A program made the position numbers and the translations under genes. From a virus, in IMG/VR virus record IMGVR_UViG_3300050821_004307, positions 1-37,622 of that record: a stretch of DNA of 37,622 bases; one strand, written 5' to 3'. Below, piece by piece: positions 1-37,622 of this stretch (its first letter is position 1; each line of letters starts with the position of its first letter). The notes beneath the pieces were generated by a model that worked only from the letters and a program-made list of their open reading frames with translations, was not told the DNA's origin and made no database searches.

Positions 1-54
1 GTTTAAATTCATGCTATAGATAGCGCAATCTCGGGCTGAGAGCGTTTGATTTTC
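1..54. repeat. Terminal direct repeat, left copy
   Basis: The first 54 bases recur as the last 54 bases of the window (37569-37622) with one difference: T at 21, C at 37589. This shows that the molecule is circular, circularly permuted or terminally redundant. The repeat holds the -10 box of a predicted promoter whose -35 lies at 37560-37565, so the promoter is complete only at the right end or in a circle. The single mismatch is either a population variant or a read error. Confidence 0.95.
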
Positions 55-118
55 CGATTTGCTTTCTGCCCGAGAGCAATCGGCGTGAAGGACAGCGCAG
101 AGCCACTTCACGTCCGTT
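27..118 (+). ncRNA. Structured leader RNA before the terminase genes (pseudoknot topology)
   Basis: This is the predicted 5' leader of the packaging transcript. The +1 is about position 27, seven bases after the -10 box. CTCGGGC (30-36) can pair with GCCCGAG (68-74). CCGATTTGCT (54-63) can pair with AGCAATCGG (75-83) with one bulged base. The arms are interleaved, so the loop of the second hairpin pairs with upstream sequence, an H-type pseudoknot. A separate hairpin CGTGAAG (84-90)/CTTCACG (106-112) lies just before the TTG start at 119. No SD is well placed for that start, and the only purine-rich stretch (87-92) is inside the last hairpin. Leaders at 31834 and 32351 have the same layout. 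A role in translation control, or as part of a packaging site, is inferred. Confidence 0.45.
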
Positions 119-652
119 TTGAAAGAGAATCTTGAAAAGGTCGTTAATGACAAAGCCCGCAAGATCAAGATCCGTGGCAAAGAAGCTATTGTCCCCCTTA
201 AATTCGACGAAGACGGAAATCCTGCCACAATCGACAGACTCATCTTCAAAAGGCTTAGCCTTAACGACCTCCGTTTTTTGCGGGAACTTCGGGCGCATAG
301 CTGGGATGTCTCTAAAGCATCAGAAGCATCTGGCATTGGAATTGAAAAAGGAGAGAGCCTCATTAAAAAGTTATCTTGTTTTCGCGAAGAAGACGCGAAA
401 GTTAAAGCCCTCTGCGAAATTCCGACGCCTGCGTGGATTGCGGCAAAGCACGTGGAGAACTTCTATGAAGGCGGTCGGTTAGAAGACAGCCAGCATAAAA
501 GTTTAGCGGAACTGGCTAAGATAGAAGGAGCTTACAAGCAGACGGCTCCTGGCACGCAGATCAACGTTTTTAACCTTCCTCAGCTCACTCCTGAAGTCGA
601 ATCGGAACTCAAACAACTGGCCAGACGCGCACTCGATACGGAAGCGGCCTAA
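119..652 (+). CDS. terS: Terminase small subunit (probable)
   Basis: A 177-aa protein directly upstream of, and overlapping by one base, the large terminase gene. Small terminases bind the phage DNA packaging site and load the large subunit. The central part (about residues 48-90) is a run of short helices compatible with a helix-turn-helix. The C-terminal half contains an Asn/Pro segment after a long helix, as often seen in TerS oligomerisation regions. No motif is diagnostic, so the call rests mainly on position. The start is TTG; an in-frame stop at 86-88 leaves no ATG or GTG candidate, and no SD is properly spaced. A structured leader precedes it. Confidence 0.7.
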   Translation: MKENLEKVVNDKARKIKIRGKEAIVPLKFDEDGNPATIDRLIFKRLSLNDLRFLRELRAHSWDVSKASEASGIGIEKGESLIKKLSCFREEDAKVKALCEIPTPAWIAAKHVENFYEGGRLEDSQHKSLAELAKIEGAYKQTAPGTQINVFNLPQLTPEVESELKQLARRALDTEAA

Positions 653-2124
653 TGAATGCGACGCCGTGGCTCTTGGCGCAGGGAAGCTTAGAGTATTTCA
701 CCAGAAAATTCCTGGGCATGAAATGGCCGACGCACTATCAGGATTGGGAAGAGTTGATTTTGAATCATGACCGGCTTTTGGTTCAGGCTCCCAGAGGTCA
801 TGGCAAAAGCCATTTTTGGTCGATTGCGTATCCGCTCTGGCGGGTCATAAGGGGCAAGAGAGAAATCCTGCTCATCAGTTATTCCGAAGATCAATGCCGA
901 AAACTCATCCGAGATTTACGGTTGACGGTGGAGAACAATGAATTCCTGGCTCCGCTTCGTCCGACGACAAAAGAAATCTGGGGAACCGATCAGCTTAGTT
1001 TTTCGAACGGCAGTTTTATTTCTGGGTTAGGGTTTGGCACTTCGAGCCGTGGTCGGCATCCTGACGATATTATTGTGGATGATCCGCTGAAGGATTTGGG
1101 GGGCATGACGGATGAGGACCAGGAACGGGCCTATTTTGGGGTTATTACGGGGATGGCCATGGAAAAGACTAAGCTGGTGACTGTCGGAACACCCGTCAAT
1201 TTTGGCGATCTGCTTGAAAAACTCGAGAAGAATGAGGCGTACACTCAATGGAAAAAGCCAGCGCTCTATAACGGTAAAGCGCTCTTTCCGTTTCTCTGGT
1301 CGGAGAAAGCCTTGGCCCTAAAGCGGCAAGAGATGGGCAGTATCAACTTCGCTAGAGAATATCTGCTACAGAGAATCGATCCTGCCACGCAACCGTTCAA
1401 AAAACAGTTTGAAACGTTGTATACGAGTATGCCGGAAGGGATGCGCTGGGCCAGGAAAGTAACGGTGTGTGATCCGGCTTATTCTGAAAATGACGGGGAT
1501 TATACGGCGATTGTGACGGTTGGGTTTACGCATGGGAACCAGGCTTGGGTGCTGGAAGCCAAAGGAATTAGGCGAGAAGATCCTGGGGAAGTCGTTAAAG
1601 AGCTTGTGAAGACGCTTCAGCATCAGAAACCGGATGTTTTGGGAGTCGAAAGACGAAAGGGGCAAGCTCTGGAATACAGCTTGAGAGAAGCGATTGCGCG
1701 GTATCAGCTATTTGATTTCAAGTATGTGGAGCTTCAGCATCACGGACAGGCCAAATGGTCGGACAATCGTATTGGCGGACTTGTGGGACGTTGGGAAGCT
1801 AGAAGTATTCATATCCACCCCGATATGGGCCTGTTGCGGGCACAGATTTATGCCTATCGTGTGGATGATAAATCGAAGGAGCATGATGATCTTGTGGACG
1901 CTTTGGCCTATTGTTTTCATCCCGATCTTGTCAAACCCAATTCGGGGCATCAGAATGTGCCTCTTGATTCGGAGACGGCATCGATGGAAGGAAAGCCACG
2001 TTATCAGGTAGGACAAGGCCAGACGTGGCATCCAAAACAGGTATATGACTGGGCATCTAACAGTCGCGACTATGGTCCAAGATGGGCGCATGCGATAGAT
2101 AAGCGTGTGAGTGATGCGGCATGA
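652..2124 (+). CDS. terL: Terminase large subunit (ATPase and nuclease)
   Basis: A 490-aa packaging motor protein. The N-terminal ATPase has Walker A APRGHGKS (residues 46-53) and Walker B DDIIVDD (138-144). TVGTP (177-181) fits the coupling motif. The C-terminal RNase H-like nuclease has CDPAYSENDGD (273-283), GVERR (331-335) and HDDLVDALAY (411-420), giving acidic metal ligands near D274, E333 and D412/D413/D416. The length is normal for phage TerL. ATG overlaps the stop of the upstream gene as TAATG. The enzyme translocates DNA into the prohead through the portal and cuts it. Confidence 0.96.
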   Translation: MNATPWLLAQGSLEYFTRKFLGMKWPTHYQDWEELILNHDRLLVQAPRGHGKSHFWSIAYPLWRVIRGKREILLISYSEDQCRKLIRDLRLTVENNEFLAPLRPTTKEIWGTDQLSFSNGSFISGLGFGTSSRGRHPDDIIVDDPLKDLGGMTDEDQERAYFGVITGMAMEKTKLVTVGTPVNFGDLLEKLEKNEAYTQWKKPALYNGKALFPFLWSEKALALKRQEMGSINFAREYLLQRIDPATQPFKKQFETLYTSMPEGMRWARKVTVCDPAYSENDGDYTAIVTVGFTHGNQAWVLEAKGIRREDPGEVVKELVKTLQHQKPDVLGVERRKGQALEYSLREAIARYQLFDFKYVELQHHGQAKWSDNRIGGLVGRWEARSIHIHPDMGLLRAQIYAYRVDDKSKEHDDLVDALAYCFHPDLVKPNSGHQNVPLDSETASMEGKPRYQVGQGQTWHPKQVYDWASNSRDYGPRWAHAIDKRVSDAA

Positions 2125-2315
2125 GAACGCAATGGCCGCAACAGCATCAGAAACAAATTGAGATTCAGCGAGAACTACCGAAGATTCAGCCTAATTTTTT
2201 GATGTTTGAATGTATTTATGGGAAACACACGGCGGAGATTCTGCATCGAGGGACGGCGTATTGCAGGGCCTGTTATGACGAGCGCAATCCGTACCGAAAA
2301 ACAATTGATCCCTAG
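2121..2315 (+). CDS. Small zinc-ribbon-like protein
   Basis: A 64-aa protein whose ATG overlaps the TerL stop by four bases (ATGA), which suggests translational coupling. The first half is Gln-rich. The second half has a lone Cys near residue 31, two His residues and CRAC near residues 49-52, which could bind one zinc. It ends just before a strong SD for the next gene. I do not recognise the family. The tight overlap and the Cys pattern support a real gene. Confidence 0.6.
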   Translation: MRTQWPQQHQKQIEIQRELPKIQPNFLMFECIYGKHTAEILHRGTAYCRACYDERNPYRKTIDP

Positions 2316-2323
2316 GAGGGTAT

Positions 2324-3274
2324 ATGGCGAAAAAAAGTGACATGGTGACGGAACGCAGCAAAGGAACGGATGATGATGTTTTTGCAGGGGACAAAGATGG
2401 TGCTCCGACGAATGGTCCGAGGGAATCTGGCGGTGGAGCGGGAGAGACTACCCGTTTAGCATCCGGTCCAAAAGGACAATATCGGACTTCTGTGACCGAT
2501 AATTCTGGAAACGCTCCGTATATGGGTGGTTTGGATGCTGGCAAGGGCAATACGAATCAAGATGATGCGGGAACGGCGGCTAAATATGCGACTCCTGATG
2601 CGGGTGGCGGGATTGGGGATGAGCATGAAGAATCGGCGGCAGATCAGGACGTGGATACCTATTATCGGGAATTGTCCAAACGGCGTCCGCCGAACTATTC
2701 TAAGAATCCGAATCTTCAGACCAAGCAAGCTCCTCTTGAATTAGCTCCTGTGGATGGTGCGGAAGGATATGTAGGGTCTAATACGGGTCCGGCGGTTGAT
2801 TTTAATTACATTACCGGTAAAAAAGGGTATTCGGAAGATGTACCGGTGTGGGGAGAAGAATCGACCCAGACCCGATACAAGGACGAATCCGGTTCTAGTG
2901 ATGAAGATTCAGAAACAGCCATTAAACACGAAGAAGATTCTCGTGATGAGTTTGCTCCGTGGAAGCATGTCCAAACGGATGAGGGTCTTCCTCAGACATT
3001 TTGGAAAGCGGGAGGGGCAGGGGATGGAACTCCGGCAAATAGCGATAATCCTGATAGTAACGGAACTTTTGGTCGAATGGGCGGAAAAGGCCCAGTTTCT
3101 TATAAGACCGACTTAAATGTCCAGGATATTCCGTCAGATGACTCGGGAGATTATGATTCTTCGGCATTGCCGCAAACGTTATTTACGGAGGTGGAAGGTG
3201 GGGGTGCTCCGATGTTTAAGTTTTCTGGTGAGACGCCTCCTAAGTCTTTGTATAAACCGACGCCTCGGGAATAG
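2324..3274 (+). CDS. Acidic disordered protein between terminase and portal
   Basis: A 316-aa protein with a strong SD (AGGAGG) a few bases upstream of ATG. It is rich in Gly, Asp, Glu, Ser and Pro with few hydrophobic residues, so it should be mostly disordered. The C-terminal end (about residues 285-316) is more hydrophobic and could be a short binding segment. Position suggests a head-assembly or packaging accessory role, but no family is recognised. Low-complexity composition makes homology searches unreliable. Confidence 0.75.
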   Translation: MAKKSDMVTERSKGTDDDVFAGDKDGAPTNGPRESGGGAGETTRLASGPKGQYRTSVTDNSGNAPYMGGLDAGKGNTNQDDAGTAAKYATPDAGGGIGDEHEESAADQDVDTYYRELSKRRPPNYSKNPNLQTKQAPLELAPVDGAEGYVGSNTGPAVDFNYITGKKGYSEDVPVWGEESTQTRYKDESGSSDEDSETAIKHEEDSRDEFAPWKHVQTDEGLPQTFWKAGGAGDGTPANSDNPDSNGTFGRMGGKGPVSYKTDLNVQDIPSDDSGDYDSSALPQTLFTEVEGGGAPMFKFSGETPPKSLYKPTPRE

Positions 3275-3282
3275 GAGGGATT

Positions 3283-3438
3283 ATGTTTGGGTTTGATTCG
3301 AAAGAAAAAGAGTCACCGGAATTGGAATTGCCGAAGCAGACAGAAAAAACGGATGCGATGTGCGTGGAAGAAGGATGTTTTGAACTAAAAGCTCCAGCGC
3401 AAACGTATCTTTGCGCCAAACATATGAGATCGAATTAA
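3283..3438 (+). CDS. 51-aa zinc-finger-like protein upstream of portal
   Basis: ATG at 3283 follows AGGAGGG by a short spacer, an ideal SD. The 51-residue product has an acidic N-terminal half, then CVEEGC (residues 27-32), and CAKH (44-47) near the end, together a C-x4-C/C-x2-H candidate zinc site. Its stop TAA (3436-3438) overlaps the portal ATG by one base. This overlap also argues that the portal starts at 3438 and not at the upstream in-frame TTG at 3411. Function unknown. Confidence 0.7.
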   Translation: MFGFDSKEKESPELELPKQTEKTDAMCVEEGCFELKAPAQTYLCAKHMRSN

Positions 3439-5666
3439 TGGTTCAGGGCCTTCCTAATCAGCCGGATAATAACCTGTTTCCGCTTCAGGCGGCGAGGCCT
3501 GGGGATTCGCAATTAGCAATTCAGCGTAAAGAAGAATTGGTTTCTTATGTGAAGAGTTTTTATCGAGCCAGTTGGGATTGGCGCAGTACGCGTTATCACG
3601 CTCAATGGGACAAATTCGATAGGAATTACCATAGCCTCTATGATCCTGTCCTGCTTGGAAGAAAAGAACCTTGGCAGTCCCATATGTTTGTGGGTGTGGC
3701 AGTTCAGAATGTGGAGATTATTGCCAACTCCATTTTTAAGATCATGTTCGCGCCGAAACCTGTTGTGGAAGTTCAAGCGGGTCCGGATGGGGATGCTTTA
3801 CAGGCTGAACTCATTCAGGACGCGACAGAATATGAAATGCACAAAGCGAAGTTTGATTTAGCTTTTTATGATTCCATGAAAGAAGCGTGTCGATATGGAT
3901 CAGGGTTTATGAAACTTTGGTGGGAAAAGAGGATTGAGACTCGCAAGCGAAAAACGATGATGACGCAGAGTCCGCAGGATTTCGCGCAGGGGCTCTCCGG
4001 ACCGCAGTTAACCGGACAGGCTCCGATGGGAACGCCACCGTTTCAGGGTTTCGGCATGGCTCCGAAACAGGTGATGATCAAGAATTGCTTGAATGCTGAA
4101 TATGTTCATATCCGAAACATCTTTCCAGAACCCAATACAACGACCTGGGATAAGATTCTTCATCGTGAAAAGAAATCGTATGGTTGGATTATGGACGGCA
4201 TCAAGTCCGGCAAGTTCTTTGATGTCTCGCAGGATTTGGAAGGGTTGGTGGAGGGAGAACGATTTGACGATGACTTACGCACATCGAAAGCGGATCGCAA
4301 GTTTATTGATCTCACGCGCATCTGGTCGACTTATGAGAAGCGGCATACGATCTGGGAATTGGAAGCTCCGATTCCGCGCAAATGGATTGATTTTGAGACG
4401 CCGGAGGGTCCGCAGGCGGAAGAATTGGTTCCTGGTCGAATACTCGTAGCCTCTGGAGCGTGGTTGTTGGCCAGCATGGAGAACGATAACGTTGAAGGCT
4501 ATAATTCCATTGTCAAAGTCGATTACATTCGCACTGGCGAGCCATACGGCAAAGGTGTGATCGAACTGATTCTGGATGAACAAGATGAGATTAACGAGAT
4601 TCGAAACCAGCGCGTCGATAACGTGAATCTCATTATGAACAAGATGATCGCCGTATTCGAGAAGGCGATTGTTAACCGTAAAGATTTGAATAGTCAGCCT
4701 GGTGGTATTGTCCGTATCAAAGATCAGGTGAGTGATGATATCCGCAAGGTATTGACTCCCCTTGAATTCCCCGACATTTCGCAATCGGCCTATAAAGAGA
4801 CAATGGAAATTGAACGACAGGTTCAGGAGCGAACAGGAGCCAACCGCGTAACGATGGGTTCTTCTGGTGGTGTCAAAGATTCTAATCAGACGTTGGGTGG
4901 AATGGAACTTTTGAAACAGATGTTTAATGAACGCTTAGCAGCGTACGGCATGATTATTGAAAGTCAGTTTCTCGTAGAAGCAAGCGAACGAATTTACTCG
5001 CTCATTTACGGAAATTTGCAGCCGGATGACATGAAAGCGATTTTGGGGGACACGCCAGTCCAGATTGGTACATTACAAGTTCCATCTCCACCGCCTCCTC
5101 CAGCTCCTCCAGGCATGCCGCCATTGCCGCAAGCTCCTCCGCAATCTGTTCCGCACATGATTCCACGCTATTTGGCCTTTGTGTTTGTTCCACCTGAGAT
5201 GGTGGCGGAAAGCTATCGGTTTCGGCCTATGGGAATTTTCTCAATGGAGAATAAGATTGTGAAGTCAGCGCAGGTGATGGATGCAATCAAGGTCGGAACC
5301 ATGCTTCCGCCTGGGAGTATGAATATCTCTTCTGCCCTTCAATTTGTTCTGGAAAAATTGCAGACCATTCCAGAAGCCAAAGCCTGGTTCCCACCGTTTC
5401 CTGACATGCCTGGAATTGTAAGTGGTGCTCCGCAAATGATGCCGCCTTCAATGGGGGGGCCTGGAGGTCCGCCACCTCCTGGCACACCTCCTCCTGGAAT
5501 GGGTCCTCTTGGACCAGAAGCTGGTCATGCGCCGCCGAATAAAGTTCCGATGCAGAATAATAGTCCTAGCACTGCGATGGCCGCTCCTGGCATGAAATCG
5601 GGGCCGCGTGGTAATCAGCCTAGCTTCTTACCGCGTCCTATTCGCAGACAACCAGTGGCTCCATGA
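3438..5666 (+). CDS. Portal protein
   Basis: A 742-aa portal, the dodecameric ring at the packaging vertex that gates DNA and seats the tail. The N-terminal half has features of podovirus-type portals: a Trp-rich segment (DWRSTRYHAQWDKF), then EPWQSHMF, and later DEQDEINEIRNQRVDN, which fits the central helical stem region. The C-terminal third is very rich in Pro, Gly and Met (two proline-rich blocks) and is probably a disordered tail. ATG at 3438 overlaps the upstream stop as TAATG and is preferred over TTG 3411. The downstream gene overlaps by ATGA. Confidence 0.9.
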   Translation: MVQGLPNQPDNNLFPLQAARPGDSQLAIQRKEELVSYVKSFYRASWDWRSTRYHAQWDKFDRNYHSLYDPVLLGRKEPWQSHMFVGVAVQNVEIIANSIFKIMFAPKPVVEVQAGPDGDALQAELIQDATEYEMHKAKFDLAFYDSMKEACRYGSGFMKLWWEKRIETRKRKTMMTQSPQDFAQGLSGPQLTGQAPMGTPPFQGFGMAPKQVMIKNCLNAEYVHIRNIFPEPNTTTWDKILHREKKSYGWIMDGIKSGKFFDVSQDLEGLVEGERFDDDLRTSKADRKFIDLTRIWSTYEKRHTIWELEAPIPRKWIDFETPEGPQAEELVPGRILVASGAWLLASMENDNVEGYNSIVKVDYIRTGEPYGKGVIELILDEQDEINEIRNQRVDNVNLIMNKMIAVFEKAIVNRKDLNSQPGGIVRIKDQVSDDIRKVLTPLEFPDISQSAYKETMEIERQVQERTGANRVTMGSSGGVKDSNQTLGGMELLKQMFNERLAAYGMIIESQFLVEASERIYSLIYGNLQPDDMKAILGDTPVQIGTLQVPSPPPPPAPPGMPPLPQAPPQSVPHMIPRYLAFVFVPPEMVAESYRFRPMGIFSMENKIVKSAQVMDAIKVGTMLPPGSMNISSALQFVLEKLQTIPEAKAWFPPFPDMPGIVSGAPQMMPPSMGGPGGPPPPGTPPPGMGPLGPEAGHAPPNKVPMQNNSPSTAMAAPGMKSGPRGNQPSFLPRPIRRQPVAP

Positions 5667-6274
5667 GTGCCCTTGAAAATTTTGTCAGGGAATATGTTTC
5701 TCTTCAAAGTAGAGCCATTATTTCCATAAAAACGAATATTAGGAAAATATTAACGCAGCCTATAAGTGACGGTAAATTCTCGATGCCGGATAGTTCTTTC
5801 ACTTCTGAAGATGAGGTGCAATGGGCAAAAAGGCGCATGGATTCTGTGCGTGTTTCGCAATATTCCGACACCAAATGCGGGCTTCCGAATTGCTATGACC
5901 CGATGGGCGCTTATTTGTGCGGCGGCAGGTCCGATGGTTCAAGTTCTCCCTGTAATAAGCGGGAAGGCAATGAATGTCTCATTCGCAAAGGAGATTTAAG
6001 CAATCCGCATTTCCAAAGCTGTGCTTTCTGGGAAATAGCCAATGCCGGAGATCAAGAAGCTCGCTATAGTCCTGATGGCCGGTTGGATGATGACAGGATT
6101 GGTTTTGGAACTACAAAAAATAGTTTAGGGTATGGGTGTATTCGCTGTGAATATTACAAACCCATGATGCGGTCTGACAGCGAAGGAAGACCAGGCTGGT
6201 GTTCACTAAAAGGTCATACGGTAGAAGAAAATAGTTGCTGTTGGGACAATGAACCCAAGGATGATGACGAATGA
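5663..6274 (+). CDS. Cys-rich protein with HiPIP-like C-terminal motif
   Basis: A 203-aa protein that starts on an ATGA overlap with the portal stop. It has eleven Cys residues. The first group is at 72, 77, 86, 97, 105 and 120. The second is GCIRCEYY (C159, C162), GWCSLKGH (C180) and SCCWDN (C192, C193). The C-x2-C, about 17, C, about 11, C-(W) arrangement with flanking aromatics and Gly resembles the [4Fe-4S] site of high-potential iron-sulfur proteins. A zinc-binding or disulfide-rich structural protein is the alternative. No signal peptide is present. Its place between portal and scaffold suggests a head or head-tail component. Confidence 0.7.
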   Translation: MSALENFVREYVSLQSRAIISIKTNIRKILTQPISDGKFSMPDSSFTSEDEVQWAKRRMDSVRVSQYSDTKCGLPNCYDPMGAYLCGGRSDGSSSPCNKREGNECLIRKGDLSNPHFQSCAFWEIANAGDQEARYSPDGRLDDDRIGFGTTKNSLGYGCIRCEYYKPMMRSDSEGRPGWCSLKGHTVEENSCCWDNEPKDDDE

Positions 6275-6642
6275 TTTCTTTTCGGAAATGGTTGCAAGAT
6301 ATTTTCAAACCTTCTGAGATGCAATATCGGGAAGCATCGCTTGAGGATGTTCATGCGGCTCTTCAAGATCAAGCTGTTCGGACGCTGTGGTTGATGGAAA
6401 TCGTTTTAAAGATTCAGCAGATGAATATGGAACTTGACAACCTTTTAGCCAAACCAGATAAAGAGCGAATTTGGGAAACTTTTGCCATTGAACGAAGGAC
6501 ATTGCTTAGATGTGTCCAGATGATTTTGGATGCGAGAGATGTACTCAATTCCGAAAGAGAAGATCAGGAACTCCAGAACCGAAGAGCGGAGCGAATAGCT
6601 CAATCCACGGCGGCTCCTCTTGATCTACGACAGAGTCAATAA
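6271..6642 (+). CDS. Small helical protein of the head module
   Basis: A 123-aa protein starting on an ATGA overlap with the previous gene. It looks almost entirely alpha-helical and heptad-like between residues 25 and 110, with many charged residues (for example IERRTLLRCVQMILDARDVL). It precedes the scaffold-like gene. I do not recognise the family; a head-assembly role is inferred from position only. Confidence 0.75.
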   Translation: MISFRKWLQDIFKPSEMQYREASLEDVHAALQDQAVRTLWLMEIVLKIQQMNMELDNLLAKPDKERIWETFAIERRTLLRCVQMILDARDVLNSEREDQELQNRRAERIAQSTAAPLDLRQSQ

Positions 6643-6674
6643 TCCCGCGAGGGACTGACAATAAGGAGATTCAA

Positions 6675-7667
6675 ATGGCAGAAGTAACAGAAATGAAGTC
6701 AGCCGTAGAACTGAACGCGCAAAAACCACCGCCATTCGTAGCGTCACAATCGGGAGCAGTAGAGAAAGCACCGACGGCGAACGAAGAGGAGATGATTCGA
6801 GCGATGTTTCAGCAGGCAGCGGCTCAAGGGAATGACAATGATTTGCATGTAACGGTGACGCTTCCGCAGGCTCCGGCTCCAGGACCGGAACAACCTCCGA
6901 GTGCACCTGCACCTGCTGTTGTTGTTCCACAGAAGTTTCAGAAACCGGATGGGACAGTGGACGAAGATAAGCTCAAGGCTTCTTCCGAGCGACTTAATGA
7001 GGCCGTAGAACAGAAACAAAAGACTGTTGATGAACTTCTTCTGGAATATCAAGAACGCGAGAAGAAACTGCATGGGCTAGGACAGCAGAAAGCGGAGATT
7101 GAAAGGCAGATGTCGCCAGTTCTTGCTCCTGTGGTTCCTATCCAAGATCCGCAAGCTCTTCAGCAACGTATTTTACAGGACTATCAGCAAAATCCTTTAG
7201 ATACGGTGATTAAGTTATCCGAGGCGATTGCGGAGACAAAGTTGGCTCCTTTTCGAGATCGGTTCCAGCAGGAAGATGAACAACGGCGATTACAAGGAAT
7301 GCGGCAGAATGTGGCGGATTTGGCGCAAGCCGATCCCCGCTTCTTGGACCCGCGTTTAAATGCCATGGTGAATCAGGTATTGGATGAAGAGCCTGGCATG
7401 ATGCGTTTAAAAAATCCTCATAAAGCCGCTTGGAATGAAGTCAAAGAACGGTTGCGATTGGGCGAACCTAATCAGGTTCCAGCACAGCCCAGCAGTGCCA
7501 TGCCGACGTTAGGGCGTGGCGCACCACCGTCTGTCTCAGCGTTGCCAGGTCCGATCACGCCTCAAACGGCTTTTCAACAGGCTCAGCAGGTGAATCCTTA
7601 TTCTCCTGAAGGCAAAGCTTTTGAAGAGCAACTCAAGGAAATGACGCGGGGCCTTTGGCAGCAGTAG
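6675..7667 (+). CDS. Scaffold-like protein
   Basis: A 330-aa protein directly upstream of the major capsid gene, the usual place for the scaffold. The SD AAGGAG is well placed before ATG. The N-terminus is Pro/Ala-rich and disordered. Residues about 100-160 are a charged coiled coil, followed by Gln-rich helices and a Pro-rich linker. The last part (about 295-330) is a charged helix typical of a scaffold's capsid-binding tail. Scaffolds guide prohead assembly and then leave the head. Assignment is by composition and synteny, not by a motif. Confidence 0.7.
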   Translation: MAEVTEMKSAVELNAQKPPPFVASQSGAVEKAPTANEEEMIRAMFQQAAAQGNDNDLHVTVTLPQAPAPGPEQPPSAPAPAVVVPQKFQKPDGTVDEDKLKASSERLNEAVEQKQKTVDELLLEYQEREKKLHGLGQQKAEIERQMSPVLAPVVPIQDPQALQQRILQDYQQNPLDTVIKLSEAIAETKLAPFRDRFQQEDEQRRLQGMRQNVADLAQADPRFLDPRLNAMVNQVLDEEPGMMRLKNPHKAAWNEVKERLRLGEPNQVPAQPSSAMPTLGRGAPPSVSALPGPITPQTAFQQAQQVNPYSPEGKAFEEQLKEMTRGLWQQ

Positions 7668-7741
7668 CGTCCGCTTCAAGATTCGTGCTTAAAAGGATTT
7701 GGGACATAAGCCATAACAGGCCCAGGGCCCAGATAGATTAG

Positions 7742-8785
7742 ATGGCTGATACAAACACTACTACGACGTCGTTAAATAACCTTCTGCTTTCATGGTTTTC
7801 ACGGAAGATTATTGCCACACTTGTTCCGAAAACCCCGCTGATCGAGTTCGCGCAACGGGATGAACTTCCGCTTCGCACAGGCACGACAGCGACGTTCAAC
7901 GGATGGAATCGTATCAAAGGAGCTTCGTCAACCCTTTCCGAAGGCACGGCGAATTCGTTGATTGCGCTTTCGTCTCGTAAAGTGTCTGGCACTATTGCCG
8001 GATACGGACGCGGAGTGAAACTGACCGATCTCACCACCATGACGACCATCTTTGATGCCGTCAATGGGGCGATGGAACGGTTAGCGGATTCGGCGGCTGA
8101 AACGGTTGAGCGGATGTGTCAGATGGGGATTTACAAAGCGGACATTAACAAGAATCAGGTCTCGACGACCAACTTCTCTGCCTATATGTCCTCGTTGGTT
8201 TCTGCATTCTGTGCGACTACAGGAACGGAAGCTAATGATATTCAGTTCCAATTCCCAGCCGTGATTGGAGCGTCTGTGACGCGGCTTTCTGCCGTGAGTA
8301 AGACGGCTCCGACTTTCTCAGCGATGCTTTCGACGTATTCGATTCGTAAGACGGTCACAAAACTTCGCGCTGTCTTTGCGAAGCCGTTTGCGGACGGATA
8401 TTTCGTTGGGTATGCGCATCCCAATGCGCTTCATACGCTGATGAAAGATACGAATTGGAAGGACTGGAATCAGTATCAAAATAGCAAAGAGACCATGTAC
8501 AAAGGTGAAGTCGGAATGGCTGTCAATGGCGTCCGATTTGTCCAGAGTGCAATGGCTCCGCGCTATGCGGTAGCGGCTCATTCGGTTAACGCTGTCTTTA
8601 TTTTCGGACAGCAGGCATACGGGTTTACATCACTTGACGGCAACGTCAAGATGATTGTAGCTCGTGGACCCGATAAGAACGATCCCTTCGATCAGTTTGT
8701 GGATGTGACGTACAAAATCTACGGCGTGGCCGTAGCTCTGAATCCGTCCGCTGGTCGGTTGTTGTTCGTTCACGAATTGTTATAA
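7742..8785 (+). CDS. Major capsid protein, N4-gp56 type
   Basis: A 347-aa protein with the pattern of the N4-gp56 family: a Thr-rich start, then a helix with LLSWFSRKII, PLIEFAQRDELPLRTGTTATFNGW, and a glycine-rich SGTIAGYGRGVKLTDL segment that fits the HK97-fold E-loop and spine region. Length is normal. It forms the icosahedral shell. The ATG is preceded directly by an in-frame TAG, so this start is fixed, yet no SD lies within 20 bases; the nearest AAAGGA is about 47 bases upstream. That is odd for a very highly expressed gene. An 18-bp RNA hairpin follows the stop. Confidence 0.88.
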   Translation: MADTNTTTTSLNNLLLSWFSRKIIATLVPKTPLIEFAQRDELPLRTGTTATFNGWNRIKGASSTLSEGTANSLIALSSRKVSGTIAGYGRGVKLTDLTTMTTIFDAVNGAMERLADSAAETVERMCQMGIYKADINKNQVSTTNFSAYMSSLVSAFCATTGTEANDIQFQFPAVIGASVTRLSAVSKTAPTFSAMLSTYSIRKTVTKLRAVFAKPFADGYFVGYAHPNALHTLMKDTNWKDWNQYQNSKETMYKGEVGMAVNGVRFVQSAMAPRYAVAAHSVNAVFIFGQQAYGFTSLDGNVKMIVARGPDKNDPFDQFVDVTYKIYGVAVALNPSAGRLLFVHELL

Positions 8786-8799
8786 GTCAATGAAAGCGA

Positions 8800-8874
8800 C
8801 TCTAGCTTCTAGACAGTCAACAGAACCTACGTTTGATCAGCGGCAGGTAAACAGGAACTGTTTAGAAGTTAGGG
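8800..8874 (+). ncRNA. Long RNA hairpin between capsid and glycosyltransferase genes
   Basis: Positions 8800-8817 can pair with 8857-8874 over 18 consecutive bases, including three G-U pairs, with a 39-base loop. The loop has a small ACCT/AGGT complement and the palindrome TGATCA. No T-run follows, so it is not an ordinary rho-independent terminator. It fills the 112-base gap between the capsid stop and the next ATG. Possible roles are an RNase III processing site, 3' end protection of the capsid message, or dampening of downstream expression. A 33-codon ORF crosses it but lacks an SD. Confidence 0.6.
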
Positions 8875-8896
8875 AAGCAATCATTCTTGATTACGA

Positions 8897-9718
8897 ATGA
8901 AAATTTCAGCGATAGCACCTGTTCTCAATGAAAATCCATGGATTGGTTATTCCATTATGGCGGCATTGCCATATTTCCATGAGTTTATTTATGCGCTTGA
9001 TGAAAAGTCGGATGATGGGACGCGAGATCTTTTGCATTACATCAAAGACAAATATGCGTGTGAAAAACTGATCATTATAGATTTCCCGAATTTTCATCCT
9101 CATGATATGGCGGCTTACAATAAATCGTTTAACGTTTGCATTGATAAGATGACAGGTGATGCGGCGATGTTTTTGCATCCCGATATGATTTTGACAAAAG
9201 GTGCAGAATTAAAAGAGGGGTCTTTGGCTTGGTGGGTCACGATGACGAGTTTTGCTGGTGATTTTAAAACGCAGATCACGAAAGGACGGGCGACCCAATG
9301 GAAAAATATACATGCCAAGAAATTCGGGCTCCATTACTATGGCGGGTACGGGTCGGTGAACGAGGATTTTTATCACCGCGACATCACCGGCAATGCTTAT
9401 CGGCATTATGGAACAGAATTCTCGAAGTATCCATTCCAAGTAGCGGATTCTGGCATCAAAATTAATCACTACTGTGAGCTAAAGCCTTATAAGAGACGTT
9501 TTGAAAAGATGAAGACATGCTTACGGACTCAGAATCCCGATTTCGAAGAATCCTATATTGAAGAATTAGCAGCCCATCATCCTCGTGTAACGCTAGAGCC
9601 TTCAGGAATCAAATTCGGCAAGTTTGAATTTGAAGAAATGAAAGAACAAATTCCTAATGTGATTACAAAATACGAGGCGGAATTTGCGCCTTTCAAAAAG
9701 GAGATTGCATATGCCTAG
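8897..9718 (+). CDS. Glycosyltransferase-like protein (GT-A fold)
   Basis: A 273-aa protein starting MKISAIAPVLNENPWIGYS, the first beta strand of a GT-A nucleotide-sugar site. DEKSDDGTRD (residues 35-44) follows as the usual Asp-rich turn, and FLHPDM (92-97) sits where the metal-binding DXD motif lies in GT2 enzymes, here reduced to one Asp. Such proteins transfer a sugar to a protein or glycan. It is the first of four sugar-transfer genes placed between capsid and connector. No membrane segment is seen, so it acts in the cytoplasm. The altered DXD leaves activity open. Confidence 0.75.
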   Translation: MKISAIAPVLNENPWIGYSIMAALPYFHEFIYALDEKSDDGTRDLLHYIKDKYACEKLIIIDFPNFHPHDMAAYNKSFNVCIDKMTGDAAMFLHPDMILTKGAELKEGSLAWWVTMTSFAGDFKTQITKGRATQWKNIHAKKFGLHYYGGYGSVNEDFYHRDITGNAYRHYGTEFSKYPFQVADSGIKINHYCELKPYKRRFEKMKTCLRTQNPDFEESYIEELAAHHPRVTLEPSGIKFGKFEFEEMKEQIPNVITKYEAEFAPFKKEIAYA

Positions 9719-9944
9719 TCCGACGTTTACGGTCAAGATTTTAAGTGTTGCTTATGACGGAACCAATACTTACACAGAAATGTCTATTTCCGACGGAACA
9801 ACAACCATGTCAACCATTCGACCTGTTTTTGAAGGGAATGTTTCAGCGGCTACTATTACGGCTTACGCTCAGGCCATTGCAAACAATCGTCCGGTGATTA
9901 GTGCAGCATTGGCAGCATTAGTCGGAACGTCGGTAACGGGATAA
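9711..9944 (+). CDS. Small beta-rich protein
   Basis: A 77-aa protein. ATG at 9711 has AAGGAG about eight bases upstream and overlaps the glycosyltransferase stop by eight bases. The longer in-frame TTG start at 9684 is rejected because it would overlap more and has no SD. The sequence is rich in Thr, Ser and Ala, with short alternating stretches such as FTVKILSVAYDGTNTY that suggest beta structure. It may be a virion decoration protein, but no family is recognised. Confidence 0.75.
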   Translation: MPSPTFTVKILSVAYDGTNTYTEMSISDGTTTMSTIRPVFEGNVSAATITAYAQAIANNRPVISAALAALVGTSVTG

Positions 9945-9956
9945 AGGAGAATAAAA

Positions 9957-10265
9957 ATGAAAAAAACGATTATAGCGGGACTGATTTTATTGAGCGGTAT
10001 TTCAGTTTGGGCAGCGACTCAATATCAAACCATTGGTGCTGTTCAAATGTCGAGTGCAACGGCTTCTGGTGGGTTTGCGCTTTGGAATTTGCCATTGGCA
10101 GCAATCAATGCTCTAACGCCGACAGCTACTGGACAAATGGTTTTTTGCACAAATTGTACAGCGGGTGGAAATACAGGCGGGACGGTTTGTATTTCGACAG
10201 CTGGGTTTCCGACCAATACGTTGGTGGGCCAGTTCATTCTTTCGACTGGAACGGTTTGTAAATGA
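9957..10265 (+). CDS. Exported small protein with signal peptide
   Basis: A 102-aa protein with a strong SD (AAAGGAG) and a clear N-terminal signal peptide: MKK, a hydrophobic core IIAGLILLSGIS, and VWAA as a likely signal peptidase I site. The mature part is Ala/Thr/Gly-rich with four Cys, including FCTNC, which could form disulfides outside the cytoplasm. Its stop overlaps the next glycosyltransferase start by four bases. It could be an appendage or cell-surface protein that is glycosylated by the neighbouring enzymes. That link is inferred from position only. Confidence 0.75.
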   Translation: MKKTIIAGLILLSGISVWAATQYQTIGAVQMSSATASGGFALWNLPLAAINALTPTATGQMVFCTNCTAGGNTGGTVCISTAGFPTNTLVGQFILSTGTVCK

Positions 10266-11755
10266 AAATTCCGCTTCTTTCGTTTGTTATTCCTATTTAC
10301 AAAAAGCATCCTGAGACGTTGGAGCGATGTTTAAAAAGTCTTTTCGATATGTCTTTCAAAGACTTTGAAGTGATTTGCGTTTTCGACGGCGCGGACACCG
10401 AACTTCAAAAGGTGGCTGAAAAATACAAGACGCAGGAGGTGGTCATCGATCATGGGGGGGCGCCGAAAGCGAGAAATGAAGGATTTAAATATTCGAAGGG
10501 AAAGTATATCTCATTTTGGGACGCGGACTGTTATGCCAAACCTGAAATGGCGAAACGCTGGATGGAGGAGTTTGAGTCAGATGATTCCGTTGATTTTGTT
10601 TATACGGGGTATGAATTCGCTAATGGACAAGGAGCGGTAGAAGGACAACTTTTTGATCCTTATCTTCTGACTTGCGGGAATTACATTGCGACGATGTTTC
10701 CTATGAAACGAGAGATTTTCCCAGGTTTTGATGAATCGTTACAGGGAGCCCAAGATTGGGATTTATGGCTTTCCATTGTCGAAAAAGGTCATAAAGGGTC
10801 TTATATCGAAGGTTATGGTTTTATTACGGAGGCTCCAACCAAAGATTCTATTTCAGGGGTGGCATGGAGCGATCAGAATTATCGAACGACATTACGAACT
10901 GTTCAGGATAAGCATGGAATTCCAGTACGGGATATTATGGTGGGGTCTGCGATGCACAAGATTAAAGGGCTCCATATCGCGAAGCTAATGAATGCCGATT
11001 TCAATCAGTTTTTTGATTTCCGGCATAATGATTATAAATTGGCGTTTAATCTTGGATTTGGTGAGAACATTCGTTTTGCTAATGCTCCGTCAGATTGTGT
11101 GAAAGTTCAATATTGGATGCCTTGGGATATTGAAGCGTTGGAACAGATTCCTGGATCGCGCATGGTGCTTTGTTTAGAGCATTGCAAAAAAGAAGTGGAT
11201 ATTCATTTCGTCAACGAAATTTTTTCTCAGAAGAGGCTTGCTAAGTTCTTTCAGTTCATGGGTATGCCAGAACCCGAAATTTTAGCTCTTCCGTCTGATG
11301 TAACGGATGCCGAAACAAAGTTGCCGGAGAAATATCGCGTTCTTTTGGATGTAGATGAACGTTGGCATCCGATGGTACGGAGCATCAAACAGGACTTGCC
11401 TTATATCCAAATTGATGACCTCGATTTCCGAACCAATCCTTTCGTCAAAGTTGAAGATTATTCGATGCTTGTTTCATTCAAAGACTTTGCAACGATTGAC
11501 GAACCGATTCGTCGGATGCTAATTAATGGACGGAATGTGATTTCAAATGTTCAGGCTCCCTATTGTGGATACATTGATGCCAATGTGAACGTTAAAGATT
11601 TCAAGCAGGAACTCATTCATCGTATTCGGGACGGTCGTTATTTGAAGTTCAATCAGGAGGGGAAAGATTTCTATGTCGCGCAAGTCAATCCTGATGTATT
11701 TGTGGAGAAGCTGAAATCGCTTATGAAGAAGCCGGAATTGGAAGTGGTTGCATGA
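10262..11755 (+). CDS. Two-domain glycosyltransferase, GT2 N-terminal domain
   Basis: A 497-aa protein. Residues 5-240 are a GT2 domain: SFVIPIYKKH (7-16), VFDGAD (40-45), KARNEGFKYSKG (69-80), the metal-binding DAD (87-89) and QDWDLWL (164-170) near the catalytic base. Residues about 250-490 form a second domain of alternating strands and helices that ends with LIHRIRDGRYLKFNQEG and a C-terminal helix. It resembles the end of a GT-B enzyme but has no decisive motif. The start overlaps the previous gene by ATGA. The fused second domain may supply acceptor binding or a second transferase activity. Confidence 0.85.
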   Translation: MKIPLLSFVIPIYKKHPETLERCLKSLFDMSFKDFEVICVFDGADTELQKVAEKYKTQEVVIDHGGAPKARNEGFKYSKGKYISFWDADCYAKPEMAKRWMEEFESDDSVDFVYTGYEFANGQGAVEGQLFDPYLLTCGNYIATMFPMKREIFPGFDESLQGAQDWDLWLSIVEKGHKGSYIEGYGFITEAPTKDSISGVAWSDQNYRTTLRTVQDKHGIPVRDIMVGSAMHKIKGLHIAKLMNADFNQFFDFRHNDYKLAFNLGFGENIRFANAPSDCVKVQYWMPWDIEALEQIPGSRMVLCLEHCKKEVDIHFVNEIFSQKRLAKFFQFMGMPEPEILALPSDVTDAETKLPEKYRVLLDVDERWHPMVRSIKQDLPYIQIDDLDFRTNPFVKVEDYSMLVSFKDFATIDEPIRRMLINGRNVISNVQAPYCGYIDANVNVKDFKQELIHRIRDGRYLKFNQEGKDFYVAQVNPDVFVEKLKSLMKKPELEVVA

Positions 11756-12474
11756 AGACGCCACGTGTTTCATTTGTGATTCCCGCTTACAATGCCGAGA
11801 CTTATCTCGCGCAAGCCATTTTATCCTGTCGCGGTCAATCCATTAAAGAGCTTGAAATTATTGTGGTCAATGATGGATCTACGGATGGAACACGGGAACT
11901 GGTGGAATGGCATAGCATGAAAGATGAGCGGGTTAGGCTTATTAATTTGGATAAGAATAGCGGGCGTTCAGCAGCACGTAATAAGGGGAATTTGGAAGCC
12001 AAAGCTCCCTTGATTCTTGTTCTAGATGCTGACGACATTTCGCTTCCGAATCGGGCGCGGGATACGATTGCCTATTTTGAGCTTAAAAAAGCCGATGTGA
12101 TTTACGGTCCTTTCCAGACGATTGATGGATTAGGTCAGATTGTTGGTAAGACGGCTGCTGGTCCATTCAATAAAGAACTCGCGATCAAACATAAGATGAA
12201 TTTCATTTGCCATTCGACGATGGCGTATCGTCAAGGATTGACGCTCAATATCAAATATGACGAAGGGGATTTTTCGCATTTGGGGTTGGATGATTGGAAA
12301 TTTCAATGGGATGCTTTCCTAAAAGGCTATAAGTTTGTTCCGGCAAAGCAATTGCTTTCGCAGTACCGTCTATTGCCTGGGAATACCGAAGATCGCCGTG
12401 ATCAGGAAAAGGTTCAGAAGGTCAAAGATGCCTATCTTGGAACTATCGAAGAAAGAATCGCGGCTCGGCTCTAA
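11752..12474 (+). CDS. GT2 family glycosyltransferase
   Basis: A 240-aa single-domain GT2 enzyme. It shows SFVIPAYNAETYL (7-19), IVVNDGSTDGT (37-47), NSGRSAARNKG (69-79) and the metal-binding DADD (92-95). LGLDDWKFQW later carries the catalytic acidic pair. No membrane helix follows, so it is a soluble cytoplasmic transferase. ATG overlaps the previous stop by ATGA. The 3' end overlaps the next gene by 47 bases if that gene starts at 12428. Confidence 0.92.
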   Translation: MKTPRVSFVIPAYNAETYLAQAILSCRGQSIKELEIIVVNDGSTDGTRELVEWHSMKDERVRLINLDKNSGRSAARNKGNLEAKAPLILVLDADDISLPNRARDTIAYFELKKADVIYGPFQTIDGLGQIVGKTAAGPFNKELAIKHKMNFICHSTMAYRQGLTLNIKYDEGDFSHLGLDDWKFQWDAFLKGYKFVPAKQLLSQYRLLPGNTEDRRDQEKVQKVKDAYLGTIEERIAARL

Positions 12475-13546
12475 AACATTCAAAGTCGGAATGATTCCGA
12501 CCATGGTTTGTGGTCAATCCTATTATCGGATGGCCTCTTTTTGCTGGAAGATGCGTCAGCATCCTAAAGTAGAAGCGGTCTGTTCACCTTTTGCTTTTGA
12601 TCATCTAGAAGAAAACCCTTGGGAACGTGATTACATTTCGAATACGGATGTGGTGTATAAGCATCTGAATGATATTTGCGAGAAGTCTGATGTGGTGGTT
12701 TGGCAAACGCTTCATTATAAACATACATTGGAATTCTTTGAAGAAATGCGAATGCGGCATCAGAAACCCTTTTTAGTTGAAACGGACGATTATCTTTTTG
12801 ATATTCCATCCACCAATGCAGCCTTTGAATCTTGGCGTCCTGGTTCTGCGATTCGAAAAGTAGCTCTTTCTCAAATTAGGCAAGCTGATGGCTTGATTGT
12901 CTCAACACCTTATTTAGCGGAGATGTATCGATCTGAGAACGCTACTATTCATGTTGTTCCGAATTCCATCGATTTTAATGAGTGGAAAGATTTGGGAGAA
13001 AGGCAGCATAACCGACTTCGTATCGGATGGGTTGGAGGAGCAACACATTCATCGGATTTGGAAATGATCGCTTCGCCTCTTTCGCATATCTTACGAAAGT
13101 ATGAAAACGTCTGGTTCTACTGTATTCATGGTGTCCCAAATAGTTTTAAGACATGGAATAAAACGTATTGGACGACCCGCTGGGCTCCGATCAATCTCTA
13201 TCCAAAGTTTGTATCTTCTTTCAAATTTGATATTGGGATTGCGCCTTTGGAAGACAACAATTTCAATCGGGGAAAATCCAATCTTCGTTGGCTGGAATAT
13301 TCTGCTTTAAAGATCCCAACCATTGCTTCTTCTTTGCCAGATTTTATGCGAGTCATTGAACAGGGAAAGACGGGATTTATTGCGCGCGACGAAAAAGATT
13401 GGATCGAATATTTATCTCTTTTAATTGAAATTCCTGGACTAAGGAGAGATATTGGACGTAACGCGTTTGATCAAATCAAGCGTGATTTTAATGTGGCAAA
13501 GACAGCTCGAACATATCTTCAGATTCTTCGTGAGGTGGCTCAATAA
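12428..13546 (+). CDS. GT4-like glycosyltransferase (GT-B fold)
   Basis: A 372-aa protein of GT-B shape: an N-terminal strand KVGMIPTM, a linker region with VVPNSIDFNEW, then RIGWVGGATHSSDLEMI, which begins the second Rossmann domain. Near the C-terminus it has GIAPLEDNNFNRGKSNLRWLEYSALKIPTIAS in segments that match the EX7E-type donor-binding region of family 4 (KSNLRWLEYSA). ATG 12428 has an AGAAGG about six bases upstream. An open frame extends to a TTG at 12335 but would overlap the GT2 gene by 140 bases. A shorter ATG at 12491 is also possible. Confidence 0.85.
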   Translation: MPILELSKKESRLGSKTFKVGMIPTMVCGQSYYRMASFCWKMRQHPKVEAVCSPFAFDHLEENPWERDYISNTDVVYKHLNDICEKSDVVVWQTLHYKHTLEFFEEMRMRHQKPFLVETDDYLFDIPSTNAAFESWRPGSAIRKVALSQIRQADGLIVSTPYLAEMYRSENATIHVVPNSIDFNEWKDLGERQHNRLRIGWVGGATHSSDLEMIASPLSHILRKYENVWFYCIHGVPNSFKTWNKTYWTTRWAPINLYPKFVSSFKFDIGIAPLEDNNFNRGKSNLRWLEYSALKIPTIASSLPDFMRVIEQGKTGFIARDEKDWIEYLSLLIEIPGLRRDIGRNAFDQIKRDFNVAKTARTYLQILREVAQ

Positions 13547-14328
13547 TGGCTTCTTTTCCACAGACATTTTCAGATCTTCAGACCTATATTTCAAACCTGA
13601 TCAACGATCCTTCCAATACACGTTATAGTTTGACGCTCATTAATAATCAAATTGATCTGGCACAGCATCGCTGGAATAACGAGGCAAAGATTTGCCGAAT
13701 CACGGATTATGTATTGCCTACGGCGAATGTATATCGCTATCAATTATCTTCTAGTTTGACGCTTCAGCCCATCCAAATCCTACGCGTAACGCATAAAGGC
13801 ATTCCACTGGTTTATCGTTCCAAAGATTATTTCGATAAATATTCATCGATTGATTGGACTACGACGATAGGGACACCGCAGGAATATGCTATTGATTTGA
13901 ATTCGAATAATTCTAGTCTTAGCCAAACAGGGCCCTCTTTGATTCTTCATCCGACTCCGCAAACTGGGGACGTGACACTTTATAGCAATGCGGTGGGAAT
14001 TACAAATCAGAATCCTTTGGGTGTGGAATACCTTTGTCCACATACTCAGCTTGTCAATGCAAGCGATCAGCCTTTTACGGTGAATGGGACATTTATCAAT
14101 ACGAGCATGATTCCTTATTTGGCTGGATTGGGATTAGATTGTGCGGCGGCTCTTTTAGAGCCTGATCCGACAGCCGAAACTGTTGCCAAGGCCAAGATCT
14201 TTAGGGCTCAGGCCAATGCTTATCTGAGCTTGGTTACACAGATGTATTTAGGGCTTGAAGAAGATGCGCCATTGCGGTTTGGGGGCGGCAGGACCGTACG
14301 TCCTTCTGGAATCGCATCAAGCTCTTAA
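13546..14328 (+). CDS. Head-tail connector (adaptor-like) protein
   Basis: A 260-aa protein whose ATG overlaps the glycosyltransferase stop (TAATG). The N-terminal segment FSDLQTYISNLINDPSNTRYSLTLINNQIDLAQ, read in pieces, is a helical opening typical of podovirus adaptor proteins of the SU10/phiEco32 type. It is followed by a beta-rich middle and a helical C-terminal part (AKIFRAQANAYLSLVTQM). Adaptors bind below the portal and seat the tail nozzle. The call rests on this pattern and on the following large tail gene. Confidence 0.65.
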   Translation: MASFPQTFSDLQTYISNLINDPSNTRYSLTLINNQIDLAQHRWNNEAKICRITDYVLPTANVYRYQLSSSLTLQPIQILRVTHKGIPLVYRSKDYFDKYSSIDWTTTIGTPQEYAIDLNSNNSSLSQTGPSLILHPTPQTGDVTLYSNAVGITNQNPLGVEYLCPHTQLVNASDQPFTVNGTFINTSMIPYLAGLGLDCAAALLEPDPTAETVAKAKIFRAQANAYLSLVTQMYLGLEEDAPLRFGGGRTVRPSGIASSS

Positions 14329-14351
14329 AAATAGCCCTATTTGGGACGCTT

Positions 14352-16754
14352 TTGGCCTTTTTAGGGCCTAAAATAGCTTTTTCGGGGGATATAGTCGTTT
14401 CAAACTTTGGGGCCGGTTTGGACACGCTAGACAACCCTGCTGAGATTCCCCCTAATGCGGCCCAGGATCTTTTGAATGTGAACTTACAGCCAGGGGGAGC
14501 GGCTGTGTTCAAACGCGATGGATTTGGGCTTTTTCAGTCTCTTCCGATTGCCTGTTCCACATGCGCAGTTCATGGCGGATATCATTTTCAGCAGGTTGGT
14601 GGTAATGATGTTCAGCTTTGGGGCAACGACACCGAGCTTGCTGGATCAGTGAATGACGCCGCTTTCGTCAAGCTGGCGACAGGAACGGTTGGTGCGACTT
14701 GGCAATGTGCGGATTCGCAGGGGTTTGCCTATTGTCTAGATAGTTCCAGAGATACAGCTGTCAAGACAGATGGATCTGCGGCAAACACGAGTTTCCAGAG
14801 TGGTATTCCCCTTGGAACCATGCTTACGTTTACGCCACTTCAGTTGGTGGTGGCAGGAGTATCCGGCAATGAAAGTACCATTTATGTCTCGCAGACTGTT
14901 CCTGCTTTTACCACATTCACGGTTGGGGTATTGCCTTCTAGCGCTTTTACTGAGCCTATTGCTAGTCCTGGTTCTCGGATTACCCACCTTGCATATTATT
15001 TCGGAAAACTCTTCTGGTGGAAAGATCAGTCTTTTGGATACGCCACTTTCACCAACCAATTCGATTGGCAACTGACTATTGTTTCCAATCAGATTGGAAC
15101 ACTAGACAATTCTGATGCTTTCTGGAATTCTTCGGGGTTTGACTCAGGGGCGAAGTTCACAGGAACAGCTCAGGCCAATGCTGGGCAGAGTCCTGGAGGT
15201 ATCTTTTTCAGAGGTCAAGATAATCATTTTTATGTTTATGATGGCTATTATTTAACACGTATCAGCCGACCGATAACGCCTACAGTAACAACTTCTAGTC
15301 GACGTAAAGCAAATGCTTGGACACAAATGACTTCCGCTGATTTTAATTCTGGATCATTTACGACAACGACCTATAATTCTGGTTTTTCAGGAGTTATAGA
15401 ATCGACCAATGATGTTAATCCTCCTGACAATTCTCTTGAAAATCAAAGTTGGACCAATAATGCTTGGACTTTCGCGACTTCTCAAAATTCTATTGGTCAA
15501 TGCCATGTAGCTAGTGCTAAAGATGGGACTATATTTGCCTATGAAGCCAGTTTGGGTGTCTCTGTGGTTACTGTTGGAGTCGTAGATTCCGTTAACAACA
15601 CGATCTATGCAAGTACAGGGATTGCTTTGGTTAATACGAATTGTAATTGGGTACAACATACGATTCCAGCTAGCCCAAATAATGTTAGAGCAAATGTAAA
15701 TCTTAGGGTTTTTATAAACGGGACTCCAAATAATTTGTTTGATCTTTATTCCTCGACGTTCAATTATAACGGTAATGCTATTACTTTTTGGAATGCCACT
15801 GATGGAGTTTTTAAGATTTTCTATGTTGATTTTTTCCAAGGGGGCCAAACAACTCTTACTGGATCAGGTATTTATTATTCCGCAGTCAACAATGCACCGA
15901 ACTTAACAAGTTGGGATACTTTTTCTGCGGTGACACAGACAAACGGTGGTACGCATTCATTTTTCACGCGAGCTTCAACCAATTCTTTTACGGTGACTTC
16001 CAGTACCCCTGCTTGGGTTGCCCAGACATTGAATGCAACTATTACTGCTTCAACGGGTACTTACTTTCAAATGTCTGATACTTTTACGATTACGGCTTCA
16101 TCACAGAATCCTATTCTCCAAAATTTCAAATTCAATTGGTTTGAAGGGAATGCTTCCGATAAAGCCTACATGACCTATTTTAATGATGCGATCTGGTTTT
16201 CAGTGTCTGCGAGTTCCAATGTTTCGACGAACAACCGAATTTTCTATTGGGATCTTCTGAATGGGGCGTGGCTTATTTACGATATTCCGTCTAATGGTTT
16301 TCAGATTGAAAACAATGCGCTTTATTTTGGAAGTCCGACAAACGGAAGTATTTTTAAGTATGGAGGCGTGACGACTGACAATGCAGCGGCAATTAATTCC
16401 TATTGGCGGTCCAAGAGTTTCTTTGCACCGTCTACGCTTAATCCTTATCAGCCCCCTTCTTTCGAAGATACGATGGTTCAAAAAGAATTTATTCAGGCGG
16501 ATTTTGTGTTAGGGGAATCGTCAACGACATTGACTTATACCTACACACTTGATTCAAGCACTTCGACGGTGTTCAACATGACGGCTTTTGATTCCAAAGC
16601 ATCCTTGATTCAGCGAAATTTTCTTTTGCCGCCTGGGAAAATAGGAAAATACTATGACTTTAAGATTGGCGACAATTCTTCTGCCGCCCCTTGGAGATTC
16701 ATGGGACACCGTGTCAAATATAATCCGCTGAATTGGCGTCCGGTTTTAAACTGA
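14352..16754 (+). CDS. Large tail protein, probable nozzle or tail-tube protein
   Basis: An 800-aa beta-rich protein. Its beginning, NFGAGLDTLDNPAEIPPNAA followed by LLNVNLQPGGAAVFKRDGF, is the pattern of phage tail nozzle or DNA-stabilising proteins built on a beta-propeller. The rest is Thr/Ser/Asn-rich. The start is uncertain: TTG 14352 with GGGA upstream is the best standard start. The frame stays open upstream to 14259 and encodes IKLLKIALFGTLLAFLG from 14316, a signal-peptide-like stretch that has only ATC or ATT as starts. The stop overlaps the next ATG. Confidence 0.7.
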   Translation: MAFLGPKIAFSGDIVVSNFGAGLDTLDNPAEIPPNAAQDLLNVNLQPGGAAVFKRDGFGLFQSLPIACSTCAVHGGYHFQQVGGNDVQLWGNDTELAGSVNDAAFVKLATGTVGATWQCADSQGFAYCLDSSRDTAVKTDGSAANTSFQSGIPLGTMLTFTPLQLVVAGVSGNESTIYVSQTVPAFTTFTVGVLPSSAFTEPIASPGSRITHLAYYFGKLFWWKDQSFGYATFTNQFDWQLTIVSNQIGTLDNSDAFWNSSGFDSGAKFTGTAQANAGQSPGGIFFRGQDNHFYVYDGYYLTRISRPITPTVTTSSRRKANAWTQMTSADFNSGSFTTTTYNSGFSGVIESTNDVNPPDNSLENQSWTNNAWTFATSQNSIGQCHVASAKDGTIFAYEASLGVSVVTVGVVDSVNNTIYASTGIALVNTNCNWVQHTIPASPNNVRANVNLRVFINGTPNNLFDLYSSTFNYNGNAITFWNATDGVFKIFYVDFFQGGQTTLTGSGIYYSAVNNAPNLTSWDTFSAVTQTNGGTHSFFTRASTNSFTVTSSTPAWVAQTLNATITASTGTYFQMSDTFTITASSQNPILQNFKFNWFEGNASDKAYMTYFNDAIWFSVSASSNVSTNNRIFYWDLLNGAWLIYDIPSNGFQIENNALYFGSPTNGSIFKYGGVTTDNAAAINSYWRSKSFFAPSTLNPYQPPSFEDTMVQKEFIQADFVLGESSTTLTYTYTLDSSTSTVFNMTAFDSKASLIQRNFLLPPGKIGKYYDFKIGDNSSAAPWRFMGHRVKYNPLNWRPVLN

Positions 16755-17491
16755 TGAAAAAGTCAATCTTTATTGTTATGGTTTGTTCGGGATGGACTAT
16801 GGCAGGAGGTCCTAAGAATACTTATCCTACTCCTCCTGGAATGGATGCAGAAATGCAAAACATTTATCATGATCTGAAATATCCAAATATTCAATATGCC
16901 ATTATTAGTTCAGAAACAGTAACAACTTCCTCCATTACTGCTTTGACATTGGGCGGAAATGCCAATGCGAATAGTTTCAAGATTACAAGATTGGCCAATG
17001 GAACAGCAGCTACGGATGCAGCGGCATTTGGACAAATTACGACGATTACAGGAGGACAACTTCCTGCAACAGCAACAAATGACAATGCCACAGTTGGGAA
17101 TCTTGGCGAATACATTTCATCGACTACTGCGTTAAATTCCTACACTTTAACAAGTGGAGCGTTTAGTTCAGTGGCTGCTGTTACGTTAACGGCTGGCGAT
17201 TGGGATTTATTCCCTATGGGATGCGTCGATCAGATTTCAGGAGCTAATGTTTTTACACGGGTTAATTATTGCGTTACGACTACACAAAATGGCGGAGCGG
17301 GGTGTGTTTTTATGACAAATCAATGGGACGCGCCAGCCCCAATTACAGCAGGCAATCCGATGTGTTCTGAAGGAATGATGGTTAGAGAAAGTATTTCTTC
17401 GACAACCACATTTTATCTAAACGATTTTGCAACATGGTCAACAGGGTCTGTCGGAGGTAATGGCACTTTATTAGCGAGAAGGGCCAGATGA
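16754..17491 (+). CDS. Tail-fibre-like protein with signal peptide
   Basis: A 245-aa protein starting at ATG 16754 (TGATG overlap); an upstream TTG in the same frame at 16733 is rejected. The N-terminus MKKSIFIVMVCSGWTMAGG looks like a signal peptide. PTPPGMDAEMQNIYHDLKY follows. The C-terminal half, with VTLTAGDWDLFPMG, ESISSTTTFYLND and a final LLARRAR, matches the repeated tip domain common at the C-terminus of phage fibres. It may contact the host surface. The signal peptide is unexpected for a virion protein. Confidence 0.7.
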   Translation: MKKSIFIVMVCSGWTMAGGPKNTYPTPPGMDAEMQNIYHDLKYPNIQYAIISSETVTTSSITALTLGGNANANSFKITRLANGTAATDAAAFGQITTITGGQLPATATNDNATVGNLGEYISSTTALNSYTLTSGAFSSVAAVTLTAGDWDLFPMGCVDQISGANVFTRVNYCVTTTQNGGAGCVFMTNQWDAPAPITAGNPMCSEGMMVRESISSTTTFYLNDFATWSTGSVGGNGTLLARRAR

Positions 17492-17507
17492 AGAGGAGAT
17501 GATTTAA

Positions 17508-18707
17508 ATGGTTATGCAACTTCAACCAAATTCACAAAATCAAGTAAATGGTGGTGGAAATCTACTCAATGGGTTACTTCCAGGAGATTCTAGCCAGGTC
17601 AATACCACGAATTCTTCTTCTGGGAATTCATCAGCTAGCATTGCTCCTGTTCCGGTTGGGCAAACACCTTTAACAACTCCACCGCAATGGGGTGGCGCAG
17701 GGGGTGGTCAACAGGCGGCACAAGTCTATGCATTTAATCAGTTCCAAAAAACGTTCGGGCGTAATCCGAGTCAACAGGAATTGGATCAATTAACGCCTGC
17801 TTATGTCGGAACCGATCCCAATATTGCGAACGTGGCGGGTGGGAATGCCCAAGTAGCGGCTTATTTTCAACAGCAGACCAATACACCTCAGAACATCTAT
17901 CAGCAACAGCAGAATCAGTATCTTCAGCAAGCTCCTAAGTTTGCAGATCAAGTAAACGGGATCTTTCAATCTCAATTAGGACGTGACGCCACAGCGGACG
18001 AAAAGAGCCATTTTGGGGCTTTGATTGCGTCTGGTCAAGATCCCTACCAGGTTCAGCAAGCTCTTCAACAGACGCAGGAATACCAGAATACAGCTAATAC
18101 GAAGTTTCAGCAGCAACTTGGAAGTCAACTTCAGGGGACCAATGCTGATTACTTCCAGAAGTACATCATGCCTGGAATTCAGGCACAAAATGCCCAAGCC
18201 GGAAGGACTCAGGATTCGTCAGGTTATCAGGCACAATTGGCCAATGCTGCACTTCAGCAGAATCAGGGACTTCAGAACTTCTTAGCTCAAACAACAGCCC
18301 AAAACTATCAGAATTCAACAGCCAATGCAGCCAATCAATATCAGCAGTTAATGGGTCAGCAGTATGGTCTTCAGAATGCGAATGTTAGTTCTGGATTGGC
18401 GAATCAGGCTGCAAATACTCAGTACAACCAAAATTTGGATATGTATCAGCGTCAACAGACAGCCTATAATAATTATCTGAATCAGTATGGTAAACGCAAT
18501 GGTCTAATTAATGATATTGGAACAGGATTGAATTTTGCCAATGCCGCTCTGAATTTAGGTCGTGGTGGAGTTAATGCTTTTGGGAGCGGAAGTAGTAGCG
18601 GAGGAGGAAGTAGCGGTTTCGGGGGTGGTCCTCCGCAGGGTTCCAATTATTACAACGGATCAAATAATAATCCCTCTAATTACGGGATAAATTCGGCAGG
18701 TTTATAG
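17508..18707 (+). CDS. Gln/Asn-rich virion protein with DUF4214-like motifs
   Basis: A 399-aa protein with SD GAGGAG before ATG. It is very rich in Gln, Asn, Ala and Tyr. Two segments, FQKTFGRNPSQQELDQL and FQSQLGRDATADEKSHF followed by ALIASGQDPYQV, resemble DUF4214-type repeats with the LGR-x5-E core. The C-terminus is a Gly/Ser-rich tail. It is the first of three similar genes after the tail genes, the usual place of internal virion proteins ejected with DNA. Function is inferred from position and composition. Confidence 0.7.
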   Translation: MVMQLQPNSQNQVNGGGNLLNGLLPGDSSQVNTTNSSSGNSSASIAPVPVGQTPLTTPPQWGGAGGGQQAAQVYAFNQFQKTFGRNPSQQELDQLTPAYVGTDPNIANVAGGNAQVAAYFQQQTNTPQNIYQQQQNQYLQQAPKFADQVNGIFQSQLGRDATADEKSHFGALIASGQDPYQVQQALQQTQEYQNTANTKFQQQLGSQLQGTNADYFQKYIMPGIQAQNAQAGRTQDSSGYQAQLANAALQQNQGLQNFLAQTTAQNYQNSTANAANQYQQLMGQQYGLQNANVSSGLANQAANTQYNQNLDMYQRQQTAYNNYLNQYGKRNGLINDIGTGLNFANAALNLGRGGVNAFGSGSSSGGGSSGFGGGPPQGSNYYNGSNNNPSNYGINSAGL

Positions 18708-18715
18708 GAGGCTTT

Positions 18716-19945
18716 ATGGCAGATCAAATTCAGATTCCACAGAGAAATCCTCAATATGTAGAACCTGTTAATCCATTCCCTCTTGTTGATTCCTCTCTTA
18801 ATCGTCAACAACAAGCTCAGCAATATATGGGGACTTCCGCAATTGGTTTAGGAGATACTTATAATAAACTTCGCCAACAAGAACTTGAAAATTATTTGCG
18901 TATCCAGGGAACAAAAGCGGCGGCTTTCGGAGAGGGGGGTCCGGCTCTTTACAATATGCTTTACGGAAACGGTCAACAATCTCAGCAACCATCAACCCAA
19001 GCCCAACAGCCACTGCCTCCGACATCAGTTTCCGATATGTCGCAGGGGCAGTCAGCTGGACAAACTCAACCTACTCAGTCACCGCATGGAGGCCAACCAG
19101 CTATTGATCCAATGTCGCCAGGAGGAACGATTCACACAAGCTTAAGCATGGGCCATCCTGACTTTGCAGGTTATGGTCAGAAGATTCAGGACTTGACGGG
19201 ACAGATGACACAATCAGCTGGGATGTATGGTCCTTCCAAGTTCGGGCAAGCAAACCAACAGATGTTGGGTGGTCAATTGAACGCCCTTAAAACAGGCATG
19301 GAAGCTCAGACAGCTCCGTTGACGTATCAAAAGACAGCCAATGAAGTAGCAATGCAACCGACGGAATTAGCTGAAAAGCAACAGTCTTTGGCGAACGCTC
19401 AGCAGCAGATTCCGATGGAAGTCAAAAAGACAGTGGCTGGAGAAGTGAGCAAGCAAAGCCAGGATTCTCAGCAAATTCGTGATTTACAAGTTTTGGCTGG
19501 AAATCTACAAAAGAATATGCCGACAAATCTTGGTTTGGGTGGAAATATCAAAGGTGAAGTGTTCAGAGCAACAGGCGGTCGTTTGGGGTCGGCTCAAGCA
19601 GCCAATATGCAAAATTCGATGATTCCTTTAGCAACTGGATTGAATACGGTTCTCTCTCATCGATTTAATGCTGGGGAAGTTCAGGCTTTAGCTAGTTCGC
19701 TCATTCCTCAACCAAAAGATACGCCTGCCTACCAACAGCAGAAACTTCAGAACCTGAATAATCTTCTAGGGGTCATGGCAAAAGGCAATGAACAGAATGT
19801 CGAGAATGTAAAGAATGCTATTTTGCAAGGAACAGTTCCTTCGATTGGAATTAGACAAAATCAATCTTCACAAGGAGGGCCACATGGAAATACAGTAGTT
19901 CAAAATGGTCATACGTATACTTGGAATGGGAAAAATTATGAATAA
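18716..19945 (+). CDS. Gln-rich probable internal virion protein
   Basis: A 409-aa protein with an ideal SD (AGGAGG) before ATG. It is Gln-rich with long helical stretches around residues 150-370, and no membrane segment or enzyme motif is seen. It lies between two other Gln/Pro-rich proteins in the ejection-protein position. The final residues HTYTWNGKNYE form a short aromatic tail. Likely a component of the ejected proteins or inner tail. Confidence 0.7.
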   Translation: MADQIQIPQRNPQYVEPVNPFPLVDSSLNRQQQAQQYMGTSAIGLGDTYNKLRQQELENYLRIQGTKAAAFGEGGPALYNMLYGNGQQSQQPSTQAQQPLPPTSVSDMSQGQSAGQTQPTQSPHGGQPAIDPMSPGGTIHTSLSMGHPDFAGYGQKIQDLTGQMTQSAGMYGPSKFGQANQQMLGGQLNALKTGMEAQTAPLTYQKTANEVAMQPTELAEKQQSLANAQQQIPMEVKKTVAGEVSKQSQDSQQIRDLQVLAGNLQKNMPTNLGLGGNIKGEVFRATGGRLGSAQAANMQNSMIPLATGLNTVLSHRFNAGEVQALASSLIPQPKDTPAYQQQKLQNLNNLLGVMAKGNEQNVENVKNAILQGTVPSIGIRQNQSSQGGPHGNTVVQNGHTYTWNGKNYE

Positions 19946-21275
19946 ACCTGCATTTGATCCAGGTCAGCCATTTACTCCTGGCAATAAGCCAGCTTTTGAT
20001 CCATCGCAACCATTTCAAGCAGCAGAATCTCCTACTGATGGTTCTAGCCAAATGGATGTTGCTAAATTTGCCTTAAGCCAAGCGGCAGCAATGAATCCAG
20101 TCAATAAATTAACTCAAATGAGACAAAATGTAGGTGGCGATATTGCTGAAGCCGGAGGATATCTTGGCGGCAAAGTAACGAGTGCTGGATTTCCAAATGT
20201 TGGTAATGCCATTCAAAGAGTTGGTGTAGTGGCGGGGTCTATCCCAGCTCTTGGTCCTGAAGTTCTTGGGGCTTATACGAGCCTGAAAGGTTTATACAAT
20301 CCAACCAATCCAGTTGCGGCAGGCATTACAAATACACCAAAAGATTTGAGTCCACAATATGCTATGCAAAATCAAGCAGCTGGTATTTCTAACGACATTC
20401 CTGAAACAGCTGGGAAAGTTCAATATGAAAATCCATATCAATATCCTTCTCAGCTTTCCAAACCAAAATATATCCCTGTTCAACAGCCGGATTTACCAGT
20501 AATTCAGCCAGGAGCCAAAACGGGAGATCCTCATGCTCTTTTTGCCTACAATGACAAGTTTGGTCCTGGTGGAACTGAACGATCTGTTTATAATGTGTTT
20601 GGTGATCCGAATCACCCAGCAATTCAAGGACGTGGTTGGGGAAGTAGTGTATCAGCAGAAGATGCTCAAGCAGCAGGAATTCCAATTACTGGCCGACAAC
20701 CAAATTCTATAAAATATCAGCCAATCCAATCAGGTAGTCCTACTTATCAACCCATCGAAAATCCTAATGCACCAGCATTCACGCGGCCAAAATTAAGTTA
20801 TCCAGCAGAATCAGGACAAGGGGCAGCTCAGCCACTTCCCTCAACAGTCCCAACAAAATATCCAAATGATCCCGGGGCTCTCATAAATCAAATCAATGAT
20901 CGTATTGGACAACATGGGACTAATCTTACGCCTCAAGAATTATCAGATTATCATCAACTTCTTTCAACAAAAATGGCTAATGGAGATATCCCAAAGTTTA
21001 GTCCAGAAGGAAAAATAACACCTATTTATGCTCAGGCAACGCAAGCGGCTCAGAAAGTAACAAATACTTTAAATCAAGTCGTAGAACCTTTATTACAAGG
21101 AAAACAATTGCCAATTGGAACGTTGCCTACGCGAATAGGATTAAATCAGGCTTATGGGATAGCTAGTAACCAACAGGCATTTACAGAACTGGCTAAAAAG
21201 TACGGATTAAAAGCAGGAGAAACTGTCCTAGGAGCTTTAGGAGCGAAAGGACTATATGACTATTTTCGAAAATGA
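19938..21275 (+). CDS. Pro/Gln-rich probable internal virion protein
   Basis: A 445-aa protein starting at ATG 19938, overlapping the previous stop by eight bases. The frame extends to 19905, but no SD supports an earlier start. The N-terminus has two tandem copies of a KPAFDPxQPF motif. Residues about 60-125 are Gly/Ala-rich and moderately hydrophobic and could insert in a membrane. The middle is Pro/Gln-rich, and the C-terminus (EXVLGALGAKGLYDYF-like) is again helical. Likely ejected with the DNA. Its 3' end overlaps a leftward gene by 83 bases. Confidence 0.7.
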   Translation: MNKPAFDPGQPFTPGNKPAFDPSQPFQAAESPTDGSSQMDVAKFALSQAAAMNPVNKLTQMRQNVGGDIAEAGGYLGGKVTSAGFPNVGNAIQRVGVVAGSIPALGPEVLGAYTSLKGLYNPTNPVAAGITNTPKDLSPQYAMQNQAAGISNDIPETAGKVQYENPYQYPSQLSKPKYIPVQQPDLPVIQPGAKTGDPHALFAYNDKFGPGGTERSVYNVFGDPNHPAIQGRGWGSSVSAEDAQAAGIPITGRQPNSIKYQPIQSGSPTYQPIENPNAPAFTRPKLSYPAESGQGAAQPLPSTVPTKYPNDPGALINQINDRIGQHGTNLTPQELSDYHQLLSTKMANGDIPKFSPEGKITPIYAQATQAAQKVTNTLNQVVEPLLQGKQLPIGTLPTRIGLNQAYGIASNQQAFTELAKKYGLKAGETVLGALGAKGLYDYFRK

Positions 21276-21360
21276 GAACCAATGAGCCAGTAATGAATAG
21301 AACCCAGCATATTTCCGAATATATTTCTCCGAAAGTCATTTGTCCGATTGGTTTTTCCAT
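21193..21360 (-). CDS. Small membrane protein of the leftward cassette
   Basis: A 55-aa protein with AAGGAG seven bases before ATG 21360, so the start is well supported. Residues about 17-32 (ICWVLFITGSLVLIF) and 38-52 (VLSLLKLLGQFLLLL) form two hydrophobic segments. It follows the RHH/lipoprotein gene on the same strand and ends inside the 3' end of the convergent virion gene. With its partner it looks like a moron cassette, which often affects the host envelope or superinfection. That role is inferred. Confidence 0.6.
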   Translation of the reverse strand: MEKPIGQMTFGEIYSEICWVLFITGSLVLIFENSHIVLSLLKLLGQFLLLLIRTF

Positions 21361-21373
21361 TTGGAATCTCCTT

Positions 21374-21694
21374 TCAATTACAGACTTGCCAGCAAAACGA
21401 GTAATCACTTGTGCATTGAGTGGAAATGGTACATGGGGGAGCAATGGGATTTGTGACTGGACTTGTTGAAATAACAGGAGGTGGCTGGGTTGAGCCAGTG
21501 ATTAAACTGGTGCTTCCATTGCCTCCAGGATCACGCTTACAGGCATTGAGACTAAACATGAAAAGAACCATGGAAGCTTTTAAAAGCTTGACGATAAATT
21601 TGGACATGGTCGTTTTCTCCTTTTTGGTTCGTTCTTTCAATTTCTTGTACAAGTCTTTCGGAATGTTCGCCATTACTCTGGGTAATTTTGTCAT
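21374..21694 (-). CDS. RHH protein running in frame into a lipoprotein
   Basis: A 106-aa frame. ATG 21694 has GAGGAG upstream. Residues 4-40 fit a ribbon-helix-helix fold: strand PRVMANIP, helix DLYKKLKERTKKEK, turn, helix TMSKFIVKLLKAS. A second in-frame ATG at 21607 has AAGGAG nine bases upstream. From there the product (77 aa) has a lipoprotein signal: MSKFIVKLLK, hydrophobic core, SLNAC lipobox with Cys at residue 23, then a Ser/Thr/Pro-rich tail with four Cys. The second RHH helix is therefore also the signal n-region. Either two products are made or only one start is used. The lysine-rich codons make the internal SD less certain. Confidence 0.65.
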   Translation of the reverse strand: MTKLPRVMANIPKDLYKKLKERTKKEKTTMSKFIVKLLKASMVLFMFSLNACKRDPGGNGSTSLITGSTQPPPVISTSPVTNPIAPPCTISTQCTSDYSFCWQVCN

Positions 21695-21714
21695 TGGATT
21701 CTCCTCTCAATTTA

Positions 21715-21743
21715 AGTGTAGCACCAAAGTGCAGCACTGTCAA
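21715..21743 (-). promoter_or_regulatory. Promoter of the leftward RHH/lipoprotein cassette, with operator-like palindromes
   Basis: Reading leftward, TTGACA (21743-21738) and TACACT (21720-21715) are separated by exactly 17 bases, and the predicted +1 is about 21708, 14 bases before the ATG at 21694. The spacer holds two overlapping palindromes on the plus strand: GCAC-CAAA-GTGC (21721-21732) and AGTGC-A-GCACT (21728-21738). An autorepressor such as the encoded RHH protein could bind here. The SD and ATG of the rightward gene at 21761 lie just behind the -35. Confidence 0.7.
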
Positions 21744-21760
21744 GGCCTAAAGGAGATCGT

Positions 21761-21997
21761 ATGAAACCCCCATCAAACAAGCCTAGTTTTGCACGTAAAG
21801 GTTTCTCGACTTTTCATGATCCATCAGGGACGTATCAGCCATTAGGAGTCCAGGACAAACAAGCAGGACTTCCTCAGAATCCTGCGAACGTAGTAGAGGC
21901 GGCAAAAGCGGATATTCAGAGTGCGCCGGATATGCTGGAACGACAACCGCAACAAAGAATTAGACGCTATGGAGGAATTTATGAAACCCCAGACTGA
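21761..21997 (+). CDS. Small hydrophilic protein
   Basis: A 78-aa protein with SD AAGGAG before ATG 21761. It is hydrophilic and rich in Pro, Gln and Lys, with no hydrophobic core, so it is probably disordered. It begins a run of four small, overlapping rightward genes. Its 3' end supplies the GGAGG for the next start. No family is recognised. Confidence 0.6.
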   Translation: MKPPSNKPSFARKGFSTFHDPSGTYQPLGVQDKQAGLPQNPANVVEAAKADIQSAPDMLERQPQQRIRRYGGIYETPD

Positions 21998-22157
21998 TAA
22001 CCAGAAAAACCCCAATCCAATTGGTGATAATTATGTGTCAAAACCAGAACCATTGAAATCGCAGGAAGTTAGACCACCGACACTTCCTGAAATAAAGAAA
22101 CGAGCGGGCATTACGATTCAGTGCGACTATTATGACAATAAGTTTGGGAGATCCTAA
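21981..22157 (+). CDS. Small Pro/Lys-rich protein
   Basis: A 58-aa protein. ATG 21981 is preceded by GGAGGAATTT, an ideal SD, which makes it better than in-frame starts further upstream. It overlaps the previous gene by 17 bases and the next by one base (TAATG). The sequence is hydrophilic (Pro, Asn, Lys) with a final ITIQCDYYDNKFG segment. Unknown function. Confidence 0.55.
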   Translation: MKPQTDNQKNPNPIGDNYVSKPEPLKSQEVRPPTLPEIKKRAGITIQCDYYDNKFGRS

Positions 22158-22384
22158 TGAAAACGAAACAAAATAAGATTGATGAAGAAACCGTCAGAAA
22201 AGGGTTAGGGACTGGAGCCGATCAGAGAGGTGGTCAAGATAAACTTGATCCTCCGCGCCGGAATTCAGATGGAGGTCCTAAGCCAGATCAGCCAATGCCA
22301 AACCATCGATTCAATGGAATTCGGATTATGGATAATGGACCTGATTCTTGGGGTATTAAGAAAGTACTTCGATATGAAGAATAG
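22157..22384 (+). CDS. Small hydrophilic protein
   Basis: A 75-aa protein starting on TAATG with the previous stop. The N-terminal two thirds are charged and Gly/Pro-rich. The C-terminus (GIRIMDNGPDSWGIKKVLRY) could be a folded strand-helix unit. It belongs to the block of short genes before the lysis region. Unknown function. Confidence 0.55.
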   Translation: MKTKQNKIDEETVRKGLGTGADQRGGQDKLDPPRRNSDGGPKPDQPMPNHRFNGIRIMDNGPDSWGIKKVLRYEE

Positions 22385-22401
22385 TAAGAAAGGAGTTACT
22401 A

Positions 22402-22581
22402 ATGCCATACAAATCGCAAGCTCAGCGCGGTAAGTTTCATGCAATGGAAGAACGTGGAGAGATTAGCCCAAAAGTAGTTAATGAGTTTGATAAGGCTTCC
22501 AAGGGATTGAAATTGCCAGAAAAGATGGGTCATAAAGTTCCTGAAAAGCCAAAATTCAGGGGTATTACCCATAACGAATGA
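22402..22581 (+). CDS. Small basic helical protein of a common phage type
   Basis: A 59-aa protein with AAGGAG six bases before ATG 22402. The sequence MPYKSQAQRGKFHAMEERG, then EISPKVVNEFDKASKG, matches a small basic protein type that I recognise as frequent in phage genomes but of unknown role. The stop overlaps the next ATG by four bases (ATGA). Confidence 0.7.
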   Translation: MPYKSQAQRGKFHAMEERGEISPKVVNEFDKASKGLKLPEKMGHKVPEKPKFRGITHNE

Positions 22582-22739
22582 AATGTCCGAAATGTCAGTC
22601 AGAGATGGAAATGACGCAGAATGAGTCTCTTGGTCAGTCTTGGCGATGTCCTCAATGCCTTGTGGAAATTTCCGAGGATTGGAGTAAGCCTGAGATTCCG
22701 CCGAACCGGATACACAAAGGAGATACCAATGCCGCCTGA
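22578..22739 (+). CDS. 53-aa zinc-ribbon protein
   Basis: ATG 22578 overlaps the previous stop (ATGA). The 53-aa product has CPKC (residues 3-6) and CPQC (24-27), a standard four-Cys zinc ribbon, followed by an acidic segment and a Pro-rich tail. Its last codons contain the SD and ATG of the endolysin gene. The role is unknown; short zinc ribbons are repeated throughout this genome. Confidence 0.7.
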   Translation: MKCPKCQSEMEMTQNESLGQSWRCPQCLVEISEDWSKPEIPPNRIHKGDTNAA

Positions 22740-23130
22740 ATATCGTTACTTTAAACCCGAGGAGGTGGTTGGCCTTGATGAAACCTTCGTTGCGAAGCTC
22801 GATCAAGCTAGACATATCGCAGGCATACCTTTCCAAATCACCAGTGGCTTACGTACATTGGCGCAAAACGAATCAACAGTTGGAGCAGTTTCGGACTCGG
22901 CGCACCTTCAAGGACTGGCTGTTGATTTGGTTGTCGAAAACGACCACGAGGTCTATCGCATTATCTCAGCGGGGATTCAGGTAGGAATTACGCGATATGG
23001 GATCTACATTGACACGAATGGAAAGCCTCATCATGTGCATCTGGACGTCTCAACCGATGATGCCCATGTTCCTGAGGTGATCTGGATCAAAGGCGACGGC
23101 AAGCCGAATTCGGCTCCAGCCACGGTATGA
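22729..23130 (+). CDS. Endolysin, M15-type peptidase
   Basis: A 133-aa peptidoglycan peptidase. It has SGLRT (39-43), SAHLQGLAVD (57-66) and HHVHLDV (101-107), the zinc site of the M15_3 peptidase group with likely ligands H59, D66 and H104. Such enzymes cut the peptide cross-links of the cell wall. No signal peptide or binding domain is present, so release would depend on a holin. ATG 22729 has AAAGGAG upstream. Although the frame is open to 22621, that part overlaps the zinc-ribbon gene and lacks a start signal. Confidence 0.9.
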   Translation: MPPEYRYFKPEEVVGLDETFVAKLDQARHIAGIPFQITSGLRTLAQNESTVGAVSDSAHLQGLAVDLVVENDHEVYRIISAGIQVGITRYGIYIDTNGKPHHVHLDVSTDDAHVPEVIWIKGDGKPNSAPATV

Positions 23131-23288
23131 CGGATGTTGAACACTATACGACGCTGACTGTCGAGGAGTATTCTCACATGGCGAATGTGATTCTCGCTTT
23201 GCGTGAGAAAGTCCAGCGAGCTAGACAATTGATCGAAAACAAATGTATTGATGAAGCCTTGGAAGTTCTCAAAAAAGAGACGGAATAA
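23127..23288 (+). CDS. Small helical protein of the lysis region
   Basis: A 53-aa protein starting on ATGA with the endolysin stop. It looks fully helical (VEEYSHMANVILALREKVQR, then ARQLIENK), with heptad-like hydrophobic spacing. It has no membrane segment. An AAGGAGG at its end serves the next small membrane gene. Unknown function. Confidence 0.65.
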   Translation: MTDVEHYTTLTVEEYSHMANVILALREKVQRARQLIENKCIDEALEVLKKETE

Positions 23289-23297
23289 GGAGGTTCT

Positions 23298-23393
23298 ATG
23301 GCATATTCTTGGTGGTCTGAAATTGTGTTCGGATTTCTGTTTGGTGTGGGATTTGGAATAGCCACATGGGTTTTACAAAAAATATTGAAATGA
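23298..23393 (+). CDS. 31-aa single-span membrane peptide
   Basis: ATG 23298 has an ideal AAGGAGG. The product is 31 residues, of which about 20 (IVFGFLFGVGFGIATWVL) form one Gly-rich transmembrane helix flanked by Trp and ending in two Lys. It lies between endolysin and nuclease genes. A pinholin or holin regulator is possible from size and place. Its last bases contain an ATGA that may couple the next gene. Confidence 0.6.
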   Translation: MAYSWWSEIVFGFLFGVGFGIATWVLQKILK

Positions 23394-23812
23394 TCGCTGC
23401 TCTTCTTGTAGTTTCAACAATTACCTATCCTTATCCTTGGGCTCCAGGGGCTGTTGATCCTAATTGCACAAAAGAAGATGTCTGCCAGGGTGGTTACACT
23501 GAGACGGTAAGACCTTCTGTTTCCTTTACGAATAAAATCAAAAAAGCGGAAATATTATCCCATCAAGAAATTGATTGTTCTAAAGGCTGCGAGTTAGATC
23601 ATGTGGTAAGTTTGGAACTTTGCGGTGCTCCAGGCGATGTCATGAATTTAGCCATTGAACCTTATTTTCCAAAACCAGGAGCGCGAGAAAAAGATCAAGC
23701 AGAAGACTTTTTGCACCGTCAAGTTTGTAAAGGAAATATGACACTTGAAGAAGCACAAGAACTCATTCGAACAGATTGGCTAGAGATTTATAACGGATTA
23801 CATAAAAAGTGA
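23366..23812 (+). CDS. Exported HNH-like nuclease
   Basis: A 148-aa protein. The N-terminus has a Lys and then MIAALLVVSTITYPYPWA, a signal peptide. The mature part has seven Cys and GCELDHVVSLELCG (residues 74-87) with H79, then NLAIEPY (94-100). AREKDQAEDFLHRQVCKG and MTLEEAQELIRTDW follow. This order matches exported HNH-type nucleases of bacteria and phages. It could degrade DNA in the periplasm. ATG 23366 is taken because of the Lys in the signal. ATG 23390 overlaps the upstream stop as ATGA and is also likely. Confidence 0.7.
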   Translation: MGFTKNIEMIAALLVVSTITYPYPWAPGAVDPNCTKEDVCQGGYTETVRPSVSFTNKIKKAEILSHQEIDCSKGCELDHVVSLELCGAPGDVMNLAIEPYFPKPGAREKDQAEDFLHRQVCKGNMTLEEAQELIRTDWLEIYNGLHKK

Positions 23813-24087
23813 ACATCTTTCAGAAAATAGCTGTTTTACTAAGGTTGAAAAATGTTATACAAACTGAACTTAAGGAGGGCGAAATGCCAACAGCATCAGG
23901 AAAACCAGGATGGCAAACAACGGAATTTTATATAAATCTAATTCCTCAAATTGTATCTGTTTGGGGAGCCGTACAAGGATTTATTCCTCCAAAATATGCC
24001 GCGATAATTTCTGTGGCAGGAGCTGCTATCTATACCATCGCGAGAACTATTGCAAAAGCCATCTCAGATATCAAAATGGCAAAATGA
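23809..24087 (+). CDS. Holin-like membrane protein, possible dual start
   Basis: A 92-aa protein from GTG 23809 (GTGA overlap with the previous stop). Residues 1-25 are an amphipathic helix (MNIFQKIAVLLRLKNVIQ). Two hydrophobic segments follow: about 40-58 (FYINLIPQIVSVWGAVQGF) and 63-82 (AAIISVAGAAIYTIAR). The layout resembles small phage holins next to an endolysin. An internal ATG at 23884 has a stronger SD (AAGGAGG), so a 67-aa form may be made as well, like dual-start holin/antiholin genes. Confidence 0.6.
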   Translation: MNIFQKIAVLLRLKNVIQTELKEGEMPTASGKPGWQTTEFYINLIPQIVSVWGAVQGFIPPKYAAIISVAGAAIYTIARTIAKAISDIKMAK

Positions 24088-24099
24088 TAGATTTTGTTC

Positions 24100-24297
24100 A
24101 TGGAAGAGAAAAAACAAACCAAACCACATACGGGCACCATAAGCGTCTCATGGGCAGAATGTCCTAACGTCGATTGTGATAGTCGAGCATGGGCGGTGTG
24201 GGATGTTATTTTTGATGGTGATCGGTTTCAATGCGGAACTTGTAGTACACCTTTAGGGCGGCCAATTTTTGTCTGTCCGATCAAAATTAAAAATTAG
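24100..24297 (+). CDS. 65-aa zinc-ribbon protein
   Basis: A 65-aa protein with CPNVDC (residues 21-26) and CGTC (45-48), plus a later Cys, giving a four-Cys zinc ribbon with beta strands around it. ATG 24100 follows a TTG in frame at 24094, but neither has a clear SD. It lies downstream of the holin-like gene. A minus-strand hairpin overlaps its stop. Function unknown. Confidence 0.6.
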   Translation: MEEKKQTKPHTGTISVSWAECPNVDCDSRAWAVWDVIFDGDRFQCGTCSTPLGRPIFVCPIKIKN

Positions 24298-24309
24298 CCC
24301 AAGGGGGCT
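24285..24309 (-). terminator. Possible terminator for leftward transcription
   Basis: Reading leftward, AGCCC and GGGCT (24309-24305 and 24300-24296) form a five-base-pair stem with a four-base loop, followed by AATTTTTAATTTT. This fits a short rho-independent terminator on the minus strand. It would end read-through from the leftward operon, whose last gene stops at 25255. The stem is short, so it may be weak. Confidence 0.35.
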
Positions 24310-24330
24310 TATATCGAAAAAAGGAACAGT

Positions 24331-24657
24331 GTGGATAAGATAGGCATGCGAGAATGGATCGCCTCACTTGAAGAAGCGTCGGATATTAAACTTAAAAAAT
24401 GGAAAAAAGAACCTAAATTTGAGAACGGTGAAGCCGTTCACCTGCATTGGCAATGGGAACAGACGCGAATTAATATTAATGTTTTTTGGGAGGATAGAAA
24501 AGAAACGGTAAAGTTAACATACACCAGCCCACGTGTGAATCACGATTTCTTATGGCATGGATTAAATAACAAAACTTTCAATAAGATCATGGACCGCATC
24601 GGGAACCTATCTCAGATTACGATGCATCCTCCGATTGATCCCACTGATGGACAATGA
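24331..24657 (+). CDS. Unknown 108-aa protein
   Basis: GTG 24331 has AAGGA about five bases upstream. An ATG at 24346 is the alternative. The protein begins with a charged helix (MREWIASLEEASDIKLKKW) and then alternates short strands with Trp, such as VHLHWQWEQTRININVFW, that suggest a small beta sheet. No motif is recognised. The stop overlaps the next gene by 11 bases. Confidence 0.65.
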   Translation: MDKIGMREWIASLEEASDIKLKKWKKEPKFENGEAVHLHWQWEQTRININVFWEDRKETVKLTYTSPRVNHDFLWHGLNNKTFNKIMDRIGNLSQITMHPPIDPTDGQ

Positions 24658-25138
24658 GGAAAACGCTTTATGGAGAGGCTTTGAAGCTCGAATTGAACGC
24701 TTGGAGGATATGGTTCGTGAATTGGATGAGGCATTACGCGGAAGCCGCCACAAAAGAGTCATCGGACTTCTACCAGAATACGACCGAATGGATTCCGAAG
24801 TCCGGAAACTCAACGCTATTATTTTCATGGATTCGACAGGGAAACATGGTCTAGCGCATGACGTTGATGTTTTGATGGGTCGTCAAGCTGGGGTGGACCG
24901 AAGGAGTGAGTTTAGGTGGAAATACTGGATACCAACCCTTCTAGCAGTATTAGCCATGATCGTGACCGTGTTGACCAATTTGGGAAAGATCAAGGAAAAC
25001 TTCCCGAAGTACCATCCAGCACCATTAGAAAAAGCGATAGACCAAGCGAAACATCCGAAAGGAAAAACACTTTACCGCGTCCGGCGCGTCCAGGAAAAAG
25101 TTCTTTCAGACGATACCAAGGAATCACTGCCAAAGTAA
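24647..25138 (+). CDS. Membrane protein with N-terminal coiled coil
   Basis: A 163-aa protein from ATG 24647. Residues about 10-60 are a charged coiled coil (RIERLEDMVRELDEALRG). HGLAHDVDVLMGRQ follows, then one membrane span YWIPTLLAVLAMIVTVLTN at about 92-110, and a basic C-terminal tail. It resembles small phage membrane proteins found near lysis genes. A second gene begins in another frame at 24916 and overlaps it for 223 bases, an arrangement that recalls spanin pairs. Confidence 0.6.
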   Translation: MDNEENALWRGFEARIERLEDMVRELDEALRGSRHKRVIGLLPEYDRMDSEVRKLNAIIFMDSTGKHGLAHDVDVLMGRQAGVDRRSEFRWKYWIPTLLAVLAMIVTVLTNLGKIKENFPKYHPAPLEKAIDQAKHPKGKTLYRVRRVQEKVLSDDTKESLPK

Positions 25139-25299
25139 AAATTGGTTATCCTTGTCGGAATTGCGAGCATACTCATATTGACCATTCGTACTACAAGCCG
25201 CAATTGTGTTTGATTGGGGAATGTAACTGCATTGGTTTGAAATTGGATTCGTCTCTACTGAAACCACCAAATGATAAACCCGACAGACAGGCCTCCTGA
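24916..25299 (+). CDS. Overlapping-frame protein with C-terminal Cys/His motif
   Basis: GTG 24916 has AAGGAG nine bases upstream. The first 74 codons lie inside the previous gene in a different frame and encode a Ser/Pro/Lys-rich, disordered stretch. The unique C-terminal part has CRNCEHTHIDH (about residues 81-91), then CLIGECNC, a zinc-binding pattern that I recognise from small phage proteins. Because it lacks a lipobox it is not an Rz1-type spanin. The start could be later than 24916, but no ATG occurs in frame. Confidence 0.55.
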   Translation: MEILDTNPSSSISHDRDRVDQFGKDQGKLPEVPSSTIRKSDRPSETSERKNTLPRPARPGKSSFRRYQGITAKVKIGYPCRNCEHTHIDHSYYKPQLCLIGECNCIGLKLDSSLLKPPNDKPDRQAS

Positions 25300-25341
25300 A
25301 ATAAACCCGATACAGAACCAGATATAAGAGGGTTCAGTCAT
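25255..25341 (-). CDS. 28-aa membrane peptide at the end of the leftward operon
   Basis: A 28-residue ORF starting on ATGA with the stop of the gene at 25338. Nearly the whole peptide is one membrane span (IWFCIGFISGGLSVGFIIWW), with Trp at both ends. It overlaps the convergent rightward gene by 45 bases. One of three such peptides in this operon. Confidence 0.45.
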   Translation of the reverse strand: MTEPSYIWFCIGFISGGLSVGFIIWWFQ

Positions 25342-25547
25342 TTCCCCGCCGATTTGCGCCAGGCTTTTAATGTTTGGCATGTTGCTGATTTTGAACCGCT
25401 CTCTGCAAAAGCGCAAACATTCTCCGCCGCCTCCAGACGGTTAAGGAGAGCTAAAATAGAAAAATCATGTGGCTCTGAATATCCATTCGCAATTGCTTTC
25501 TCAACTGATTCTTTCAACCTCTTCACATCGTTGTCGGTGAAAGTCAT
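25338..25547 (-). CDS. Small helical protein
   Basis: A 69-aa protein from ATG 25547, which overlaps the stop of an upstream 27-aa ORF. It is helical, with TDNDVKRLKESVEKAIANG and a Leu-rich SILALLNRLEAAEN, and ends in a Cys/Lys-rich tail. The type is common in phage early regions but has no assigned function. Confidence 0.65.
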   Translation of the reverse strand: MTFTDNDVKRLKESVEKAIANGYSEPHDFSILALLNRLEAAENVCAFAESGSKSATCQTLKAWRKSAGK

Positions 25548-25627
25548 TTAAGCCTTATAACAAGAAGCATTGTAATTCCGCAAACCAGCAGAAATATTGC
25601 ATGAAGGCAGGTCGTATCACTCATCAT
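25544..25627 (-). CDS. 27-aa membrane peptide
   Basis: ATG 25627 overlaps the upstream stop by ATGA, and GAGGGG lies just before it. After MMSDTTC the peptide is a single hydrophobic helix (HAIFLLVCGITMLLVIR) ending in Lys. Its TGA overlaps the next ATG. The coupled overlaps at both ends are the main evidence that it is translated. Confidence 0.5.
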   Translation of the reverse strand: MMSDTTCLHAIFLLVCGITMLLVIRLK

Positions 25628-25833
25628 CCCCTCGCTTTTTCGTAGGCCAGCATCGCGTCTTTGACTTTCTGATAATTGGTGCCATTATCCCAGGAATCTC
25701 TCAGAACCTTCGCCAACTCGTCCGCCGCTTGGAGTTGGGATTCGAGAGACTGAATTCGACAATGATCCAAATGTGCTCCATCGATATGACCACAAGCAGG
25801 ACAAACTGATCTAGTCTCTGGTAGTTCGCTCAT
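25624..25833 (-). CDS. Small zinc-site protein with helical tail
   Basis: A 69-aa protein from ATG 25833 (TGATG overlap); a GTG three bases upstream is possible. The N-terminal part has CPACGHIDGAHLDHC (about residues 11-25), a Cys/His zinc site, followed by a helix with Gln and Leu. Several early phage proteins combine such a zinc knuckle with a short helix. Function unknown. Confidence 0.65.
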   Translation of the reverse strand: MSELPETRSVCPACGHIDGAHLDHCRIQSLESQLQAADELAKVLRDSWDNGTNYQKVKDAMLAYEKARG

Positions 25834-26225
25834 CACTCCCCCTTGAGCCGCCGGATTCGGTCGGCAAGTTGGTTGGCTGTTTGAAAAGTTCCAGTTTTGT
25901 ATACCTCTTCGACAATCTTCGCCGCCTCTTCCAGCCCTTCGTTAAAATATTTTGTGTGTTTAGCTTTGAGCTTCGTAAATTCATAAGCCCCTCGCGCATC
26001 AAAGCCTTCTTCAAACCCTGCCTGCCGCTCCGCTTCGATGGCGGCGGCGATAAAATATACGGGATCTTCCCAATCAAGTGAGGTTTTGGGTTTTAGAAGT
26101 TTCTCATAAATCTCCCTCGCCTTCGCGGTAGTGTCCGCCATCACAAACCCAGGCTGGCAGATCGTGCAATGTCCTGGGTTTTTGTTGTGATCGTTATGCT
26201 CGCACGTCGCCTGGGGGTCGGTCAT
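25833..26225 (-). CDS. Unknown protein with N-terminal Cys/His cluster
   Basis: A 130-aa protein from ATG 26225, overlapping the stop of a 36-aa ORF. The N-terminus has CEHNDHNKNPGHCTIC (residues 8-23), likely one zinc site. The rest is helical, with ADTTAKAREIYEKLLKPK and a charged end. The C-terminal residues NQLADRIRRLKG could be a coil. I do not recognise the family. Confidence 0.65.
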   Translation of the reverse strand: MTDPQATCEHNDHNKNPGHCTICQPGFVMADTTAKAREIYEKLLKPKTSLDWEDPVYFIAAAIEAERQAGFEEGFDARGAYEFTKLKAKHTKYFNEGLEEAAKIVEEVYKTGTFQTANQLADRIRRLKGE

Positions 26226-26332
26226 TTCCGTGGACCTTTAGTTTGTGGATGATATCCCTGGCAATCTTTTTTTCCACATATGCAAACCCATAGAATCCGT
26301 TTTTTCTTTTTCATTGCGGGGCTATTATTCAT
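26222..26332 (-). CDS. 36-aa Cys-containing basic peptide
   Basis: ATG 26332 overlaps the stop of the upstream membrane peptide by eight bases, and the TGA overlaps the next gene by ATGA. The 36-residue product is strongly basic (KKKKR) and then has CICGKKDCQGYH, a possible small zinc knuckle. It fills a gap that would otherwise have no gene. Confidence 0.5.
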   Translation of the reverse strand: MNNSPAMKKKKRILWVCICGKKDCQGYHPQTKGPRK

Positions 26333-26411
26333 GCCACCACCGACAGAACCAGATCCAGATCGGCAACATCAGAACGGCTAATATGTTAAGAATCAGCTGT
26401 TTCTTTGACAT
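26325..26411 (-). CDS. 28-aa membrane peptide
   Basis: ATG 26411 has AGGAGA upstream. The peptide is MSKKQ, then a helix LILNILAVLMLPIWIWF, and a basic, Trp-rich end. It overlaps the 3' end of the nuclease-like gene by 26 bases and the next ORF by eight. It is the best supported of the three leftward membrane peptides because of the SD. Confidence 0.5.
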   Translation of the reverse strand: MSKKQLILNILAVLMLPIWIWFCRWWHE

Positions 26412-27060
26412 AAGGATTCTCCTGTGTATAGATAACCCCATCTTTTAGAACAAACTCTACTTCTCGGAGGCGATACATTTTCCGTTTTCCTTTTGCTCCG
26501 CGCAGGCACCAGGACCAAATGAAGAAACGATTTCCGGCTTTGAGCCATGTGGGAAGATACGGATTGGGTCCGTACATTTTTCCCTTCTGGACATCCACAT
26601 ACCCATCAAGGATTTTCTGGACATGGTTTTGCACATCTTCGCCGCACGCTTGCACACCTGTAACACCGACAAGGTCGGATCGGATGCCAACAAGATCAAT
26701 GAAGTTAAAAAGATCTTCTCTTCTCTTGGTATAGGGATTGTACGGCTTCTCGACGATCCAGGTGTCATAGCCCTGGCGTTTGAGTTCTTCGCGGCTTTTT
26801 TTAAGCGAGAACGTGGCACTCAATTGCTCCTGCTCCCGCTCCTGCTCCAGCTCCTGCTCCCGCTCCTGCTCCCGCTCCTGCTCCCGCTCCTGCTCCCGCT
26901 CCTGCTCCAGCTCCAGCTCCAGCTCCAGCTCCAGCTCCTGCTCCAGCTCCTGCTCCTGCTCCCGCTCCTGCTCCAGCTCCTGCTCCAGAGAGTATTTATG
27001 TTGGCTTGGATTGGGCTCATTTGGTTTCTTTGGGAACCTTATTTTCCCAAGGAAAAACAT
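26386..27060 (-). CDS. PD-(D/E)XK-like nuclease with variable hexanucleotide repeat
   Basis: A 224-aa frame. The first 25 residues are poorly supported as a start (no SD; ATG 27060). About 55 residues of Glu alternating with Gln, Arg or Leu follow, encoded by 27 hexamers. The C-terminal 130 residues have REELKRQGYDTWIVEKPYN, then REDLFNFIDLVGIR, VTGVQACGEDVQNHVQ and RFFIWSWCLRG. This matches the pattern of small phage VRR-NUC/resolvase-like proteins with a FIDL acid and a V-x-Q segment. It may act on recombination intermediates next to the Sak4-like gene. The repeat is likely to vary in length by slippage. Confidence 0.65.
   Translation of the reverse strand: MFFLGKIRFPKKPNEPNPSQHKYSLEQELEQEREQEQELEQELELELELELEQEREQEREQEREQEREQELEQEREQEQLSATFSLKKSREELKRQGYDTWIVEKPYNPYTKRREDLFNFIDLVGIRSDLVGVTGVQACGEDVQNHVQKILDGYVDVQKGKMYGPNPYLPTWLKAGNRFFIWSWCLRGAKGKRKMYRLREVEFVLKDGVIYTQENPYVKETADS
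26826..26987. repeat. 27 tandem hexamers GCTCCN
   Basis: On the plus strand 27 consecutive copies of GCTCCN occur, with N being T, C or A. On the minus strand they read GAG CNG, so each unit gives Glu followed by Gln, Arg or Leu. A change in unit number keeps the frame of the nuclease-like protein. Only one short gene segment is affected. The repeat may be hard to assemble, so the copy number seen could be off. Confidence 0.95.
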
Positions 27061-27349
27061 CTACGATGGCAGTTTTGTTAATCATCATGGGTCCGACATA
27101 CTCCACTTCACTGAATGATCCTTTCGATAGACAATCACTAAACCGCCCAGAATCAGCCACCCAAGACGCATCTTTGAAGATGAGGAAATCTCCGATGATT
27201 TCTTTCAGAATTCCAACTTGGTGATAAGTTACCGTTCGGATCAGATAAGCTTTCCCAATTTCAAAGGGATCGTTTTTCGATTTCTCGACAATACACCCTT
27301 CGTCCTCCAACATCATTTCCACAAGTTTTTCGACTATTTTATTTTTCAT
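27017..27349 (-). CDS. Unknown 110-aa protein
   Basis: ATG 27349 has AAGGA five to six bases upstream. The sequence starts with a helix (IVEKLVEMMLEDEG), then strands such as KAYLIRTVTYHQVG and FLIFKDASWVADSG. The latter part suggests an SH3-like small beta fold. It overlaps the next gene by 44 bases. The type is common in phage early regions, with no function known to me. Confidence 0.7.
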   Translation of the reverse strand: MKNKIVEKLVEMMLEDEGCIVEKSKNDPFEIGKAYLIRTVTYHQVGILKEIIGDFLIFKDASWVADSGRFSDCLSKGSFSEVEYVGPMMINKTAIVDVFPWENKVPKETK

Positions 27350-27357
27350 AATTTTCC

Positions 27358-27735
27358 TTAGAATGGTATTTCGGATTCTTTATCGGATTTTTTAAATCCA
27401 TCCATTTCCTGACGAATCACTTCCGGTTTTTTCTTATCGGGATGGCGTGAAACAGTGGCTACAAATTGCCGCCCTACAAGAAGCTGGGGGTCCCATTTAA
27501 ATTTCTTAGGAGATATTTCCTCACACCCCAAAAGTCGTAAGAGATTTCCCATCATGCTCGGAAGGAAAACTTGTTCTCCCCATTCTTGCTCACCAGCACC
27601 ATCAAAAGACAATTCCCAAACATAAAGAGTTGTCGGTCCTTTTTCTATCTTTCTAATATTTTCTACGCGGAAATCCCGTTCGCCATCGGGCAAAGAACTA
27701 TCGAATTGTCCACGGGTATCAATAATTTCGTTCAT
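27358..27735 (-). CDS. Candidate single-stranded DNA-binding protein
   Basis: A 125-aa protein with GGGAGA before ATG 27735. Beta strands such as DFRVENIRKIEKGPTTLYVW and RQFVATVSRHPD fit a small DNA-binding barrel. The C-terminus is Lys/Asp/Glu-rich and ends in ESEIPF. This is very like the acidic tail with final I-P-F by which bacterial SSBs recruit partners. It lies one small gene away from a RecA/Sak4-like ATPase, a family reported to work with an SSB. The binding function is inferred. Confidence 0.55.
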   Translation of the reverse strand: MNEIIDTRGQFDSSLPDGERDFRVENIRKIEKGPTTLYVWELSFDGAGEQEWGEQVFLPSMMGNLLRLLGCEEISPKKFKWDPQLLVGRQFVATVSRHPDKKKPEVIRQEMDGFKKSDKESEIPF

Positions 27736-27872
27736 TTCGATTCTCCCTTTAATACCTTAATATCGAATCCTTTTGCTTTTAGAGCGATATCGCATACCTC
27801 GACGAATTCTGTTGGTATATCCCATGAGTCCTCAGCTTGTTTTCTTAATTCGAGAATTTCTTCGATAGTCAT
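27732..27872 (-). CDS. 46-aa small protein between ATPase and SSB-like genes
   Basis: ATG 27872 has GGGAG upstream and overlaps the ATPase stop by ATGA. Its TGA overlaps the SSB-like start by ATGA. The product is an acidic helix (MTIEEILELRKQAEDSW) and a short strand-helix. The double coupling suggests a stoichiometric partner of the neighbours. Unknown family. Confidence 0.6.
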   Translation of the reverse strand: MTIEEILELRKQAEDSWDIPTEFVEVCDIALKAKGFDIKVLKGESK

Positions 27873-28744
27873 TTCGTATCTCCCTTCAATTTCTTCGTGA
27901 GAAATTCCAAGAACTTCGTCGCGTTCTCTTTGCTCAGGTCATCAAGCTCTACCGCCTGAGCCTTTGCCAGCCATTTGTCTAAATCCTCTTGTGGGATTTT
28001 GAGGAGGTCGACAATTCTTTGGATTTCTGTAAGTTGTTCTGGCGTGGCAAGGATGATCGGTGCAACCTCTTCATCAATGACTGATGCTCCGTACAATTTT
28101 TGGAACGTTGGAAAGTCAAGGTTGATATCAGTAAATGCGGGGAATGCGTCAATTCGGCTCTTAGCAATGGTGGCGAACCGTTTGGTTCCGACCATTTTTG
28201 TTTGCAGCCACAAGTCCAGTTCATAATGCAGTTTTTTATACCCGTCATATGTTGATCCCGCATAGATTAACTCTCTTTCCCGTCGTTCCCATTTGTCTTT
28301 TTGGTGACAGATTAGAATCACGTTCATCGGCAATCGTTCGAGCCAGGTTAGAAGCTTGCGCGTTGGTTTATCTGCTTCTCTTTTATCTTTCCCGAAGTCT
28401 GACCCAATGCGGTCTTCCGCAGCAGCGGCTTCAAGGTTATAAAGTTTAGAGAAACTATCAATGACGAGAGTTCGATAAGGGTGCTTAGTGGTAGCAAGTT
28501 CTCGGATCTGGCCAAGGACTTCTTGAAAATCCTGACTGCCCTGTTCAGGACCGAAATACACGCCTTCCGCTTCTTTCAGTCGTTTGACATATTGCTCCCT
28601 TGTCGCGCCTGATTCTGTGTCAATAAAATACGGCGCAGGCCAGTTGAGACTGAAATATGTTTTCCCAGTCCCAGGTTCTCCTGATAGCATGATATGAGGC
28701 TTACGGGCTTTGACAACTTCCGGCTTGATTCCTTTGAGGGCCAT
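27869..28744 (-). CDS. RecA/Sak4-like AAA-family ATPase
   Basis: A 291-aa P-loop ATPase. Walker A is SGEPGTGKTY (21-30), Walker B is RTLVIDSFSK (91-100), and ILICHQKD (143-150) holds the sensor-like His/Gln. The order of motifs and the small size fit phage Sak4-type RecA paralogues, which anneal or pair single-stranded DNA for recombination. A C-terminal helical region (about 225-291) is likely a regulatory or oligomerisation domain. GGAG lies about nine bases before ATG. Neighbours include an SSB-like and a nuclease-like gene, together a recombination set. Confidence 0.8.
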   Translation of the reverse strand: MALKGIKPEVVKARKPHIMLSGEPGTGKTYFSLNWPAPYFIDTESGATREQYVKRLKEAEGVYFGPEQGSQDFQEVLGQIRELATTKHPYRTLVIDSFSKLYNLEAAAAEDRIGSDFGKDKREADKPTRKLLTWLERLPMNVILICHQKDKWERRERELIYAGSTYDGYKKLHYELDLWLQTKMVGTKRFATIAKSRIDAFPAFTDINLDFPTFQKLYGASVIDEEVAPIILATPEQLTEIQRIVDLLKIPQEDLDKWLAKAQAVELDDLSKENATKFLEFLTKKLKGDTK

Positions 28745-28785
28745 TGTTTTTTCTCCATGGTTTTAGTTTTCGAAGATTTCGCTTC

Positions 28786-29079
28786 TTAGTTTAAAATTGG
28801 TGCGTATATTTCTTTGCGTTTTTTTGGATTCCCAGCATGGAGAACAAGGAGTTTGCCTGAAATCGAATTGGCATAATTAACGATAGCTTCTTCGGGGGTA
28901 TCGCCATTCCCAAATTCTCCACTAAGAATACAACCATCTTTACTCTCAACGTTTTTGAAGTGAGCATAGAATCGTGAAAGTTTTGGATTGTCTCTTTCTA
29001 CAATCTCCATGACAAAACCATTTTGCTCAGCGAATTTATTGATGCTCATTCGCTTTTTGTATTGATAGACAATTTTCAA
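28786..29079 (-). CDS. Unknown 97-aa early protein
   Basis: TTG 29079 has AAAGGA about nine bases upstream. An internal ATG at 29049 is the alternative. The protein is a mix of strands and helix: NGFVMEIVERDNPKLSRFYA, then GDTPEEAIVNYANSISG. The second part has the shape of a small alpha-beta fold often seen in phage early proteins. Function unknown. A 41-base gap separates it from the ATPase gene. Confidence 0.6.
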   Translation of the reverse strand: MKIVYQYKKRMSINKFAEQNGFVMEIVERDNPKLSRFYAHFKNVESKDGCILSGEFGNGDTPEEAIVNYANSISGKLLVLHAGNPKKRKEIYAPILN

Positions 29080-29084
29080 TGTGA

Positions 29085-29282
29085 TCAGTCCTTTCTCAAG
29101 CTATTGATTGAATCAAGAGCATGGTTTGCTATTTGATAAATACTAGACATGCTCAGTGCCATTTTATTGCCCTGTGTGGAAATTTCCAGATGCCGCTGAA
29201 TGGCAAAAAGCGCATTAATGGCTATTTTGTAGTCCCGCGTCAAACAGCCGCAGTCATCAAAATGTGTGGTATGTTTTTTCAT
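29085..29282 (-). CDS. Small helical protein with Cys pair
   Basis: A 65-aa protein from ATG 29282, overlapping the upstream stop by ATGA. The N-terminus has HFDDCGCLTRD with one Cys pair, and the rest is a helix-rich segment (YKIAINALFAIQRHLE). It might bind a metal with two Cys and two His. No family recognised. Confidence 0.6.
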   Translation of the reverse strand: MKKHTTHFDDCGCLTRDYKIAINALFAIQRHLEISTQGNKMALSMSSIYQIANHALDSINSLRKD

Positions 29283-29455
29283 TTATTTAACGGTGCTAGT
29301 CCCGAAGACTCTTGCGGCTCATGCCACGATGCAAGCGTGTTATCGGCGTTCCCTTGATCTAGAATTTCATGAAACGTTTTAATCTGGCAGGAGTAACGCG
29401 TCACGCAAGGAGTCTCGACTTTACGATGTAGCACCAAATTCAGTCCTTTAGTCAT
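29279..29455 (-). CDS. Small unknown protein
   Basis: A 58-aa protein from ATG 29455, overlapping the upstream stop by eight bases (ATGACTAA). An in-frame ATG at 29482 would overlap more. It has two Cys, a basic first half and a neutral C-terminus (ASWHEPQESSGLAPLNK). Evidence is mainly the coupled overlaps at both ends. Confidence 0.45.
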   Translation of the reverse strand: MTKGLNLVLHRKVETPCVTRYSCQIKTFHEILDQGNADNTLASWHEPQESSGLAPLNK

Positions 29456-29606
29456 AGTTATTCGCCCGATCTTCCTGTTCATCGATTTCTTTTTCCATCT
29501 GTAACCACATCTGTTCCGCCTCGCGCTGTTTGGATTCCTGCCAGAAACGAATGTCCGTTTCGATCACGTCATCTATTTGGCGTTCAAGACTTTTGGGACA
29601 GGCCAT
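29448..29606 (-). CDS. 52-aa acidic helical protein
   Basis: AAAGGAG precedes ATG 29606 at good distance. The 52-residue product is a single long charged helix (ERQIDDVIETDIRFWQESKQ) with many Glu and Gln. It may be a coiled-coil partner. It overlaps both neighbouring genes. Confidence 0.6.
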   Translation of the reverse strand: MACPKSLERQIDDVIETDIRFWQESKQREAEQMWLQMEKEIDEQEDRANNYD

Positions 29607-29722
29607 TGGATTTCTCCTTTATCAATCGCAGATTGGCACTCCGCGCAGATTTCCTTTGTCCATAATTGGTCGCCGTGGGTGACACCGAATTCAACGCCGC
29701 AGATCGGACAACTATAAATCAT
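29573..29722 (-). CDS. 49-aa zinc-ribbon protein
   Basis: ATG 29722 has GGGGAG about six bases upstream, so the longer frame from 29800 is not needed. CPIC (residues 5-8) and CAEC (27-30) form a four-Cys zinc ribbon. It overlaps the upstream gene by ATGA and the downstream one by 34 bases. Function unknown. Confidence 0.65.
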   Translation of the reverse strand: MIYSCPICGVEFGVTHGDQLWTKEICAECQSAIDKGEIQWPVPKVLNAK

Positions 29723-29904
29723 ATGGCTCTCCCCGATTGTTTCAGTCGGACATTGAATAGATGACTGAACGAAGCCGTTAACAAATTGGCATAAAGACAT
29801 TTCCGTGTAGCTGCCAGGTCTTCGCTATAGACTTTTTGTCCCCATGCTCTCGTAAAACGAATGCGCGTTCCCCAATAACGAATTTCTTGGATACTAGTCC
29901 ACAT
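29719..29904 (-). CDS. Small basic protein
   Basis: A 61-aa protein. ATG 29904 overlaps the upstream stop by 11 bases. ATGs at 29916 and 29946 are also in frame and no start has a clear SD. The product is basic and aromatic (IRYWGTRIRFTRAWGQKVY), followed by a helix (DLAATRKCLYANLLTASF). Unknown function. Confidence 0.5.
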   Translation of the reverse strand: MWTSIQEIRYWGTRIRFTRAWGQKVYSEDLAATRKCLYANLLTASFSHLFNVRLKQSGRAI

Positions 29905-30220
29905 GAGTTTTTCCATGGAATCCAACAGGAACTTTGTCAATCGCATGATGTAATATTTTTAAAGCAGCTGCCCGATTCGATAGTTTCAATTCATGATGGG
30001 CCCCTTTGCAGGCATAATAGAGTTTTGTGGCATGGCGATGATCCACCTTCGGGTATTTGAACCTCTCAACAATTCGTTGTTCGCGAATAATGTCCCGAAC
30101 GTGTTTGAGGCATAGATCAATGCCGTTTAATGTCCAATTCACTTCTGGCGTTAATCGTCCTATATGTTTCCATTCTTTTTTTTCTTTGCACAATCTGCGC
30201 AATACTTCGCTAGGATTCAT
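29894..30220 (-). CDS. Unknown 108-aa helical protein
   Basis: ATG 30220 overlaps the upstream stop by ATGA. The protein is basic, helical and His-rich: EVLRRLCKEKKEWKHIGRL, CLKHVRDIIREQRIVER, then HHELKLSNRAAALKILHHA. It may bind nucleic acid, but no fold motif is diagnostic. It forms a coupled string with its neighbours. Confidence 0.6.
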   Translation of the reverse strand: MNPSEVLRRLCKEKKEWKHIGRLTPEVNWTLNGIDLCLKHVRDIIREQRIVERFKYPKVDHRHATKLYYACKGAHHELKLSNRAAALKILHHAIDKVPVGFHGKTHVD

Positions 30221-30513
30221 AAGGGCATTCCAAACATGGGACGACCTTGTAGAGGAACAGACTCTTCTAGTGCTGCCGCAGAATGCGTTTCTTCTAAAAG
30301 GATGCCTTGCTCAGCAAGTTTTGCTTTATGCAAAGTGGCCCGCATCGCCAGAGCGCGTTCTTTTCGATCATGACAAAACCAGCATCCGACAAACCATGCG
30401 TTTTTTTTATATTTTTCTAGGATTGGAAATCCGCAGTCTATGCAACGCGCTGGAAATAAGCGATATCCCAATTGATCACAGACAGTCATGGCTAGTTCTA
30501 ATTTAATGTCCAC
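30217..30513 (-). CDS. Zinc-ribbon protein with helical tail
   Basis: A 98-aa protein from GTG 30513, which has AAAGG about seven bases upstream; ATG 30489 is the alternative and the frame runs open to 30561. CIDCG and CWFCH form a four-Cys zinc site in the first half. The second half is a charged helix (KERALAMRATLHKAKLAEQG). Likely a small nucleic-acid or protein binding factor. Confidence 0.6.
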   Translation of the reverse strand: MDIKLELAMTVCDQLGYRLFPARCIDCGFPILEKYKKNAWFVGCWFCHDRKERALAMRATLHKAKLAEQGILLEETHSAAALEESVPLQGRPMFGMPL

Positions 30514-30781
30514 AGCGAACCTTTTCCCATGGATTGGAATCTTGAAATTCAGGCATGTCAATGCCTCGGTTATATGAAATCACGCGCATCCACTTTTCCG
30601 CTAGCGGCGATTCCCAAAATCGTAAGAGCCTTCGGCTGCGGTCAAGCCAGGTATTAATGCCAGGAGCGAGAATCTCTTTTTTGAATCCGCACGCGAACGC
30701 TAAGAGAGCCACCTCATTCGGCGCATATCCCCGAAGATGGTTATCGTTCTTTTGCAACCATTGCGTGAATTCGAGTTCCAT
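30503..30781 (-). CDS. Paralogue A of a tandem pair of small early proteins
   Basis: A 92-aa protein from ATG 30781 (AAAGG upstream; TAATG with the next upstream gene). Its first 33 residues, such as EFTQWLQKNDNHLRGYAPNE and ALLAFACGF, repeat the pattern of the neighbouring 50-aa protein (EFLDWLEKNKERLTTYSPSE, AIACGF). The later part has a Trp-rich segment. The order of short helices could be a helix-turn-helix, but this is a guess. Confidence 0.65.
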   Translation of the reverse strand: MELEFTQWLQKNDNHLRGYAPNEVALLAFACGFKKEILAPGINTWLDRSRRLLRFWESPLAEKWMRVISYNRGIDMPEFQDSNPWEKVRCGH

Positions 30782-30933
30782 TAAATAACCTTTCGAAATC
30801 GTTCTTTGGTTTCCCACATCGCCACGACGCTTCGGTCAAATCCGCAGGCGATCGCGACATCCGAAATCTCGCTAGGACTATAAGTCGTCAACCGCTCTTT
30901 GTTCTTTTCCAGCCAGTCAAGGAATTCGGTCAT
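30781..30933 (-). CDS. Paralogue B of the tandem pair (50 aa)
   Basis: ATG 30933 directly follows the stop of the upstream gene, and its TAA overlaps the next ATG. The 50-aa product is the short form of the neighbouring 92-aa protein, sharing W-L-x-K-N, the Y-x-P-x-E turn and the ACGF segment. The pair probably arose by tandem duplication. No SD is obvious. Confidence 0.65.
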   Translation of the reverse strand: MTEFLDWLEKNKERLTTYSPSEISDVAIACGFDRSVVAMWETKERFRKVI

Positions 30934-31302
30934 TTATTTATCTGCCGCTTTGGCGATGGTCCTGCAAGTGATGGTCGAAGCTTCCAGGATTCGGTCGTGA
31001 TAGATGTGATCTTTGTCCATTGTTCTAACAAGATCGACTAATAAGTCATCAACTTCATTAAGCGCTTTAATTAGCTCCTCATGACAATTCACGGCTTTGA
31101 CAATGAAGGCGGCGTTGGCTCTAGCTTCGCGCATATCTCCGCCCGTTACTTTTGCCACAGTAAAGAATGGATTCTCATTAGTAATTATTTCCACATAATC
31201 AATTTCATCCCGATTTACTTTCCACGGCGTCGGCGTATGCTGAGAAATTTCGGGTTCATTCAAAACTTTCTCGGGTTCTTTATAACGATTCCAAGTTTTC
31301 AT
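30934..31302 (-). CDS. Unknown early protein of a common phage type
   Basis: A 122-aa protein with AAGGAG before two ATGs in a row. ATG 31302 gives a six-base spacing and is preferred over 31305. The segments HTPTPWKVNRDE and ARANAAFIVKAVNCHEEL match a protein type that is frequent in phage early regions (H-T-P-x-P-W and A-N-A-x-F-I-V). Its function is not known to me. The C-terminus is a helix. Confidence 0.75.
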   Translation of the reverse strand: MKTWNRYKEPEKVLNEPEISQHTPTPWKVNRDEIDYVEIITNENPFFTVAKVTGGDMREARANAAFIVKAVNCHEELIKALNEVDDLLVDLVRTMDKDHIYHDRILEASTITCRTIAKAADK

Positions 31303-31322
31303 CATTATCTCCTTCCTTGCAA

Positions 31323-31526
31323 TTAGGCGACCGCTTCAGGCCAGATGTCAAAGAACCAATTCTTTCGATCTTGATACCTACGAATATTTCCTATTTGGTA
31401 CCACTGTTTAGGATGAACAGCCCCATATTTCTCTAGGGCTTTTTCAAATGAATTTGCATAAAGTATAACGTCCGCAATTGGCGAATGATTTAAGACATCT
31501 CGTTTCTGAATTCTAAAACTTTTCAT
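31323..31526 (-). CDS. Small early protein behind the second operator
   Basis: A 67-aa protein from ATG 31526, which has GGAGG eight bases upstream. An in-frame ATG at 31559 lies exactly on the predicted transcription start of the promoter at 31566-31594, so a leaderless 78-aa form is conceivable. The sequence is strand-helix-strand with Trp and Tyr (ADVILYANSFEKALEKYG). Unknown function. Confidence 0.65.
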   Translation of the reverse strand: MKSFRIQKRDVLNHSPIADVILYANSFEKALEKYGAVHPKQWYQIGNIRRYQDRKNWFFDIWPEAVA

Positions 31527-31565
31527 GGTCTTAACCTCCGTTGGGTTTGGCTTGTTCATATCAAT

Positions 31566-31594
31566 AGTCTAACATGACTTGTTAAACTTGTCAA
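31566..31594 (-). promoter_or_regulatory. Leftward early promoter with second operator
   Basis: TTGACA (31594-31589) and TAGACT (31571-31566) are 17 bases apart on the minus strand. The predicted +1 is 31559. A 22-bp element at 31573-31594 matches the operator at 31793-31814 at 18 of 22 positions (both begin CATGACTTG and end TTGTCAA). It covers the -35 and spacer, so a bound repressor would block RNA polymerase. Confidence 0.75.
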
Positions 31595-31597
31595 GTG

Positions 31598-31765
31598 TTA
31601 TTTTATGGGGTACGGAATATCTTTGATCCCAAGTTCTTCTTTAATGAGGTTGCGAATGGCTTCGCTGACGGGTGTAGAACCGGCCCAGCTCTTGATTCTA
31701 GCGGCTAATTCTTCGCCTTTTGCCCCAGAACCCAAAGAAAGAGTTATAGTGAAGTTACTAGACAT
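31598..31765 (-). CDS. RHH-type regulator, candidate early repressor
   Basis: A 55-aa protein, too short for many gene finders. GGAGGA lies about eight bases before ATG 31765. It has a strand NFTITLSLG, a helix GEELAARIKSWAGS, a Thr-Pro-Val turn and a helix SEAIRNLIKEELG, the plan of Arc/CopG ribbon-helix-helix proteins, which act as dimers and bind paired short DNA sites with the strand. It lies between two copies of a 22-bp operator and is driven by a promoter inside one of them, so autorepression is likely. Its target is inferred from location. Confidence 0.7.
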   Translation of the reverse strand: MSSNFTITLSLGSGAKGEELAARIKSWAGSTPVSEAIRNLIKEELGIKDIPYPIK

Positions 31766-31785
31766 TATTATGTCCTCCTAATATA

Positions 31786-31814
31786 AACATAGCATGACTT
31801 GACAAGTTTGTCAA
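31786..31814 (-). promoter_or_regulatory. Leftward promoter of the RHH regulator
   Basis: On the minus strand TTGACA (31814-31809), 17 bases, then TATGTT (31791-31786). The +1 is about 31779, at the start of the SD, giving a leader of only 14 bases. The -35 is the right arm of the palindrome at 31799-31814. Confidence 0.8.
31793..31814. promoter_or_regulatory. Operator shared by two divergent promoters
   Basis: The 16-bp sequence TTGACAAGTTTGTCAA (31799-31814) is a perfect inverted repeat with seven-base arms and a two-base centre. The left arm is the -35 of the rightward promoter, the right arm the -35 of the leftward one. A smaller palindrome ACTTG-A-CAAGT (31797-31807) overlaps it. With the flanking CATGA the 22-bp element recurs at 31573-31594. 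One bound dimer or tetramer could shut both directions. Confidence 0.75.
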
Positions 31815-31827
31815 TACCTGATATGCT
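31799..31827 (+). promoter_or_regulatory. Rightward early promoter
   Basis: TTGACA (31799-31804), a 17-base spacer, and TATGCT (31822-31827). The predicted +1 is A31834. It drives the RyR-domain gene after a structured leader of about 94 bases. Its -35 is the left arm of the shared operator. Confidence 0.8.
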
Positions 31828-31833
31828 TGTCTC

Positions 31834-31927
31834 AGATGGCCCTGCGTGACCGAATGGGAGAAGGGTGAAGTCACCGTATGGTGCGCTAAGTCCCTCCAGG
31901 GCCTTTCCCATTTCAAAAGGAGAAACG
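31834..31927 (+). ncRNA. Structured leader RNA before the RyR-domain gene (pseudoknot topology)
   Basis: The predicted transcript begins AGATG. GGCCCTG (31838-31844) can pair with CAGGGCC (31897-31903), and AATGGGA (31853-31859) with TCCCATT (31906-31912). The pairs are interleaved, which gives an H-type pseudoknot. Between them GGTG/CACC (31864-31875) can form a small hairpin. The last arm ends four bases before the SD AAGGAG (31917-31922), so folding could affect translation start. Each seven-base pair alone could be chance; the shared layout of three leaders is the stronger argument. Confidence 0.45.
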
Positions 31928-32284
31928 ATGAACCTCAAAGAACGTCGAGCATGGTTTGTTTATGAAGCCGCTCGTATAGAAAATACAGTCGCCAAACGTC
32001 CTATCAATCCAGAAGTATGGGAAAAACGTGATTTTAAATTCAGACAAAACATGATCCGTGCTGTCGATGACCAATGTGGACTCAAACGACTGACTTCACC
32101 AAGTGCCTTGCATAAAAAATGGGTTAAAGCCTATGAAAAGATGGGATGGAAATATGGACGCAAACGGGATGTAAAATTGAAAACCCACCCTGATATGGTT
32201 CCTTTTGAAAACCTGGGACGCAAAGAACAAGAAAAAGATTGGGTCTTTTTTATGCTCTGTGAAATTGCTCGGAAGATTAAATGA
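31928..32284 (+). CDS. RyR-domain protein
   Basis: A 118-aa protein with AAGGAG six bases before ATG 31928; an earlier in-frame start at 31865 would lie inside the leader. The C-terminal half has KKWVKAYEKMGWKYG, then RDVKLKTHPDMVPFENL and KEQEKDWVFF. This matches the RyR (ryanodine receptor) domain, in which the G-x-x-x-D, K-T-H-P and P-x-x-x-L residues are typical. Such small RyR proteins are known from phages, where the ligand is unknown. As the first gene of the rightward early transcript it may act on host signalling or metabolism. Confidence 0.8.
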   Translation: MNLKERRAWFVYEAARIENTVAKRPINPEVWEKRDFKFRQNMIRAVDDQCGLKRLTSPSALHKKWVKAYEKMGWKYGRKRDVKLKTHPDMVPFENLGRKEQEKDWVFFMLCEIARKIK

Positions 32285-32315
32285 CCCCCTCCCTCGCGAA
32301 GAGGAAGCGGTGAAC

Positions 32316-32344
32316 TTGACAAACATTTACTGAAGTAGTTTGAT
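32316..32344 (+). promoter_or_regulatory. Rightward promoter of the replication genes
   Basis: TTGACA (32316-32321), 17 bases, TTTGAT (32339-32344). The predicted +1 is about 32351, followed by a leader of about 105 bases. GATACCC overlaps the -10 and is the complement of GGGTATC boxes near 34400. Confidence 0.65.
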
Positions 32345-32350
32345 ACCCAA

Positions 32351-32455
32351 GATGCCTCGGAATAATTCAATCCCCATTTCTCACACGGCGTAGGTTCTCA
32401 CCTTTTCCGAGGCGCACCTATGTCCGTGTGGGTATTATTTTGAAGTAGGAGGGTC
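32351..32455 (+). ncRNA. Structured leader RNA before the DUF3987-type gene (pseudoknot topology)
   Basis: GCCTCGGAA (32354-32362) pairs perfectly with TTCCGAGGC (32405-32413), nine base pairs with high GC, which is rare by chance in a window this small. CACACGG (32382-32388) pairs with CCGTGTG (32424-32430). The arms are interleaved as A-B-A'-B'. A small hairpin AGGT-TCTC-ACCT (32392-32403) lies between. The 3' arm is 16 bases before the SD AGGAGG (32447-32452). The start GATGCC resembles that of the leader at 31834. Confidence 0.55.
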
Positions 32456-33637
32456 GTGACTTTCACAGAAGAATTTGTGGCGTATGCCAGAGAATCAACA
32501 GACTCGCCGGAAGACTTATTGTGGTGGGGTGGTATCTTGGCAATCTCAAGCGTTTTAGGCCGCAAAGTGTCTTTTAAGCATGGTCGCCGCTCGCAATTCC
32601 CAAACTTATGGCTGTTGCTTGTAGGGCCTTCTTCGATTCACAAATCAACAGCTCTTGATTTGATGCTTGATCTGGCCCAGGAAATTAATTCTGAAATTGA
32701 ATATCCACAAGATTGGTCAACGCAATCCCTATTTCTCGATATTCAGCATATGCCGCATGGGATGTTTGTATACGACGAAGCCAAACAATTTTTTGATATC
32801 TGTTCCCAAACCTATAACGTCGGCTCTATGTCGATGATTACTTCATTGTTCGAGCGCGGGACGTGTTCTGTCACTCGCGTCAAAAAAGAAAAGGGACAAC
32901 CGCGAACAAGTCAACGTGAAGTGTTAAGTAACGCCTATCTTTGCTTCGGAGGAGCATCAACGGCAGAATGGCTTTTATCGGGAATTCAAGACAAAAAGTC
33001 TGCCGTCTTGTCAGGCTTTCTGCCCCGTTTTCTTTTTGCCTACCACGCCAAACAGATCGACAATTTCAAACCCTGGTTTCTCCCACCCGACGAAATGAAA
33101 CGGCAAGTTCTCCTTGATAAGCTACGCTTTTTTTGTTCCTTATCCGGCGAAATCGCTTACGACCCTGACGCCGCGAAACTCTACGAAGAATGGTATGCAG
33201 GCCAACGCCTCAAATCACAACTGGCTGAAAAAAGTGAGCCGATGGTCACGCCATTCTTGAATAAGATTCGGGATGTCTATTCTCATAAGCTCGCCATGAT
33301 CGCGTCCGTCGATATCGGAGATTTCCCAGCCATCACCGTTCGGGCATGGAACCACGCCGAGAAAATGTTGGATATGGCGGAAACATCTATCCGTAAATTA
33401 ATAGGTTCACTGGTCGAAACAGAATGGGACAAAATGCGCCGGAAAGCTGTGGAGTTTCTTTCAGATCGCTTGGATTGCTCCCGCGAAGAATTCGGCGATG
33501 CGACAAAGATCAGAGGCAAAGCGGCGGATAATGTGTTGACGGGATTGATGAACGACGGCAAAATTGTCATGAAAAAAGTCGAGAAGTCCACAAAACCGTT
33601 AACCGTCATTCAGTGGGTGGGCAATGGATCATCATAA
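32456..33637 (+). CDS. DUF3987-type helicase/primase-related ATPase
   Basis: A 393-aa protein from GTG 32456 with AGGAGGG directly upstream. The N-terminal domain has a P-loop-like GPSSIHKST (57-65) and FVYDEAKQFF (104-113) as Walker B, as in DUF3987 proteins related to replicative helicases. The DEAK acidic pair would hydrolyse ATP. The C-terminal part (about 300-393) looks like a small winged helix with basic residues. It probably opens DNA at the phage origin and works with the CHC2 protein downstream. Confidence 0.75.
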   Translation: MTFTEEFVAYARESTDSPEDLLWWGGILAISSVLGRKVSFKHGRRSQFPNLWLLLVGPSSIHKSTALDLMLDLAQEINSEIEYPQDWSTQSLFLDIQHMPHGMFVYDEAKQFFDICSQTYNVGSMSMITSLFERGTCSVTRVKKEKGQPRTSQREVLSNAYLCFGGASTAEWLLSGIQDKKSAVLSGFLPRFLFAYHAKQIDNFKPWFLPPDEMKRQVLLDKLRFFCSLSGEIAYDPDAAKLYEEWYAGQRLKSQLAEKSEPMVTPFLNKIRDVYSHKLAMIASVDIGDFPAITVRAWNHAEKMLDMAETSIRKLIGSLVETEWDKMRRKAVEFLSDRLDCSREEFGDATKIRGKAADNVLTGLMNDGKIVMKKVEKSTKPLTVIQWVGNGSS

Positions 33638-33779
33638 GTGCTGGCGATGCCGGTATAGCTATCCGATTCCGTTGGTCGGCATGATGTTATGCGAAAGATG
33701 CTGGTTGCGTTTGGAACGAGATTGTATCAAACAATGGGCAAAGGAGAATCTCGATGAGAACGGACAAATAATTGGATGA
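33624..33779 (+). CDS. 51-aa zinc-ribbon protein in the replication module
   Basis: ATG 33624 overlaps the helicase 3' end by 14 bases. The product has HHKCWRC (residues 3-9) and CERC (23-26), a four-Cys zinc ribbon, then a charged helix. Its 3' end overlaps the next gene by eight bases. It fills the gap between helicase and CHC2 genes. Confidence 0.65.
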   Translation: MDHHKCWRCRYSYPIPLVGMMLCERCWLRLERDCIKQWAKENLDENGQIIG

Positions 33780-34371
33780 ACTTTATGATCGGGCTTCAGT
33801 CGTTCCTGGCTGGCTGTCGTATTTGTTAGATGCCAAAGCAATCAATGATGATGAAGCATCCTATCTCATTTGGCGTGATGAATGTGACGCGCCTGTTAAG
33901 AAGAAGTTGCGAATCTGGGAAGCGCAGATCGAATCGCATGGCGGAATTGAATTAGAGAACGCCGAAACGCCGGAAGAACAACTGATGGCTGTGACAAATC
34001 GTATTCATTCCATTGATAAGAAATGTGTTGGAATGGGCTATCCAATTGCGGAAGCGTTACGTGAAATCGGACGGTATCGACAACTCGTTTCGTTACGTGC
34101 TCAATTGCGGATGCAATTAGAACCGCCGAAAATGATGGCGAAAGAACTAATTGAAAAAGCACGGGCTTACAGGCTTGATGATCTCTTGAAAGGTAAACTC
34201 AAAAAAAAGTTTATGTTGTGTCCTGTTCATGGAGAAGATCATGGCTCGTTTTATGTGACGGCTTATGGGTTTTGTTTTGGGTGTCTGCGGTCCTGGAACT
34301 CCATTGGCTGGCTCATGGATTTTGAGAAAATGATGTTCAAACAAGCAGTGGAATATCTTGCCAGTTTATAG
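33772..34371 (+). CDS. CHC2-type primase zinc-domain protein
   Basis: A 199-aa protein from TTG 33772 (no SD; overlaps the upstream gene). The C-terminal part has FMLCPVHGEDHGSF (147-160) and FCFGCLRS (167-174), which gives C150, H153, C168 and C171, the zinc site of bacterial and phage primases. FKQAVEYL at the end is also typical. The catalytic TOPRIM domain is missing. The N-terminal 130 residues are helical. With the helicase it may form a split primase, or recruit host primase. Confidence 0.8.
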   Translation: MDELYDRASVVPGWLSYLLDAKAINDDEASYLIWRDECDAPVKKKLRIWEAQIESHGGIELENAETPEEQLMAVTNRIHSIDKKCVGMGYPIAEALREIGRYRQLVSLRAQLRMQLEPPKMMAKELIEKARAYRLDDLLKGKLKKKFMLCPVHGEDHGSFYVTAYGFCFGCLRSWNSIGWLMDFEKMMFKQAVEYLASL

Positions 34372-34391
34372 GTCTTTTGGGGAAGAGATAG

Positions 34392-34420
34392 TTGACTGGT
34401 GGGTATCTGGCGGGTATAAA
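34392..34420 (+). promoter_or_regulatory. Promoter in the intergenic repeat region
   Basis: TTGACT (34392-34397), 17 bases, TATAAA (34415-34420), close to the consensus. The +1 is about 34427, more than 200 bases before the next gene at 34631. One GGTATCT box lies in the spacer, so binding there would block the promoter. Confidence 0.65.
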
Positions 34421-34510
34421 CTATCTTTTTGTGTTTTAGAAAGGTATCTAGATAGTTTATGTCCATTTAGCGGGTATCTTTTGTGACGACAATAACTAGA
34501 TACTTTAATA

Positions 34511-34538
34511 ACTTACTTACTTACTTACTTACTTACTT
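34511..34538. repeat. Seven tandem ACTT units
   Basis: Seven consecutive ACTT units in the AT-rich part of the candidate origin, followed by AAATAA. Such tetranucleotide runs change length easily by slippage. No gene is crossed, so any effect would be on DNA opening or RNA structure. Confidence 0.95.
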
Positions 34539-34630
34539 AAATAAAGAACGTAGAGCACTTGCGGCATGAAACATAGAAACGCAGTAAACTATCTGGGTAT
34601 CTTTTCTAGCCGCCAGACCGAGAGGGTGAA

Positions 34631-34957
34631 ATGACAGACCAAGAAATGAACGAAGCCGTAGCGCGGAAGTTGGGCGGCGAACGGCGAACACTTCCCGATG
34701 TAGAGCTTGAAGACGGAACAATAATTCGTCATTATCCTGATTACTGCCATTCCATCGCGGCGGCGTGGGAGATTACGACGTTTTTTGAACAGCACCAAAT
34801 CCGGTTTAATTTGGGGTTCTTGCCAATCATGCCGCCTGCCCAACGATGGGAAATTATCTGGGCCGGACCCCAAGCCTTACCAACAGACAAGGTCATGACT
34901 TTATATACCAGTTCTGCGCCCAAGGCGATTTGTCTGGCGTTTCTGATGTTGTCATGA
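34631..34957 (+). CDS. Phage ABA-sandwich-like protein
   Basis: A 108-aa protein with GAGGG before ATG 34631. It starts with a helix (MTDQEMNEAVARKLGG), followed by PDYCHSIAAAWEITTFFEQH and a C-terminal SSAPKAICLAFL. Y-x-x-S-I-A-A-A-W-E and the A-P-x-A-I-C-L-A ending match the common small phage ABA-sandwich domain protein. Its role is not known. Confidence 0.7.
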   Translation: MTDQEMNEAVARKLGGERRTLPDVELEDGTIIRHYPDYCHSIAAAWEITTFFEQHQIRFNLGFLPIMPPAQRWEIIWAGPQALPTDKVMTLYTSSAPKAICLAFLMLS

Positions 34958-35040
34958 TCAACGGCGTGCAAGCAGGTGCATTTTGGGGCGAATGTTTGGC
35001 GGCACAGCTGGGTTTCAAACGGGCTGTAGAATCGCGCTAG
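34954..35040 (+). CDS. Possible 28-aa peptide
   Basis: ATG 34954 overlaps the previous stop by ATGA. The 28-residue product has one Cys and a basic helix (CLAAQLGFKRAVESR). There is no SD. The frame is open further upstream (to 34846) inside the previous gene. Support is limited to the coupling. Confidence 0.3.
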   Translation: MINGVQAGAFWGECLAAQLGFKRAVESR

Positions 35041-35081
35041 GCGAACGCTAAGATAGCTAGGATGCGCTGAAAGGCTAAACC

Positions 35082-35111
35082 TTGACAAAGATACCATCTA
35101 GGGGGTATAAC
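35082..35111 (+). promoter_or_regulatory. Promoter of a leaderless small gene
   Basis: TTGACA (35082-35087), 18 bases, TATAAC (35106-35111). The predicted +1 is 35118, one base before the ATG at 35119. AGATACC (35089-35095), the complement of GGTATCT, lies in the spacer as in the promoter at 34392. Confidence 0.65.
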
Positions 35112-35118
35112 CGCTCAA

Positions 35119-35325
35119 ATGTGGCCTAGCCAAAGGGAGGGGCTTCACCGCCCTGATTGTAGAGACAATGGACCTCATCGGTGGGGATCGATCCATTTCA
35201 GCCCAAAATCGTCAGAATTTGTCCAAACTTGCAGGGCATGTGGAGCGTTACGTTGGACGAGTTGGATCACCAAAACCTCACAAATAGGTCAAAAGTCCCA
35301 TATTATGAAAATAAACGCATTGTAG
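35119..35325 (+). CDS. Small zinc-site protein, probably leaderless
   Basis: A 68-aa protein with DCRDNGPHRW (residues 13-22) and TCRACGALRWT (37-47), a Cys/His zinc site type that I recognise from phage early regions. No SD precedes ATG 35119, which agrees with a transcript that starts one base upstream. The C-terminus is basic. Function unknown. Confidence 0.65.
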   Translation: MWPSQREGLHRPDCRDNGPHRWGSIHFSPKSSEFVQTCRACGALRWTSWITKTSQIGQKSHIMKINAL

Positions 35326-35360
35326 TGAGTTAATATGAAATATAATCTAGGTTATCGGAA

Positions 35361-35519
35361 GTGAATTACCAAAACAGTTCATTATCAAGTATTATCACTA
35401 CTGACGAAGAGTACCGAAATGTCTATCTGGATGGTATGGATGGTCAGGCCTGGACGAAGTGGGCTGCTACTCTCAATTGGATCTACAATTCGAAAGTGAT
35501 TCGTAAAAGTCCAAAGTGA
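35361..35519 (+). CDS. Possible 52-aa protein
   Basis: GTG 35361 starts an open frame of 52 codons with a plausible composition (EEYRNVYLDGMDGQAWTKWA). GGAA just upstream is a weak SD. A short 9-codon frame ends on the same GTGA. It fills a region without other genes. Confidence 0.4.
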   Translation: MNYQNSSLSSIITTDEEYRNVYLDGMDGQAWTKWAATLNWIYNSKVIRKSPK

Positions 35520-35573
35520 TGGTAATGATTGTATGTTTCCAACAAAAACTTTTTCCAAAATGACTCCCGATCT

Positions 35574-35879
35574 ATGCATCCTGCATCCAGCATTAAAAGC
35601 ATAAAACCAGCTTCGAAATACGAGCAAAAATTGCTTGTTGCCTTCTGGTCTGGTGTCCACAACAGCCTGCGCCTCAAACCAAAGCTCTGTTTCCGCAGTT
35701 TTTCAGGAAAGACGCGAGCGGAATTACGCGAGATGTATTGTATCTGGACGGGTCCGAACGATATTTTCGGAGGGTTTTATGCGGTCGTGCCGTGGAGTTG
35801 GGAAGAGGTGGAAAAAGTGACGATAGCCAAGAAGCATCAGGCTCAGATTTACGAACAGATGGTGGCGGAGAGACTCTGA
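35574..35879 (+). CDS. Unknown 101-aa protein
   Basis: ATG 35574 is chosen; TTG 35529 in the same frame would add 15 residues. Neither has an SD. The basic first half (SKYEQKLLVAFWSG) is followed by TRAELREMYCIWTGPND and a C-terminal helix. The stop overlaps the next ATG (TGATG). Unknown family. Confidence 0.55.
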   Translation: MHPASSIKSIKPASKYEQKLLVAFWSGVHNSLRLKPKLCFRSFSGKTRAELREMYCIWTGPNDIFGGFYAVVPWSWEEVEKVTIAKKHQAQIYEQMVAERL

Positions 35880-36253
35880 TGCCGATTCCTGGGACATTTG
35901 ATGATCCGAAGAAGAAGTTGACGGACGACCCTGGTGTCACATCGCCGCCTAATATATCGGCGGTGAGCAGCGGTGTGCCGAGTGGTGGGAGCGTGACGAT
36001 CACGTGGACGACGGACAAGGCGACGAGCAGTCGCGTAGAGTACGGAATAGCGCCGAACAGGACGCAGTTGAGCACGAACGAGAATATCACGCAGTTAGTG
36101 ACGGGCCACAGCGTGACGATTGGGAATTTGGTGGTGGGGGCTCTTTATTTGTTTCGAGTACACAGTCGGTTGGGAGGTGGGAAGGATGGTGGTAACAATG
36201 TGGTTATTGATGGTTATGATTTTACGGCGGACGGTCAGTTTGTGGCGGCGTGA
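35879..36253 (+). CDS. Fn3-like beta-sandwich protein
   Basis: A 124-aa protein from ATG 35879. Residues about 22-118 fit one fibronectin type III or purple-acid-phosphatase N-terminal type domain: SVTITWTTDKATSSRVEYG, then HSVTIGNLVVGALYLFRVHS. Such domains occur in phage decoration or adhesion proteins. There is no signal peptide. It may be a virion surface protein encoded away from the main cluster. Confidence 0.75.
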   Translation: MPIPGTFDDPKKKLTDDPGVTSPPNISAVSSGVPSGGSVTITWTTDKATSSRVEYGIAPNRTQLSTNENITQLVTGHSVTIGNLVVGALYLFRVHSRLGGGKDGGNNVVIDGYDFTADGQFVAA

Positions 36254-36420
36254 TTATTTATCGTCTTGACCAATTCAGTCTTTTGCGTCCGTTATGGGTA
36301 CGTCACATGTTTGCGGATATTGATTGCGGGCGTCGGTTCCGGCCTTGCGGGTGCACACTCATTGAAACTGATTTTGCAACGTTTCTACGAAAGCACGGCT
36401 GGCTAAATAATTTGATATGA
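36250..36420 (+). CDS. 56-aa Cys-containing protein
   Basis: GTG 36250 overlaps the previous stop by GTGA, and the TGA overlaps the next ATG by ATGA. The product has DCGRRFRPCGC and then a helix (ETDFATFLRKHGWLNNL). It is small and basic and could bind zinc through three Cys. It is too short for many gene finders. Confidence 0.6.
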   Translation: MIIYRLDQFSLLRPLWVRHMFADIDCGRRFRPCGCTLIETDFATFLRKHGWLNNLI

Positions 36421-37574
36421 GGGCTATTCGGTTGGGTTGGAATGCGGTTCCCGATAGCGCCGAAAAAGACGTTATTGATGTTTTCCGGAGTGGTCAGTAT
36501 TCGCCTGGAAAGAAGTGCCGTGAGTTTGAAGAGGCATGGGCGAAAGCGCATCAAGCCAAACATGCCATTTTTGTCAATTCAGGAACGGATGCCCTAAGAC
36601 TGAGTCTCATGGCAATGAAGGAGAAGTACGGGTGGCGGGATGGGGATGAGGTAGCGGTTCCGGCGCTGACGTTTGTAGCGACGGTGAACGTGATAGAGCA
36701 GGCGAGACTCAACCCTTTTTTTGTGGATGTGGGGATGTACGATTATTTGATGAATGAGCACAATCTGGACCGGCATTTACGAGGGACAAGACAGACGAAT
36801 GTTAAAGCGGTGATGCCGGTTCATTTGTTTGGCGGTCGGTGTAGTGATGGGATTTATGAGGTGGCGCGGAAGTATAAGTTGAGAGTGTTAGAAGACAGCT
36901 GCGAGACGATTGGGAACGCGCCGCGTGGGGACGTGAGTTGTCATTCGACGTACATGGCGCATCATGTGACGACGGGGGTGGGTGGGTTTGCGGTGACGAA
37001 CGACGGTGAGTTAAACGAGTTGATCAGGAGTTATGCCAACCACGGGCGGAACCCAGATTATTTGCCTGGGTACAAGAAATCGACGGACATCAAGAAACGG
37101 TTTCAATTTGATCGGGTGGGGTACAGTTGTCGCGGGACGGAATTTGAGGCAGTGTTGGGGTTAAGTCAGATGGACGGCATCCAGGAGAATATTGGTCAGC
37201 GTCGGCGGGTGGCCAAGGCGTTAGGAACTGTTTTGCGTCCTTACGTCAAATGTCCTACGGGTGATGAAGAGGGGCATACGTTCATGATGTTTCCGGTAGT
37301 TTTGAATGATGATCCAGGAATAGATAAATATGATTTATGTCTGCAATTAGAGAAGAATGGGATTGAGACTCGTGACATGATGCCGATTACGAGTCAGCCG
37401 TGTTATAGAAAGTATTTTGATAATGATTTAGAAGAATATACGTTTTCAGTGGCTAAGAACATCAATAAGAATGGGTTTTACATTCCGATTCATCCTGGGA
37501 TGACGGGGGATGATGTGGGATGGGTAGCGGAAGTATTTCGAAAGGCTCTATCGAGGAAGTTGCAAAGGGTTTAA
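36417..37574 (+). CDS. DegT-family sugar enzyme with His in place of the catalytic Lys (ColD/RfbH-like)
   Basis: A 385-aa PLP-fold enzyme of the DegT/DnrJ/EryC1/StrS family: GQYSPGKKCREFE (27-39), VNSGTDALRLSL (53-64), PALTFVATVN (82-91), PVHLFGG (134-140) and LEDSCETIG (158-166). At the PLP lysine position it reads STYMAHHVTTGVGG (177-190), so H182 stands where most members have Lys. The same A-H-H pattern is found in ColD and RfbH, which are 3-dehydratases of nucleotide 4-keto-6-deoxysugars. This predicts a 3-deoxysugar precursor and not an amino sugar. The glycosyltransferase genes at 8897-13546 could use it. Confidence 0.85.
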   Translation: MRAIRLGWNAVPDSAEKDVIDVFRSGQYSPGKKCREFEEAWAKAHQAKHAIFVNSGTDALRLSLMAMKEKYGWRDGDEVAVPALTFVATVNVIEQARLNPFFVDVGMYDYLMNEHNLDRHLRGTRQTNVKAVMPVHLFGGRCSDGIYEVARKYKLRVLEDSCETIGNAPRGDVSCHSTYMAHHVTTGVGGFAVTNDGELNELIRSYANHGRNPDYLPGYKKSTDIKKRFQFDRVGYSCRGTEFEAVLGLSQMDGIQENIGQRRRVAKALGTVLRPYVKCPTGDEEGHTFMMFPVVLNDDPGIDKYDLCLQLEKNGIETRDMMPITSQPCYRKYFDNDLEEYTFSVAKNINKNGFYIPIHPGMTGDDVGWVAEVFRKALSRKLQRV

Positions 37575-37588
37575 ATTCATGCTATAGA
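37560..37588 (+). promoter_or_regulatory. Promoter of the packaging transcript across the circle junction
   Basis: TTGCAA (37560-37565) lies at the end of the DegT gene and TATAGA (37583-37588, repeated at 15-20) follows after 17 bases. The predicted +1 corresponds to position 27 in the left copy. It is complete only in the circular molecule, where it would transcribe the structured leader and terminase genes. Confidence 0.6.
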
Positions 37589-37622
37589 CAGCGCAATCTC
37601 GGGCTGAGAGCGTTTGATTTTC
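37569..37622. repeat. Terminal direct repeat, right copy
   Basis: This 54-base copy of positions 1-54 begins inside the last codons of the DegT gene. It differs from the left copy at one base (C at 37589). It should be removed when the genome is treated as a circle. Confidence 0.95.

Follow-up and report, generated by a model that had tools for sequence, protein, structure and literature searches.

Divergent early promoters with their -35 boxes on the two arms of one palindrome look like a compact shared off-switch in a phage genome

At the early junction of a phage genome, two promoters of opposite direction, PR and PL1, overlap back to back, and their -35 boxes are the two arms of one palindrome (site A); a related site (site B) lies at a further leftward promoter, PL2. 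The junction has the look of a compact off-switch for both sides, of a general kind that is already known, in which overlapping divergent promoters have a shared operator, and a shared operator is likely here. In the reading that we prefer, to which we assign a probability of about one half, PR, PL1 and PL2 would share an operator that is worked through sites A and B by a small phage DNA-binding protein, most likely that of the first left gene, in addition to exclusion between RNA polymerases.

The window, that is, the whole stretch of DNA analyzed, is the complete record IMGVR_UViG_3300050821_004307 of 37,622 bases. Its first and last 54 bases form a direct repeat with one mismatch, indicating that the phage genome is circularly closed. 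Late genes (terminase, portal and capsid) and replication genes are read rightward, and a set of small genes occupies about 31.8-25.3 kb and runs leftward. The PR/PL1 site sits between the 55-aa gene and the RyR-domain gene, in the main divergent gap of the genome; a minor second divergent gap is present at 21694-21761. We take the junction to be the early control region of a lytic-looking phage. A host or prophage was sought by a capsid search in bacterial and archaeal genomes, which gave no match. The genes that bear on the analysis are as follows.

31598-31765, minus strand: first leftward gene, 55-aa protein, candidate autoregulator, by eye only like a ribbon-helix-helix (RHH) protein
31323-31526, minus strand: leftward gene after the 55-aa gene, without assigned function and with zero matches in Pfam and PHROG searches (68 aa if read from an ATG with a Shine-Dalgarno sequence, 78 aa if the ATG at 31559 is used)
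27869-28744, minus strand: Sak4-like ssDNA annealing ATPase, a member of the leftward early set (Pfam and PHROG searches)
21374-21694, minus strand: 106-aa ORF, RHH/Arc-like (RHH_5, E 5e-4; Arc-like repressor PHROG, E 0.005)
31928-32284, plus strand: first rightward gene, RyR-domain protein of 118 aa, ATG with AGGAG (Pfam PF02026, E 4e-9; PHROG 5154)
32456-33637, plus strand: replication gene, DUF3987, primase/helicase type (Pfam and PHROG searches)
33772-34371, plus strand: CHC2 zinc-finger primase gene, next after the DUF3987 gene (Pfam and PHROG searches)

The promoters and sites of the early region are listed likewise.

31799-31814, no strand: palindrome TTGACAAGTTTGTCAA, putative operator A (site A), both arms being -35 boxes; the sole perfect TTGACAN4TGTCAA in the genome
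31799-31827, plus strand: PR, predicted rightward early promoter; TTGACA at 31799-31804, 17 bp, TATGCT at 31822-31827; extended -10 TGA; predicted start near 31834
31786-31814, minus strand: PL1, predicted leftward early promoter; TTGACA at 31814-31809, 17 bp, TATGTT at 31791-31786; extended -10 TGC; predicted start near 31779
31570-31595, no strand: site B, putative operator B; second copy TAACATGACTTGTTAAACTTGTCAAG (80% identity over 25 nt), with the dyad CTTGNNAANNTTNNCAAG exact at 31578-31595
31566-31594, minus strand: PL2, predicted second leftward promoter; TTGACA-17-TAGACT; extended -10 TG; predicted start near 31559

The original prediction, made from the sequence, placed TTGACA on both strands of one palindrome with a -10 box exactly 17 bases away from each arm, and both parts were borne out, at 31799-31814 and with TATGCT and TATGTT, respectively. 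The 16-mer of site A pairs at 7 of 8 positions and spans both -35 boxes. PR and PL1 each score 10/12 plus the extended -10, and both rank among the top three promoter-like sites of the 25-37.6 kb scanned. Because the rightward -35 lies left of the leftward one, with each -35 inside the spacer of the other promoter, PR and PL1 overlap in such a way that two RNA polymerases would be unable to bind at once. The two -10 boxes are 30 bp apart and the predicted starts about 55 bp apart, while the arm centers of site A are spaced by 10 bp, about one helical turn, a spacing that would suit a dimer or a dimer of dimers. With zero mismatches, TTGACAN4TGTCAA occurs once in the 37.6 kb, at site A, and TTGACAN0-12TGTCAA is expected at a mean of 0.05 per genome from dinucleotide shuffles. 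The junction DNA showed no similarity to known phages, and the exact 23-mer of site A was absent from viral contigs outside its own record. A terminator scan for an attenuator downstream of PR found none, and Rfam returned for the junction a single sub-threshold CRISPR-repeat match, which was taken as chance.

Site B lies past the 55-aa gene and ahead of the next left gene, where it forms PL2, a third strong promoter. One arm of site B reads TTGTTA and is no longer a -35, and the symmetric CTTG..AA..TT..CAAG is kept; this second copy of the site at PL2, which retains the partial dyad despite a single -35, is a new observation. PL1 and PL2 share 12 of 17 spacer positions (p=0.00025), a likeness that lies outside the -35 and -10 boxes. 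The other strong TTGACA promoter (21743, minus strand) showed no likeness of this kind (p 0.2-0.6). When PR is compared with PL1, the p-values come out too strong, because the two promoters are read off the same dyad.

Related phages were found via their terminase and capsid proteins. Exact CTTGNNAANNTTNNCAAG gave two matches in 14 related records, one at PL2 of the window and one in the divergent gap of record G002 (terminase at 90%, early genes largely different), while 0.0 exact matches are expected per 37.6 kb, for a dyad pattern that was drawn up after sites A, B and the G002 site were known. The G002 site is identical to site B at 16/18 positions in the same orientation, and that the only exact match in G002 falls in its divergent gap is likewise new. 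As site B and the G002 site have only one good -35 arm, the symmetry is more than a by-product of two promoters. The dyad site was absent from two further relatives in which it was sought (G005 and G011), and the G002 record of 33.9 kb, possibly incomplete, contained no homologue of the 55-aa protein. The original prediction is thus supported in part, with divergent promoters on one palindrome at the early junction and a dyad that recurs at PL2 and in G002 and fits an operator; what so far lacks support is that the 55-aa protein belongs to the RHH proteins and binds at this site.

The 55-aa protein has no relative in Pfam, NCBIfam or the PDB even at loose thresholds, and its AF2 model is poor. 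Searches against Pfam and NCBIfam gave no family match; a loose six-frame search of the one genome with RHH_1 and NikA-like profiles gave nothing at this protein even at E 10; comparison with the RHH proteins of the relatives gave no match and a non-significant hhalign result; and no close relatives were found in viral contigs and phages. Matches from a PDB sequence search were judged to be chance. The AF2 model, built from the single sequence at low confidence (pLDDT 65), has helices at 15-27 and 33-45 and no strand, and these helices fall where they are expected for RHH. The best Foldseek match of this model was the RHH regulator AvtR at E 1.3, which is not evidence, and the viral library was uninformative.

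In G012, the first leftward-equivalent gene encodes 54 aa with a Pfam NikA-like match (PF21983, RHH family) above the cut-off. Beside this RHH gene, divergent promoters overlap around TTGTACATTTGTCAA, and after it stands a PL2-like promoter that is 13/15 complementary to the junction site, although the likeness within the G012 site pairs is mostly TTGACAA itself (p 0.03-0.45). A PL2-like promoter also lies 3′ of the first gene of G011, whose product is weakly RHH-like. The overlapping divergent promoters by a Pfam-supported RHH gene in G012 and the PL2-like promoters after the RHH gene in both relatives are new observations. The divergent -35 boxes of G011 do not overlap, being about 5 bp apart with a weak PL1 assignment (TTGATT, by eye), and those of G014 are 46 bp apart; therefore, -35 overlap is not essential in this phage group, and comparison of G011, G012 and G014 indicates that a small regulator between two left promoters is more widely shared than the exact overlap. 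The positional counterparts of the 55-aa gene in G011 and G012 speak for an RHH regulator in this position of the gene order. In addition, a gene that probably encodes an HNH endonuclease is inserted in G012 (L035:2928-3224), where it separates PL2 from the next left gene.

In the window, sigma70-type promoters on opposite strands overlap, one dyad covers key elements of both, the site recurs at PL2 and in G002, and a small gene, that of the 55-aa protein, adjoins site A. At Tn10 tetR/tetA, overlapping divergent promoters have a shared operator. In this system and at E. coli acrR/acrA, opposite promoters overlap as they do here; there, one repressor on shared DNA silences both and is itself encoded by one of the two divergent genes, whereas repression at the phage junction is a proposal. 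At acrR/acrA, where AcrR represses both RNAs of the overlapping divergent promoters (PMC12825309), the -10 is shared, while in the phage each -35 is in the spacer of the other promoter and the -35 boxes are palindrome arms. The Pc/Pr pair of pLS20 from Bacillus subtilis, in which one promoter has its -10 where its partner has the -35 (PMC4207663), also has overlapping divergent promoters, one of them for a regulator (a candidate here), and several operators (putative here). Pr of pLS20 is a weak promoter that requires an activator, and RcoLS20 loops the DNA (PMC4207663); in contrast, both phage promoters are near consensus. MobC of plasmid RA3, a small RHH protein, represses its own promoter via an imperfect palindrome between -35 and -10 (PMC4175270). 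Similar to the MobC operator, the dyad of PL1 and PL2 lies between -35 and -10, and the G012 counterpart belongs to the NikA-like RHH family; however, MobC is 176 aa long and functions in conjugation, and the 55-aa protein matches no RHH profile. Finally, the bidirectional promoters of Warman et al. share a symmetric -10 and have starts 7-25 bp apart, most often 18 (PMC12825309, PMC10268837). As at these promoters, short symmetric DNA would send RNA polymerase both ways with steric exclusion, but at the phage junction the shared element is the -35 pair and the starts lie about 55 bp apart, which falls outside the definition of that class.

The layout was then sought elsewhere by scanning viral contigs for ANNNTA-N7-TTGACA-N4-TGTCAA-N7-TANNNT. 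This 42-bp layout was present in at least 119 viral contigs, against only a few expected by a rough estimate from base composition. Among the matches listed, 80 loci were read, and most lie upstream of one conserved gene, which annotated records identify as gp55, the late sigma factor of T4-like cyanophages. Further, 21 annotated cyanophage records, picked by similarity of the gene region and not by the pattern, showed a perfect TTGACA-N4-TGTCAA upstream of gp55 in nine and one mismatch at the same spacing in two more. A reverse-direction -10, mostly TAGAAT, is found in most of the 21, including several without the full palindrome. Like the phage junction, the cyanophage region has -10 elements about 17 bp off both sides of the palindrome; unlike it, the palindrome stands between co-directional genes with no regulator gene beside it, and the second promoter would be antisense, with a transcript running into the upstream gene. 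Nothing on palindromes at cyanophage gene 55 was found in the literature searched. The gp55-region observation covers L039-L118, most of which come from this region, and L158-L178. Outside this group, an unrelated phage (L047) has a divergent gap that contains the perfect layout and, next to it, a 58-aa RHH-like ORF, whose PHROG repressor matches reach only E 0.05-0.08; in L088 the layout adjoins a ParA-like gene, and several other matches fall within genes and look like chance. Tentatively, and with doubt prevailing, the palindromic double -35 could be a control module that recurs in phages and has more than one origin, at early junctions of small phages with small DNA-binding proteins (this window, L047 and, loosely, G012) and as a sense/antisense pair at the cyanophage late-sigma gene; two transcripts would be controlled jointly, either by a single binding event or by exclusion of RNA polymerase.

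We infer that the dyad is an operator, that a protein binds it and that repression is the outcome. The proposed mechanism starts from sigma70-type PR on the replication side and PL1 on the leftward side, overlapping back to back with their -35 boxes as arms of an operator-like dyad, and from PL2 just past the first left gene, which would be the same site minus one -35. Before the repressor builds up, host RNA polymerase would fill PR or PL1, one at a time, and the two sides would compete. A small phage protein, most likely the product of the first left gene, would then bind sites A and B and block PR, PL1 and PL2 together, by which the repressor would autoregulate its own synthesis and turn down both early gene sets.

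A bidirectional promoter without a dedicated repressor is a possible alternative that we consider clearly less probable: the symmetry would reflect two strong promoters packed in little DNA, and control would be mutual exclusion of RNA polymerases. The PR/PL1 overlap, which makes simultaneous binding impossible, is consistent with this, as are the polymerase competition documented at bidirectional promoters (PMC12825309) and the co-directional cyanophage gp55 layout with no regulator gene beside it. However, packing of two promoters does not account for a dyad kept at site B and in G002 with one good -35, or for a likeness between sites that extends into the spacers. It is highly improbable that two unrelated promoters face each other palindromically by chance; TTGACA boxes are common, with 4 exact TTGACA promoters observed genome-wide vs. 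1.6 expected, but none of 1000 dinucleotide shuffles produced overlapping divergent promoters that both had an exact TTGACA, and the position of the pair, right at the divergent gap, and the second copy of the site at PL2 also speak against chance.

Somewhat less probable than control by polymerase exclusion alone, and unlikely in our view, is an operator bound by another phage protein, the 106-aa ORF at 21374-21694, or by a host regulator. Within the genome, the 106-aa ORF indeed gives the best RHH/Arc-like match, and the site occurs in G002, where no homologue of the 55-aa protein was found. Nevertheless, the ORF is served by a separate promoter at 21743 whose palindromes, AGTGCTGCACT and GCACTTTGGTGC, differ from sites A and B, and in G011 and G012 it is the gene adjoining the junction that is RHH-like. 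The first 42 residues of the ORF give the weak match to RHH_5/Arc-like repressors, and near residue 30 a further ATG in the same frame, which has a separate Shine-Dalgarno sequence, starts a lipoprotein-like signal. This internal start places the role of the ORF in doubt, and the reading frame may give two proteins.

If the preferred reading, a shared operator worked by a small phage protein, is true, one 16-bp site shuts down the replication-side transcript, the leftward early transcripts and its own regulator together, and the PL2 repeat extends the shutdown to the remaining left genes. The junction is also a clear, small test system for the balance of overlapping promoters and shared operators. 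The recurrence at the cyanophage late-sigma gene was unexpected and suggests that promoters with symmetric -35 pairs may form a class that has received too little notice.

Several minor observations concern the rightward side and the other early genes. In the PR leader (31838-31913), crossing helices GGCCCTG/CAGGGCC and GAATGGGAGA/TTTCCCATTT just before the ribosome-binding site of the RyR gene form a possible pseudoknot, a comparable one being obtained in 3/500 shuffles; nested folding of the leader was ordinary (z -0.4). At 31836-31868, a 10-codon ORF, MALRDRMGEG, begins some 2 bases downstream of the start predicted for PR and could be a leaderless leader peptide. The closest relatives of the RyR-domain protein, at 75% identity, occur in unrelated viral contigs, which suggests a horizontal spread of this protein; the relatives L002-L006 have unrelated gene orders, and the site is absent from them. 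The product of 26386-27060 carries in its N-terminal half a long, nearly pure Glu/Gln/Leu repeat (ELEQEREQE...).
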